Source: Paracoccaceae bacterium
GTDB taxonomy: Bacteria > Pseudomonadota > Alphaproteobacteria > Rhodobacterales > Rhodobacteraceae
DNA: 64,000 bases
Direction of reading: 5' to 3'
Assembly (NCBI GenBank): GCA_024640245.1
Contig: JAHEFH010000001.1
Location: 1-64,000, forward strand
Part shown: positions 1-64,000 of the stretch, piece by piece
Layout: every line of letters starts with the position of its first letter
How positions within the stretch are numbered: the stretch's first letter is position 1
Made by a program: the position numbers and the translations under genes
The notes under the pieces: generated by a model
Databases searched by the model: none
The model's input: only the letters and a program-made list of their open reading frames with translations
What the model was told of the DNA's origin: nothing

Positions 1-2
1 GC

Positions 3-425
3 GATGCCGCGGTCGCCGGTGGCGTGAGCATGTCCGATATGGATGTAGTCGAGGCCCCGTATAATTTCGACGATGCAGCCGATGCGTTTTCATTGATCAT
101 GCGGCGCGAACCGCGCCCGACCGCGGTGATATGCGGCAACGACATTCTGGCGATCGGCGCTTTGAAACAGGCCAAGGCCATGGGGCTGCGGGTGCCCGAA
201 GACGTTTCCATTACCGGTTTTGACGATATCGAGATTTCATCGGTCACGGAACCGGCAATCACTACGGTGCATGTGCCGCACCGACGGATGGGGCAGGTGG
301 CGGCCGAGATACTGATCCGGCAATTGCAGAGCAAGGCCGAAACGCAGGAATTGAAACCGGAAAGCCGCGAATTGGAACCCCATATCGTGGACCGCGGATC
401 TCTCGGCCCGCCGCCGGTAGATTAA
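3..425 (+). CDS. LacI-family transcriptional regulator, C-terminal part (truncated by window start)
   Basis: Frame stays open back to base 3; PTAVICGNDILAIGALKQAKAMGLRVPEDVSITGFDDIEISSVTEPAITTV is the typical LacI/GalR effector-domain C-terminus. Confidence 0.9.
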   Translation, partial: DAAVAGGVSMSDMDVVEAPYNFDDAADAFSLIMRREPRPTAVICGNDILAIGALKQAKAMGLRVPEDVSITGFDDIEISSVTEPAITTVHVPHRRMGQVAAEILIRQLQSKAETQELKPESRELEPHIVDRGSLGPPPVD

Positions 426-531
426 AGCGCGTAACAGGGATTTTGCTCTGGTCAAGGCGAAGAAATTTTGAACAGATAAGGGCAAATATGACACCCTGCC
501 GGAACCTACCGACAGAATAGCGGAGAGAGCC

Positions 532-1746
532 ATGCCGACACCGACCAAAGCCAAAGATGCACCCGACCTGAACCGTTTCGACTGGGCCGATCCCTTCCTG
601 CTGTCGTCCCAGCTAACGGAGGACGAGCGCATGTTCACTGACGCCGCAGAGGAATTCGCGCAGTCCGTCCTGCAACCCGGGGTCATCAAGGCCTATCGCG
701 AAGAGGTCACCGATCCATCGCTGTTCGCGAAAATGGGCGAGGCCGGCCTGTTGGGCGTCACGGTGCCGGAGGAATATGGCGGGTTGGGGGCGTCGTATGT
801 GACCTATGGTCTGGTCGCCCGCGCGGTGGAACGCGTCGACAGCGGATACCGGTCGATGATGTCGGTGCAGTCATCACTGGTGATGTACCCGATCTACGCC
901 TACGGCTCGGAAGAGCAAAGGAAAAAATACTTGCCGAAGCTGGCTTCGGGCGAGATGATCGGCTGTTTCGGGTTGACCGAGCCGGATGCGGGCTCCGATC
1001 CCGGCGGCATGAAAACCAAGGCCGTCAAGACCGATCGCGGCTACACGATCACCGGCAACAAGATGTGGATTTCCAACAGTCCGATCGCCGATGTGTTCGT
1101 CGTCTGGGCGAAGTCCGAGGCGCATGGCGGCAAGATCCGCGGGTTTGTGCTTGAAAAAGGCATGGCGGGGCTGAGCGCCCCCAAGATTCAGGGCAAGCTG
1201 TCGCTGCGGGCGTCGATAACCGGCGAGATCGTTATGCAGGGGGTCGAGGTCGGCGAAGAGGCCTTGTTGCCGAATGTTGAAGGCCTGAAAGGTCCGTTTG
1301 GCTGTCTGAACCGCGCGCGCTACGGCATCGCCTGGGGTGTGATGGGCGCGGCAGAGTTCTGCTGGCACGCCGCGCGGCAGTATGGACTGGACCGCAAGCA
1401 ATTCGGCAAGCCGCTGGCGCAGACGCAATTGTTCCAGAAGAAACTTGCCGATATGCAGACCGAGATAACGCTGGGCCTGCAGGGGTGTCTGCGGGTCGGG
1501 CGATTGATGGATGACGCTCAAGCGGCACCGGAAATGATCAGCCTGATGAAGCGCAACAACTGCGGCAAGGCGCTGGATATCGCCCGGGTTGCCCGTGACA
1601 TGCATGGCGGCAACGGAATTTCCGAGGAGTTCCAGGTCATGCGCCACATGGTCAATCTGGAAACGGTGAACACTTACGAGGGTACGCATGACGTGCATGC
1701 GCTGATCCTCGGTCGGGCACAGACCGGCCTGCAGGCATTTTTCTAG
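532..1746 (+). CDS. gcdH: Acyl-CoA dehydrogenase, probably glutaryl-CoA dehydrogenase
   Basis: 404 aa; [85 protein letters not shown]. Confidence 0.88.
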
Positions 1747-1765
1747 GGCAGAGGCTGGATCGCGG

Positions 1766-1821
1766 CCGGCAAAAACCCGGGGTTTTCCGGGCGGGCAGTG
1801 AAAACACCCGCCCTGCGGGTG
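1766..1821. terminator. Hairpin pair downstream of the acyl-CoA dehydrogenase gene
   Basis: CCGGcAAAAACC-CGG-GGTTTTCCGG (1766-1790) and CACCCGC-CCT-GCGGGTG (1805-1821). Confidence 0.45.
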
Positions 1822-2094
1822 ACTAGAGCGCGCCCGATTGCACCACTTCCCGAACAAGCGTCGCCGCATGCAGTTGAGAGGTTGCAAATCGTTTCCGATC
1901 GTGGATGAATAGCGCCGAACCCGAAGACAGTCCGAAAATTTTTCTGGCTGTTAGTACAAGCTGGGCTAAATCAGCAGCTTGGGTTGGGGCAGCCGATTGT
2001 TATTTTGCAATTGGAATGTCCCGTTTTGCTACATGGTGTCACGCGAAATGGTCGCAGGAACCCTGTGGTTTTGGTGCAGAACGGGGGAGGCGTG

Positions 2095-3510
2095 ATGGCG
2101 TCGAAAATTGGACTGATAGGTCTGGGCACTATGGGTGCCGCGCTGGCGCAGAATATTGCCGACAAGGGCTTTGAAGTCGCGGTGTTCAACCGGACAACGA
2201 AAGTCACTTACGACTTCGCCGGATCGGTTGGCGATCTGGCGGAAAAAATCACCCCGACCGAGAGTTTGGAAGGCTTTGTCGCCGCATTGCAGAAGCCCCG
2301 CGCCATTATCTTGATGGTGCCCGCAGGTGATGCAGTGGACACGATGATCGCTTCACTGATCCCGCTTCTGGGCGACGATGACCTGATCATCGACGCCGGA
2401 AACGCCAATTTCCGCGAAACCCGCCGCCGCTCTGCCGAGATAGAGCCGACAGGCGTCAAGTTCATGGGAATAGGTGTGTCCGGCGGTGAGGAAGGCGCGC
2501 GTTTCGGGCCCTCGATCATGGGTGGCGGGCCGAAGGAGGCCTGGGACCGTGTGAGCCACATACTGGAAGCGATTTCCGCAAAATTCCAAGGTATCCCCTG
2601 CGCCACTTGGATGGGCAGCGACGGGGCGGGGCATTTCGTCAAGACCGTGCACAACGGTATCGAATACGCCGACATGCAGATGATCGCCGAGGTTTATGGC
2701 ATCATGCGCGACGGGATGGGCATGCCCGCGGCAGAGATCGGCGCGGTGTTCGACCGTTGGAATGAGGGGCCGCTGAAGTCCTACCTGATCGAAATATCGG
2801 GAAAAGTGGCCAACGCCACTGATCCGCTCACCGGAAAACCGGTGCTGGATATCATCCTGGACCGCGCTGGTCAGAAGGGCACCGGCCGCTGGACCCTGAT
2901 CGAGGCGCAGCATCTTGCCGCGCCCGCGACCGCCATCGAGGCTGCTGTCGCGGCGCGCAATTTCTCGTCCCGGCTGGAGGAGCGACTGTCGGGAGAGGCC
3001 ATTTTCGGGGCAGCGCCGAGTGCCGTTCCAAAATCGGCCGATCTGATAGACAAGCTGGAACAGGCCCTGCTTGTCGGAAAAATCGCCTGTTATGCGCAGG
3101 GCTTCGGCCTTTTGGCCGCAGCGTCCGAGGAATTCGGCTGGTCGCTGCCGATGCCCGCCATTGCAGAGGTCTGGCGCGAGGGCTGCATCATACGGTCCGC
3201 CATGCTGGACGATATGGCGCAGGCGCTGGGCGCCCATCCGGGCACCAACCTGATGTTCGCGCCAAAGTTTGCAGCACAGATGAAGGCGAACCACGGCGGG
3301 TTGCGCCATGTCGTAGCCTTGGCGGCAACGGCCGGAACGCCGACACCGGCCCTGTCGGCGGCGCTGTCTTATTTCGACATGATGCGCACCGGCAGGTCGA
3401 CCGCGAATATGTTGCAGGCGCAGCGGGACTATTTCGGCCGTCATACGTTCCAGCGGGTGGACAGGGACGGCGCTTTCAATGGGCCCTGGGCGGATGTCGA
3501 ACATGGATAG
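2095..3510 (+). CDS. gnd: 6-phosphogluconate dehydrogenase, decarboxylating
   Basis: MASKIGLIGLGTMGAALAQNIADKGFEVAVFNRT, FMGIGVSGGEEGARFGPSIMGGG, GAGHFVKTVHNGIEYADMQMIAE; ATG at 2095 preferred over the ORF-track start. Confidence 0.95.
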   Translation: MASKIGLIGLGTMGAALAQNIADKGFEVAVFNRTTKVTYDFAGSVGDLAEKITPTESLEGFVAALQKPRAIILMVPAGDAVDTMIASLIPLLGDDDLIIDAGNANFRETRRRSAEIEPTGVKFMGIGVSGGEEGARFGPSIMGGGPKEAWDRVSHILEAISAKFQGIPCATWMGSDGAGHFVKTVHNGIEYADMQMIAEVYGIMRDGMGMPAAEIGAVFDRWNEGPLKSYLIEISGKVANATDPLTGKPVLDIILDRAGQKGTGRWTLIEAQHLAAPATAIEAAVAARNFSSRLEERLSGEAIFGAAPSAVPKSADLIDKLEQALLVGKIACYAQGFGLLAAASEEFGWSLPMPAIAEVWREGCIIRSAMLDDMAQALGAHPGTNLMFAPKFAAQMKANHGGLRHVVALAATAGTPTPALSAALSYFDMMRTGRSTANMLQAQRDYFGRHTFQRVDRDGAFNGPWADVEHG

Positions 3511-4015
3511 TGCGCCGCGCCTGATCGTGGTGATGGGGGTCTCGGGTAGTGGCAAGACCACAATCGCCCGGGGTCTTGCCGAATGCCTTGGCGGTCAGTT
3601 CGTCGATGCCGATGACTGCCATCCGAAAAGTAATATCGAAAAGATGAGCCGAGGCGAGGCGCTGCACGACGATGACCGCTGGCCGTGGCTGCATAATTTC
3701 GCGCAGGTTCTGGCGTCGAGAGAGGGGCGCGTTATTGGTGCTTGTTCGGCGCTGAAACGGGCCTATCGCGAAAAGATCATCTCGGCTGCGGGAGAGCCAG
3801 TGCTGTTCCTGTTCCTGAACGGCAGCCGCGCTCTGGTGGCGGAGCGTCTGGCCGCCCGCAAAGACCATTTCATGCCGGCGATCCTGCTCGACAGCCAGTT
3901 TTCCGCGCTAGAAGTGCCGGGCGCGAACGAGCCGGTCGTTCCGATCGATATCAGCGGAACCAGCGAAGAAATTGTGGCAGCGATTGTGCGGGACCTGACG
4001 CGAAAGGCCTCGTGA
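3494..4015 (+). CDS. gntK: Gluconokinase
   Basis: LIVVMGVSGSGKTTIARGLAECLGGQFVDADDCHPKSNIEKMSRGEALHDDDRWPWL; overlaps the end of gnd. Confidence 0.92.
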   Translation: MSNMDSAPRLIVVMGVSGSGKTTIARGLAECLGGQFVDADDCHPKSNIEKMSRGEALHDDDRWPWLHNFAQVLASREGRVIGACSALKRAYREKIISAAGEPVLFLFLNGSRALVAERLAARKDHFMPAILLDSQFSALEVPGANEPVVPIDISGTSEEIVAAIVRDLTRKAS

Positions 4016-4033
4016 TAAGGGATTGCGGCTACG

Positions 4034-4675
4034 CTAAAATCCGCTGCTATTGGAAATTACCAGATCGGCGGGCAGGGCGGCATTGCGGACACGTTCGGCA
4101 TTTGGCAGGTCATTGGACTCTGCGCGCGCCTCGGCCTCAGCCTCGGTCATTCCGTGGTCGATCCAGCGCTGAACCAACCGGTTTCGCAATTCCCGAGAGG
4201 AAACCTCCAGAGAGATCGACAAGTCCCATATGTCTGCCAGCTGCTTCCATGGCTGCTCGTCGAAAAGCAGGTAGTTGCCCTCGACGATGACAGCGGCGCA
4301 ATCGGCGGGGACGCTGTCTGCATCGGCAACAGACCTGTCTTGCCGGCGGTCGAACAGGGGGAAGGAAACGGCTACGCCCGCTTTTAGTTTCCGAACCAGT
4401 GCGATGAAGCCGACAGCGTCAAAAGTCTCGGGAGCGCCCTTGCGGGCGAAGAGGCCGCGCTCGTGCAGGGTGGCGTTGTCCAGATGAAAGCCATCCATCG
4501 GGACGACTTTTGCCGATACGCCTGATGCGTTCAGGTCTGATGCAAGCGCCGCCGCCAAGGTGGACTTGCCGCTCGCAGGCGACCCCGCAACTGCGATCAC
4601 AGTGCGGGGCCGGTCCTTGACGAGGTCTTTGACACGCGACAGAATCGCCGCGTGCCGGTCTTCGCTTCGGGTCAT
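4034..4675 (-). CDS. Nucleoside/uridine kinase-like P-loop kinase of the fructose cluster (FrcK-like)
   Basis: TVIAVAGSPASGKSTLAAALASDL, VVPMDGFHLDNATLHERGLFARKGAPETFDAVGF; overlaps the ABC ATPase gene by 4 bp. Confidence 0.8.
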   Translation of the reverse strand: MTRSEDRHAAILSRVKDLVKDRPRTVIAVAGSPASGKSTLAAALASDLNASGVSAKVVPMDGFHLDNATLHERGLFARKGAPETFDAVGFIALVRKLKAGVAVSFPLFDRRQDRSVADADSVPADCAAVIVEGNYLLFDEQPWKQLADIWDLSISLEVSSRELRNRLVQRWIDHGMTEAEAEARAESNDLPNAERVRNAALPADLVISNSSGF

Positions 4676-5457
4676 GCCGAAACTACGTCTGTCGCTTCCG
4701 GAACCTTCGCGCCGGTCATGTAGGCAACCGCGTCGGACATGGAGTGTTCCTTGGGGTCGATGACGCAAAGACGCTTGCCCAGTCGGTGGATGTGGATGCG
4801 GTCGGAAACCTCGAACACATGCGGCATGTTATGGCTGATCAGAACGATCGGGATGCCACGCGAACGCACGTCCTGGATCAGTTCCAGCACCTTGCGGCTC
4901 TCCTTCACGCCCAGTGCGGCGGTCGGTTCGTCGAGGATGATCACCTGGCTGCCGAAAGCCGCCGCGCGGGCGACCGCCACGCCTTGCCTTTGGCCGCCGG
5001 ACAGGGTTTCCACTGCCTGGTTGATGTTCTGGATCGTCATCAGGCCCAGTTCGGACAGCTTGTCCCGAGCGATCTTTTCCATCTTTGGCCGATCGAGCAT
5101 GCGCATGTACTTGCCCATGAAACCCGGCTTTCGGATTTCGCGGCCCATAAACATGTTGTCCGCGATGGACAGGGCCGGCGACATAGCGAGCGTCTGGTAC
5201 ACCGTCTCGATGCCCTTTTCACGGGCGTCGATCGGCGACTGGAATTTCACGACCTCGCCTTTCAGCTTGACCTCGCCCTCGTCGGGAACGATTGCGCCCG
5301 ACACGGCCTTGATCAGGGTCGACTTGCCTGCGCCGTTGTCGCCGATCACTGCCAGGATTTCGCCCGGATAGAGATCGAAGTCGCAGTGGTCCAGAGCCGT
5401 TACGCGACCGTACCGTTTAACCAGGTTGCGTCCGGTGAGAATGGGTTCCTGTGTCAT
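4672..5457 (-). CDS. frcA: Sugar ABC transporter ATP-binding protein (FrcA-like)
   Basis: GDNGAGKSTLIKAVSGA (Walker A), LSGGQRQGVAVARA (signature), VIILDEPTAALG (Walker B). Confidence 0.85.
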   Translation of the reverse strand: MTQEPILTGRNLVKRYGRVTALDHCDFDLYPGEILAVIGDNGAGKSTLIKAVSGAIVPDEGEVKLKGEVVKFQSPIDAREKGIETVYQTLAMSPALSIADNMFMGREIRKPGFMGKYMRMLDRPKMEKIARDKLSELGLMTIQNINQAVETLSGGQRQGVAVARAAAFGSQVIILDEPTAALGVKESRKVLELIQDVRSRGIPIVLISHNMPHVFEVSDRIHIHRLGKRLCVIDPKEHSMSDAVAYMTGAKVPEATDVVSA

Positions 5458-6527
5458 ACCGCTACCTTTCTGATCCATTGGTCGATTGCGACCGCGAAGA
5501 TGATAAGCAGACCGATGAGAAGATAGGTCCACTGCGGGTCCGTGCCGATAAGGCGCAGGCCAAGAGAGAAGACGCCCACGATCAGGGCCCCGAAGAGCAT
5601 TCCGAGGACAGAGCCGCGACCCCCGAAGAGCGAGATGCCGCCGATCACGACCGCCGTAATGCTCTCGATATTGGCGAATTGTCCGGCGGTTGGCGAAACC
5701 GAACCGATCCGTCCGATCATGACCCAGCCGGCGAATGCGCAGATCAGGCCGGAAAGAGTGTAGACCGAGATCAGGACCTTCTTGACCTGAACACCGGCCA
5801 GTTCTGCCGACTCCGGGTCATCGCCGACAGCATATACGTGGCGGCCCCATGCCGTGTGCTTGAGCACATAGGACAAGAGCAACACCAGCAGCAGCAGGAA
5901 GACCACGCCGTAGGTAAAAACCGCGCCGCCGATGCTGAACTTTTCGCCAAACACCTGCAGAAGCGGAGCCTTTTCGGCTATGTCTTGCGAGCGGATGGTC
6001 TCGTTAGCAGAATAGAGGAAGTTGGATGCCAGAACGATTTGCCACATGCCAAGCGTCACGATGAATGGCGGCAGTTTCATCTTGGCGACGAGGAAGCCGT
6101 TGATATAGCCGCAGGCGGCTCCGACGGCCAGGCCACAGATCACCGAGATTTCGGCGGGTAGGCCGTAGCGGAAGGTGAACTGCCCCATGACCACCGAGGA
6201 CAGTACCATGATGGCGCCGACGCTCAGGTCGATACCGGCCGTCAGGATCACCAGCGTCTGGGCAGCGCCCACGATGCCGACTATCGCTACCTGCTGCAGG
6301 ATCAGGGTTAGGGCGAAGGCAGAAAAGAACTTTCCTTGAAGGATGACTCCAAAGGCAATAACGGATGCTACTAGAACGATAAGGGGCACGAGGGCAGGGC
6401 TCTGGTGAAGCGCGTGCTGGAGCTTTTCCAGAACCGTTTTCTTGTGGCTGCGGAACTCGGCGACTGTCTGAGGTCCCGAAGCAATCGCTGCCTCGAAATC
6501 CTGCGGTTGACTCACTTTATTGGACAT
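5454..6527 (-). CDS. frcC: Sugar ABC transporter permease (FrcC/RbsC-like)
   Basis: Multi-TM protein; ILTAGIDLSVGAIMVLSS, AVVIGGISLFGGRGSVLGMLFGALIVGV. Confidence 0.85.
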   Translation of the reverse strand: MSNKVSQPQDFEAAIASGPQTVAEFRSHKKTVLEKLQHALHQSPALVPLIVLVASVIAFGVILQGKFFSAFALTLILQQVAIVGIVGAAQTLVILTAGIDLSVGAIMVLSSVVMGQFTFRYGLPAEISVICGLAVGAACGYINGFLVAKMKLPPFIVTLGMWQIVLASNFLYSANETIRSQDIAEKAPLLQVFGEKFSIGGAVFTYGVVFLLLLVLLLSYVLKHTAWGRHVYAVGDDPESAELAGVQVKKVLISVYTLSGLICAFAGWVMIGRIGSVSPTAGQFANIESITAVVIGGISLFGGRGSVLGMLFGALIVGVFSLGLRLIGTDPQWTYLLIGLLIIFAVAIDQWIRKVAV

Positions 6528-6570
6528 TGTTGCTCCTCCGTTGACGGGCCTCAGCCAAGGTCCGCTTGCG

Positions 6571-6609
6571 CATAGGGCGGCGCGTGGCCGCCCTATGATA
6601 GACTATCAT
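6571..6609 (-). repeat. Two overlapping inverted repeats between frcB and frcC
   Basis: CATAGGGCGGC-GCGTG-GCCGCCCTATG (6571-6597) and ATGATAG-A-CTATCAT (6595-6609), sharing 3 nt. Confidence 0.8.
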
Positions 6610-6634
6610 ATTTTCAGAGAATTAGCGGGGGTAA

Positions 6635-7651
6635 TTATCCCCAGCAGAGTTCGGTGCCTTTGGCGGAGTCGATGCTGTCGACGCCTTCGGCAGGCTTGTC
6701 GGTTATAAGTGACACGCCGGTGTCGAAGAAGGCTTTGCCAGGTGTTGGCTCGGGCTTCGTTCCGTCCTTCGCAAAGGTCGCGATTGCCTCAACGCCCTTG
6801 GATGCCATCAGCAGCGGGTATTGCTGCGATGTGGCGCCGATGATGCCGTCCTTGACGTTTGCGACGCCGGGGCAGCCGCCGTCGACGGACACAATCAGAA
6901 CGTCATTTTCACGACCGATCGATTTAAGCGCTTCGTAGGCGCCTGCTGCGGCGGGCTCGTTGATCGTGTAAACCACGTTGATCATCGGATCGGTGGCCAG
7001 CAGGTTTTCCATGGCGCGGCGTCCGCCTTCTTCGTTGCCGTCGGTCACGTCATGGCCGACAATGCGCGGATCGGTTTCGTCGCCCCATTTGTTTGGATCG
7101 CCCAGATCGATGCCGAAGCCGGCCAGGAAGCCCTGGTCACGCAATACGTCCACGGAAGGCTGGCTGACGTTGAGGTCGAGCATGCCGATCTTGGCGTTAG
7201 CGGCTTCGTCGCCTAGTGTGGCAGCTGCCCACTTGCCGATCAGTTCACCGGCCAGATAGTTGTCTGTCGCGAAGGTCGCATCAGCAGCGTCAATCGGGTC
7301 AAGCGGCGTATCGAGCGCGATCACCAGCAGTCCGGCATCGCGGGCTTGTTTGACCGGACCTGCGATTGCTTTCGTGTCAGAAGGGGTCAGCAGGATGCCG
7401 GATGCGCCATCAGCGATGCAGGTTTCGATCGCCGCAACCTGGCTTTCGTGGTCACCGTCGATCTTGCCGGCGTAGGATTTGAATTCGAGCCCCAGTTCGG
7501 CTGCCTTGGCGGACGCGCCTTCCTTCATCTTGACGAAGAACGGGTTGGTGTCGGTTTTGGTGATCAGGCATACGCTTGCTGCGCTTGCGGTGGTGGAAAC
7601 AGCGGCAAGGCAAAGCGCGCTTGCGGCTACGGTTGTGAGCATTTTTTTCAT
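6635..7651 (-). CDS. frcB: Sugar ABC transporter substrate-binding protein (FrcB-like)
   Basis: Signal peptide [47 protein letters not shown], periplasmic ribose/fructose-binding type. Confidence 0.87.
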
Positions 7652-7772
7652 CTGGTCCTCCCGTGACCTGGTTTGACGGACGAGCGCTTTAAGCCCTCCT
7701 CTAGGACTGCCGACTAATACGAATCATTGCGAGCAGTTGTGCTCTACTAACACGAAATCCGGTGATTTTGTC

Positions 7773-7801
7773 AATTAATAAATAAACTTGATTTATTAAT
7801 T
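7773..7801. promoter_or_regulatory. Candidate ROK-regulator operator between divergent frcB and frcR
   Basis: AATTAATAAAT-AAACTTG-ATTTATTAATT perfect 11-bp arms. Confidence 0.7.
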
Positions 7802-7851
7802 AAAAGGGGCAGATATTTGCAATGTCCGCGGGAGGGGTTATAGATAGCATC

Positions 7852-9045
7852 ATGGATGATAAAACGATCAGAGATCCGATGGGAGGCGTTAACCAATCCG
7901 GCGTGCGCGACCACAACGAACGTCTCGTTTTGTCGTTAATTCAAAGACATGGAGGTTTGCCGAGCGCGGAAATCGCGCGCCGGTCGAACCTGTCGGCGCA
8001 AACGGTTTCTATTATTATCAGGGCTTTGGAGAAGGACGGCCTGTTACTCCGCGGCGATCCGATTCGTGGCAAAGTAGGCAAACCTTCGGTCCCGATGATA
8101 CTAAACCCGGATGGAATTTTGTCATTCGGTTTGAATATTGGCCGGCGCAGCGCCGATCTTGTTCTGATTGATTCGGTGGGCGTTTTGCGGGCCCAATTAA
8201 CGATGACCTACAGGTTCCCGACGCCGGCAGCGGTCATGAAGTTTTTGGAGGACGGGTTCAAGCAGCTGTTTTCCGGCTTGTCCCGAGCGCAGGCTTCGAC
8301 GGTTGCGGGTATCGGCGTTGCCTCGCCCTTCGAGTTGTGGAATTGGCTCGAGGCGGTCGGAGCCCCGTCCGAAGAGATGCAAAAATGGCGCGATTTCGAT
8401 CTGGAACTCGAGGTCGGTAAAAGGACCAAACTGCCCGTGATCACGCAGAACGACGCCACCGCGGCCTGCACGGCGGAACACGTATTTGGTCGCGGCCGTG
8501 AATTTACAGACTATGCCTATGTCTTCATAGGCTCCTTTATCGGCGGCGGCGTGGTGTTGAACCACATGGTCTATTCGGGGCGTACGGGAAATGCCGGCGC
8601 CTTCGGCCCTCTGCCGGTACCCAACCACGGCGAGCCCGGGACGACCCAGTTGCTGCACAAGGCGTCGATCTTTCTGCTGGAACGCAAACTGGTGGAGGCC
8701 GGGATCGATCCGCGGCGTATCTGGGACCCGGATTATGACTGGACGGGGATGGATGCCATGCTCGATGACTGGATCGACACTACGGCCCGTCATCTGGCAA
8801 TCGCGGCCGTGGCCGCCTGCTCGATCATTGACTTCGAGCGCGTCCTGATCGACGCAAACTGCCCGCCCCATGTGCGGCACCGGATTACGTTCGAAACCCA
8901 GAAATATGTCCACAGGCTCGATACGCGGGGGATCGCCGATCCGGTCGTGATCGAGGCGTCCGTCGGGCGCAACGCGCGTTCGATCGGGGCGGCAACCTTG
9001 CCGCTGATGTCCCGGTTTTTTCTGAACCAGCAAGGATTTTCCTAG
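7852..9045 (+). CDS. ROK-family transcriptional regulator (FrcR-like)
   Basis: N-terminal HTH (LPSAEIARRSNLSAQTVSIIIRALEKDGLL) plus ROK domain; divergent from frcB. Confidence 0.88.
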   Translation: MDDKTIRDPMGGVNQSGVRDHNERLVLSLIQRHGGLPSAEIARRSNLSAQTVSIIIRALEKDGLLLRGDPIRGKVGKPSVPMILNPDGILSFGLNIGRRSADLVLIDSVGVLRAQLTMTYRFPTPAAVMKFLEDGFKQLFSGLSRAQASTVAGIGVASPFELWNWLEAVGAPSEEMQKWRDFDLELEVGKRTKLPVITQNDATAACTAEHVFGRGREFTDYAYVFIGSFIGGGVVLNHMVYSGRTGNAGAFGPLPVPNHGEPGTTQLLHKASIFLLERKLVEAGIDPRRIWDPDYDWTGMDAMLDDWIDTTARHLAIAAVAACSIIDFERVLIDANCPPHVRHRITFETQKYVHRLDTRGIADPVVIEASVGRNARSIGAATLPLMSRFFLNQQGFS

Positions 9046-9972
9046 ATGCCAAAGATTTTATGTTGCGGAGAAGCGCTGATTGATATGTTGCCCTGTGTTT
9101 CTGACACGGGATTGCCGGGATTCGCGCCGCTGGCGGGCGGGGCCGTGTTTAACACCGCTGTCGCGCTCGGTCGTTTGGGCGTCACTACGGAACTGTTCAC
9201 GGGACTGTCTTCCGACCTTTTCGGCGATATCCTGCGGAAGAGTCTGAAGGAGAGCAATGTCGGCTGGTCGCTCAGCGCCTTTTCCAAGCGCCCGACTTCT
9301 CTGGCCTTCGTCAAGCTGGCTGACGGACAGGCGACCTATACTTTCTACAGTGAAAACGCAGCGGACAAGGTCTTGACCGAAGAGGACTTGCCGACCGTTC
9401 CGGCCAATATCGGAACACTGTTCTTCGGCGGTATCAGTCTGGTCGGCGAGCCATGCGGCTCAACCTACGAAGCTCTGCTGCAACGCGAAAAAGACAGGAA
9501 GGTGATCATGCTCGACCCGAATGTCCGGCCGGATTTCATCGAGGACGAAGACACATACCGCAAGCGGATCGACGCCATGGTTTCTGGGGCGGATATTCTC
9601 AAGCTTTCGGATCAGGATCTGGAGTGGCTGGTCGACGAGACCGACCTGTTCACCGCGGCGCGGCAATTGCTGGACAAAGGCCCGAAGGCAGTGTTCGTGA
9701 CCCGCGGAGGCGAGGGCGCATTGGCGGTTTCCCACGTGGCGGAAACAGAAGTTCCGGCGACTTTGGTCGAAGTCGTGGACACGGTCGGTGCCGGCGATAC
9801 GTTCAACGCAGGTATCCTGTGGTCGCTGAGCAAGGCCGATTTGCTGCACAAGGACAAGCTGGCTAATCTGACCACAGCGCAACTTGCCGCCGCACTTTCG
9901 GCAGGCGCCCGCACGGCCGCTGTCACCGTATCGCGCAAAGGCGCCAACCCGCCGTGGCTGCACGAGCTTTAG
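9046..9972 (+). CDS. PfkB-family carbohydrate kinase, probably fructokinase
   Basis: ILCCGEALIDMLP, GGAVFNTAVALGRLG, VDTVGAGDTFNAGILW. Confidence 0.88.
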   Translation: MPKILCCGEALIDMLPCVSDTGLPGFAPLAGGAVFNTAVALGRLGVTTELFTGLSSDLFGDILRKSLKESNVGWSLSAFSKRPTSLAFVKLADGQATYTFYSENAADKVLTEEDLPTVPANIGTLFFGGISLVGEPCGSTYEALLQREKDRKVIMLDPNVRPDFIEDEDTYRKRIDAMVSGADILKLSDQDLEWLVDETDLFTAARQLLDKGPKAVFVTRGGEGALAVSHVAETEVPATLVEVVDTVGAGDTFNAGILWSLSKADLLHKDKLANLTTAQLAAALSAGARTAAVTVSRKGANPPWLHEL

Positions 9973-10123
9973 GGCGGGTAAAAAGCCCCGTTTCCACGTT
10001 GTTCGTTTCCAGTTCCGGCTGGGGTGGAACCAAATGTCTTCTTGCGCTCGCTCTTTAGAAATATAAGAACTGGTGTCTTAGAGGCGTCCGGTTTCGGACC
10101 GTGTGAGGGAAGGCCTGTTGCCC

Positions 10124-12007
10124 ATGACCGAGAATGAACCGCATTCGATTTATGGTATTGACCGATGGGGAATGGACCTTGTGTCGGTCCTTCCGAACGG
10201 CGAGCTGGGTTTGAAAAACCCGCTGCAGCCTGACGCGCCGATTGCCAGTCTGCCGAAGATCATCCGCGGTCTGAACGAACGCGGCGTTCACGTTCCGATG
10301 TTGTTGAGGGTCAGTTCCTTTCTGGACCACGGCATCCGGACACTGAACGAGAGCTTTGCTCAGGCGATCGAGAGGGTGCAGTACAAGGGTGTCTATCGGG
10401 GCGTTTTTCCGATCAAGGTCAACCAGCAGGCCCAGGTGATCGACCGGATCGTCGAGTTCGGCCGTCCTTTTTCCTATGGCCTCGAGGCCGGATCGAAACC
10501 CGAACTGGTCATCGCACTGGCGCACAGTCTGGCCAAGGATGCGCTCGTCGTTTGCAACGGCGTCAAGGATGCGGAATTCATTCGTCTGGCGATCCTGTCG
10601 CGCAAGCTCGGCTTCAACACCGTAATCGTTCTGGAGAGCGCCAAGGAACTGGATACGGTTCTGGAAGTGATGGAAGAGCTTGATGAAGAACCGCTTCTGG
10701 GCGTTCGGGTCAAGTTGACCCACCGGATCGGCGGAAACTGGGCGGAAAGTTCCGGCGACCGGTCTACTTTCGGCATGCATACGGACCAGTTGGTCGAGGT
10801 CGTGGACCGGCTGAAAGAGGCGGGTTACCTGCATTGCCTGAAACTTCAGCACTCGCATCTCGGATCCCAGATCCCCGACGTGCATGACGTTCGCCGCGCG
10901 GTGGACGAGGCCTGCCGCTATTTCGTGGAACTGTCCGCCGAGGGCGTTCCGTTGACGCATCTTGATCTGGGCGGCGGTCTGGGCATCGACTACACCGGTG
11001 AGAAATCGGCGACCGAGAACTCGATCAACTACTCCGTTTCCGAATATTGCGACAACGTGGTGGAAACCGTGGCCTATGCCATGGACGAGGCGGGGCTTAA
11101 GCATCCGACGCTGGTGACCGAAAGCGGTCGCGCGGTCGTCGCGACGTCCTCCATGCTGATTTTCGATGTGCTGGAGGCGACGCTCTATGATGCCAGCTCC
11201 GCGCCGTCGCCGGAACCTGACGATCACCACCTCGTGCGCGATCTGGCGTCGATAAGCGGCTATCTTGGCGTGAAACGGCTTCAGGAATGCCTGAACGACG
11301 CGCTGTACTATCGCAATGAACTGCGCGCCCTGTTCCGCCGCGGTTATATCGACCTGCGCCAGATGGCGCGGGCAGAGCGGATTTATCTGCACCTGATGTC
11401 CAAGATCAAGACATTGGCGCCAATGGTGGAGAACGCGCCCGAACTGGATGCGCATCTGGAGCAGGTCGCCGACATTTATCACTGCAATTTCTCGCTGTTC
11501 CAGTCGTTGCCGGATGTCTGGGCCATAGACCAGTTGCACCCGGTCGTGCCCTTGCAGATGCTGGACAAGGAGCCGGACCGACGCGCCATCCTGTCCGACA
11601 TCACCTGCGATTCCGACGGTAAGGTCGACCGGTTCATACTGGCCGACGGCGTGTCGCCGTCCTTGCCTGTTCACGAACTGCCGGAGGATAGCTCCTATTA
11701 CATGGGCGTATTTTTCGTCGGTGCCTATCAGGAAACGCTGGGCGACCTGCACAACCTGTTCGGCGATACGAATGTGGCGACGATCGACCTGCGCAATGAC
11801 GGCGGTTTCGACCTGCTGCACGAGCAGGAGGGCGACACGATTGCCGAAGTTCTATCCTATGTCGAATACGATCCGCGCGATTGCGTGGACGCCTTCCGCA
11901 AGATGGTTGACCGTGCGATCTCCAGCGGCGACCTGAAGTCGAAGGACCGGAAATTGATGATGGCAGCCTATCGTGACAGCATCAATGGCTATACATATTA
12001 CGAGTGA
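10124..12007 (+). CDS. speA: Biosynthetic arginine decarboxylase
   Basis: YGIDRWGMDLVSVLPNGEL, YKGVYRGVFPIKVNQQAQVIDRIVEFGR, LDLGGGLGIDYTGEKS, VTESGRAVV. Confidence 0.95.
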   Translation: MTENEPHSIYGIDRWGMDLVSVLPNGELGLKNPLQPDAPIASLPKIIRGLNERGVHVPMLLRVSSFLDHGIRTLNESFAQAIERVQYKGVYRGVFPIKVNQQAQVIDRIVEFGRPFSYGLEAGSKPELVIALAHSLAKDALVVCNGVKDAEFIRLAILSRKLGFNTVIVLESAKELDTVLEVMEELDEEPLLGVRVKLTHRIGGNWAESSGDRSTFGMHTDQLVEVVDRLKEAGYLHCLKLQHSHLGSQIPDVHDVRRAVDEACRYFVELSAEGVPLTHLDLGGGLGIDYTGEKSATENSINYSVSEYCDNVVETVAYAMDEAGLKHPTLVTESGRAVVATSSMLIFDVLEATLYDASSAPSPEPDDHHLVRDLASISGYLGVKRLQECLNDALYYRNELRALFRRGYIDLRQMARAERIYLHLMSKIKTLAPMVENAPELDAHLEQVADIYHCNFSLFQSLPDVWAIDQLHPVVPLQMLDKEPDRRAILSDITCDSDGKVDRFILADGVSPSLPVHELPEDSSYYMGVFFVGAYQETLGDLHNLFGDTNVATIDLRNDGGFDLLHEQEGDTIAEVLSYVEYDPRDCVDAFRKMVDRAISSGDLKSKDRKLMMAAYRDSINGYTYYE

Positions 12008-12029
12008 TCAGGAAAAAGGAGTGTGCCGC

Positions 12030-13235
12030 ATGGGCAATCTACTGGTAATCGGAGCTGGCGGAGTTTCCTCTGCCGCTGTCACCAAAATGGCGATGAATCC
12101 GGATATTTTCACCAAGATCACGCTGGCTTCGCGCCGCAAGTTCAAATGCGACGAAATTGCCGAGAACGTCAAGAAACGCACCGGTATCGTGATTGACACC
12201 GCCGAGGTGGACGCCATGGACCGGATCGCGGTGATCGACCTGATCCGAGAGTCCGGCGCCGAACTGCTGGTCAACCTCGCACTACCCTATCAGGATCTGG
12301 CGCTCATGGATGCCTGTCTGGAAGCGGGCGTGCATTATCTGGACACCGCGAACTATGAACCCGAAGACGAGGCCAAGTTCGAATACCACTGGCAGTGGGC
12401 CTATCAGGAGAAATTCGAAGAGGCCGGCCTGACCGCCATTCTGGGATCGGGCTTTGATCCGGGTGTGACCTCGGTTTTCGCTACTTGGCTCAAGAAACAC
12501 AAGCTGGACACGATCCGCCAGATCGACGTGCTGGATTGCAACGGCGGCGACAACGGCCTGCCTTTTGCCACGAACTTCAACCCCGAGATCAACATCCGCG
12601 AGGTTACTGCCGAGGCGCGCCACTGGGAAAATGGCGACTGGGTGACCACACCCGCCATGTCGAAAAAGGTCGAGTTCGATTTCGAGGGCGTCGGCAAGAA
12701 AAACATGTACCTGATGTATCACGAGGAACTGGAGAGCCTGAAAACCCACTTCCCCGAGATCGAGCGCGCACGGTTCTGGATGACCTTCGGCGACGCTTAT
12801 ATAAATCATGTCACGGTGCTACAGAACATCGGCATGACCTCGATCGAGCCGGTGATGTACAACGGTGCGGAGATTGTTCCGCTGCAATTCCTGAAGGCGG
12901 TTCTGCCCGACCCGTCGGGTCTGGCCGCGCTGACCAAGGGCAAGACCAATATCGGCGATATCGTGACCGGCACCAAGGATGGCGTCGAAAAGACCTATTA
13001 TATCCACAACATCTGCGATCACGAGGCCTGTTACAGGGAAGTCGGCAGTCAGGCTGTGTCCTATACCACGGGCGTGCCGGCGATGATCGGGGCGGCGATG
13101 GTGCTGAAGGGCATCTGGCGCGATCCGGGCGTGTGGAACATGGAGCAGCTTGATCCGGATGCCTTCATGGACATGCTGAACACGCAGGGTCTGCCGTGGC
13201 ATGTGCACGAGCTGAAAGGGCCGGTTGATTTTTAG
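12030..13235 (+). CDS. Saccharopine dehydrogenase-family protein, probable carboxy(nor)spermidine dehydrogenase
   Basis: MGNLLVIGAGGVSSAAVTKMAMNPDIFTKITLASRRKFKCDEIAE, GSGFDPGVTSVFATW; lies between speA and an nspC-like gene. Confidence 0.88.
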   Translation: MGNLLVIGAGGVSSAAVTKMAMNPDIFTKITLASRRKFKCDEIAENVKKRTGIVIDTAEVDAMDRIAVIDLIRESGAELLVNLALPYQDLALMDACLEAGVHYLDTANYEPEDEAKFEYHWQWAYQEKFEEAGLTAILGSGFDPGVTSVFATWLKKHKLDTIRQIDVLDCNGGDNGLPFATNFNPEINIREVTAEARHWENGDWVTTPAMSKKVEFDFEGVGKKNMYLMYHEELESLKTHFPEIERARFWMTFGDAYINHVTVLQNIGMTSIEPVMYNGAEIVPLQFLKAVLPDPSGLAALTKGKTNIGDIVTGTKDGVEKTYYIHNICDHEACYREVGSQAVSYTTGVPAMIGAAMVLKGIWRDPGVWNMEQLDPDAFMDMLNTQGLPWHVHELKGPVDF

Positions 13236-13238
13236 GTC

Positions 13239-14414
13239 ATGACCCAGATGATGCAAACACAGGCAGGGGATGCGGGGGCGTTCAGGCGGTTCGACATGAC
13301 GCGTGTGCCCAGCCCGTGTTTCGTCGTCGACGAGGTCGCCGTCGAGCGCAATCTGGCCGTACTGAAGGACGTGGGTGACCGGTCCGGCGCGCATGTCCTT
13401 TCGGCTCTTAAGGCATTCTCGATGTTTTCGCTGGCGCCGCTGGTGCGACGCTATCTGGCGGGAACCTGCGGATCTGGCCTGTATGAAGCGCGGTTGGGGC
13501 GAGAGGAATACGGCGGCGAGGTTGCGACCTATTGCGCCGGATACAAGGCCTCCGAGATGGACGAGATCATCGCCCTGTCGGATCACGTGATATTCAACTC
13601 ACCGGCCCAGAAGGCCCGGTTCCTACCGAATGTCCGCGCATCGGCGCGTGCGGTGCAGGTCGGTCTGCGCATCAATCCGCTGCATTCCGAGGGCGACATT
13701 CCGAAATACGACCCCTGCGCGCCGTGTTCGCGGCTGGGGATGCCTGTCTCGCAGCTTTCTGACGAGGTTATGGAAGGCGTCGACGGCTTCCACATGCACA
13801 CGCTTTGCGAACAGGGGTTCGAGCCGCTGGAGCGGACCTGGGCTGCGGTCGAGGACCGCATCGCGCCGTATTTCGGCCAGTTGAAATGGCTGAATTTCGG
13901 CGGCGGGCATCATATCACGCGCGCCGACTACGACCGCGACGCGCTGGTGGATTTTATCCGTCATATCCGCGCCAGTACCGGGCTGGAGGTCTATCTGGAG
14001 CCGGGAGAGGCAGTGGCACTGGACGCCGGCATTCTGGTGGGCGAGGTGCTCGATCTGCCTCATAACACCATGGACCTTGCCGTCGTCGATATTTCCGCCA
14101 CCTGCCACATGCCGGACGTGATCGAGGCCCCGTACCGCCCCGCGATGCTGGACGAGGTGACCGAGGGGCGTCTGTACCGCTTTGGCGGGCCGTCCTGTCT
14201 GGCGGGTGACGTCATCGGCGACTACGCCATGGCGAAGCCGCTTACAGTCGGCGACCGCTTCGCTTTTCTGGATCAGGCGCATTATTCGATGGTCAAGACC
14301 AACACGTTCAACGGTATTCCGCTGCCCGCAATTGCGCTGTGGAACTCCGATACCGATGCGCTTACGATGATCCGTGAATTCACCTACGAAGATTTCCGCA
14401 ACAGGCTGTCATGA
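13239..14414 (+). CDS. nspC: Carboxynorspermidine/carboxyspermidine decarboxylase
   Basis: PSPCFVVDEVAVERNLAVLKDV, LSALKAFSMFSLAPLVRRYLAG, LNFGGGHHITRADYD, YLEPGEAVALDAG, GPSCLAGDVIGDYAM. Confidence 0.92.
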   Translation: MTQMMQTQAGDAGAFRRFDMTRVPSPCFVVDEVAVERNLAVLKDVGDRSGAHVLSALKAFSMFSLAPLVRRYLAGTCGSGLYEARLGREEYGGEVATYCAGYKASEMDEIIALSDHVIFNSPAQKARFLPNVRASARAVQVGLRINPLHSEGDIPKYDPCAPCSRLGMPVSQLSDEVMEGVDGFHMHTLCEQGFEPLERTWAAVEDRIAPYFGQLKWLNFGGGHHITRADYDRDALVDFIRHIRASTGLEVYLEPGEAVALDAGILVGEVLDLPHNTMDLAVVDISATCHMPDVIEAPYRPAMLDEVTEGRLYRFGGPSCLAGDVIGDYAMAKPLTVGDRFAFLDQAHYSMVKTNTFNGIPLPAIALWNSDTDALTMIREFTYEDFRNRLS

Positions 14415-14415
14415 C

Positions 14416-15267
14416 ATGAACATTTTTCTGGAAAGCGAACTGACCGGTGCCGAGCGCGGCGAGGACGCGTTGTTCCGTATTATCCCGATGCCGCTGGAGC
14501 GCACTGTGTCCTACGGCTCCGGCACCGCGCAGGGGCCCGACGGGATCATCGAGGCAAGCAACGAACTGGAACGGTTGTGTCAGGGTATTGAGCCTTGCGC
14601 GCACGGTATCCTGACCCAACCGCCGGTCGATTGCTCCGGTCCGATGCCCGAAGTAATGTTGCGTCTGGCGCACCGGACCGAGGCCGCCGTTCTGGCAGGA
14701 CGTATTCCGGTGACCCTGGGCGGCGAGCACTCGCTGACCTTCGGCGCGGTCACCGGCGTGATGCGGGCGCTGGGGCAGCCCGTCGGCCTGATCCAGATCG
14801 ACGCGCACGCCGACCTGCGGATCGCCTATCAGGGCGAAAAGCACTCGCACGCTTCTGTCATGCACCTGCTGTCGGAAAAGGGCGTGCGGCTGGCGCAGTT
14901 CGGCGTGCGCGCGCTTTGCCAGCAAGAGGTCGACAGCCGCGAGCGGAACAAGGTGTTCTACCGCGACGCCGAGGAGCTTGTGACGCAGAATATTCTGGCC
15001 GTCGATCTGCCGGAGGACTTTCCGGAACTGGTCTATGTTTCGTTCGACGTGGACGGGCTGGACCCGTCTTTGATGCCTGCGACAGGTACGCCGGTGCCGG
15101 GCGGGCTCGGTTACTATCAGGCCTTGCATCTCGTGGAGCATGCGCTGAAAGGCCGGAAATGCGTCGGGTTGGATGTCGTGGAGCTGGCACCCGACGGCAA
15201 CGCGGCGTGGGATTTCACGGCAGCGCAGATCGTCTATCGCCTGATGGCGGCGGCGGTTTCGGACTGA
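14416..15267 (+). CDS. speB: Agmatinase (ureohydrolase family)
   Basis: TLGGEHSLTFGAV, IQIDAHADLRIAYQGEKHSHASVMH, SFDVDGLDPSLMPATGTPVPGGL. Confidence 0.93.
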   Translation: MNIFLESELTGAERGEDALFRIIPMPLERTVSYGSGTAQGPDGIIEASNELERLCQGIEPCAHGILTQPPVDCSGPMPEVMLRLAHRTEAAVLAGRIPVTLGGEHSLTFGAVTGVMRALGQPVGLIQIDAHADLRIAYQGEKHSHASVMHLLSEKGVRLAQFGVRALCQQEVDSRERNKVFYRDAEELVTQNILAVDLPEDFPELVYVSFDVDGLDPSLMPATGTPVPGGLGYYQALHLVEHALKGRKCVGLDVVELAPDGNAAWDFTAAQIVYRLMAAAVSD

Positions 15268-15314
15268 TTGCAGTTTGCTGAGCGATTTTCAGGTGCTGGT
15301 TGTAATTTAATATT

Positions 15315-15332
15315 TTAAAATCAAGATTTTAA
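15315..15332. repeat. AT-rich perfect inverted repeat TTAAAATC-AA-GATTTTAA between convergent speB and the lactonase gene
   Basis: 8-bp arms read directly; possible bidirectional terminator. Confidence 0.5.
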
Positions 15333-15470
15333 TTAAGATTGCCAATCAAGAACTTTGTGTAACTGGATAACGCTAGCCAAGATTTCATGTGTCGAAAAAA
15401 TCAGCATGATATAAGAAATAACCGTTAAAATACAAATTACTATACAGCGCTCCTAACTCGATACATCGGG

Positions 15471-16322
15471 TTAAACCTTTACCTGATGTTCCGCTTGCCC
15501 CTTGACCTCCACAACGACCGCGAAAGTCTGCCCGTCCGCCTCTGTGGCAGCGTCGAGGCCGTGGGCGGCGGATGTGGCGAAGAGCGTTGACAGGTCGGAC
15601 CCGCCAAAGGCCGGACAGCTGATCTGGGTTGCGGGAAACTCGATGGCTTGCATGAAGTGGCCACGGGCGTCGTATTGCGCTACGCGGGACGCGCCCCATT
15701 GTGCGTTCCACAGGTTGCCGAAGGCATCGACCACGGCGCCATCGGGATTCAGCTCGTATTCCGCCAGATCGACGAAGACCTCTGCATCCCCCTCCGGCCA
15801 GCCGTTTTCAGGCTCCAGCGACTGCCGCATGATGCGTTGCTCTTTCGTGTCGCAGTAATAGGCACAGGTCCGGTCAGGCGAGAAACAGATCGCGTTGGAA
15901 ATGGTTACCGAATCCACCAGCCGGCGCAGCTCTCCGTGGTAGTAGCGATAGATTTTGCCTGCGCCCTTTTCAGCGTTCTTGCCCATCGTTCCGATCCAGA
16001 ATCCACCCCAGGGATCAGCGCGGCCGTCGTTGGAGCGTGTTGCCGGATTGTCGGCTTCCAGTTCCACGAGTGTCTTGCGCTCTCCACTGGTCAGGTCAAA
16101 GCTGAACAGCGCGGTTTCGCTGGCGATCATCAGTTCGGTTTCGCTGATCCAGCCTGCGGCGGAAACGTGCTCCTCGAATTGCCAGTTGCGGGTTTTGCCG
16201 CCCTCTCGCGTCAGCAGTTGCCTCCCCAGAATGTCGAACCAGAATAATTGCCCTCGAACCGGATGCCACAGCGGGCCTTCGCCGAGGCGGCATTGCGTCG
16301 TGTCGAATATGGTGACTGTCAT
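15471..16322 (-). CDS. SMP-30/gluconolactonase/LRE-family sugar lactonase
   Basis: [60 protein letters not shown]. Confidence 0.88.
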
Positions 16323-16927
16323 TTTCCGAATACCTCATCATAGGCCGCGACAATCCTCTCGGCGCGCGGTGCAATATCGGTGATGGTGAAACCGGGCTGG
16401 TAGATGCCGGTGCCCATGCCGAAGCCGTCTGCACCCGCTTTCCGCCATTCGGCGAAATTCTCCGGCCCGACGCCGCCGACGGCATAGGCCCTGGCGGATT
16501 TCGGCAGGACGGCCCGCAATGCCTGCAAACCCGCAGGACCGACCAGAAACGCTGGGAACAGCTTCAATCCATCGGCTCCGGCGCGCAGGGCCGCGAAACA
16601 CTCGGTTGGCGTCATCACGCCGGGAATGGCGCGCATTCCCATGGATTTCGCCGCCGTGATTACCTCGGTGTTGCAGTCGGGCGAAACCACCAGCGTGCCG
16701 CCGGCATCGCGCAGCGAAGCGATTTGTTCGACGCTCAGAACCGTTCCCGCACCGATCAAGGCGCGACCGCCGAATTCGCGCGCCATGACCTCGATGCTCC
16801 TGAACGGGTCCGGAGAGTTCAGCGGCACCTCGATCTGGGTAATGCCGGCGTCTATCAGGCACCGGGTGACCGGCAGGGCCTCTTCGGGTGTTATCCCGCG
16901 CAGGATTGCTATGATTTCCCGGGTCAT
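16319..16927 (-). CDS. dgoA: 2-dehydro-3-deoxy-6-phosphogalactonate aldolase
   Basis: [66 protein letters not shown]. Confidence 0.9.
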
Positions 16928-17838
16928 TTAGCGGTTTCTTTCGATGCCATGAATGCAGATTTCAGACCGGCGAGCGTCATGGCGTCGGCATCCGTTACCT
17001 GCGGGTCTACGCCTTGGTTTGCCAGAGCGCTTCGATAAGCTTGCGACAGGCCCCGTGAGCCGATGATCGCGACCTCCTGGCCCAGCCAATAGGGTCGTGC
17101 AGCAGCCAGTTCCATTCCGATCAGCAGGCCGGAAACGCGTGCGCGTGCGGCAATCGGGGACGGGTTCGACAACATGTTGTCGGCGCGGACGTTGAACAGT
17201 CTGGCGGCGACCGACTCCGGCTTCGAGAGCGTGTCGGAAAGGGCCGCCGTGAAGGCTTCCTCGTCCCAGCCCTCTGTGGCCATGGAATGCCGCAGGACCG
17301 ATTGCCCGGCCAACAAGGCAAACAGTTCTCCGGTCATGAAGGTCTGGAAACTGACGATTTCTCCGGCACTGATCCGGACCCACTTGGTGTGGGTTCCCGG
17401 CAGGCAGAGCACGCCGTCAAACTTCGGGTTGACCGACAAGTAGCCCGCGATCTGGGTTTCCTCGCCGCGCATGATATCGGCGGGTTTTTCCTGTTTCACG
17501 CCGCGGATGATCCGGACCGAAATCCTGGCGTCGCGGCAGGGTGCGGTGACGGTTTCGGATTGTACGGGTGGTTCGCAAGGGACAGACTCGTATTCCGCCT
17601 CGGTCCATCCCTGCCGCGATCCGACCATTCCGCAGGCAATGACCGGCGTGACGAGGTCCGCGGGCAGGTAATCCGATACCAGCGCCAGCAGGGCGGGTTC
17701 GATTTCGTCCTTTGCCAGTTGCCCGATTCCGCGATCGGAACGAAGCGTCGCAATCACCTGGTCGCGGCCGTCCATGACATAGGCGCGCATGTTCGAAGTG
17801 CCCCAGTCGACGCCGATCCATCGGGTGTTATTGGTCAT
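16924..17838 (-). CDS. dgoK: 2-dehydro-3-deoxygalactonokinase
   Basis: [50 protein letters not shown]. Confidence 0.9.
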
Positions 17839-18021
17839 AAGCTGGGCCCCGCACGAAAAATGTGTTCCGGTTTCAGATTGCGTACCGCGCGAAAGGCCGA
17901 AGGCACTGTCGCGACTGACGAACTCTGTCCTTCATTTTTGCATCCGGCATCAGGCGCGTCAAAGGTAAAGTCGGTTTTGTAAGGGCAAAGGATAATGGCC
18001 GCCCTTGCGCGTCGATCCGGA

Positions 18022-19002
18022 TCAGATCGGGCAGCGCACCAGCGGCCGGATTTCTGTCCGGTAGATGTCCATCAAGGCGTCGTGGGTACCTTGTGACAGC
18101 GGCTCCAGGCCAGAGGCGCGCGCGTTTGCACGAACCTGAACCGCCGATGAGCACCCTGCGATCACGGTGCTGACGGCAGGATGGTCGAGTATCCAGCGCA
18201 GGCTGAAATCGGCCAGGGTCCAGCTGTCCGGAACATGGGGTTCAAGCAGTTTCAGCGCAGCAACGCCCTTGTGCAACTCGATGCCGGAAAAGGTTTCGCC
18301 CACCGAAAAAGCCGCGCCTTCCGCGTTGTAGTTGCGATGATCGGTTTCGGGAAACTTGTGGTTTGATGAAAACTTGCCGGTCAGCAACCCGCTGGCCAGC
18401 GGCAGGCGCGCGATGATGCCGACATTACGATCCTGAGCCTGTGGAAACAGCTCTGTTACTGCGTCCTGGCGATAAAGGTTGAAGATAATCTGGAGCGTTG
18501 CCAAACCGTCCTGATCGAGGCAGATTTTTGCCTCGTCCAGAGTTTCGACGCTGGCCCCCCAGTTCCTGCAGTAACCTTCCGCCTTGAGCCGGTCCATGTA
18601 GCCAAAAATCCGGCCGTCGCGCAGAACACCTGTCGGGACGCAGTGCAACTGAACCAGATCAAGCATGTCGACGCCAAGGCGTTTGCGGCTCGCATCCATA
18701 TCGTCGCGGATCGCCTGATAATCGTATTTGTCGGGGTATAGCCGCGCAGAGCGTCCGACCTTGGTTGCGACGGTGTTTTTTACCTTGGAGCAGAGCTTGT
18801 AGCTTTTTATCACCGACTCGCTGCGCCCGTCGCCATAGACGTCGGCGGTATCGAAGAAATCTATGCCCGCGCGGGTAGCTTCCTCCATTGTCGACATGGA
18901 GGTCTGGTCTTCTGTCGGTCCGAAATCGCCGCCAAACTGCCAGCATCCCAGTCCGATTTCAGATACTGAAATGTCTGTTTTGCCAAGTATTCTCTGTTTC
19001 AT
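18022..19002 (-). CDS. Aldo/keto reductase
   Basis: MKQRILGKTDISVSEIGLGCWQFGG, GIDFFDTADVYGDGRSE, DMLDLVQLHCVP. Confidence 0.88.
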   Translation of the reverse strand: MKQRILGKTDISVSEIGLGCWQFGGDFGPTEDQTSMSTMEEATRAGIDFFDTADVYGDGRSESVIKSYKLCSKVKNTVATKVGRSARLYPDKYDYQAIRDDMDASRKRLGVDMLDLVQLHCVPTGVLRDGRIFGYMDRLKAEGYCRNWGASVETLDEAKICLDQDGLATLQIIFNLYRQDAVTELFPQAQDRNVGIIARLPLASGLLTGKFSSNHKFPETDHRNYNAEGAAFSVGETFSGIELHKGVAALKLLEPHVPDSWTLADFSLRWILDHPAVSTVIAGCSSAVQVRANARASGLEPLSQGTHDALMDIYRTEIRPLVRCPI

Positions 19003-19114
19003 CGATTACATCCGGATTTTGTTGTTGGCGCAGGCACCATGCGGGGCGACCCCGTTTGCCACAACAAGCCGGTTTCCACAACATCAATAGACAAAAATTT
19101 AAACCTTTGGCCGG

Positions 19115-19897
19115 CTATTTAGCCGTCCAGCCGCCGTCGATCGAGATGTTGGCCCCGGTAATTCCCTTGGCGGCGTCGGAACAAAGATAGGCCACGGTTT
19201 CGGCGATATCGTCCACCTCGATGAACCGTTTCGTCGGCTGCGCGGCCAGAAGAACGTCACGTTTGACCTCTTCCTCGGTTATGCCGCGGGTCTTGGCTGT
19301 TGCAGGTATCTGGGCAGCGACCAGAGGCGTCAGGACATAGCCCGGCGAAATGGCGTTTACCGTGATGCCGAGTTCCGCGACCTCTAGCGCGACGGTCTTG
19401 GTCAGTCCGACAACACCGTGCTTGGCGGCGACATAGGCCGATTTGAAGGGCGAAGCGGCCTTGGAGTGGGCCGACGCGACATTGACGATCCGGCCCTGGC
19501 CGCGCGATTTCATGTCCGGAAGGGCGGCACGGATGGTGTGGAAGGCCGAGTTGAGATTGACCGCGATTATGGCGTCCCATTTGTCGATCGGGAATTCCTC
19601 GACAGGCGATACAAACTGGATTCCGGCATTGTTGACCAGAATATCGACAGAACCGAATTCGGTTTCGGCAACACGGACCATGTCCTCGATTTCCTGCGGC
19701 TTGGTCATATCAGCGGGAGAATAGAGCGCAGGCTGTCCACTGCGTTTCTGCAATTCATCCAGAAGCGCCTCGATCTCCGCTTGTTCGCCAAAGCCGTTGA
19801 TCATGACCCTTGCGCCTTTTTCAGCCAGTTTCAGCGCGATCCCGCGACCGATGCCGCTGGTCGAACCGGTGATAATCGCATTGCGGTTTTTCAGCAT
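19115..19897 (-). CDS. bdhA: SDR-family 3-hydroxybutyrate dehydrogenase
   Basis: NAIITGSTSGIGRGIALKLAEKGARVMINGFG, NNAGIQFVSPVEEFPIDKWDAIIAVNL, YVAAKHGVVGLTK. Confidence 0.85.
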   Translation of the reverse strand: MLKNRNAIITGSTSGIGRGIALKLAEKGARVMINGFGEQAEIEALLDELQKRSGQPALYSPADMTKPQEIEDMVRVAETEFGSVDILVNNAGIQFVSPVEEFPIDKWDAIIAVNLNSAFHTIRAALPDMKSRGQGRIVNVASAHSKAASPFKSAYVAAKHGVVGLTKTVALEVAELGITVNAISPGYVLTPLVAAQIPATAKTRGITEEEVKRDVLLAAQPTKRFIEVDDIAETVAYLCSDAAKGITGANISIDGGWTAK

Positions 19898-20015
19898 ATT
19901 ACCCTCCTGTTTTGAGCATATACCTGCGGGCGGGATGCCGTAAAGTCAACGAGGATTGATTGCCGCAGGATTTGAGCCATTATTAGTAAGCAGAGAACCC
20001 AACCGGAGTCACGAA

Positions 20016-21110
20016 ATGCGGCTGTTAACCTTCATCATCTGTATCTGTTTTGCGGGGCCTGTATCGGCCCAGGAAACGCTTCCTGTAAAGGGCGGCTCAG
20101 TGAAGGTTGAACGGATGCTATCGGGGCTGGACGAGCCCTGGGCGGTCGGTTTCCTGCCGGATGGCGGATATCTGGTGACGGAACGTGACGGCGTCCTGCT
20201 CCATGTCGCCGAAGGTAGAAGGACAGAAGTGGAGGGCGTACCCGAGGTTTTCGCCAAGGGGCAGGGTGGCTTGCTGGATGTCGTCGTGGCGCGCGACTTC
20301 GCGCAGAGCCGCGAGATATTCCTGAGCTTCGCCGAACCGGACGGCCGCGTTGCGGGAACGGCGCTGGCGGTGGCGAAACTGTCGCCCGACAACTCGCGCC
20401 TCACAGGTCTGCGGGTTCTGTTCCGGCAGGAAAACAAGACCAAAGCGGGTCAACATTTCGGCAGCCGGATCGTCGAGGCTTTGGACGGCACGCTGTTTCT
20501 GACCGTCGGCGAACGCGGAGAACGGGATCTGGCGCAGGATACCTATCGGGCGAACGGTTCGGTGATACGCATCAATCGGGATGGTACGGTTCCGACCGAC
20601 AATCCGTTCGTTTCGGGAGGCGGCCTGCCGCAGGTCTATTCCTATGGCCACCGGAATCCGCAAGGCGCGGCACTGGATGAAGACGGCAGTTTATGGACCG
20701 TGGAACACGGCGCGCGCGGCGGGGACGAGGTCAACCGGCCGCAGGCCGGCAAGAACTACGGCTGGCCGGTGATTTCCTATGGTCGCCACTACACGGGGCT
20801 CAAGATCGGCGAGGGCGCCGCCAAGACGGGGATGGAGCAACCGGAGTTCTACTGGGATCCGTCGATCGCACCTTCGGGCATGGTGATCTATACCGGCGAC
20901 ATGTTCCCGGATTGGCGTGGCGATATTTTTGTCGGATCGCTGAAATTCAATTTTATCTCAAGGCTGGAGCGGTCCGGCGGCAATATTGTCCAGGCCGAGG
21001 AACTGTTCAGCGACCGCTTTGACCGGATCCGCGATGTGAGGCAGGCCCCTGACGGGTCGATCTGGTTCCTGTCTGTGGGGGACGGCGCACTTTACAGGAT
21101 CAGTCGTTAG
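20016..21110 (+). CDS. PQQ-dependent sugar dehydrogenase, exported
   Basis: Signal peptide MRLLTFIICICFAGPVSA; GLDEPWAVGFLPDGGYLVTERDG, YSYGHRNPQGAALDEDGSLWTVEHGARGGDEVNRPQAGKNYGWP. Confidence 0.9.
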   Translation: MRLLTFIICICFAGPVSAQETLPVKGGSVKVERMLSGLDEPWAVGFLPDGGYLVTERDGVLLHVAEGRRTEVEGVPEVFAKGQGGLLDVVVARDFAQSREIFLSFAEPDGRVAGTALAVAKLSPDNSRLTGLRVLFRQENKTKAGQHFGSRIVEALDGTLFLTVGERGERDLAQDTYRANGSVIRINRDGTVPTDNPFVSGGGLPQVYSYGHRNPQGAALDEDGSLWTVEHGARGGDEVNRPQAGKNYGWPVISYGRHYTGLKIGEGAAKTGMEQPEFYWDPSIAPSGMVIYTGDMFPDWRGDIFVGSLKFNFISRLERSGGNIVQAEELFSDRFDRIRDVRQAPDGSIWFLSVGDGALYRISR

Positions 21111-22074
21111 ACTGCGATCCGCGTTCGCGATAGGGCGTCGTGTGATACTGCGTCCGGTAGCATTTTGAGAAATGCGAGGGCGAGGAAAATCCGCAGGCCA
21201 GCGCCACGTTGATCACCGACATATCGGTTTGCATCAGCAGATTGCGGGCCTTTTGCAGGCGCAATTCCATGTAATAGCGTTTCGGCGACCGGTCGAGATA
21301 GCGCCGGAACAACCGTTCCAGCTGACGTGTCGACATGCCGACATTCTCCGCGAGTTTTCCCGGTGAAATCGGATCCTCGATATTGGCCTCCATCATGTGG
21401 ATGACCTGGCTCAGCTTCGGATGACGCACGCCGATGCGGGTAGGTACCGACAGGCGTTGCTCGTCCCGGTCGGTGCGCGTTGCGCTATAGAGCATCTGGT
21501 CGGCGGTCCAGTTGGCGACATCCTGACCGTGGTCATTAGCCAGAATGCGCAGCATCATATCCAGCGAGGCGGCCCCGCCGGCCGAGGAATACCGGTTGCC
21601 GTCGCAGGTGTAGACAGAGGTGGTCAGCTTGATGTCCGGAAAATCCTCCATGAATGAATCACGGTTTTCCCAGTGGATCGTGACGCGCTTGTTGTCCAGC
21701 AACCCTGCCTTGGCAACTGTGTAGGAACCGGTGTCGACGCCACCTATGGCGATCCCCTTGCGGGCCTCGCGACGCAACCAGTTCAGGACCGGCTGTGTCG
21801 TGGCGGCCTTGATGTTCAGCCCGCCGCACACGATCACGGTGTCGTCGCGGTTGACCTCTTCCAAACCCATGTCCAGTTGGACCACGGCACCGCTGGAACT
21901 TTTCGCGGTCTGTCCGCCTTCGCCGGCAAGCCGCCATTTATAAAGCGTTTTTCCGACGCTCCGGTTGGCAATCCGAAGCGGCTCCAGCGCGTTCGCAAAG
22001 GCAATCAGCGTAAATTGATTCAGTAGCAGAAAAACAAAACTCTTTGTTTTTGGCTCTTGTGTGCTCTGAATCAT
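21100..22074 (-). CDS. GlxA-family transcriptional regulator (GATase1-like plus AraC HTH)
   Basis: FVFLLLNQFTLIAFANALEPLRIANR N-terminus; LAENVGMSTRQLERLFRRYLDRSPKRYYMELRLQKARNLL. Confidence 0.9.
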   Translation of the reverse strand: MIQSTQEPKTKSFVFLLLNQFTLIAFANALEPLRIANRSVGKTLYKWRLAGEGGQTAKSSSGAVVQLDMGLEEVNRDDTVIVCGGLNIKAATTQPVLNWLRREARKGIAIGGVDTGSYTVAKAGLLDNKRVTIHWENRDSFMEDFPDIKLTTSVYTCDGNRYSSAGGAASLDMMLRILANDHGQDVANWTADQMLYSATRTDRDEQRLSVPTRIGVRHPKLSQVIHMMEANIEDPISPGKLAENVGMSTRQLERLFRRYLDRSPKRYYMELRLQKARNLLMQTDMSVINVALACGFSSPSHFSKCYRTQYHTTPYRERGSQSND

Positions 22075-22278
22075 TGAATTCCCTGGATCGTGGAAGTTGT
22101 GAAGCCGATAATCGGCAAGTCAGTGGCACAATGCTGAATTCAGTCCAGAGGATCAAGCTTTTCGGATTGGATTCGCTAAATTTAATTTGCCGCGAAAAAG
22201 CCGAACTACGCTGGTTTTCCTCCGCAAACGCCTATATAAGACCGGTTCTTTACAACGTGGTTAAGGAGTACTGGGAGA

Positions 22279-23649
22279 ATGTCTTCGGTTTGGACAAAGT
22301 CCGGATGGCGCAAAAAAGAGCGGATCCAGATGCCCGAATATACTGATCTTGCGGCATTGAAAGAGGTCGAGGAACGCCTGTCGTCCTATCCACCTCTGGT
22401 GTTTGCCGGTGAGGCGCGCCAGCTTCGCAAGAAACTGGCCGACGTGTCTGTAGGCAAGGCGTTTCTGCTGCAGGGCGGCGACTGTGCCGAGAGCTTTTCC
22501 GAATTCAACGCCAATCAGATCCGCGACACCTACAAGGTGATGCTGCAGATGGCCGTGGTCCTGACCTATGGCGCGAAGGTTCCCGTGGTCAAGATCGGCC
22601 GTGTCGCCGGCCAGTTCGCCAAGCCGCGCTCTGCCGCGACCGAAACCGTGGGCGGCGTGGAATTGCCGAGCTACCGCGGCGATATCATCAACGACATCGA
22701 CTTCACTGCAGAGTCCCGCATTCCGGACCCGCAGCGAATGCTGCGCGCCTACACTCAGGCTGCGGCCTCGCTGAACCTGCTGCGCGCTTTCAGCCAGGGC
22801 GGTTTCGCGGATATCCACCACGTGCACGCCTGGAATCAGGGTTTTGCCAAAAGCGCCAAGGCCAGCAAGAAATATCAACAACTTGCAAACCGCATTTCCG
22901 ACGCGCTGGACTTCATGACGGCGGCGGGTGTGAACTCCGACAATTCGGCGGCCCTGCATACGGTGAACTTCTACACCTCGCACGAAGCTCTGCTGCTGGA
23001 ATACGAAGAGGCGCTCTGCCGCGTCGACAGCACCTCGGGCCTGCCGCTGGCGGGTTCGGGACACATGATCTGGATAGGCGACCGTACGCGGCAGCCTGAC
23101 GGCGCGCATGTGGAATTCTGTTCCGGTGTGCAGAACCCGATCGGCCTGAAATGCGGCCCGACGATCTCTTCCGACGACCTGATCCGTCTGATCGACAAGC
23201 TGAACCCGGAAAACGAAGCGGGTCGTCTGACACTGATCGCGCGTTTCGGTGCTGGCAAGGTTGGCGATTATCTTCCCAACCTGATCAAGAACGTCGAGTC
23301 CGAAGGCCGCAAGGTTGTCTGGACCTGCGATCCGATGCACGGCAACACGATCAAGTCGCCTTCCGGTTATAAAACCCGGCCCTTCGACAGCATCCTGCGC
23401 GAAGTGCGCGAGTTCTTCGCTATCCACAAGGCCGAAAACACGATCCCTGGTGGCGTGCATTTCGAAATGACCGGCAAGGACGTGACCGAATGCACCGGCG
23501 GCGTTCGCGCCGTCACTGACGAGGATCTGTCGGACCGTTACCACACCGCATGCGATCCGCGCCTGAACGCCTCTCAGTCACTGGAACTGGCGTTTTTGGT
23601 CTCGGAAGAGTTGGAGCACCGTGCGGTGGCCAAGCGCGAAGCGATGTGA
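22279..23649 (+). CDS. aroG: 3-deoxy-7-phosphoheptulonate synthase, class II
   Basis: [92 protein letters not shown]. Confidence 0.95.
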
Positions 23650-23660
23650 TCTAGAATGCT

Positions 23661-23691
23661 TATCGGCGGCTCCGTCAGGTTGCCGCCGATA
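23661..23691 (+). terminator. Hairpin downstream of the DAHP synthase gene
   Basis: TATCGGCGGC-(11 nt)-GCCGCCGATA perfect 10-bp arms; weak U-tract. Confidence 0.5.
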
Positions 23692-23718
23692 GCAAATGGC
23701 CGCATTGGCCCATTCTGA

Positions 23719-24447
23719 CTATCTTCGGGTTTGACCGAAATTGTCGGACACAATCTGTAAATGCGGAATTACCGGAACGGGCCTACGGTCAGCGCCGATC
23801 GCTGTGCCGGAAAGACTGCCGGCCGGCGTTTGTTGCTTGGGTGCGAACGCGGCTTGTGCTTCGGCAAAACCGCTTTCTCCCGCCGGAACTTTCTGTCCGG
23901 CACAGGCAACTATCCGGGTTGTCATTTTCTCGACAACTTCGAAGCGCAGTGGCGGATCGAACAATTGCGTACGCATCGACAGCCCGCCCAGAACGCGGGT
24001 GATCTTGCCGTCGGCGTCCTGCATCGGCAGCAAAAGCATCCGCGCGCTGCCTTCGAACCGGCTTTCGCGGCCAGCTGCCAGACGATATTCGATAATCTCG
24101 GGGCTGCGGACGATTGAGTGCAGGGTTTGTTCGAATTTCTGCCGGTCCGGAATGTCGATCAGCGTCGAGGCCGGCATGCCCCGCAGTTCCATTCCCATCA
24201 CCGCGCAAACCTTGTCTCCGGCCAGACGGAAGCGGATGCCGCCAATCGGATCAAGTTCGAGGATAAACGTGTGCTTCAGAGCGGATTTGATCATTCGGGG
24301 ATCGATTTCAGAGCGCACAGGTGCAATCCGTCCGGCCCGCAGGGACTCCCAGTACCGCAGCAAGTCCATGATCACGCCGTGGCCGTTCTGCCTGTCCGCA
24401 GAGAACAGGTTTTCAACATTTATATCTCGGCCTGCGGAGTCTTGCAT
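23719..24447 (-). CDS. PAS_5-type PAS domain protein
   Basis: DLLRYWESLRAGRIAPVRSEIDPRMIKSALKHTFILELDPIGGIRFRLAGDKVCAVMGMELRGMPASTLI. Confidence 0.75.
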   Translation of the reverse strand: MQDSAGRDINVENLFSADRQNGHGVIMDLLRYWESLRAGRIAPVRSEIDPRMIKSALKHTFILELDPIGGIRFRLAGDKVCAVMGMELRGMPASTLIDIPDRQKFEQTLHSIVRSPEIIEYRLAAGRESRFEGSARMLLLPMQDADGKITRVLGGLSMRTQLFDPPLRFEVVEKMTTRIVACAGQKVPAGESGFAEAQAAFAPKQQTPAGSLSGTAIGADRRPVPVIPHLQIVSDNFGQTRR

Positions 24448-24586
24448 TTTGGATACCCACTCAATTCAATAATTATTGCGTCACTTTGTTGAGAAATTAG
24501 CGACAATTTGTTAACTATCCCTTCACGAAGCCCGCATTATGGGTTTTGCCTTAAAATGTCCTAAATAGAGAGGCAAATTTTCTCGG

Positions 24587-25480
24587 ATGGTTAACTCGAT
24601 GACGGCGTTTTCCACTGTTTCCGGCGGGCATGCCGGTACACGGTGGACTTGGGAGATGCGCGGCGTGAACGGCCGTGGTCTGGATATCCGCACACGCCTG
24701 CCTGATGGGTGCGAGGTGCTCGACCAGGCACTGCGTGCAGCTTTGGGCGCGGCAGTGACGCGTGGAACGATCAACGTCGGCCTAAAGGTCAAACAGGACC
24801 CCGCCGAGAGCGTTCCGGTGCTGAACCAGGCGGCGTTGACCAATGCGATCCAGGGCGCTTTGACTACAGAGGCACAGGCCGGCGCTGCGGGGCTGCATCT
24901 GGCACCGATGTCGGCGGCGGACCTGCTGTTGCTGAACGGCGTCATGGACCAGCCTGAACAGGACGAGGCGGCAGCCGCTCCCTGGATAAAGGCCGCGTTG
25001 CAGGACATCGGGGTGCTGGTGGGTGATTTCGCGACTGCCCGCGCTGCCGAGGGCAAGGCGCTACTGGATATTCTCGCCAGCCAAATCGAAACCGTGACAC
25101 GCCTGACGGCAGAGGCACAGGATGCCGCAGAAGCGCGCGGGCCGAAAGTCGCGGAAACCTTGCGGGCGAATGTCGCCAAGCTGATGCAAAACGGCGACGG
25201 TCTGGACGAGGCGCGGATCGCGCAGGAACTTGCCCTGCTGGCGGTGAAGTCCGACGTGACCGAAGAACTGGACAGGCTGTCCGCCCATGCCGCTGCTGCA
25301 ACAGATATGCTGGGGGCCGAGGGACCGATTGGTCGAAAATTCGACTTTCTGATGCAGGAATTCAACCGCGAGGCAAACACCCTGTGTTCAAAGTCGGGAT
25401 CAACGGAATTAACCCGGATCGGGCTTGACCTGAAAACGGTAATAGACCAGATGCGGGAGCAGGTGCAAAATGTGGAGTAA
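24587..25480 (+). CDS. yicC: YicC-family endoribonuclease
   Basis: NSMTAFSTVSG, WEMRGVNGRGLDIRTRLPDG, GPIGRKFDFLMQEFNREANTLCSKSGSTELTRIGLDLKTVIDQMREQVQNVE. Confidence 0.93.
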   Translation: MVNSMTAFSTVSGGHAGTRWTWEMRGVNGRGLDIRTRLPDGCEVLDQALRAALGAAVTRGTINVGLKVKQDPAESVPVLNQAALTNAIQGALTTEAQAGAAGLHLAPMSAADLLLLNGVMDQPEQDEAAAAPWIKAALQDIGVLVGDFATARAAEGKALLDILASQIETVTRLTAEAQDAAEARGPKVAETLRANVAKLMQNGDGLDEARIAQELALLAVKSDVTEELDRLSAHAAAATDMLGAEGPIGRKFDFLMQEFNREANTLCSKSGSTELTRIGLDLKTVIDQMREQVQNVE

Positions 25481-25483
25481 CGA

Positions 25484-26131
25484 ATGAGCCTCGCCGACCG
25501 CAGCGGACTGCTGATTATCCTTTCTTCTCCTTCCGGTGCGGGCAAGTCGACCCTGTCGCGGCGGCTGCTGGCTGACGACGATGCAATCAGCTTTTCGATC
25601 TCCGCCACCACGCGCGAACCGCGACCGGGAGAGGTCGACGGGCGCGAGTATTTTTTCAAGACCAAAGAAAATTTCAAGGCAATGGTTGGCCGTGGCGAGA
25701 TGTTGGAACATGCCGAGGTTTTCGGAAATTTCTACGGCACGCCCAAGGCCCCCGTCGAGCAGGCGGTCGCTCAGGGTCAGGATGTGATTTTCGACGTGGA
25801 TTGGCAGGGAGGTCAGCAGATCCGCCGATCAGCGCTGGGCCACCTGACCGTATCGATTTTCCTGCTGCCTCCGTCGATCGCAGAACTTGCGACACGTCTT
25901 GAAAAGCGCGGTCAGGACAGCGCGGAAGTGGTCGCCGGCCGCATGGCGAAATCGCGCGACGAGATCAGCCATTGGGCAGAATACGACTATGTCCTGGTCA
26001 ACGAGAACCTCGACGTGTGCGAAGAGCAGTTGCGCGATATCCTGTCGGCAGAGCGCCTGCGCAAGGACCGCCAGACCGGTCTGGTCGATTTCGTCAAAGG
26101 CCTGAACAAGGAATTCGAGGATATGTCATGA
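25484..26131 (+). CDS. gmk: Guanylate kinase
   Basis: [63 protein letters not shown]. Confidence 0.97.
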
Positions 26132-26673
26132 CGCTTTATGCCTACGACGGCGTTGCGCCTACTTTGCCCGAAGACAATGATTATTGGGTCGCGCCGAATG
26201 CGCAGGTCATGGGCAAGGTGATCATCAATTCCGGTGTGTCGATCTGGTTCGGCGTGGTCGCGCGCGGCGACAACGAACCGATCACGATCGGCGAAGGCAC
26301 AAATATTCAGGAAAGCACGATTATGCATACCGACATGGGCTTTCCTCTGACTATCGGCAGGAACTGCACGATCGGTCATGCCGCCATCGTGCACGGCTGT
26401 ACCATCGGCGAAAATACCCTGATCGGCATGGGCGCGACGGTGATGAACGGCACAAAGGTCGGCAAGAACTGTCTGGTGGGGGCCGGCGCGCTGATGCCGC
26501 CCGGCAAGGAATACCCCGACGGGTCGCTGATTGTAGGTTCGCCGGCAGTCGTTAAGCGGGCGCTATCGGAGGACGAGATCGCGGGTCTGGAACAGGCGGC
26601 TGTCAGTTACCAGAAAAGGATGCGTCAGTTTCGCGAGGGACTGGCAGAGATTGCGCCGAAAACCGGTAGCTGA
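26128..26673 (+). CDS. Gamma-carbonic anhydrase family protein (left-handed beta-helix)
   Basis: [50 protein letters not shown] hexapeptide repeats; 4-bp overlap with gmk. Confidence 0.9.
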
Positions 26674-27262
26674 GCGAAAACTCCGTATCGGCCTTGCGAC
26701 TCTGCGGGGCCAGTTTCTCGTCCGCCAAGATACGGCGTGCCAATTCGAACTGGATTTCCGACGGTTTCAGATCGGGTCTCAGGTTCTTGCCCAGAAGGTG
26801 CTCCAGGTTGGACTCGTTCAGGCGCAGGCGGTCGTCAGTTGCCGTGAACTCCCACTTTCCGTTTTCGCAGGTTGCGGTAACCACACCTCCGATGGGCAGG
26901 AAGGTTTCAAGGCACTGGATCACGAGCAGTGCAAGCTTGGCTTGCGTCCGCGGAACCTCGCCGCGCGCAGACCAGATTACACGCATACGCGTACCAGCGT
27001 AAAAGCCGTCCAGCGTGGCGCGGACGGCACTCTCCGGCAGGAACGAACTGTCGCTTCGCGCGCCAAAGGCATAGCGGAAGAAATTTATCCGTGCGGTTGC
27101 ATTGGCGACACTGTCGTGCAGCAGTTCGTATTCCGGTCCTGCCGTCGCACCGGACAGTTCCAGCAGTTCCAGCCCGTTGCTTATCGCGCCAAGTGGACTA
27201 ACAAGATCATGACAGATGCGAGAGCTGATAAGGGATGCAATGTCGGGCTCTTTGGAATACAT
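26603..27262 (-). CDS. chpT: Histidine phosphotransferase ChpT
   Basis: DIASLISSRICHDLVSPLGAISNGLELLELSG pseudo-histidine-kinase DHp motif. Confidence 0.85.
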   Translation of the reverse strand: MYSKEPDIASLISSRICHDLVSPLGAISNGLELLELSGATAGPEYELLHDSVANATARINFFRYAFGARSDSSFLPESAVRATLDGFYAGTRMRVIWSARGEVPRTQAKLALLVIQCLETFLPIGGVVTATCENGKWEFTATDDRLRLNESNLEHLLGKNLRPDLKPSEIQFELARRILADEKLAPQSRKADTEFSLSYRFSAQSLPVPRETDASFSGN

Positions 27263-27288
27263 TTGCTTAACCCTCAAGAGGAAGAACG

Positions 27289-27459
27289 ATGAACGAATTT
27301 TTGGCCCCGGGACAATTCGTCCGGCACCCCGACAAACCGGAATGGGGGCTGGGCCAGGTCCAGTCGGTGATCGACAGCAAGATCACGGTTAACTTCGAGG
27401 AAGCGGGAAAGGTCGTCATCAATGGCCATCAGATCGAATTGCTTCTCGTTGAGCATTAG
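27289..27459 (+). CDS. DUF3553-like small protein (56 aa; below the ORF-track length cutoff)
   Basis: Read by eye: MNEFLAPGQFVRHPDKPEWGLGQVQSVIDSKITVNFEEAGKVVINGHQIELLLVEH*. Confidence 0.8.
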   Translation: MNEFLAPGQFVRHPDKPEWGLGQVQSVIDSKITVNFEEAGKVVINGHQIELLLVEH

Positions 27460-27602
27460 CTGAATTTGGTTAATCATGGTTTAAGGATGTTAAAATTACA
27501 ACCATAGATTGATACTTGACGCAAAATCGCAAGGCCTGACCAGATTGCTATCGTTCCCGCGAGGTCCTATCCTCTGCGTGGATAAGAACACTAGGGACTC
27601 GC

Positions 27603-28376
27603 ATGCAGACCGGGCAAGACAGGCTATTTCTGAAACTGGCAGAGGGCGAAAGCGAATTGCGCGCGGCGCAAAGGCTGCGATATCGCGTATTTGTCGAGGA
27701 AATGGGCGCCGAGGTCGATGAAGAGGGGCACAGGCTGCGTCTGGAGCGCGATCGGTTCGATCCCTTCTTCGACCACCTTCTGCTGATCGACCGGACCATC
27801 ACCGATCCGATGGAAAATGTAATCGGCGTTTATCGCCTGCTGCGCAGTGAGGTTGCAATCGGCGGTTGCGGATTTTACAGCGCATCGGAATACGATCTGG
27901 AAAAAATCGAGCACTGCGGACGGAAGTCGGTGGAACTCGGCCGCTCCTGCGTGGCGCGTTCCTATCGCGGCGGCGCGGCGATGCCGCTGTTGTGGCAGGG
28001 GCTGGCGGACTATGTCCTAGGCCGCGGAATTGACATCCTGTTCGGCGTGGCGTCGTTCCACGGCCGCGATCCGCAGGCCTTTTCGCAGGCGCTGTCCTAT
28101 CTGCACCATAACCACTTGGCTCCCGAAGACCTGCGGGTCAAGGCAAGGCCCGACCATGCCCGGTCGATGAACCTGATACCTGCCGTGGATATCGACCGGC
28201 CGAGCGCCATGAAACAGATGCCCTCGCTGATCAAGGCTTACCTGCGTCTCGGCGGTTTTGTCGGCGAGGGCGCGTATATAGATCACACGTTCAATACGGT
28301 GGACGTGTGCGTCCTGATGGATACGACGCGCATGTCCGAGAAACACCGGTCCTACTATCAGAGGGGCAAGGATTGA
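27603..28376 (+). CDS. olsB: N-acyltransferase OlsB-like (ornithine N-acyltransferase)
   Basis: RAAQRLRYRVFVEEMGAEVDEEGHRLRLERDRFDPFFDHLLLID, ELGRSCVARSYRGGAAMPLLWQGLADY. Confidence 0.85.
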   Translation: MQTGQDRLFLKLAEGESELRAAQRLRYRVFVEEMGAEVDEEGHRLRLERDRFDPFFDHLLLIDRTITDPMENVIGVYRLLRSEVAIGGCGFYSASEYDLEKIEHCGRKSVELGRSCVARSYRGGAAMPLLWQGLADYVLGRGIDILFGVASFHGRDPQAFSQALSYLHHNHLAPEDLRVKARPDHARSMNLIPAVDIDRPSAMKQMPSLIKAYLRLGGFVGEGAYIDHTFNTVDVCVLMDTTRMSEKHRSYYQRGKD

Positions 28377-29173
28377 TGCGCGCGTGGGCGGGAGAAACGG
28401 AACAGGTTCTGGTTCCGCCGCAAGGCCTGCAATGGCTGCGGGTCGCCTTTCGCGCTTTCCTGATCCTGCTAGCGGTGTTTGCGCTGATCGGGCCGATGTT
28501 CCTGCTACGAAAGTTGGGGTTCAAGCGCCAGTCGCAGCAACTCGTCCGCCTTGCCTGCCGCAGCAGTCTGCGGGTGGCCGGCCTGACCGTGACCGTCGAG
28601 GGCGAGCCGATGCACAGGTCCGGCGCGGTGGTGGCAAACCATGCGTCCTGGATGGATATTTTCGTTTTGAATGCCGTGCATCGCGTATTCTTCGTGGCGA
28701 AGTCAGAGGTGCGGTCGTGGCCGGTGATCGGACTGGTCGCGCGCGCTGTGGGAACAGTCTTTATCCGGCGAAATGCGCTGGATGCCTCCAATCAGGTCGA
28801 TACAATTCTCGACCGGATCGGTCAGGGCGACCGCCTGCTGTTTTTTCCCGAGGGCACCAGCACGGACGGCCGCCGCGTCCTTCCGTTCAAATCGACGCTG
28901 TTCGCGGCCTTTTTCGACAAGAATCTGAAAGAGGCGATGTGGCTGCAGCCGGTGACGCTAAACTATCGCGCGCCCGAGGGCCGCGATCCGGGTTTTTACG
29001 CATGGTGGGGCGAAACAGGCTTCGCGGAGCATCTGGTGGCAATTCTGGCCCATGTCGGAGCAGGAGAAGTTCACGCGGTATTCCATCCGCCGCTCAAGGT
29101 TTCGGATTTCGAGGATCGCAAGGTTCTGGCGAAGCGGACCGAGGAACTGGTCCGCAGCGGGTTGTCGGTCTAG
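28376..29173 (+). CDS. olsA: 1-acyl-sn-glycerol-3-phosphate acyltransferase-like, OlsA
   Basis: VVANHASWMDIFVLNAVHRVFFVAKSEVRSWPVIGLVARAVGTVFIRR, FFPEGTSTDGRRVLPFKSTLF; ATG overlaps olsB stop by 1 bp. Confidence 0.87.
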   Translation: MRAWAGETEQVLVPPQGLQWLRVAFRAFLILLAVFALIGPMFLLRKLGFKRQSQQLVRLACRSSLRVAGLTVTVEGEPMHRSGAVVANHASWMDIFVLNAVHRVFFVAKSEVRSWPVIGLVARAVGTVFIRRNALDASNQVDTILDRIGQGDRLLFFPEGTSTDGRRVLPFKSTLFAAFFDKNLKEAMWLQPVTLNYRAPEGRDPGFYAWWGETGFAEHLVAILAHVGAGEVHAVFHPPLKVSDFEDRKVLAKRTEELVRSGLSV

Positions 29174-29790
29174 GACAGGCGCGCGATATAATCCCGCAGC
29201 ATGGCCGCAGGGTCGTTGGCCTTCCAGATTTCCGGTCCCAATGCCAGAAAGTCAACGACCGGCGCCAGACGTGTGGCATCGTCGAGGCTGATGTTGCCCT
29301 CTGCCACGACGGGCAGTTCGATGACGTCGCTCCACCATTCAAAGGTTTCGAGATCAACCGTGCTGCCATCGCCAAGAGTGCTGGCGCCGACCGGCCCGAA
29401 GGACACATAATCGGCCCCGACTTCGCCGGCGGTCATACCGGCATGGCGCGAGTTGCCACAATAGACCCCGACAATCGCGTCCGGCCCAAGCGCCTTGCGT
29501 GCTTCGCGGATCGACCGGTGACTGTCCTGCAGATGCACACCGTCCAGTCCTAGCGGTTCGACCAGCAGGAAATGCGTTTCGATCACCAGAGCGACGTCGT
29601 GCTTGTGGCAGACCTCCCGCAAGGTATCCGCCGCGCGGCTGATCACGTCCTGATCCTTGGTCGACAAGGCAAGGCGCACGCAGGCTATATCGCATTTGTC
29701 CAGTAAGTCCGACAACGTGTCGGCAAACTTCGACAATTCGATCTCGGGCGGGGTGATCAGGTAGATCTGTGGCTGCTCGCGGTCTGACAT
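29170..29790 (-). CDS. Thiamine phosphate synthase-like (ThiE/TenI) protein
   Basis: QIYLITPPEIELSKFADTLSDLLDKCDIACVRLAL, GLDGVHLQDSHRSIREARKALGPDAIVGVYCGNSRHAGMTAGEVGADYVSFGPV. Confidence 0.85.
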   Translation of the reverse strand: MSDREQPQIYLITPPEIELSKFADTLSDLLDKCDIACVRLALSTKDQDVISRAADTLREVCHKHDVALVIETHFLLVEPLGLDGVHLQDSHRSIREARKALGPDAIVGVYCGNSRHAGMTAGEVGADYVSFGPVGASTLGDGSTVDLETFEWWSDVIELPVVAEGNISLDDATRLAPVVDFLALGPEIWKANDPAAMLRDYIARLS

Positions 29791-29851
29791 GATGGTCCGG
29801 TCTGTGAATGGGAGCGCGAGGCCGTCCGGCCCCGACACTTCTGTTGCGGTG

Positions 29852-31557
<1,706 letters not shown>

Positions 31558-31627
31558 CAAAAAATCCCTTTTTCGCAGGTTTCATAAACGACGGGCCGGT
31601 CAAGGCAAGTCTAATCTGCCGACAGTG

Positions 31628-32875
31628 CTAAAGCAAATCCGGTGTTCGTCCAAATCGGCGCGCCAGCGGCGCGATTGTCAGGCCCTGAACGACGATCGAG
31701 AACACCACGACAATATAGGTTACGGTCAGGATGACAGGTTTCCATTCACTGTCCGGCAAGGATAGGGCGAGTGCCACCGATATGCCGCCCTTGATGCCGC
31801 CCCAGGTCATGATCGGGATCACGTCGCGGGTGAAGGTTCGAAAGGGACTGAGCATCATGACCGGAATGACGACGGCAGAGAGGCGAGCAATCAGGCTCAG
31901 CCCGATGCACAGGATGCCGCCCCAGAGCGCGCCAATGTCGAAGGCGACGGCAAAGACCTCTACCCCGATCAGCAGAAACAAAACGGCGTTCAGAATCTCG
32001 TCGATCAGGACCCAGAAACTGTCGAGGTAATTCCGAGTCTGCTCGGACATGCCGTATTTTACGCCGACATCGCCGATGAACAGCCCTGCCACGACGGCCA
32101 TGATCGGGCCGGACAGGTGCAGATAAACTGCCAGCTGATAGCCACCAAAGGCCAGCCCCAGCGATAACAGGACCTCCAGCGGATAGTCATCGATACGGCG
32201 CATGACCTGGAACACAAGCCATCCGAGTGCCGCGCCCAGCATGGCGCCGCCGCCCGCCTCTTGCAGAAACAGCCATGAAGCGCCCGACAGGCCCTCGCCG
32301 TGCTGTTCACCGCTGGGGAAGGCAATGCCGACGAGAACTAGGAACACGACATAACCGACCCCGTCGTTGAACAGGCTTTCTCCGGCGATTTTCGTTTCAA
32401 GTGATTTGCGCAGGTTGGCTTCGCGCAACACGCTCAGTACAGCCACCGGATCGGTGGGCGAGATCAGTGCCCCGAAGACGAGTGCAACCATCAGCGGCGC
32501 GCCAAAAATCCAGTGAAAGCCGAAACCCGCGACCGCCGTGGAGACGCCTACACCTATGGTGGCCATCAGAACGACGACCCAGGCCTGTCGCCGCAAATCA
32601 CCGAGCTTCACATGCAGGGCTCCGGCGAACAGCAAGAGTCCGAGCATGCCCTCGAGCAGTGATGTGGAGAACTCAAGATCGACCACGATGGCGCTGATCC
32701 GGTCGCGCATGCCAAGCGAGGGCAGGAGGGCATCTACAATCATCACGCCGAAGGATGCCATCAGCGCCACGATCAGGATGCCGATCGCGGACGGGAGTTT
32801 CAGGAACAGATAGTTGATGGAGCCGAAAGCGCCCGCCAGAACAATCAGAAAGGACGCTACTTGCAGGAGGGTCAT
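31628..32875 (-). CDS. Cation:proton antiporter (NhaP/CPA1-type)
   Basis: Multi-TM; FGALISPTDPVAVLSVLREANLRKSLETKIAGESLFNDGVGYVVFLVLV. Confidence 0.9.
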   Translation of the reverse strand: MTLLQVASFLIVLAGAFGSINYLFLKLPSAIGILIVALMASFGVMIVDALLPSLGMRDRISAIVVDLEFSTSLLEGMLGLLLFAGALHVKLGDLRRQAWVVVLMATIGVGVSTAVAGFGFHWIFGAPLMVALVFGALISPTDPVAVLSVLREANLRKSLETKIAGESLFNDGVGYVVFLVLVGIAFPSGEQHGEGLSGASWLFLQEAGGGAMLGAALGWLVFQVMRRIDDYPLEVLLSLGLAFGGYQLAVYLHLSGPIMAVVAGLFIGDVGVKYGMSEQTRNYLDSFWVLIDEILNAVLFLLIGVEVFAVAFDIGALWGGILCIGLSLIARLSAVVIPVMMLSPFRTFTRDVIPIMTWGGIKGGISVALALSLPDSEWKPVILTVTYIVVVFSIVVQGLTIAPLARRFGRTPDLL

Positions 32876-32928
32876 GAAAAAGCCTTGGCGCTGAAGTCAG
32901 CCAGCGGTTTAGCACCAAAGGGCGGGAC

Positions 32929-32973
32929 GGGCAAACGCCAAACCCTGAAAGGTCAGGTGTGGCGTTTGCCCGA
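32929..32973 (-). terminator. Long two-tier hairpin downstream of the iron-binding protein gene
   Basis: CGGGCAAACGCCA ... TGGCGTTTGCCCG perfect 13-bp arms enclosing CCTGA-AAGG-TCAGG; no obvious U-tract. Confidence 0.55.
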
Positions 32974-32983
32974 GAGAGCTTGA

Positions 32984-33997
32984 CTATTCGTCAAAGCCGA
33001 CGCGTTCTACCAGTCGCAGAGCCTCTGCCCGGTTGGTCGCCAATGCCAGCAAAGGCGTATTGTCCGGCGTGAATTCACCCCAGCTTGCCACCAGATCGCT
33101 GGCCGGGACTTCGGGGTTCACGGGGTATTCGTTGTTGACCTCGGCATAGATCGCCTGACCCTTTTCGGAGGCTAGGAATTCCATCAGCTTGAGAGCGTCG
33201 TCACGGTGCGGAGCGGCGGCGGTCATTGCAATACCGGCGACATTCAGGTGTGTGCCACCGTTTTCGAACTTCGGGAAGACCAGACGAACGCTGTCGGCCC
33301 AGGGTTTCTGTTCGGGGTCGGCCTGCATCAGACCCATATAGTACATGTTGCCGATGGAAATATCGCATTCGCCGGCAAAGATCGCCTTGACCTGCGCGCG
33401 GTCGTTGCCCTGCGGTTTGCGGGCCAGATTGGATTTGACGCCTTCCAGCCATTTTTCCGCGTATTCAACATCATAACGGGCAATCACAGCCGAGATCAGG
33501 GCCAGGTTATAGTCATGCGTTCCGGAACGGGTGCAGATACGGCCTTTCCACTTGTCCGAGGCCAGATCCTCGTAGGTCGTCACTTCGCCGTCGGCGACCC
33601 GGTCGCGTGAAGCGTAGATGATCCGCGCCCTTGAGGACAGGCCGAACCAGTGGCCTTCAGGGTCGCGGAACGCTTCAGGGATGCTCGCGTTGATCGCGTC
33701 GGAATTCACGGATTGCGTCACGCCGGCTTTGATCAGCGAGTCAAGTTGCGCCACATCGACGGTCAGGACAACATCGGCGGGCGATCGCTTGCCTTCGGCT
33801 TCGAGCTTTTCGACGACGCCCTTGTTCAGAAAGGCAACGTTGACCGCAATGCCGGTTTCCTTGGTAAAGGCATCGAACAGGGGCTCGACCAGTTCGGGTT
33901 GGCGATAGGAGTAAACATTGACCTCTTGTGCAACTGCTGCCTGTACGGACAGGGCGGTTGCGGCCGTGATCAGGGCTGCGCGAATTGGGAGTGACAT
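32984..33997 (-). CDS. Fe(3+) ABC transporter substrate-binding protein (FutA/FbpA-type)
   Basis: Signal peptide then EVNVYSYRQPELVEPLFDAFTKETGIAVNVAF; NMYYMGLMQADPEQKPWADSVRLVFP. Confidence 0.9.
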   Translation of the reverse strand: MSLPIRAALITAATALSVQAAVAQEVNVYSYRQPELVEPLFDAFTKETGIAVNVAFLNKGVVEKLEAEGKRSPADVVLTVDVAQLDSLIKAGVTQSVNSDAINASIPEAFRDPEGHWFGLSSRARIIYASRDRVADGEVTTYEDLASDKWKGRICTRSGTHDYNLALISAVIARYDVEYAEKWLEGVKSNLARKPQGNDRAQVKAIFAGECDISIGNMYYMGLMQADPEQKPWADSVRLVFPKFENGGTHLNVAGIAMTAAAPHRDDALKLMEFLASEKGQAIYAEVNNEYPVNPEVPASDLVASWGEFTPDNTPLLALATNRAEALRLVERVGFDE

Positions 33998-34037
33998 AGC
34001 GAATCCTTTTTAATTTGCTTGGTCCGCTTTTAAACCT

Positions 34038-34050
34038 GACTAAAATAGTC
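34038..34050. promoter_or_regulatory. Candidate iron-responsive operator upstream of the Fe(3+) binding protein gene
   Basis: Perfect palindrome GACTA-AAA-TAGTC 41 bp upstream of the start codon. Confidence 0.5.
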
Positions 34051-34072
34051 GGTCAATACCTGATTAAAAAAC

Positions 34073-34912
34073 TCAGGAACTTTTTTCGTCAGTTTTAACC
34101 TTGTTCCAGAGCGCATCCATCTCGATCAGATCGGACTGCGCCGGGACCTTGCCGCGTTCTGCAAGCCTCTGTTCCACCGCGTTGAAACGGCGGGTGAATT
34201 TGGCGTTCGCCAGACGCAGGGCCTCCTCCGGATCAATCTTGAGGTGCCGCGCCAGATTGGCCATGACGAACATCAGGTCGCCGAACTCCTCGACCTGCCT
34301 GTCATGGGAAAGGGTGTCCCGCGCCTCGACCAGCTCGGCGGCCTCTTCGGCGATCTTGTCCACCACCTCATCGGTGGAGGGCCAGTCGAACCCGACCCGC
34401 GCCGCGCGCTTTTGAAGTTTTACCGCCCGCATAAGCGCCGGCAGGTTCATAGCTATCCCGTCCAGCGTTTTGGCCGCGTGTTCGCCTTTTGCCGCACGTT
34501 CCGCGGCCTTGATCTTTTCCCAGTCGCGGGTTTGCTGCGCCGCGGATTTGTCGCGGCTTTCGTCACCGAACACATGCGGGTGGCGGTGGATCATCTTGTC
34601 GGCAATCGCCTTGGTCACGCTTTCGAAGGTAAAATATCCGTCCTCGCTACCCATCTGGGTGAAGTAAATGACCTGCAAAAGCAAATCGCCCAATTCGCCC
34701 TCAAGGTCTTCCATGTCGCCTTGTTCAATGGCATCGGCCACTTCGTAGGCTTCCTCGATCGTGTAGGGGGCAATTGTGCTGTAGGTCTGCTCGATATCCC
34801 AAGGACAACCGCGGTCCGGATCGCGCAGGCGGGCCATGATCTCCAACAGGCGGGGCAGGCCGCCGTCTGGATCGAGGCAGAGCTTTTGCGAAGCGTTGTA
34901 GTCTTTTGTCAT
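34073..34912 (-). CDS. mazG: Nucleoside triphosphate pyrophosphohydrolase MazG
   Basis: LLEIMARLRDPDRGCPWDIEQTYSTIAPYTIEEAYEVADAIEQGDMEDLEGELGDLLLQVIYF. Confidence 0.96.
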   Translation of the reverse strand: MTKDYNASQKLCLDPDGGLPRLLEIMARLRDPDRGCPWDIEQTYSTIAPYTIEEAYEVADAIEQGDMEDLEGELGDLLLQVIYFTQMGSEDGYFTFESVTKAIADKMIHRHPHVFGDESRDKSAAQQTRDWEKIKAAERAAKGEHAAKTLDGIAMNLPALMRAVKLQKRAARVGFDWPSTDEVVDKIAEEAAELVEARDTLSHDRQVEEFGDLMFVMANLARHLKIDPEEALRLANAKFTRRFNAVEQRLAERGKVPAQSDLIEMDALWNKVKTDEKSS

Positions 34913-34971
34913 GCTATTTCCTGTGTCATCCACCACTCTAAGGCTTTGGTATCGCAACAGTCCAGAGTAGC

Positions 34972-36162
34972 CTAGGTCGTTACCATCAGGCGTTGCAGGC
35001 CGTGGAAATGGTAGCGGTTGGCGTAAATTGGCGGCTCGGTCCGGCGCAGGTCAGGAAGCCGCTTGAATAGGGTTTCGAGGGCGCGCTTGATTTCCAGTTT
35101 TGCCAAGCCTGAACCGACGCAGAAATGAGTGCCGGCGCCAAAGGTCAGCTGTTTTCGGGCGTCGCGGTCGGGGGCGAAGACGTCGGGATCGGAAAATGCT
35201 TCCGGATCGCGGTTTGCTGCGGCCAGCAGCAGAGCGATCCTGTCACCCCGCCGGAACATGTGGCCGGCAAGTTCGATGTCCTCGTAGGCATAGCGGTCGA
35301 ACATATGCAGCGGCGGGTCGAAGCGCAGGGTTTCCTCGACCGTGGCGTCGATCACTTCGGGCCTAACCAGACTTGCAGGTTTCGTCCCGCATTCCATAAG
35401 TGTCTTGACGCCGTTGCCGATGGCATGGACGGTCGCCTCGTGGCCCGCGTTCAATAACAGGATGCAGGTGCTGACAAGTTCGGGACGCGAGAGTTTCTGA
35501 CCATTCTCTTCCGCGGCGATCAGCGCGGTGATCAGGTCGTCATCCGGTTCCCGCCGGCGCTTGTCGATAAATGTGCCGATATAGGCGGCGAACTCGCGCG
35601 AGGCGTCGGCGGCGGCATCCTCGATCGCGCGGTCGCGGTTGGCCTGGTACATTCCCACCATTCGGTGCGACCAGTCGAGCAACTGGTCCGACATGTCCGC
35701 CGGCACGCCAAGCATCCGCGCGATGGTCAGAACCGGAATTTTCTCGGCATAGGCGGTCAGCAGGTCGATGCGGTCGCCGCTGAATCCGTCGATCAGGGAA
35801 TTCGACAGTTCCGCGATGAACGGATCCAGACGCTGGATCGCCTTGGTGGAAAAGGCACGTGTCACCAGGCCGCGTAAGCGGGTGTGGCGGGGTGGTTCCA
35901 GTTCCAGCATCGAATTTTGTTCGACGTCCATGAATGCCTGTATATGGGGCGGGGTGGGAACCGTGTTTTCGGGCGGCACCTCGCGGCCCCAGCGCAGGTC
36001 ACGCAAAATCGAATTCACGAGGCCGTGGCTGACCGTGCAAGGTTTGCCGTATTCTTCCCAGTATACAACCGGACCCATGGCGCGGGCGCGCCTGTAGAAT
36101 GTGTAGGGGTTCTGGACAAAGCCGTGTTCGACCGGCGACTGGCTGATCGACGGCAGTGTCAT
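34972..36162 (-). CDS. Cytochrome P450
   Basis: LNAGHEATVHAIGNGV (I-helix), ETLR (K-helix), LTFGAGTHFCVGSGLAKLEIK (heme loop). Confidence 0.94.
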   Translation of the reverse strand: MTLPSISQSPVEHGFVQNPYTFYRRARAMGPVVYWEEYGKPCTVSHGLVNSILRDLRWGREVPPENTVPTPPHIQAFMDVEQNSMLELEPPRHTRLRGLVTRAFSTKAIQRLDPFIAELSNSLIDGFSGDRIDLLTAYAEKIPVLTIARMLGVPADMSDQLLDWSHRMVGMYQANRDRAIEDAAADASREFAAYIGTFIDKRRREPDDDLITALIAAEENGQKLSRPELVSTCILLLNAGHEATVHAIGNGVKTLMECGTKPASLVRPEVIDATVEETLRFDPPLHMFDRYAYEDIELAGHMFRRGDRIALLLAAANRDPEAFSDPDVFAPDRDARKQLTFGAGTHFCVGSGLAKLEIKRALETLFKRLPDLRRTEPPIYANRYHFHGLQRLMVTT

Positions 36163-37319
36163 TTTGCGCGGTCGAGTGCCTGTTCCAGATCGGCAATCAG
36201 GTCGGCGACGTCTTCGATCCCGATGGACAGGCGTAACAGGCGCGGATCGACGGGGAAGCCCTCGCCCGACACGGTCTTGCGGTGCTCGATCAGACTTTCC
36301 ACCCCGCCGAGCGACGTGGCGGGAAAGAAAACTTCGCAGAAGCGGGCGACGTCGATGGCCGTCTGTTCAGAGCCTTTGACGAGGATCGACAGCATGCCGC
36401 CATACTGCCCACCTGTCTGGCGTTTCGCGACCTCGTGTCCCGGGTGGCTCGGCAGGCCGGGATAAAGTACCGAAACGATGCCCGGATGCCCCTCCAAGTG
36501 GTGCGCCAGCGTTACCGCACTCTTCGTTGACCGATCGTATCGCAGGAACAGGGTTCGCATCCCGCGCAACAGAAGCCATGCATCGAAAGCTTGCAGAACG
36601 GTTCCCTGAAGTTTGCGGATCTCGAAAAAATCTTCCCACATCGCGTTGGTGGCATTTGTGGACAAAACGCCTGCCGTGATATCGGAATGGCCGTTGAGGT
36701 ACTTAGTGGCTGAATGGAAAGAGATATCGGCCCCCAGCGCGAGCGCCTTTGTCGCGCAGGGTGGCGTCGCGGTGCAATCGGTCAGCAACAAGGCGCCGGC
36801 ATCATGTGCGATCTTTGCCGCCGCGGCGATATCTGTCACGGCCCAGTCCGGATTGTTCGGGGTTTCGGCCCAGACCAGCGCGGTGTCGCCCCGCAGCACG
36901 GCTGCGGCCATCTGGTCGAGGTTGCCGGCGTCATAGGTGGACAGGCGCAGGCGGCCCTTGGCCTCGTAACGGCGGAACTGCATCAGGACGCCGTGATACA
37001 TGACCCTGGGGATCACCACATGGGCGCCGGCGGCCAATTGCTCGATCACGGCCGAGGCGGCGGACATGCCGGAGGAAAACAGCAGGCTGTCGGCGGCATC
37101 TTCCAGATCGGCGATCACGGCCTCTGCCTGCTCGGTGGTGGGTCCGCCGTCGCGTTTATAGTAGTAGGGTTTCCGGTTCTTGTAATCCGCGTCGCGCGCA
37201 TAGGTCGCGGTCAACTGGATCGGCGGGATAATCGCGCCGGTGTCTTCATCGATATAGCGTAACGCCTGCGCAATCCGCGTGGCGGGCGAAGGCCTGCGGT
37301 TGGAGCCCGGTTTTGCCAC
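36159..37319 (-). CDS. Trans-sulfuration family PLP enzyme (cystathionine synthase/lyase-like), divergent
   Basis: DTGAIIPPIQLTATYARDADY, GPTTEQAEAVIADLEDAADSLLFSSGMSA, HSATKYLNGHSDITAG; 4-bp overlap with the P450 start. Confidence 0.85.
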   Translation of the reverse strand: MAKPGSNRRPSPATRIAQALRYIDEDTGAIIPPIQLTATYARDADYKNRKPYYYKRDGGPTTEQAEAVIADLEDAADSLLFSSGMSAASAVIEQLAAGAHVVIPRVMYHGVLMQFRRYEAKGRLRLSTYDAGNLDQMAAAVLRGDTALVWAETPNNPDWAVTDIAAAAKIAHDAGALLLTDCTATPPCATKALALGADISFHSATKYLNGHSDITAGVLSTNATNAMWEDFFEIRKLQGTVLQAFDAWLLLRGMRTLFLRYDRSTKSAVTLAHHLEGHPGIVSVLYPGLPSHPGHEVAKRQTGGQYGGMLSILVKGSEQTAIDVARFCEVFFPATSLGGVESLIEHRKTVSGEGFPVDPRLLRLSIGIEDVADLIADLEQALDRAK

Positions 37320-37826
37320 TTATTTGCCCCGGTAAGGTTCGACGTATTGCAGCGCCATATCCCAAGGGAAGAATATCCAGGTGTCCTGCGAAACCTCTGT
37401 GATGAAGGTATCGACCATCTCGCGGCCCGCCGGTTTTGCGTAGACTGTTGCAAAATGCGCCTTAGGGAACATCTGGCGCACCACTTTCAGGGTCTTGCCG
37501 GTATCGACCAGATCGTCGACGATCAGGATGCCGGTACCGTCACCGGTCAGCACCTTGTCCGGTGACTTGATCACCACGGCCTCGGACTGGTCCTGATGGT
37601 CGTAGGATTTGATGCTGATCGTGTCGACAGTACGTATATCCAGTTCGCGAGCGACGATCATCGCAGGCGCCATGCCGCCGCGCGTGATGGCGACGACGGC
37701 TTTCCAGCTTCCGTCCCCTTCGGGACCTTTGCCGTCCAGTCGCCAGGCCAGAGCACGGCTGTCGCGGTGAATTTGGTCCCAGCTGACGTGGAACCCCTTT
37801 TCATGCGGGAGCTGATCAGAAACCAT
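37320..37826 (-). CDS. gpt: Xanthine phosphoribosyltransferase
   Basis: [77 protein letters not shown]. Confidence 0.93.
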
Positions 37827-38644
37827 TATTTGCGTCCTGTTACTACGTCGATATCCGGTGCGTCCTCTGCCTTCATGCCGACGACGTGGTAGCCTGCGTC
37901 AACGTGCAGGTTTTCGCCGGTAACGCCCGAGGACAGATCGGACAGCAGGTACATAGCCGATTTTCCGACGTCGTCCGTGGTGACGTTACGCCGCAACGGC
38001 GAGTTCAACTCGTTCCATTTCATGATGTAGCGGAAATCTCCGATACCCGATGCTGCTAGCGTTTTGATTGGACCGGCGGAAAGCGCGTTGACGCGGATGT
38101 TCTTGGGGCCAAGGTCCATCGCCATATATTTGACGGAGGCTTCCAGACCTGCCTTCGCTACGCCCATCACATTGTAGTGCGGCATCACCATTTCGGCGCC
38201 GTAGTAAGTCAGCGTCAGCATGGAGCCGCCATTGGGCATCAGTTTTTCGGCGCGCTGGGCAACTGCTGTAAAAGAATAGACCGAAATGTCCATGGTCATG
38301 CGGAAATTCTCGGCACTGGTGTCGACGTATCGGCCACGCAATTCGTTCTTGTCCGAAAAGCCGATGGCGTGAACGATAAAGTCGAGCGTACCCCATTCGG
38401 CCTCTAGCTTGGCGAAAAGTGCGTCCATCGAAGCGGCGTCGGTGACATCGCACTCCAGCACCAGGTTGCAGCCGATACTTTCTGCCAGCGGCGCAACGCG
38501 TTTTCCCAAGGCTTCGCCCTGATACGAAAAGGCCATCTCGGCACCGTGTTCGTGACAGGCACGCGCAATGCCCCATGCGATCGACTTGTCGTTCGCTACG
38601 CCCATGATCAGGCCGCGCTTGCCCTGCATAATGCCGTTCGTCAT
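37826..38644 (-). CDS. fabI: Enoyl-[acyl-carrier-protein] reductase (NADH) FabI
   Basis: [74 protein letters not shown]. Confidence 0.95.
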
Positions 38645-38810
38645 TTCAATGCCCTCAATGTTGGATCTCTGCATCGGGTTTAGATTAAGCCAAGGTTTGC
38701 TTCAAGCCTGACTATTCATCAATAAAAGCCGGTACCAGCCTGCGACAGACTAACATTTGAAGCGACGGGACAGAGATACTAGTTATAATGTGCAGCGAAA
38801 AGGAGCCACC

Positions 38811-39416
38811 ATGACTGATCGAGACGGTATATTCTCTGGGGACAACCCATTCAAAATCGCGCGGCGCTGGCTGTCCGAGGCGGAAAAAACCGAGCTGAAC
38901 GATCCAAATGCGATGTCGTTGGCGACCGTTGACGCCGATGGCATGCCGAACGTGCGGGTCGTCCTGATCAAGGACATCGAGGATGACGCCTTTGTCTTCT
39001 ATACGAATTTTGGCAGCGCAAAGTCGCGGGAACTGTTGCAGAGCGGCAAGGCGGCCTTTGTCATCCACTGGAAATCGCTGCGCCGCCAGATACGTGTGCG
39101 GGGCGTAGTAAAAAAAGAGAACGCCACCAAGGCCGACGCCTATTATTCAAGTCGCCCGCTGCTAAGCCGAATCGGTGCCTGGGCCAGCAAGCAGTCACAA
39201 CCCCTGGCGGAGCGATCGGTCCTAATCGAGCGGGTAACCCGCTTTTCGGAGACATTGGGCGACGATCCGGCCAGACCGGAGTTTTGGGGCGGTTTCAGGA
39301 TCGAGCCGCTTGAGATTGAATTCTGGAGCGACAGCCCCAATCGTTTGCACGACCGTTTCGTGTGGCAAAGAAAAACACCTGAAGGTGACTGGAATATCAA
39401 GCGCCTATACCCGTAA
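38811..39416 (+). CDS. pdxH: Pyridoxamine 5'-phosphate oxidase
   Basis: [67 protein letters not shown]-terminal RLYP. Confidence 0.94.
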
Positions 39417-39620
39417 TTGTGAAGTTCAATTAAATACCGGCAAATAAATTGGATGTAATAACAAAAACGTAACTTAGTAGTTTGAATTGGCGTGAGAATT
39501 GTTCTATTGCTAATAAAAAGGGACGAGGAGTAAATGCACGCGTTCATGCGTAAAGCAGATGGCAATGTGGATTTACATGTTAACAAGCGACCTCGCACAA
39601 AATAGCGACCGGGCACATGC

Positions 39621-40139
39621 ATGGATCAAAAGTCGGGTAAGATTAAATGGTTTGATGCCACCAAGGGCTTCGGCTTTGTAGTATCAGACCATGGCGGGCC
39701 GGATATATTGCTACACGCGAATGTGTTGAAGGATTTCGGCCACAGTTCGGTACTGGAAGGTACCAAGGTAGATGTTCTGGTCTCAGAGACGGAACGCGGA
39801 TCGCAGGTCGCGCAAATCTTGAGCCTGCAATCGCCCGCTGTCGATCCGACCGAGGCGTTGCGGCGGGCAGATATCATCGATCTCGATTTGTCTGAAGTCG
39901 ATCTTTCCGTACCATTGGAACCGGCTCGGGTGAAATGGTTTGATCGCGGTAAGGGTTTCGGGTTTGTAAATGTATTCGGGAGTCCGGCAGATGTTTTCGT
40001 CCATATCGAGATCTTGCGTGCCTATGGCATGGCGGAACTGGAACAGGGCGAGGCCGTTGGGGTCAAGACGGCCCACGGGCCGCGCGGCAGAATGGCCATT
40101 GAAATCAGGCCTTGGGAATATTCCACGAAAATTCTTTGA
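39621..40139 (+). CDS. Double cold-shock-domain protein
   Basis: Two CSDs: [19 protein letters not shown] and [35 protein letters not shown]. Confidence 0.92.
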
Positions 40140-40164
40140 GAAGCGTGCGCTGCGATGGGTTGTA

Positions 40165-40626
40165 GTGCCTTTTTCGATGTGCGCGTTCGGTGCGGCGGCG
40201 GCCCATGCCGACTGCAATCCTGCGCATGTGCATCTGCGCTGGGGTGGCGGTCAGGCGGAATTCCGCGTTGAAATCGCCGACGATGCCGAGGAGCGCAATC
40301 GGGGTTTGATGTACCGCGAGAAAATGGCGCGCTATGCGGGGATGCTGTTTGTCTATCCGGCTCCTGACAGCGTTTCATTCTGGATGGAGAACACGTTGAT
40401 TCCCCTCGACATGCTGTTTCTCGATACTTCCGGCACTGTCGTTAAAATACACCCGAACGCGATCCCAAAGGACCGCACGGCGATCTTCGGCGGCGACTCG
40501 GTACAGTATGTTCTGGAAGTCAACGGCGGCATGGCCGCGGATCTGGGTATGACAGCAGGCGCGCAACTGCGTCATCCGGCGATTGATCCGGCTGTTGCGG
40601 CGTGGTCTTGCGAAGAATCTGAGTGA
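40165..40626 (+). CDS. DUF192-family protein, probably exported (start uncertain)
   Basis: [58 protein letters not shown]. Confidence 0.85.
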
Positions 40627-40627
40627 G

Positions 40628-40646
40628 AGACCCAATTAGGTCTTTT
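40628..40646 (+). terminator. Weak intrinsic terminator after the DUF192 gene
   Basis: AGACC-CAATTA-GGTCT followed by TTT. Confidence 0.4.
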
Positions 40647-40683
40647 CTTCGACGATATTGCGATGTAGAGACTGCCCACCTGT

Positions 40684-40760
40684 CGGGGCGTGGCGCAGCT
40701 TGGTAGCGCGACGGTTTTGGGTACCGTAGGCCGGAGGTTCGAATCCTCTCGCCCCGACCA
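40684..40760 (+). tRNA. tRNA-Pro (anticodon TGG)
   Basis: CGGGGCG...CGCCCCG acceptor stem, anticodon loop TTTTGGGT, GGTTCGAATCC T-arm, encoded CCA. Confidence 0.97.
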
Positions 40761-40782
40761 TTTTCCAGTTTCAAGTTTCTCA

Positions 40783-40818
40783 GAATGTCAGATAGGCGCT
40801 TGCGCCGAATTGACATTC
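40783..40818 (+). repeat. Two-tier inverted repeat downstream of tRNA-Pro
   Basis: GAATGTCA-gata-GGCGC-tt-GCGCC-gaat-TGACATTC; both tiers perfect. Confidence 0.7.
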
Positions 40819-40860
40819 GGTATTCCCGATCGGCCCTCTTTGACTTCAGTCTTCCTGCGG

Positions 40861-40882
40861 GTCGGCAATCTCCATTGCCGAC
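40861..40882 (+). repeat. Perfect 9-bp inverted repeat with 4-nt loop
   Basis: GTCGGCAAT-CTCC-ATTGCCGAC. Confidence 0.7.
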
Positions 40883-41317
40883 TCCCTGACCCCCTGGCAG
40901 CCGGAGTCACGAAAGTGGTCGGCCTTCGCTCTATTCGAAAATGTCAAAGTGATTCATTCCGGGAGAGACGAGGTTCTCTATCTTGTGATGGTCAACTGCG
41001 GACTTGATCCTTTGGCTTGCAAGCCGAACTTTGTGGCATCCGGTGCCGGAAAATTTTCGATAAAATTTTTCTCACGAGTCGTGTGTGATTTATTGTTCGT
41101 TTGAGGTGACTCGCGTGGCCATTATTAGAGGAAACCGGGGCGGATATTTTGTAAAAAAAATAGAATACACTGAAATGCGGTTGTTATTGAAGCTTGACAG
41201 GTATCTGTCGCGTCCCAATGCATTTTCGTCAAATTTTAACCACATGTTGTGTGCCAGATACTGTCAACTACAAAATCTGATAATGTTGAGAATTTTTCCG
41301 TTGACCTGTGAATCCCT

Positions 41318-41364
41318 GTAGGACATCTTGTGCGGACCCAACCTCTGACCGCTATATCTTGTGT
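41318..41364 (+). promoter_or_regulatory. Candidate tandem NrdR boxes upstream of the class II RNR
   Basis: CTATATCTTGTGT at 41352-41364 differs at one core position from NrdR consensus CWATATATWGTGT; weaker GGACATCTTGTGC at 41321-41333, offset exactly 31 bp. Confidence 0.55.
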
Positions 41365-41467
41365 TCCGGTACATAAATGGGGTGGGTTAAAATGTAGAGC
41401 CACAAACCATGATACTTGGCATGAACCAGAGGCATGGAGTGGCATTTGACTTTGGACAGGGGCAGAA

Positions 41468-44400
41468 ATGAAGATTGATCGCCGTTTTACGAAACAAAAC
41501 GCTGATGCCTACGATAGCATCGAATTCCGCACAACAACCTCAGAAATTCGCAACCCCGACGGGTCGGTCGTCTTTTCGCTCGACGCCGTCGAGGTTCCCA
41601 AGGGCTGGTCGCAGGTTGCAGCGGATGTCATCGCGCAGAAGTATTTTCGCAAGGCGGGCGTTCCTTCGGCCCTGAAAAAAGTCGCTGAAGACGGTGTTCC
41701 GGAATTCCTCTGGCGGTCGGTTCCCGACACCGGGGAGCAGGTCGCAAAAGGCGAGACTTACACCGGCGAACGTTCCTCCAAGCAGGTATTCGACCGTTTG
41801 GCGGGCGCCTGGGCGTATTGGGGCTGGAAGGGCGGCATGTTCGACAGCGAGGACGACGCCAGCGCTTATTACGACGAAATGCGCTACATGCTGGCGGCCC
41901 AGATGGCGGCACCGAATTCTCCGCAGTGGTTCAACACCGGCCTGCACTGGGCATACGGCATCGACGGGCCGAGCCAGGGCCACCACTATGTCGATTACCA
42001 GACGGGCGAACTGGTCAAATCCGAGAGCGCCTATGAACATCCGCAGCCTCACGCTTGTTTCATCCAGTCCGTCAACGACGATCTAGTGAATGATGGTGGT
42101 ATCATGGACCTGTGGGTGCGCGAGGCGCGCCTATTCAAATACGGCTCCGGCACCGGCACCAACTTTTCCTCGTTGCGCGGTCAGAATGAATCGCTGGGCG
42201 GCGGCGGAAAATCTTCCGGCCTGATGTCCTTCCTGAAAATAGGCGACCGTGCCGCGGGAGCGATCAAGTCGGGCGGCACCACGCGCCGCGCAGCCAAGAT
42301 GGTGATCTGCGATATGGATCATCCCGACATCAAGGACTTCATTAGCTGGAAAGTGCGCGAAGAGCAGAAGGTCGCCTCTCTGGTCGCCGGCTCCAAGATG
42401 CACGAGCTCAAGCTGAACGAGATTTTCACGGCGGTCCGGCTTTGGGACGGCAACGAGCAGGATGCCTTCGACCCAAAAGCGAATCCCGGTCTGAAAACCG
42501 CGATCAAGTCCGCGAAAAAGCACGCTATTCCCGAAACCTATATCAACCGCGTCCTGCAATACGCGCGCCAAGGTTACGGCAGCATCGAATTTCCCACCTA
42601 CGATACCGACTGGGATTCCGAAGCTTACGTCACTGTCTCCGGCCAGAACTCCAACAACTCGGTCCGCGTTACCAATGCCTTCCTGAAGGCGGTGCAGAAT
42701 GACGAGCCGTGGGAACTGATCCGCCGCACCGACGGCGAGGTCGCGCAGACCGTCAGTGCCCGCGAATTGTGGGAAGACGTCGGCCACGCTGCTTGGGCCT
42801 GCGCCGACCCCGGAGTGCAGTACCACGATACGATCAACAGCTGGCACACATGTCCGGCCGATGGTCCGATCCGCGGATCGAACCCTTGCTCCGAGTACAT
42901 GTTCCTCGACGATACGGCCTGTAACCTGGCCTCGATGAACCTGCTGAAGTTCTATCGCGACGGCAAGTTCCAGTCTGACGACTACGTGCATGCGACGCGC
43001 CTTTGGACCATTACGCTGGAGGTGTCCGTGCTGATGGCGCAGTTCCCGTCGCCACAGATCGCGGAACTGTCCTACAAGTTCCGCACGCTGGGCCTTGGCT
43101 ACGCCAATATCGGTGGTCTGCTGATGAATATGGGTTACGGCTATGACAGCGACGAGGGCAGGGCGCTCTGCGGTACGTTGACCGCGATCATGACCGGTGT
43201 TTCCTATGCGACTTCGGCTGAAATGGCCAAGGAACTGGGGACATTCCCGGGATACGAGAAAAACGCCCAGCACATGCTGCGCGTCATGCGCAACCACAAG
43301 CGCGCCGCCTTCGGCAAGAAAGCGGGTTACGAGGGGCTGGACGTCAAACCGGTTCCGCTCGACCACAAGAACTGCCCCGACAAGGACTTGTCCGAACTGG
43401 CCCGCAACGCTTGGGATGACGCGGTCAGGATGGGCGAAGAACATGGCTACCGCAACGCCCAGGTTTCGGTGATCGCGCCGACAGGGACAATCGGTCTGGT
43501 TATGGATTGCGACACGACGGGCATCGAGCCGGACTTCGCTCTGGTCAAATTCAAGAAACTCGCCGGTGGCGGGTACTTCAAGATCATCAACCAGTCGGTT
43601 CCGGCGGCTCTGGCCAAGCTCGGCTATTCCTCTTCGCAAAGCGAAGAGATCATTTCCTATGCGGTCGGCCACGGCACCATGGGCAACGCGCCGGATATCA
43701 ACCACACGACGCTGATGGGCCACGGTTTCGGCAAGGCAGAGATCGACAAGATCGAAGCCGCATTGCCGACGGCCTTCGACATCCGATTCGTCTTCAACCA
43801 GTGGACGCTGGGCGAGGCTTTCTGCAAGGGCACGCTGGGCATCCCCGACGCGCAGTTGAACGACCCCGGTTTCGACCTGCTTCGGCATCTCGGGTTTTCC
43901 AGAGCCCAGGTCGAGGCGGCGAACAACCACGTTTGCGGCACCATGACACTGGAAGGAGCGCCGCACCTCAAAGACGAGCATCTAAACGTGTTCGATTGCG
44001 CCAACGCCTGCGGCCGGATCGGTAAACGCTTCCTGTCGGTGAAAAGCCACATCACCATGATGGCGGCGGCACAGTCCTTCATCTCGGGCGCGATCTCCAA
44101 GACCATCAACATGCCGAATGACGCGACCATCGAGGATTGTCAGGAAGCATATGAACTCAGCTGGTCGCTGGGCGTGAAAGCCAACGCGCTCTACCGCGAC
44201 GCCTCGAAACTCTCGCAACCTCTGTCATCGGCGCTGATTGACGACGAGGAAGAGGATCTGGAAGAACTGCTGGTTGAGGCACCCGCCGGCGCACGCGCTA
44301 CGATCCTGGCCGAAAAGATCGTCGAGAAGGTGATCATCAAGGAGATCGAGCGTACCAACCGTCAGAAACTCCCTGAACGGCGCAAGGGATACACCCAGAA

Positions 44401-45115
44401 GGCCATCGTAGGCGGCCACAAGGTTTATCTGCGCACCGGCGAGTATGAGGACGGCAAGATCGGTGAAATATTCATCGACATGCACAAGGAAGGCGCCGGT
44501 TTCCGCGCCATGATGAACAACTTTGCCATCGCTGTGTCGGTCGGGCTGCAATACGGCGTGCCGCTGGACGAATTCGTCGATGCTTTCACCTTCACCCGCT
44601 TCGAACCGGCCGGCATGGTCCAGGGTAACGACAGCATCAAGAATGCGACCTCGATCCTTGATTATATCTTCCGCGAACTGGCGGTGTCCTACCTCGACCG
44701 CAGCGATCTGGCGCATGTCAAACCCGAGGGCGAGAGCTTCGACGATCTGGGCCGCGGTGTCGAAGAGGGTCAGAGCAACGTGAAACGGGCCTCTGACGAC
44801 TCGATCGCCATGATCCGTCAGGTTTCTTCGACCGGCTATCTGCGGAAGCGTCTGCCACAGGAATTGATGGTTTTGCAGGGCGGCAACACGGGGCTTTTGG
44901 GCACCGGTGAACAGGCGATGACTGGCACGGACGGGGCAATTGCGGCAGCGGTCAGCACGACAACGGCAGTCAATATCAAGATGGATGCCCGCGCCAAGGC
45001 CAAGATGCAGGGCTACGAGGGTGACGCTTGCGGCGACTGCGGCAACTATACTCTGGTGCGCAATGGTACCTGCATGAAGTGCAATACCTGCGGGGCGACC
45101 AGCGGATGTAGCTAA
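41468..45115 (+). CDS. nrdJ: Vitamin B12-dependent (class II) ribonucleotide reductase
   Basis: 1215 aa; [70 protein letters not shown]-terminus. Confidence 0.97.
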
Positions 45116-45124
45116 AATTCTAAG

Positions 45125-45144
45125 GGGGCGGGTGCGCTCGCCCC
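45125..45144 (+). terminator. Hairpin directly after nrdJ
   Basis: GGGGCGGG-TGCG-CTCGCCCC (one G-U) followed by ATCGTTTT. Confidence 0.6.
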
Positions 45145-45207
45145 ATCGTTTTCAGGTCACAGGCAAAAACCGAGCAGTTTCATTTGAAAGCCTGAAAACG
45201 AAACTCA

Positions 45208-45234
45208 GGGGGGATTTATCCCCCCTTTCTTTTT
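45208..45234 (+). terminator. Strong intrinsic terminator
   Basis: GGGGGGATTTATCCCCCC followed by TTTCTTTTT. Confidence 0.85.
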
Positions 45235-45465
45235 GCCTGAAGCGTGCTGAGGCCGTCCGGTGCGACCGAGCGCCCGAGGATCGAAATCTGCAATATCAAC
45301 ATCCCGTTCACGGCGACAACATTGCCATAAAATTTCTAACGGAGTGCCGGGGAACGACGCGCAACCGGGTTGATGCAAGCCTCCTGAAGCAGGGTGCCGT
45401 AATGTAAAAGCATCGTTATTTGCCATCTTGCAGAGCCGAATACCACAGGATAGATAGAGCGCGTC

Positions 45466-45541
45466 GCCGCTGTAGCTCAGATGGTAGAGCACGTCATTCG
45501 TAATGATGGGGTCGGAGGTTCGAGTCCTCTCAGCGGCACCA
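45466..45541 (+). tRNA. tRNA-Thr (anticodon CGT)
   Basis: GCCGCTG...CAGCGGC acceptor stem, CGTCA-TTCGTAA-TGATG anticodon arm, GGTTCGAGTCC T-arm, ACCA end. Confidence 0.96.
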
Positions 45542-45787
45542 CCCAATCAACGATTTACAGTGGCCTTTCCTGCACTTGGTATATTATAGATCGTAGCTTT
45601 GCTTGTGGTCCCCTCAGAGTTTTCAAGTGAACGGTTGCGCGAGGGCCCCGGAAACTTTGTGCCTCACCCAACGCGAAGCCGGAAACGGTGAGGAAAAACC
45701 CGATTTATTCCCAATGAAACAACATTGTAACTTGACAGACCCGCATAAGCGAACGGCATGATCCGGCGAGGTCAGATGGAGGGAAGC

Positions 45788-46477
45788 ATGCAGGTCGATC
45801 TTAAGGGGCTGGCGCGGAACAATGTGCTGCGCGTTGCTATCAATACGGGCAACAGGGCCCTCGTCCAGGTGCGTGACGGCGAGCTTCTGGGTGTCAGCCC
45901 GGCGCTTGCGCGGCGCCTTTCCGAAGAGATCGGCGTCCGCCTGGAGCCAGTGGTCTACAGCGGTGCGGGTAAGGTCTTTACCGATGCGGACAAGGACGTC
46001 TGGGATGTGGCGTTCCTCGCGGTCGACGCAACACGGGCGCGGAAAGTCAGCTTCACACGACCCTACGTAACGATCGAGGCGACCTATGCGGTTCGTGTGG
46101 ATGGGCCTGTTCAGGATGTTGACGAAGCAGACCACGAAGGCGTGACGGTTCTGACCTCGACCGGTTCGGCTTATGACATGCATCTGACGGCGTCGCTACG
46201 GCACGCGCGGCTCGAACGATCCGGCATGCCGACAGAGAGCTTCGAAGAGTTCAAGGCAGGCCGCGCCGACCTTGTTGCGGGCGTTCGCGAGTCGCTCGAA
46301 CGTTTTTTCGGAGGCGATCCAGCGTTCCGCGTTCTGCCGGGCGTCCTGACCAAGGTCGAGCAGGCCATGGTCCTGCCGCAACCCGACGATCCCCGGATCA
46401 AGGTGCTCGATGCGTTTCTTGCGCGCGCTATCGAAGACGGATTCGTCGCCGCCGAGATCCGGCGTGCAAAAAGCTGA
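45788..46477 (+). CDS. Periplasmic-binding-protein-like (amino-acid SBP/HisJ-type fold) protein lacking a signal peptide
   Basis: MQVDLKGLARNNVLRVAINTGNRALVQVRDGELLGVSPALARRLSEEIGVRLEPVVYSGAG; no hydrophobic leader at any candidate start (45758, 45776, 45788). Confidence 0.8.
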   Translation: MQVDLKGLARNNVLRVAINTGNRALVQVRDGELLGVSPALARRLSEEIGVRLEPVVYSGAGKVFTDADKDVWDVAFLAVDATRARKVSFTRPYVTIEATYAVRVDGPVQDVDEADHEGVTVLTSTGSAYDMHLTASLRHARLERSGMPTESFEEFKAGRADLVAGVRESLERFFGGDPAFRVLPGVLTKVEQAMVLPQPDDPRIKVLDAFLARAIEDGFVAAEIRRAKS

Positions 46478-46495
46478 TCCTTGCAGGAGGATAAA

Positions 46496-47191
46496 ATGAA
46501 CCGACCGCTTCGCATTATAACCTCTGGCGCGCAGGCTGCCGCCATCGAGGAACTGCTGCCAAAGTATGACAGGCCGGTCGAGATCGCTTTCGGTTCGTCG
46601 CTCGGCGCAGCACACGATTCGATCCCGACACGCCTTGCCGAGGGTCAGCGGTTCGACATCTACTTCCTCGCCGAGTCGGGCCATCGTCGCTACGCTGAGG
46701 AAGGGTATCTGGATCCGTCCTTCATCCCGCTCGTCGAATCTTATATCGGCGCTGCTGTAAGGGAAGGCGAGGCCGCGCCCGATATTTCGACTGCTGACGC
46801 TCTTAGGGAAGCACTTTTGAATGCCGGATCGGTCGCCCATGCCGCGAGCGCCAGCGGTATCTATCTGTCGAGCCATGTATTCCCCGCGCTTGGCATCGCT
46901 GACCAGATGTCCTCCATCGCGAGGACGGTCTATTCCGAACGGGTAGGGCGGGTCGTCGCGCGGGGCGAGGCGGATCTCGGGTTCCAGCAAATGAGTGAAC
47001 TGCTTCCGATCCCCGGGATCACCATTGTCGGTAGGCTGCCGGAGGAATTCCGGAAGACTTTCGTCTTCGGCGCGGCCCTCGGGGCCGATGGCGGGGCACG
47101 AAGAGAGGTCGAGGCGTTTCTCGATTTCCTCCGGTCTGATGACGCGGCAGCAGCCTTTGCGGTCAGCGGACTCGAACCAATCCGGGAATGA
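46496..47191 (+). CDS. ModA-like substrate-binding-domain protein lacking a signal peptide
   Basis: LRIITSGAQAAAIEELLPKYDRPVEIAFGSSLGAAHDSIPTRLAEGQRFDIYFLAE; strong GGAGG RBS 18 bp after the upstream gene. Confidence 0.8.
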   Translation: MNRPLRIITSGAQAAAIEELLPKYDRPVEIAFGSSLGAAHDSIPTRLAEGQRFDIYFLAESGHRRYAEEGYLDPSFIPLVESYIGAAVREGEAAPDISTADALREALLNAGSVAHAASASGIYLSSHVFPALGIADQMSSIARTVYSERVGRVVARGEADLGFQQMSELLPIPGITIVGRLPEEFRKTFVFGAALGADGGARREVEAFLDFLRSDDAAAAFAVSGLEPIRE

Positions 47192-47231
47192 CGGTCAGTC
47201 GGTTCCTGCATGGGCAAGAGGTGGCACCTGG

Positions 47232-47756
47232 CTAACGGCGACGCTTCGAAAGTTCGCGGTATAGCGCCTCTCGCGTCACCCCCAGCGTTTGTGCAAGGTC
47301 TTGCCATTGACCCTTTGGGGGCAGCGGCTTGTGACCTGCCTGCCAGGCATCCAGTCTTTCGGCCACAGTACGCAGGGTTCGGATTTCGGCATTCAAACGT
47401 GCCGTTTGCAGCGCGTGTGCCAATCTTTCCGCCCAAGCGCTTGCCAGCCCGATGTCACTGTCGAGCCTGTCGCGAAATACAGTAACCGGGACCGAGAGCA
47501 GGCGCGAAGGTTGGGCCGCTGTACTATCGCAGTGGTAGGTCTTGGAATACGCCGAAGCCTCCGCCAATATCCGTCCTGGTCCGGCCCGAAATAGCACCAT
47601 GCGGGTGCCGGATTCCGAGTGGCGGATGAGATCGACTTGCCCATCGATTACCAGATACAATGAGCGAACCGGTTCACCGCTGTGAAACAGCGTTTCACCC
47701 TTCGCAAGCAAATTGGTTGATCCGTCGTGAAAAAGGCCGTGAAACGCAGAAGACAT
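47232..47756 (-). CDS. Crp/Fnr-family transcriptional regulator
   Basis: LLAKGETLFHSGEPVRSLYLVIDGQVDLIRHSESGTRMVLFRAGPG cNMP-binding fold; C-terminal HTH LAQTLGVTREALYRELSKR. Confidence 0.88.
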   Translation of the reverse strand: MSSAFHGLFHDGSTNLLAKGETLFHSGEPVRSLYLVIDGQVDLIRHSESGTRMVLFRAGPGRILAEASAYSKTYHCDSTAAQPSRLLSVPVTVFRDRLDSDIGLASAWAERLAHALQTARLNAEIRTLRTVAERLDAWQAGHKPLPPKGQWQDLAQTLGVTREALYRELSKRRR

Positions 47757-47768
47757 GATCTGTATCAT
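47755..47768. promoter_or_regulatory. FNR/CRP-like palindrome over the start of the Crp/Fnr gene
   Basis: ATGAT-CTGT-ATCAT perfect 14-bp palindrome (FNR-type TGAT-N4-ATCA). Confidence 0.5.
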
Positions 47769-47856
47769 ATGAGAAATTGTCGGCCAGTGCGATAAAATGT
47801 TTGGCCGTGATGCTATGAAGCGGTTGGTTGATAATGAGCAAAGGGTGATATTGGCA

Positions 47857-48468
47857 ATGTTTGACTTCGGGAACGGTTTGCGGCGCAAGGCGGCGGTCGG
47901 GATTTTTGTGATTGCGGGATTGGCCAGCGGGCAATCCGCCTTTTTTCAAGGCAGCGCATCGGCGCAGGGCATGGGTCACGGGCCCGGTGGACTGCACCTG
48001 CACGGCGGGGACGGCACAGGACACGACGAGGTGACCATGCCAGGGCTGCGGGGGCTCAATGCAACGTCCGAGGAAAGTGCTGAACTGGCTGTCATGTTCC
48101 GCAACTTCCAAACGCTTACGCGAGAGGTCTCGAACCTGCCGAACGGTATCCGCACCGTTACCCGGTCCTCTGACGAACAGGTGATGGCGACGTTGGTAAA
48201 CCATGTGGTCGGGATGATCGGTCGTGTCGAAGCAGGGGACGATCCACAGATATTCATTCAAAGCCCGACGCTGGACATCTTTTTCGCTCGCGGTGACGGG
48301 ATTGAGACCGCGATCGAAGTCACGGACGAGGGCATCGTGGTGGTCCAGACCTCGGATGACCCGGAAATTGTGACAGCATTGCAAGTCCATGCCGCCGAGG
48401 TCTCGGATATGGCGGAGCGTGGAATGCAGGCCGTCCACGAGATGATGATGAAGCGCGCCGGGAACTGA
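47857..48468 (+). CDS. Exported His/Met-rich protein of unknown function with internal duplication
   Basis: MFDFGNGLRRKAAVGIFVIAGLASGQSAFFQGSASAQ leader; HGPGGLHLHGGDGTGH segment; two related GI..V..S.D..[VI]...L..H segments. Confidence 0.75.
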   Translation: MFDFGNGLRRKAAVGIFVIAGLASGQSAFFQGSASAQGMGHGPGGLHLHGGDGTGHDEVTMPGLRGLNATSEESAELAVMFRNFQTLTREVSNLPNGIRTVTRSSDEQVMATLVNHVVGMIGRVEAGDDPQIFIQSPTLDIFFARGDGIETAIEVTDEGIVVVQTSDDPEIVTALQVHAAEVSDMAERGMQAVHEMMMKRAGN

Positions 48469-48586
48469 CCGGCAGCGCTGCAGTTTCAATTTGGTAGCGA
48501 GCGGCCTGCCAAGTCACTCGGCCGGGGGCGGTCTGTCCCCACTTGTGCGAGTTGCACTACCCCTGAAAACTGCTTGATGCCGCCGA

Positions 48587-49276
48587 TCATATTCCCAGAA
48601 ACTTTCCGGATATTTCGGTAGACAGATCAACCGGTGCGCCGGACCAGACCGTTTTTCCCCGTTCGAGGATCGAGCAGTGATCCGCAAGGCCCAGCAGTTC
48701 CTTCAATGCCCCGTCCACGATCAGAACCGACAGGCCCTCGGATTTGAGGCGGTGCAATGTCGTCCAGATCTCGGCCCTGATTACGGGTGCCAAACCCTCT
48801 GTCGCCTCATCCAGAATTAACAGGCGGGGATTGGTCATCAGTGCCCGTCCTATGACCAGCATTTGTTGTTCCCCGCCGGACAGCGTCACTGCCGATTGCG
48901 CGGCCCGCTCTTCAAGTCGCGGAAAATAACTGTAAACGCGCGAGAGGTCCCAATGGCCCTTTCGCGCGGCAGCGGTCAGGTTTTCGGCGACCGTCAGGTT
49001 GCCAAACACGCGCCGTCCCTCAGGCACCAGACCGATACCAAGTCTCGCGATACTGTGCATCGGCATGCCTGTCAGGGATCGGCCCTCGAAATCTATGCGC
49101 CCGGCCCACCGGTCCTGCATGCCGCAAATGGCGTTGATCGTCGTGGATTTGCCCATGCCGTTGCGGCCTAGCATAGCCGTGACACGCCCTTCGCGCAGGG
49201 TCATATCGACACCGAACAAAACCTGTGAGGCGCCGTACCAGGCCTGCAGGTTTTCGATATCCAACAAGGCCGTCAT
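48587..49276 (-). CDS. livF: Branched-chain amino acid-type ABC transporter ATP-binding protein LivF
   Basis: LGRNGMGKSTTINAICGM, TLSGGEQQMLVIGRALMTNPRLLILDEATEGLAPVI. Confidence 0.92.
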   Translation of the reverse strand: MTALLDIENLQAWYGASQVLFGVDMTLREGRVTAMLGRNGMGKSTTINAICGMQDRWAGRIDFEGRSLTGMPMHSIARLGIGLVPEGRRVFGNLTVAENLTAAARKGHWDLSRVYSYFPRLEERAAQSAVTLSGGEQQMLVIGRALMTNPRLLILDEATEGLAPVIRAEIWTTLHRLKSEGLSVLIVDGALKELLGLADHCSILERGKTVWSGAPVDLSTEISGKFLGI

Positions 49277-50025
49277 GGGCTGTCACCGCCAAGATAGGCC
49301 TCGATCACGTCGGGGTTTCTGCGGACCTCGTCCACCGTTCCGGTGGTGATGATCCGGCCATAGAAAAGCACCGAAATCCGGTCCGCCAGCGTAAAAACCG
49401 CGTCCATGTCATGTTCGACCAACAGGATCGGCGTGTGCGCCTTCAATTCCGCCAACAGGGCGGTCAGCGCTTTGGAACCTTCCGCCCCCATTCCTGCCAT
49501 GGGCTCGTCCAACAGGAAAACCTTAGGGTTCAGCGCCAGGGCCATCGCAATCTCCAGATTGCGCCGCTCGCCGTGGCTCAATTTCGCTGCGGGAACTTCG
49601 GCACGCCCCGCCAGACCGACGCGGGTCAGACAGGCTCGCGCCTTTTCCACCAGATCTTGGTTTTTCAGAACGGGCTTTAAGAACCGAAAACTCATCCCCT
49701 CGCGCCCCTGAACCGCCAACATCGTGTTTTGCAGTGCGGTAAAATCCGGAACCACCGACGAAACTTGAAAGCTGCGCGCCAAACCGGCCCTCGCACGATC
49801 CACTATGTTCAGGGCGGACACCTCCTGATCGCCGATCAATATCTGTCCCGTATCCTGCCGCAAGGCACCCGATATCTGCTTGATCAAAGTAGATTTTCCG
49901 GCTCCGTTCGGGCCTATCAGCGCATGAATCTCACCCGGACGGATTGTCAGGGATACCTGATCGCACGCCACCACGGCACCGAAGCTTTTGGACAGGCCGT
50001 TGATCGTCAGAACCGGCTCAGTCAT
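49273..50025 (-). CDS. livG: Branched-chain amino acid-type ABC transporter ATP-binding protein LivG
   Basis: IGPNGAGKSTLIKQISGAL, LSHGERRNLEIAMALALNPKVFLLDEPMAGMG. Confidence 0.92.
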   Translation of the reverse strand: MTEPVLTINGLSKSFGAVVACDQVSLTIRPGEIHALIGPNGAGKSTLIKQISGALRQDTGQILIGDQEVSALNIVDRARAGLARSFQVSSVVPDFTALQNTMLAVQGREGMSFRFLKPVLKNQDLVEKARACLTRVGLAGRAEVPAAKLSHGERRNLEIAMALALNPKVFLLDEPMAGMGAEGSKALTALLAELKAHTPILLVEHDMDAVFTLADRISVLFYGRIITTGTVDEVRRNPDVIEAYLGGDSP

Positions 50026-50998
50026 GGCGGACCTCTTTGGCCAGCAAGCCGATTGCGCCGCCACGGCCAAACAAAACAACGACGATCAGGATCGCACCCA
50101 GCCAGAACTGCCAGTTTTCCGTGATCCCGCCAAGGCTCTGTTCCAGCACGATGAACAAGGCCGCACCGACCAGTGGTCCGAACAGTCGTGCGACACCGCC
50201 CAGAATGACAAAGACCATGATCTCGCCCGATGTGTGCCAACTGAGCATCGAGGGGCTGACAAACCGGTTCAAATCAACATAAAGGGCTCCCGCAACGCCG
50301 GTGATCGCCCCCGATATGATGAAGGCCGTCAGGCGGATCCTGAAGGGCGCAATGCCCACAGCCTCGACCCGTTCGGCATTCTGTTTGGTGGCTTGCAGTG
50401 CCAGACCGAAGCCCGCGTTCACCATGCGTGAGCTTCCCCAGACGACGGCCATGAGCCAGACAAAGCAGATCGCGAAGAAACTGGCGCCATTCATGGTGTT
50501 CAGGCCGGGGAATTCGCTGCGCAGATAGACGGACAGCCCGTCTTCACCGCCATAGCTGGGCCAGCTGATGGCGAAGTAATAGATCATCTGGGCGAAGGCC
50601 AGGGTGATCATGATGAAATAGACGCCGCTGGTGCGCAGAGAGAAAGCCCCAATCACTGCGGCAAACACGGCTGAAACGATCGCTGCGACCGGCCAGATTA
50701 CAAGCATCTGCGTCGTGCCGCCAATCTCGATGGGCCATGTCGCCAACGGCTCGTAGTTCAGCGCGTGGCTGGCCAGTATGCCTGCCGCATAGCCGCCAAT
50801 CCCGAAAAACGCGGCATGCCCGAAAGAGATCAACCCGCCGTAACCAAGCGCAAGGTTGAGCCCGACGCCCGCCATCGCCAATATCGTTACCTTGGTGGCC
50901 AGGGTGATGTAATACGGCTCGTCAAATATCGCGCCGGCCAGAACCACTGCCAACAGAAGGGCTACACATGCCGCGTTCAGCCAGAACTCTTTGATCAT
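50018..50998 (-). CDS. livM: Branched-chain amino acid-type ABC transporter permease LivM
   Basis: ALGYGGLISFGHAAFFGIGGYAAGIL; multi-TM. Confidence 0.92.
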   Translation of the reverse strand: MIKEFWLNAACVALLLAVVLAGAIFDEPYYITLATKVTILAMAGVGLNLALGYGGLISFGHAAFFGIGGYAAGILASHALNYEPLATWPIEIGGTTQMLVIWPVAAIVSAVFAAVIGAFSLRTSGVYFIMITLAFAQMIYYFAISWPSYGGEDGLSVYLRSEFPGLNTMNGASFFAICFVWLMAVVWGSSRMVNAGFGLALQATKQNAERVEAVGIAPFRIRLTAFIISGAITGVAGALYVDLNRFVSPSMLSWHTSGEIMVFVILGGVARLFGPLVGAALFIVLEQSLGGITENWQFWLGAILIVVVLFGRGGAIGLLAKEVRHD

Positions 50999-50999
50999 G

Positions 51000-51920
51000 T
51001 CACGCCGCCTTACCGGCCAGACCGGACGGCCGCCAGATCAAGACCACGGCCATCAGCAGGTAAATTAGCATCGACGCCAGCGCCGAACCGACCGATGTTG
51101 CCAAAGACGGCTCGAAAACAGATTTCAGGATGACGGGCAACAGGAACCGGCCCAGCGTGTCTGTAACGCCCACCAGAAGCGCGCCCAGAAATGCGCCTTT
51201 GATCGACCCGATGCCGCCTATCACCGTAACCACGAAGGCCAGTATGAGTACCGGTTCGCCCATCCCGACCTCGACCGACTGGATGGTGCCCACCATGGCC
51301 CCGGCCAGCCCTGCAAGCGCCGCTCCCAGGGCAAAGACGATGGTGTAAAGCTTCGAGATATCGACGCCCAGAGCGGCGATCATTTCGCGGTCGCTCTCAC
51401 CCGCCCTTATCCGCACGCCCAGACGGGTTTTGGCAATCAACAGGAACAGGCCTACGGCGATAAGCAAGCCGGCGGCAATAATGGCCAACCGGTATTTGGA
51501 GTAGGCAATTCCGAACGGCAGGCTCACCGTGCCGGAAAGGGCGTCCGGCACGTCGAGATAAAGCGGAAACGGCCCGAACAGCCAGCGCGTGCCCTCGGAA
51601 AACAACAAGATCAGCGCAAAGGTCGCCAGCACCTGATCCAGATGATCCCGTCGATACAATCGCCGGATCACGGTCACCTCGACCAAGGCGCCGACCATGG
51701 CCGCCGCGGCGAGACTGGCCATCAGGCCCAGCCAATAGGAACCGGTCCAACCCGCCACCGCGGCAGCCGCAAAGGCCCCGATCATATAGAGCGATCCGTG
51801 CGCCAGATTGATCAGCCCCATAACGCCGAAAACCAATGTCAGCCCTGCCGACATCAGAAACAGCATCACGCCGAATTGCAGACCGTTCAGGATCTGCTCT
51901 ATGAAAAGACTTGCGCTCAT
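51000..51920 (-). CDS. livH: Branched-chain amino acid-type ABC transporter permease LivH
   Basis: LNGLQFGVMLFLMSAGLTLVFGVMGLINLAHGSLYMIGAF; multi-TM. Confidence 0.92.
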   Translation of the reverse strand: MSASLFIEQILNGLQFGVMLFLMSAGLTLVFGVMGLINLAHGSLYMIGAFAAAAVAGWTGSYWLGLMASLAAAAMVGALVEVTVIRRLYRRDHLDQVLATFALILLFSEGTRWLFGPFPLYLDVPDALSGTVSLPFGIAYSKYRLAIIAAGLLIAVGLFLLIAKTRLGVRIRAGESDREMIAALGVDISKLYTIVFALGAALAGLAGAMVGTIQSVEVGMGEPVLILAFVVTVIGGIGSIKGAFLGALLVGVTDTLGRFLLPVILKSVFEPSLATSVGSALASMLIYLLMAVVLIWRPSGLAGKAA

Positions 51921-51968
51921 GGGGAGAAAGTAAAAGAGCGGCCCCGCGAGGGGCCGCACGGGTCCTGA

Positions 51969-53105
51969 TTACATGGAACAATCGGCAACATAGGCATCGG
52001 AGTGATCTTCGAGGGCCAGTGATACGATCTTGTTGGTCAGAACGTCGCCCTCTTTCACGACTTCACGAACGTAGATGTCCTGAATCGGATGGTGGTTCTT
52101 GGCGAAGGCAAAATCACCGCGTGTCGAAGCGAAATCGGCCGCTTCCAGCGCGGCGCGAAACGCATCCGCGTCCGATACATCCGCCTTGGCCATTGCAGAG
52201 ATCAGCAGGTTCGCCGTGTCGTAGCCCTGACTCGCGTAAAGCGAAGGTAAACGGCCGAATTCGGCCTGAAAATCTGCCACGAATTTTACGTTGGCAGCAT
52301 TGTCCAGATCCTTGGACCACTGCGAAGTGTTCTTCACGCCCAAAGCGGCGTCGCCCACGGCCTGAAGGATGCCCTGATCAAAGGAAAACGCGGGGCCGAC
52401 AACCGGGAGATCAATGCCAGCCTGCGCCCACTGCTTCATGAAGGAAATGCCCATGCCGCCCGGCAGGAAGAAGAATACGCTGTCAGCACCGGACGCACGG
52501 ATTTGCGCGATCTCGGCGGCATAGTCTGTCTGACCCAGTTTGGTATAGACCTCGCCCGCAGGTTCGCCTTTGAAAAAGCGCTTGTAACCGGTCAGCGCAT
52601 CTTTACCGGCAGGATAGTTGGGCGCCAGGATGAAAGAATTCTTAAATCCTGCACCGTTGGCATAGGCGCCCGCCGCTTCGTGCAGGTTGTCATTCTGCCA
52701 TGCCACGTTGAAGTAGTTCTTGTGACAACCCTTTCCGGCCAGCGCCGAGGGACCGGCATTGGGCGACAGATAGAACTTGCCCTGATTGACGACCGCCGGA
52801 ACGACGGCCATGGCCAGGTTGGACCAGATGATACCGGTCAGTACATCGACCTTGTCGGACTGAATCATTTTGTCGGCGATCTGTACCGCGACGTCGGGTT
52901 TTCGCTGATCGTCTTCGATCACCATTTCGATCTTGTCATTGCCCTTGATGGCCAACAGGAAACCGTCGCGCACATCAATGCCCAGACCGGACCCGCCACC
53001 CGACAATGTGGTGATCATGCCGACCTTGACAGCCTGATCCGCCGCCAGCGCCGGACCGGCGACAAGCGCCGCTGCAATGGCAATCGCCGTGAGTGATTTC
53101 AACAT
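51969..53105 (-). CDS. Branched-chain amino acid-type ABC transporter substrate-binding protein
   Basis: Signal peptide MLKSLTAIAIAAALVAGPALA; VKVGMITTLSGGGSGLGIDVRDGFLLAI. Confidence 0.9.
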   Translation of the reverse strand: MLKSLTAIAIAAALVAGPALAADQAVKVGMITTLSGGGSGLGIDVRDGFLLAIKGNDKIEMVIEDDQRKPDVAVQIADKMIQSDKVDVLTGIIWSNLAMAVVPAVVNQGKFYLSPNAGPSALAGKGCHKNYFNVAWQNDNLHEAAGAYANGAGFKNSFILAPNYPAGKDALTGYKRFFKGEPAGEVYTKLGQTDYAAEIAQIRASGADSVFFFLPGGMGISFMKQWAQAGIDLPVVGPAFSFDQGILQAVGDAALGVKNTSQWSKDLDNAANVKFVADFQAEFGRLPSLYASQGYDTANLLISAMAKADVSDADAFRAALEAADFASTRGDFAFAKNHHPIQDIYVREVVKEGDVLTNKIVSLALEDHSDAYVADCSM

Positions 53106-53154
53106 TCTATTCTCCCTTAAGTCAGTTCCGGCATCTACGCCCGATTTTTTGGCC

Positions 53155-53400
53155 CTAAAAGGCCTTGAAAGTCATGGTTGTCAGCGACCGTTCGATCCCG
53201 TCGATGGTCAGCACGTTTTCATTCACCCATTTGCCGATATCGACACCTTCGGGCGGATAGATTTGCGCCAGCAAGTCCCATTCCCCGCTGGTGGAAAAAA
53301 GCTGAGAGACAATTTCCCGGTCGTAGAGCGCATCAGCCACGTCATAAGCGGTACCGGGTTTGCACCGCAGTTGAACAAAAATTACATTCATTGAACTCAT
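53155..53400 (-). CDS. Stand-alone Lrp/AsnC ligand-binding (RAM) domain protein
   Basis: 81 aa VIFVQLRCKPGTAYDVADALYDREIVSQLFSTSGEWDLLAQIYPPEGVDIGKWVNENVLTIDGIERSLTTMTFKAF; no HTH. Confidence 0.85.
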   Translation of the reverse strand: MSSMNVIFVQLRCKPGTAYDVADALYDREIVSQLFSTSGEWDLLAQIYPPEGVDIGKWVNENVLTIDGIERSLTTMTFKAF

Positions 53401-53490
53401 CCCTGGATGTCACGAAGTTCCTTGAGCGAGCCTAATGTTTATGCGCTACAATGCAATCGCGTTTTCACTTAATGTGCGGGGCTTAGGGAA

Positions 53491-54288
53491 ATGACGGATT
53501 GGAATGATGCTTTCGACAATGTTGGACATATTCCAAGTGCGTTGAGCTATTTCGATATATGGAAAGACCGCGCGACTGCATTCAGGCTCGGTTCCCAAGC
53601 CGAACTTGCCGTGCCTTACGGGCCGGGGGAACGCCGGAAACTGGACCTCTTCTGGCCTGAAAGCTTCGCCAGTGGGCTAGTAGTCTTTGTGCATGGCGGA
53701 TACTGGACCAAGCTGGACCGGGCGTATTTTTCAGACTTGGCGGCGGGGCCGTTGGGCCACGGTCTGGCGGTTGCGATCCCGTCGTACACTCTGGCGCCCG
53801 CGGCGCGCATTGGCGAGATCACCTCAGAGATCGCACAGGCCATCACCTGTGCGGCGGCGCGTGTAACCGGTCCGATTCGTCTGGTGGGCCATTCTGCGGG
53901 CGGGCATCTGGTGACCCGAATGATCAGCGACAAAGCCTTGCTGCCGGACCCGGTTCGAAAGCGCATCGCCAAAACTGTATCGATCAGCGGCCTGCATGAC
54001 CTGAGGAACCTCTGCAAGACTAGCTTGAACGACAGCCTTCGACTGACCGCTGAAGAGGCGATGCAGGAAAGCACATGTCTCGCCACGCCTTTCACTTCTG
54101 CGAAAGTGACCTGTTGGGTCGGTGGCGACGAGCGTCCGGAGTTCATCCGTCAAAGTCGCCAGTTGCAATCAGCTTGGCGGAAAGCTTGTCGGATCGACGT
54201 GGTCGTGGAACCGGACCGGCACCATTTCAGCGTTCTCGACGGCCTGAAGGACGCTGGCGCTCCTCTGACGCTGTCACTTATGGCGTAA
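53491..54288 (+). CDS. Alpha/beta hydrolase, kynurenine formamidase-like
   Basis: VVFVHGGYWTKLDRAYFSDLA oxyanion motif, GHSAGGHL nucleophile elbow, HHFSVLDGL catalytic His. Confidence 0.82.
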   Translation: MTDWNDAFDNVGHIPSALSYFDIWKDRATAFRLGSQAELAVPYGPGERRKLDLFWPESFASGLVVFVHGGYWTKLDRAYFSDLAAGPLGHGLAVAIPSYTLAPAARIGEITSEIAQAITCAAARVTGPIRLVGHSAGGHLVTRMISDKALLPDPVRKRIAKTVSISGLHDLRNLCKTSLNDSLRLTAEEAMQESTCLATPFTSAKVTCWVGGDERPEFIRQSRQLQSAWRKACRIDVVVEPDRHHFSVLDGLKDAGAPLTLSLMA

Positions 54289-54386
54289 CTTCATCTTTTC
54301 GGAAACAAGAGGGCGGATAGGCGCCAAGTTGCGCAGATCGATGCAGAGTATGGCCTCGGAACCTTGTCGACGCTATGCTCCATTTC

Positions 54387-54818
54387 ATGTCTGACCTCAG
54401 TCGCTTCCATTCAGCTCAAGCTACCGTGTTTCCTGCGGTGCTTGCCGAACTGCGGAATGGGCAAAAGACTTCGCATTGGATGTGGTTTATTTTTCCGCAG
54501 TTAAGATCGCTTGGCCGCTCTCCCATCGCGCAACTTTACGGTATCGCAGATATCGGGGAAGCAAGAGCCTACCTTGAAGATCCCGTTCTTGGCGACCGCC
54601 TTGCGCAGGTTGTTCGAGCTCTGATGCTCCATCCCGATAAAACACCCGAGTCCATTTTGGGGCCCGTCGATGCCCTGAAGCTCCGCTCTTCGGCCACCCT
54701 TTTCCGCGAGGCGGGTGGAGGGCCGGAGTTCCAGGCGATTCTCGATACGTTCTACGGGGGCAAGCCCTGTTCCTTGACCCTTGATGCCTTGGGTCGTCCC
54801 GTAGCAGGAGAAAGCTGA
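54387..54818 (+). CDS. DUF1810-family protein
   Basis: MSDLSRFHSAQATVFPAVLAELRNGQKTSHWMWFIFPQLRSLGRSPIAQLYGIADIGEARAYL. Confidence 0.9.
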   Translation: MSDLSRFHSAQATVFPAVLAELRNGQKTSHWMWFIFPQLRSLGRSPIAQLYGIADIGEARAYLEDPVLGDRLAQVVRALMLHPDKTPESILGPVDALKLRSSATLFREAGGGPEFQAILDTFYGGKPCSLTLDALGRPVAGES

Positions 54819-55205
54819 TCGAGATGTGCAGGGATCATGGAAAAACCATGCTGCATGAGCGCTTCAAACTATAAGTTGGCCTTATTGCTGCTATCAGAAA
54901 AACAAACTTAAACTAATGGATCGGATTTGGTAAGTGTGTCCCAGCGAAGAGGGGGAGAAGCTCGTGTCACAACCGCATTGCCTGACGACCGCCTGAAATG
55001 CGCTGGTTGCAGACGTGCTGAATATACAGGATATTGGCTTTGCTGGCCCGGCTTTGTGTCCGGACGGCCCTCTTCGGGTAAGACAGCGGCAATAATCGGA
55101 GCCCTTTTTGCGGCGCCTTGTCATCGCGCATGACATAAAACCGGATTGCCTGTCAGGAATTTTATGGTCCTTTTTCAGGGGCCACTTGTAACAACGTAAC
55201 CATGA

Positions 55206-57413
<2,208 letters not shown>

Positions 57414-57515
57414 TCCCGCCGGAACGGTCTCCGGGTGATCGGAAGCTTCGCGAAGGTCTCAAGTCCCTTCGCAGGGCTCCGATATCCGGGGCGCCATTGG
57501 CGGTCCAGAAAATTA

Positions 57516-57555
57516 ACAGGACGGCGTTTCAATATGTTTTGAAACGCCGTCCTGT
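57516..57555. repeat. 40-nt perfect inverted repeat (17-bp arms) downstream of katG
   Basis: ACAGGACGGCGTTTCAA-TATGTT-TTGAAACGCCGTCCTGT. Confidence 0.9.
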
Positions 57556-57729
57556 GCCCTGACCAGATGGCGATGGCGCCTTCCGGTGGGCCCATCGCAA
57601 AAATTTCTTTTCAATTTGCCGCCCGAGGGGTGGATTTTCTGCTGCAATGCCGTGTTTTTTTTCGCGGGTAAGTCGCGTCGCGGCAAGGTACGTCAATAGA
57701 AAAACCATTCCGTTCAAAAGGCGACAGAC

Positions 57730-60147
57730 ATGAAGACCCACGCGCAGGCCGTTGTCATCGGGGGTGGCCTGGTGGGCTGCTCAATCCTGTACCATTTGGC
57801 CAAGCTGGGATGGCGGGATGTGGTTCTGCTGGAGCGTGACGAGTTGACCTCCGGTTCCACATGGCACGCGGCGGCGAATATCCACGGGCTGCACGACAGC
57901 ACCAATATAAGCCGCATCCAGCATTACACGATGAGCCTTTACAAGCAGCTCGAACAGGAAACCGGGCAGGGTTGCGGCGTGTTCCAGCCCGGATCGCTCT
58001 ATCTAGCGCAAACGCCGGAACGCGAGCACCAGTTGCGGCTTCAGGCGGCCAAGGCGAAATACTACCGGATGAATTTCCACGAAGTCAGTCGAACGGAAGC
58101 AGAGACCCTGCATCCGCTGGCCGATTTCGACGGTATCCGCTGCATCATGTTCGAACCGGATGGCGGCAATGTGGACCCCTCCGGAGTGACCATGGCCTAT
58201 GCCGCAGGCGCGCGCCAGTTAGGGGCGCAGATCGAACGGTTCTGTCCGGTGACCGCAACCCTGCAACAGCCGGACGGGTCATGGATCGTCGAGACGCCGA
58301 AAGGTAATATCCGCACCCAATGGATCGTCAACGCAGCCGGCCTCTGGGGGCGCGAGGTCGCGGCCATGGCGGGAATCACGCTGCCGCTGCAACCGACCGA
58401 GCACCAGTATTTCGTCACCGAAACCATGCCGGAAATCGCGACGCTGGGCCGCCGTCTGCCATCGATCGCCGACCGCGACGGTGAGTACTACCTGCGGCAG
58501 GAGGGCAACGGCCTACTGATAGGTGCATACGAGAAAGACATGAAGTTCTGGGCCGAGGACGGTACGCCTCAGGGCTTCGGTCACGAATTGTTCGCCGACG
58601 ACCTCGACCGGATCATGGACAACGTGTTGCGCGCAATGGACCGGGTTCCCGCGGCGGCAAACGCTGGCGTGAAGCGGGTGATAAACGGCCCGATGATCTG
58701 GTCGCCGGACGCCAACGCGCTCTACGGCCCGGTGCCGGAACTCAGGAACTATTTCTGCTGCACCGGTATAATTCCGGGTTTTTCGCAGTCGGGCGGTCTG
58801 GGCCTGATGTCCGCACAGTGGATCATCGACGGAGAGCCGCAATACGACATGTTCGCCTGGGATCTGGCCCGCTTCGGTGACTGGGCAGACAAGCGGTTCA
58901 CCAAGGCGCGCGTTCAGGATCAGTATTCGCATCGCTTCAAGATCCACTTCCCGAACGAGGAACGCCCCGCGGGTCGTCCTGCCCGCGTGCGACCTGCTTA
59001 TGAAATTCAAAAAGCTTTGGGGGCTGTGTTCGGGTTGAACTACGGCTGGGAACATCCGCTGTGGTTTGCCGATCAACCGGACGTCGAGGAAACCGCCGGA
59101 TTCACGCGCCAGAACTGGTTCGAACCGGTGGGGCGCGAGGTCCGCATGCTGAGAGACGCCGTGGGCGTCATCGATATCTCGAACTTCGCGAAATATGAAA
59201 TCGTAGGGCCGGGGGCCGAGGACTGGCTGAATGCCTTGCTCGCTAACCGGATGCCGGGCAAGGTCGGATACTCCTGCCTGACGCCGCTGATCGGTGTGTG
59301 GGGCGGTGTGGCGGGTGACTTCACTGTCACCAAGGTGGCCGAGGAACGCTATATGATGGTGGGGTCTGGTATGGCCGAGCGCTATCACCAGCGGTTTTTC
59401 AATATGGTCGAATTGCCGGAGAGTACGACCGTTGCATCGAAAACCGTCGAGACCTGCGGCTTTAACGTCGCGGGTCCACGGGCGCGGGACATGTTGCAGC
59501 GTTTGACCGATACCGATCTGTCGAACGATAATTTCCGCTTCATGCGGTCGATGGAAATGGAGGTGGCCGGCGTGCCATGCCTGGCGATCCGCGTCAGCTT
59601 CACCGGCGATCTGGGTTGGGAGTTGCACTGTGCCTCCGGCGATCAGGTGAAGCTCTATCAGGCGCTGCTGGCAGCCGCGCGGGACTTCGGCGGCGGTCCC
59701 GTCGGCGGCCGCGCTCTGGGAGCGCTGCGCATCGAAAAGGGTTATGGTAGTTGGGGCCGCGAATACAGTCCCGAATACTGGCCGCATGAGGTGGGGCTGG
59801 AGCGGCTGCTGAAGCTGGACAAGGATTTTCTGCATAAGGAGGCTTATCTTGCAATCAGGGACAAGCCTGCGCGGGAAACCCTTTCAATCTTCGAGGTGGA
59901 TGTGACGCATGGGGCCGATGCCAGCGGCGGGGAACCGGTATTCACGCTGGACGGGCGAGCGGTCGGGCGTGTGACCTCGGGGGCTTGCGGCTACTCGGTG
60001 GGAAAATCGCTGGCCTTGGGGTTTGTAAAAGCGGGCACCGCTAAACCGGGCGATACAGTCGAGATTTTCATTCTTGGACAACCGCACAAGGCCAGAATTC
60101 TGGCCGAGCCACCGTTCGATCCGTCAGGCGTGCTCCTGCGCGGTTAA
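57730..60147 (+). CDS. FAD-dependent oxidoreductase with C-terminal GcvT domain (dimethylglycine/sarcosine dehydrogenase-like)
   Basis: AVVIGGGLVGCSILYHLAKLGWRDVVLLERDELTSGSTWHAA; C-terminal aminomethyltransferase-like region FTGDLGWELHCAS. Confidence 0.9.
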   Translation: MKTHAQAVVIGGGLVGCSILYHLAKLGWRDVVLLERDELTSGSTWHAAANIHGLHDSTNISRIQHYTMSLYKQLEQETGQGCGVFQPGSLYLAQTPEREHQLRLQAAKAKYYRMNFHEVSRTEAETLHPLADFDGIRCIMFEPDGGNVDPSGVTMAYAAGARQLGAQIERFCPVTATLQQPDGSWIVETPKGNIRTQWIVNAAGLWGREVAAMAGITLPLQPTEHQYFVTETMPEIATLGRRLPSIADRDGEYYLRQEGNGLLIGAYEKDMKFWAEDGTPQGFGHELFADDLDRIMDNVLRAMDRVPAAANAGVKRVINGPMIWSPDANALYGPVPELRNYFCCTGIIPGFSQSGGLGLMSAQWIIDGEPQYDMFAWDLARFGDWADKRFTKARVQDQYSHRFKIHFPNEERPAGRPARVRPAYEIQKALGAVFGLNYGWEHPLWFADQPDVEETAGFTRQNWFEPVGREVRMLRDAVGVIDISNFAKYEIVGPGAEDWLNALLANRMPGKVGYSCLTPLIGVWGGVAGDFTVTKVAEERYMMVGSGMAERYHQRFFNMVELPESTTVASKTVETCGFNVAGPRARDMLQRLTDTDLSNDNFRFMRSMEMEVAGVPCLAIRVSFTGDLGWELHCASGDQVKLYQALLAAARDFGGGPVGGRALGALRIEKGYGSWGREYSPEYWPHEVGLERLLKLDKDFLHKEAYLAIRDKPARETLSIFEVDVTHGADASGGEPVFTLDGRAVGRVTSGACGYSVGKSLALGFVKAGTAKPGDTVEIFILGQPHKARILAEPPFDPSGVLLRG

Positions 60148-61028
60148 CAGGCGGCGTTTTCCGGCAGCAACAGCCAGTCGCGAAGCGACTTGGCGGCGGG
60201 AGTCATCGACGGATCGGCCCCGGAGATGTAATAGCCCCACGGGCTTTCTACGTCGAAATTCAGTGGCTCGACCAGCAGACCGCGCGCCAGATAACTGCGG
60301 ATAATCGAGCGCGGCGCAACGGTGCAGCCCAGACCGTGTACCGCGCATTCCAACGCCACGTTGGTGGTGTTGGACTTGGTGCCGCCGTCGAGGTTCAGGG
60401 CGTCTAGGCCGAACATGTCCGCGACGCTCTGCCAGTAGAACGGTCGCCCGAGAATGTGGATCAGGTCTGCATCCAGCAAATCCTGCGGGGTGGCCAGTGC
60501 GCGTCCGTTCACCCGATAGGCCGGCGCGCAGACAAGCGCCAGCCGTTCGTTCCAGATCGGGCGGAGGTTCTCCGGGGGATCATCGCCATGGTGGATGGTC
60601 AGCCGAATGTCCGCGATTTCCGGCTCCACGTCCGACCAGATTGTGCTGTGGACGGTCACACTTATGCCGGGATGTTGCCGGTGAAAGGCGCCGAGGCATC
60701 CGGCAAGCCAGTTCTCGGCCAGCGTGATAGGGCAGGACACCACAACCTTCCTGTCATGCTTGCTGGCGATAATAGATTCAGTCGCGGCGTCGATCTGCAT
60801 CAGGGCATGTCGGACGGTCGGCAGATAGGCCTGCCCCAGATTGGTCAGCGTCAAGCTGCGGGCGTGGCGGACGAACAGCGGGCGGCCGATAAATTCTTCC
60901 AAAGATCTGACGTGGTTGCTGACGGCGGACTGGGTGTAGTTCAACTCTTCCGCCGCTGCCGTGAAGCTCAGATGCCGCGCAGCGGATTCGAAAGAACGGA
61001 GATAGCTCAGGTGAGGGGAATTCTTCAC
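60144..61028 (-). CDS. LysR-family transcriptional regulator (GcvA-like)
   Basis: SYLRSFESAARHLSFTAAAEELNYTQSAVSNHVRSLEEFIGRPLFVRHARSLTLTNLGQAYL. Confidence 0.93.
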   Translation of the reverse strand: MKNSPHLSYLRSFESAARHLSFTAAAEELNYTQSAVSNHVRSLEEFIGRPLFVRHARSLTLTNLGQAYLPTVRHALMQIDAATESIIASKHDRKVVVSCPITLAENWLAGCLGAFHRQHPGISVTVHSTIWSDVEPEIADIRLTIHHGDDPPENLRPIWNERLALVCAPAYRVNGRALATPQDLLDADLIHILGRPFYWQSVADMFGLDALNLDGGTKSNTTNVALECAVHGLGCTVAPRSIIRSYLARGLLVEPLNFDVESPWGYYISGADPSMTPAAKSLRDWLLLPENAAC

Positions 61029-61237
61029 GCCCAGAGGCCCTTGACTGTTAATGACCCAATTATTCTAGTTCATGGGATAGCTTTGAGCAATATATTCAGG
61101 GTCTCGGTGGAAAGCTTAAATCGGATTGGAATCCAGAAACCCGCTCTCCGAAAAACCTGTATCCGACGGCACTGGACCATCACATCCGCTTGGCCTAACA
61201 ATGTTGCGACACGAAAATATCTGGGCTGGTTCACGAC

Positions 61238-62422
61238 ATGAAAGCATTGATAGTCGGCGGCGGAATTGGCGGTGCCACGGCGGCGCTGTCACTGAACAGG
61301 GCCGGTTGGGAGGTCGAGGTTCTGGAGCAGGCCGGTACCCTGACAGAGGTCGGTGCGGGCATTCAGCTGAGTCCGAACGGGGTCAAGGTCCTGAGGGAAC
61401 TGGATGTGATGCCGGCGCTTGACCCGTTTGTCTATCAGCCGGAAACGCTGTCATTGCGCAGGGGCAAGAGCGGGCGCGAAATTTTCAATATTCCGATCAA
61501 GGACATCGCCGAACAGCGCTGGGGGGCAAGGTATCTGCAGGTTCACCGCGCTGACATGCTCGCCGCCCTGCAGGTTACGCTGGAAGCGCGGGTTCCGAAG
61601 GCATTTCGTCTTAACGCCAAGGTGACGGGATACAGTCAGTCCGCCGATAGGGCGACGGTGCATCTGGAGGACGGGCAAAATCTGGATGCCGATCTCGTGG
61701 TCGGGGCCGACGGCATCCACTCCGCCATCCGAACCCAGATGATCGGGCCGGACAAGCCGCGCTACACGGGCAATTTCGCTTGGCGCGCGGTTGTCCCGAT
61801 GGAGCGACTGGGCGAGTTGGCTCCGCCACCCAGCGGTTGCGTTTGGGCCGGTGACCGTAAACATGCGGTAACGACGCGTCTGCGCGGCGGGACGTTGGCA
61901 AATTTCGTCGGCGTTGTGGAGCAAGCCGACTGGATCGAGGAAAGCTGGAGCGCGGAGGGCAGCAAAGAGCAGGCCCTGAAAGATTTCGGTGGTTGGCATC
62001 CGGTTCTGCGTTCCCTTATCGAAAACGCCGACAACATGTTCCGCTGGGGCCTGTTCGACCGGGCACCGCTGAAAAAATGGTCGGACGGGCGTGTCGTTCT
62101 TTTGGGTGATGCGGCCCATGCGATGCTTCCGTCGATGGCGCAGGGCGCGGTTCAAGCCTTCGAGGACGCGTTTGTGCTGGCGCGACACTTGTCTGACGCC
62201 GACAATGTCGCGGATGCCTGTGAGGCATATTTCAAGGCCCGTATCAACCGAACGACCCGTATCCAGGACCGCTCGGCCAAAAATCTCAGCCTGTTTCACC
62301 GGCGAGGAACCGCGGCGCAGGTCGGAACTTTCGGACCGATGTGGTTGGCAGGGCGGATAGCGCCGAACACCCTGCTGGCGCCTCTGGACTGGATTTACGG
62401 TTATGACGTCACTAAAACATGA
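61238..62422 (+). CDS. FAD-dependent monooxygenase (salicylate/hydroxybenzoate hydroxylase-like)
   Basis: ALIVGGGIGGATAALSLNRAGWEVEVLEQAG, DLVVGADGIHSAIR, VVLLGDAAHAMLPSMAQGAVQAFEDAFVLARHL. Confidence 0.92.
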   Translation: MKALIVGGGIGGATAALSLNRAGWEVEVLEQAGTLTEVGAGIQLSPNGVKVLRELDVMPALDPFVYQPETLSLRRGKSGREIFNIPIKDIAEQRWGARYLQVHRADMLAALQVTLEARVPKAFRLNAKVTGYSQSADRATVHLEDGQNLDADLVVGADGIHSAIRTQMIGPDKPRYTGNFAWRAVVPMERLGELAPPPSGCVWAGDRKHAVTTRLRGGTLANFVGVVEQADWIEESWSAEGSKEQALKDFGGWHPVLRSLIENADNMFRWGLFDRAPLKKWSDGRVVLLGDAAHAMLPSMAQGAVQAFEDAFVLARHLSDADNVADACEAYFKARINRTTRIQDRSAKNLSLFHRRGTAAQVGTFGPMWLAGRIAPNTLLAPLDWIYGYDVTKT

Positions 62423-62470
62423 TTTCGAAGCCGCGCCGCAAGCGCCAATCGAAAAAGGATCGAGAAGAAT

Positions 62471-63241
62471 ATGCCCGATACATTGAAAATATCCCGCACC
62501 GGCGGCGTTGTTCTGGTCCGGATCGACCGCCCGAAGCAAATGAATGCGCTGAATTTTCAAGTCGGGAGCGAATTGGTTTCCGCGCTGGAACCGCTCGACA
62601 ATGACCCAGAGGTCGGATGCTTTGTGCTGACGGGTAACGAGGCGGCCTTTGCCGCAGGGGCCGATATCAAGGAAATGCAGGCAAAGACCTTCGGCGACAT
62701 GCTGGCAGAGGACTATCCCGCGATCTGGGAAAGGTTCGGGGCGCTGCGGACACCCAAGATAGCGGCGGTCAACGGCTATGCGTTGGGTGGCGGGTGCGAA
62801 CTGGCGATGATGTGCGATTTCATCATCGCGGGTGAAGGGGCGCAATTCGGCCAGCCTGAAATCAAGCTCGGCATCATTCCGGGCATCGGCGGTTCACAGC
62901 GCCTGACGCGGCTGGTGGGACGGGCCAAGGCGATGGACATGATCCTGACAGGCCGGATGATGGGGGCTGCCGAGGCGGAATCCTGCGGCCTGGTCGCGCG
63001 CGTCGTCGCGGACGACAAGGTCGTCGATACCGCGCTGGACGCCGCAGGAAGGATCGCCGCCTATTCCAAGCCTGCCGTGCAATTGGCGCGCGAGGCGGTA
63101 AACCGTGCCGAGGAATCGGCGCTGAGCGAGGGTTTGCTGTTCGAGCGGCGCATGTTCCAGTCGCTGTTCGCCACCCATGACCAGAAAGAGGGCATGGCAG
63201 CCTTCATCGAAAAGCGGAAGCCGAAATTCACCGGAAAATGA
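62471..63241 (+). CDS. Enoyl-CoA hydratase
   Basis: AAFAAGADIKEMQAKTF, AAVNGYALGGGCELAMMCDFIIAGEGAQFGQPEIKLGIIPGIGGSQRLTRLVGRAKAMDMILTGR. Confidence 0.94.
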   Translation: MPDTLKISRTGGVVLVRIDRPKQMNALNFQVGSELVSALEPLDNDPEVGCFVLTGNEAAFAAGADIKEMQAKTFGDMLAEDYPAIWERFGALRTPKIAAVNGYALGGGCELAMMCDFIIAGEGAQFGQPEIKLGIIPGIGGSQRLTRLVGRAKAMDMILTGRMMGAAEAESCGLVARVVADDKVVDTALDAAGRIAAYSKPAVQLAREAVNRAEESALSEGLLFERRMFQSLFATHDQKEGMAAFIEKRKPKFTGK

Positions 63242-63332
63242 CCTGAAACGAAGCAAGTTCATTTTTCTCGCGTTTCCGGATGAAACTGTGTAGGTCCGCA
63301 GGAAATGCGAAAAATAACCATGATACGGCGAT

Positions 63333-64000
63333 ATGAATAACCGCGTTACTTTTGAAGGCGTGTCATTCTCGCGTAGCGGCACGCGGGTGCTGGGACCGCT
63401 TGACCTATCGCTGACAGAGCGCCGGATCGGAATTGTCGGACGCAACGGATCGGGCAAGTCGACCTTTGTTCGGCTGGCCTGCGGGCTGCTTGCGCCGGAT
63501 CATGGGGAAATTCGCGTCAACGGAGAGGATGTCTATTCAGACCGTTCCGCCGCGCTGGATCATGTCGGGATCATTTTCCAGAATCCCGACCACCAGATCA
63601 TTTTCCCGACCGTTGCAGAGGAGATTGCCTTCGGTCTGCAGCAAAAGGGCCAGACCAAGGCGACGGCTCACCGAAATGCCCAGGATTTTTTGAACCAGAA
63701 TGGTCGAGGCCACTGGGCCGACCGCTCGTCGCAGGCTCTGTCGCAGGGAGAGCGCCATTACCTCTGCCTGATGGCGGTTCTGGTAATGGGGCCGCGAGTC
63801 TTGTTGCTCGACGAACCCTATGCAGGGCTGGATATCCCCAGTTCGATGCAGTTGCACCGTGCGCTGGACGCGCTTGAACAGCAGGTCATTCTGGTGTCGC
63901 ACGATCTCGAAGTGCTCGAAGGCTACGACCGGGTTCTGTGGATCGAAAGCGGTGAAGTCGTGGAAGACGGCCCGCCAAAACCGGTTCTCAAGAAATACCG
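63333..64000 (+). CDS. bioM: Energy-coupling-factor ATPase, probably BioM (truncated at window end; absent from ORF track)
   Basis: Read by eye: MNNRVTFEGVSFSRSGTRVLGPLDLSLTERRIGIVGRNGSGKSTFVRLACG, NPDHQIIFPTVAEEIAFGL, LSQGERHYLCLMAVLVMGPRVLLLDEPYAGLD; open to base 64000. Confidence 0.85.
   Translation, partial: MNNRVTFEGVSFSRSGTRVLGPLDLSLTERRIGIVGRNGSGKSTFVRLACGLLAPDHGEIRVNGEDVYSDRSAALDHVGIIFQNPDHQIIFPTVAEEIAFGLQQKGQTKATAHRNAQDFLNQNGRGHWADRSSQALSQGERHYLCLMAVLVMGPRVLLLDEPYAGLDIPSSMQLHRALDALEQQVILVSHDLEVLEGYDRVLWIESGEVVEDGPPKPVLKKY

Follow-up and report, generated by a model that had tools for sequence, protein, structure and literature searches.

Two adjacent genes in the genome of a Paracoccaceae bacterium encode proteins that carry the fold of periplasmic substrate-binding proteins and no signal for export, and solid evidence from gene context points to an unrecognised, probably enzymatic family whose fold and role both have precedents. 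We consider it an even call that the two proteins, here termed A and B, are cytoplasmic enzymes built on the binding-protein fold, with unsaturated tricarboxylates as likely substrates. Their link to a tricarboxylate pathway is well supported, as judged from the genes that accompany their homologues, while catalysis by A and B, their substrates, the roles of individual residues, and their joint action are what we infer from these comparisons. A narrower version, in which A would stand for an undescribed family of SBP_bac_3-fold cytoplasmic enzymes for tricarboxylate catabolism and B for a protein of aconitate-isomerase type re-targeted by a single loss of its signal peptide, both in one pathway, is put forward tentatively and with less than even confidence.

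Such proteins are named transporter substrate-binding proteins in databases (e.g., WP_240094210 and WP_129063514), and if they are cytoplasmic enzymes, many such transport annotations would be wrong. It would further follow that a tricarboxylate route in Rhodobacterales has an unassigned step, and that the exported and non-exported branches of one family trace, as a natural series, how a binding protein becomes an enzyme.

Two co-directional genes beside a tRNA gene

The window analysed here, i.e., the whole stretch of 64,000 nucleotides at the start of contig JAHEFH010000001.1 (assembly GCA_024640245.1), contains gene A at 45788..46477 on the plus strand (ATG at 45788, TGA at 46475-46477), encoding a leaderless SBP_bac_3-fold protein of 229 amino acids, and gene B at 46496..47191, also on the plus strand (ATG at 46496, stop ending at 47191), encoding a leaderless SBP_bac_11 (ModA-like) protein of 231 amino acids. 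The genes lie head to tail in a common reading frame with 18 bases between them, and both have good ribosome-binding sites on the plus strand, namely a Shine-Dalgarno-like GGAGGG at 45778..45783 for A and a Shine-Dalgarno GGAGG at 46486..46490 for B. A consensus scan found no promoter directly upstream of A, the consensus being uninformative for this clade. An assembly chimera was considered, and there was no sign of one: G+C content is even over the junction (~0.61-0.63), and the spacing of A and B is operon-like.

Just 5' of A is a tRNA-Thr (CGT) gene (45466..45541, plus strand; ARAGORN), itself downstream of a class II ribonucleotide reductase gene. The downstream flank of this tRNA gene differs in content among the congeners examined, none of which has A or B there, so that the two genes occupy a likely insertion site; the variable flank suggests that A and B are an acquired pair.

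The initial annotation saw no transporter beside the two genes, and the surroundings agree. Within the window, no ABC permease or ATPase gene adjoins A or B, and the closest ABC genes, on the minus strand at 48587-53105, lie beyond a Crp-like gene and another open reading frame and form a set of the branched-chain-amino-acid type with its own Peripla_BP_6 binding protein. Likewise, neither a membrane-protein gene nor a pathway gene is found next to A or B in the window, and the cluster query proteins other than A, serving as a control, had no match in these 64 kb. The Crp-like regulator gene occupies 47232-47888, on the strand opposite to an open reading frame of 223 amino acids (47797-48468, plus strand) that has no Pfam match and overlaps the start of the Crp-like gene.

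Absence of an export signal in A, B, and their close relatives

Leaders were sought by means of in-frame stops plus hydropathy, which revealed neither a signal peptide nor a lipobox on A or B. For A, an in-frame stop at 45746..45748 (plus strand, read from the upstream translation) closes the frame and excludes an N-terminal leader; the only in-frame starts upstream are 45758 and 45776, and the longest extension that they allow, MIRRGQMEGS, is ten residues long and polar. For B, the limit is set by A itself: because the two genes share a frame, the stop of A, seven codons before the ATG of B, leaves room for at most five extra residues (LQEDK). The earlier statement that no plausible start yields a hydrophobic leader is thus borne out for both proteins, and no upstream start supplying a signal peptide was found for either.

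Close relatives are alike in this respect. A hydrophobic N-terminus is missing from all 23 of the 23 A proteins at at least 47% identity and from all eight of the eight B proteins at at least 49% identity, the window's own proteins being included in both counts. B relatives further off bear clear leaders. On the tree, the B proteins without a leader fall into a single clade (support 100/97) nested among leader-bearing rows, some of which are encoded beside TcuC and LysR genes, a pattern that we read as one loss of export. Leaders are also present in the wider family of A, where a minority of the distant proteins carry them. A second B-like group, in Burkholderiales (G751:C1:29728-30411 and similar), consists of short open frames of about 240 amino acids in which the match begins only at about residue 15, so further leaderless branches may exist.

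Family and database names would make A and B ordinary binding proteins of ABC transport, with a signal peptide that was missed or a transporter encoded elsewhere, and we regard this as very improbable. There is no upstream frame to hold a leader, whole clades are leaderless, and a search for consistent ABC permease or ATPase neighbours of A and B homologues found none across the loci surveyed.

Fold assignment and active-site comparison

Profile searches confirmed the initial reading of two co-directional neighbours from two binding-protein families, at the exact coordinates given above. A matches PF00497 SBP_bac_3 (E 4.5e-9, 36.6 bits vs a Pfam cut-off of 26.4) and B matches PF13531 SBP_bac_11 (E 2.9e-28, 99.6 bits vs a cut-off of 25), scores that speak against a chance assignment. 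AlphaFold2 gave confident models of both, with a mean pLDDT of 96.1 (A) and 94.3 (B); the best fold matches of the A model are an arginine-binding protein and cyclohexadienyl dehydratase, and those of the B model are ModA and related proteins, at TM about 0.8. No regulatory domain is fused to A or B.

Membership of A in SBP_bac_3 held, while the earlier label "HisJ-like" proved loose, since the group nearest to A, in sequence as in fold, is that of the arginine-binding proteins and ancestral cyclohexadienyl dehydratase. Among proteins of known structure, the sequence of A is best matched by cyclohexadienyl dehydratases, both ancestral and extant (AncCDT and PaCDT), in which the SBP_bac_3 fold has become an enzyme. 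The active site of PaCDT comprises nine residues, including the general acid Glu173 (PMC10520331). In a profile alignment read by eye, A keeps none of the nine: Tyr22, Trp60, Lys100, Asn128, and Thr132 of the dehydratase correspond to Asn22, Gly59, Ala98, Ser124, and Ala128 in A, Asn133, Asn152, and Thr169 to Tyr129, Pro148, and Gly165, and Glu173 to Ser169 or, by gap placement, Arg167. A cytoplasmic cyclohexadienyl (prephenate/arogenate) dehydratase is what the best structural relatives of A would suggest, and it is extremely improbable, because the active site with its Glu173 is gone and the context of A is one of tricarboxylate catabolism. The dehydratase precedent cited in the initial annotation therefore fails as an activity for A, which also differs from PaCDT and AncCDT in being leaderless.

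The aspartate by which amino-acid binding proteins hold the amino group of their ligand aligns with Val166 of A, and the carboxylate-binding arginine position of those proteins is kept as the invariant Arg83, a combination that fits a carboxylic acid that has no amino group.

For B, the best matches among solved structures are those of ModA, and molybdate binding was considered and rejected. B scores below the curated model (TIGR01256, 26.4 bits vs a cut-off of 62.5), and the context is also against it; unlike ModA, B is leaderless, has no accompanying modBC genes, and carries a conserved Arg46 and Glu168.

Orthologues of gene A in tricarboxylate catabolic islands

Of 395 genomes in the order, 15 (its own included) encode an orthologue of A with an identity of at least 53%. 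The context survey covered about 16 kb around each of 21 orthologue loci, with genes called on composition first and on conservation afterwards. Of the 21 loci, 15 contain one or more of PrpF, TctAB, and TcuA (L061, L062, L065, L066, L120-L129, and L131); the three marker genes were absent from the other six, one of which has GalB- and RraA-like genes. The island around A is made up of a tripartite tricarboxylate transporter, TcuA/TcuB, a PrpF-family tautomerase, a 2-hydroxyacid dehydrogenase, and an AbrB-type membrane protein, with a frequent gene order of TctE-TctD, TctC-TctAB-PrpF-2-hydroxyacid dehydrogenase, A-AbrB-GntR, and TcuA. Curated models identify the PrpF homologue as a 4-oxalomesaconate tautomerase; they also bear out the assignment of TcuA and TcuB. 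In two loci PIG-L (GalB-like) and RraA-like genes are paired with A. Among distant homologues of A, one in Pantoea adjoins acnA (aconitase AcnA), another, in Comamonas, is one gene away from acnA, and a third, in Paracoccus, overlaps an isocitrate-type dehydrogenase gene; others have no such neighbours.

At three loci (L124, L127, and L129), A overlaps the co-directional gene for the AbrB-type (AbrB-duplication-type) membrane protein by 4 bases, an arrangement from which we read that the two are sometimes translationally coupled; at L061, an isocitrate/isopropylmalate-type dehydrogenase gene overlaps A likewise. The overlap or near contact of A and AbrB-type genes on the same strand at several loci, and the MFS genes that precede A homologues in Pantoea, Phytobacter, and Methylobacterium, could mean that A serves the AbrB-type membrane protein (or B a secondary transporter) as a soluble partner, e.g., as a cytoplasmic trapping or gating subunit. 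We think this improbable, given that the partner transporters differ from locus to locus, that close A orthologues at L126 and L128 have no adjoining AbrB gene, and that no membrane protein is encoded next to A or B in the window.

In the tree, the window's A groups with the island-associated orthologues, with inner forks that are weakly supported. Its genome (G000) holds island partner genes on two other contigs. One of these, C170 (L169, G000:C170:1-17260), carries PrpF (63%), TctAB (65%), TctC (70%), and a GntR gene, and the other, C84 (L170, G000:C84:1-8193), has TcuB (66%), a partial TcuA-like gene, a 2-hydroxyacid dehydrogenase (70%), PIG-L (78%), RraA (75%), and a second PrpF (46%). A is thus detached from, yet not without, its usual company. 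The genome as a whole has a catabolic set of the tricarballylate / 4-oxalomesaconate type, which also includes a VOC protein and is split over C84 and C170.

Such detachment, together with a variable tRNA-Thr flank that lacks A and B in congeners, might be expected of recently acquired or decaying genes without a role in their host. We find this improbable, as both frames are intact behind good ribosome-binding sites, the window's A is 60-69% identical to the island-associated orthologues and keeps the invariant residues of the family, and the partner genes are in the genome.

Context of the B family and its association with A

Close orthologues of B occur in Silicimonas, Tropicimonas, genome G474, and Polynucleobacter or other Burkholderiaceae, and in Polynucleobacter/Burkholderiaceae they lie between TctC-type binding-protein genes. 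At 35-41% identity, B relatives in four genomes adjoin genes for LysR and for TcuC, a tricarballylate/proton symporter (740-770 bits vs a cut-off of 445), and galB and ligK are found in the vicinity of a relative in Neorhizobium. Over 29 B-family proteins, Ser10, Ser35, Pro44, Arg46, Ser118, Gly121, Tyr123, Gln164, Gln165, and Glu168 are invariant. The leaderless B proteins are set apart from the TcuC-associated type by 21 fixed differences, so their substrate may differ from that of the latter.

The lack of leaders and the pathway context would fit equally well if A and B were non-catalytic, intracellular ligand-binding proteins, i.e., tricarboxylate sensors or buffers that inform regulators or modulate the pathway. 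This is unlikely in our judgement, though a serious contender: A often adjoins GntR and TctDE regulators and the AbrB-type membrane protein, and relatives of B adjoin LysR; on the other side, neither protein is fused to a regulatory domain, every locus is already provided with regulators of its own, and there are precedents for enzymes among the SBP-fold proteins of catabolic loci (PMC10520331).

The pairing of A with B was not found to be conserved in the relatives searched. A conserved A-B pair was rejected, there being no B match above 36% in 148 relatives; among the B loci from the GTDB scan, none has A within 8 kb, and in G474, where both are present, they lie 677 kb apart. One distant Burkholderiales genus (G875 and G1097) has a tandem in the reverse order, B-A, and in G875 its B bears a lipoprotein-type leader and its A none. 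This tandem is suggestive of a joint role of A and B, and is not proof of one; with about 30 B loci inspected, one chance adjacency is not very unlikely.

A proposed role on the binding-protein fold

Enzymes on the binding-protein fold also include aconitate isomerase, MqnA, and 4,5-dihydroxyphthalate decarboxylase. The suggestion in the initial annotation that A and B are cytoplasmic enzymes of a small pathway holds in part: it gains from the island around A and from the TcuC and LysR neighbours of the B family, and it loses both the conserved pair and the dehydratase precedent.

Under the enzymatic reading that we prefer, A and B would be soluble, cytoplasmic proteins of the type-II periplasmic-binding-protein fold that have departed from transport, acting on aconitate or on the C7 acid 4-oxalomesaconate and relatives. 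The tricarboxylate would close the two-lobed cleft, its carboxylates being held in A by Arg83 and in B by Arg46 and conserved serines. A cleft residue of B, probably within the invariant Gln164-Gln165-x-x-Glu168 motif, would move a proton, as would perhaps Tyr129 in A, with the invariant Asn19, Asn22, and Gln192, and this transfer would shift or isomerise the double bond of the tricarboxylate. B would then be of the aconitate-isomerase type, and A would catalyse an accompanying step, as an isomerase, a tautomerase, or a (de)hydratase. Import of the acid would fall to the tripartite tricarboxylate transporter, and its processing to TcuAB, the PrpF-type tautomerase, and GalB-like and RraA-like enzymes, all encoded elsewhere in the same genome.

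A candidate model for B is the ModA-like aconitate isomerase of Pseudomonas sp. WU-0701, with which B would share the SBP_bac_11 / ModA-like fold. B differs in being leaderless, whereas relatives of this kind are exported, and the links to TcuC, TctC, and galB/ligK seen among B relatives do not extend to the window locus. The WU-0701 enzyme is described as highly active (Yuhara et al. 2015, as cited in PMC11495376 and PMC13188880).

The chemistry proposed here is of the kind carried out by PrpF, TarA, and 4-oxalomesaconate tautomerase, and TarA, which is of PrpF type, isomerises trans-aconitate (PMC11495376). Genes of this type adjoin orthologues of A; they encode a protein family other than that of A or B, and are pathway partners and no homologues. 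Our literature search found no report that connects 4-oxalomesaconate or tricarballylate with binding proteins lacking a leader. Isolates of Pantoea agglomerans and Serratia use trans-aconitate without a PrpF-type isomerase (PMC11495376), and the A- and B-type homologues present in Pantoea may bear on this PrpF-independent use.
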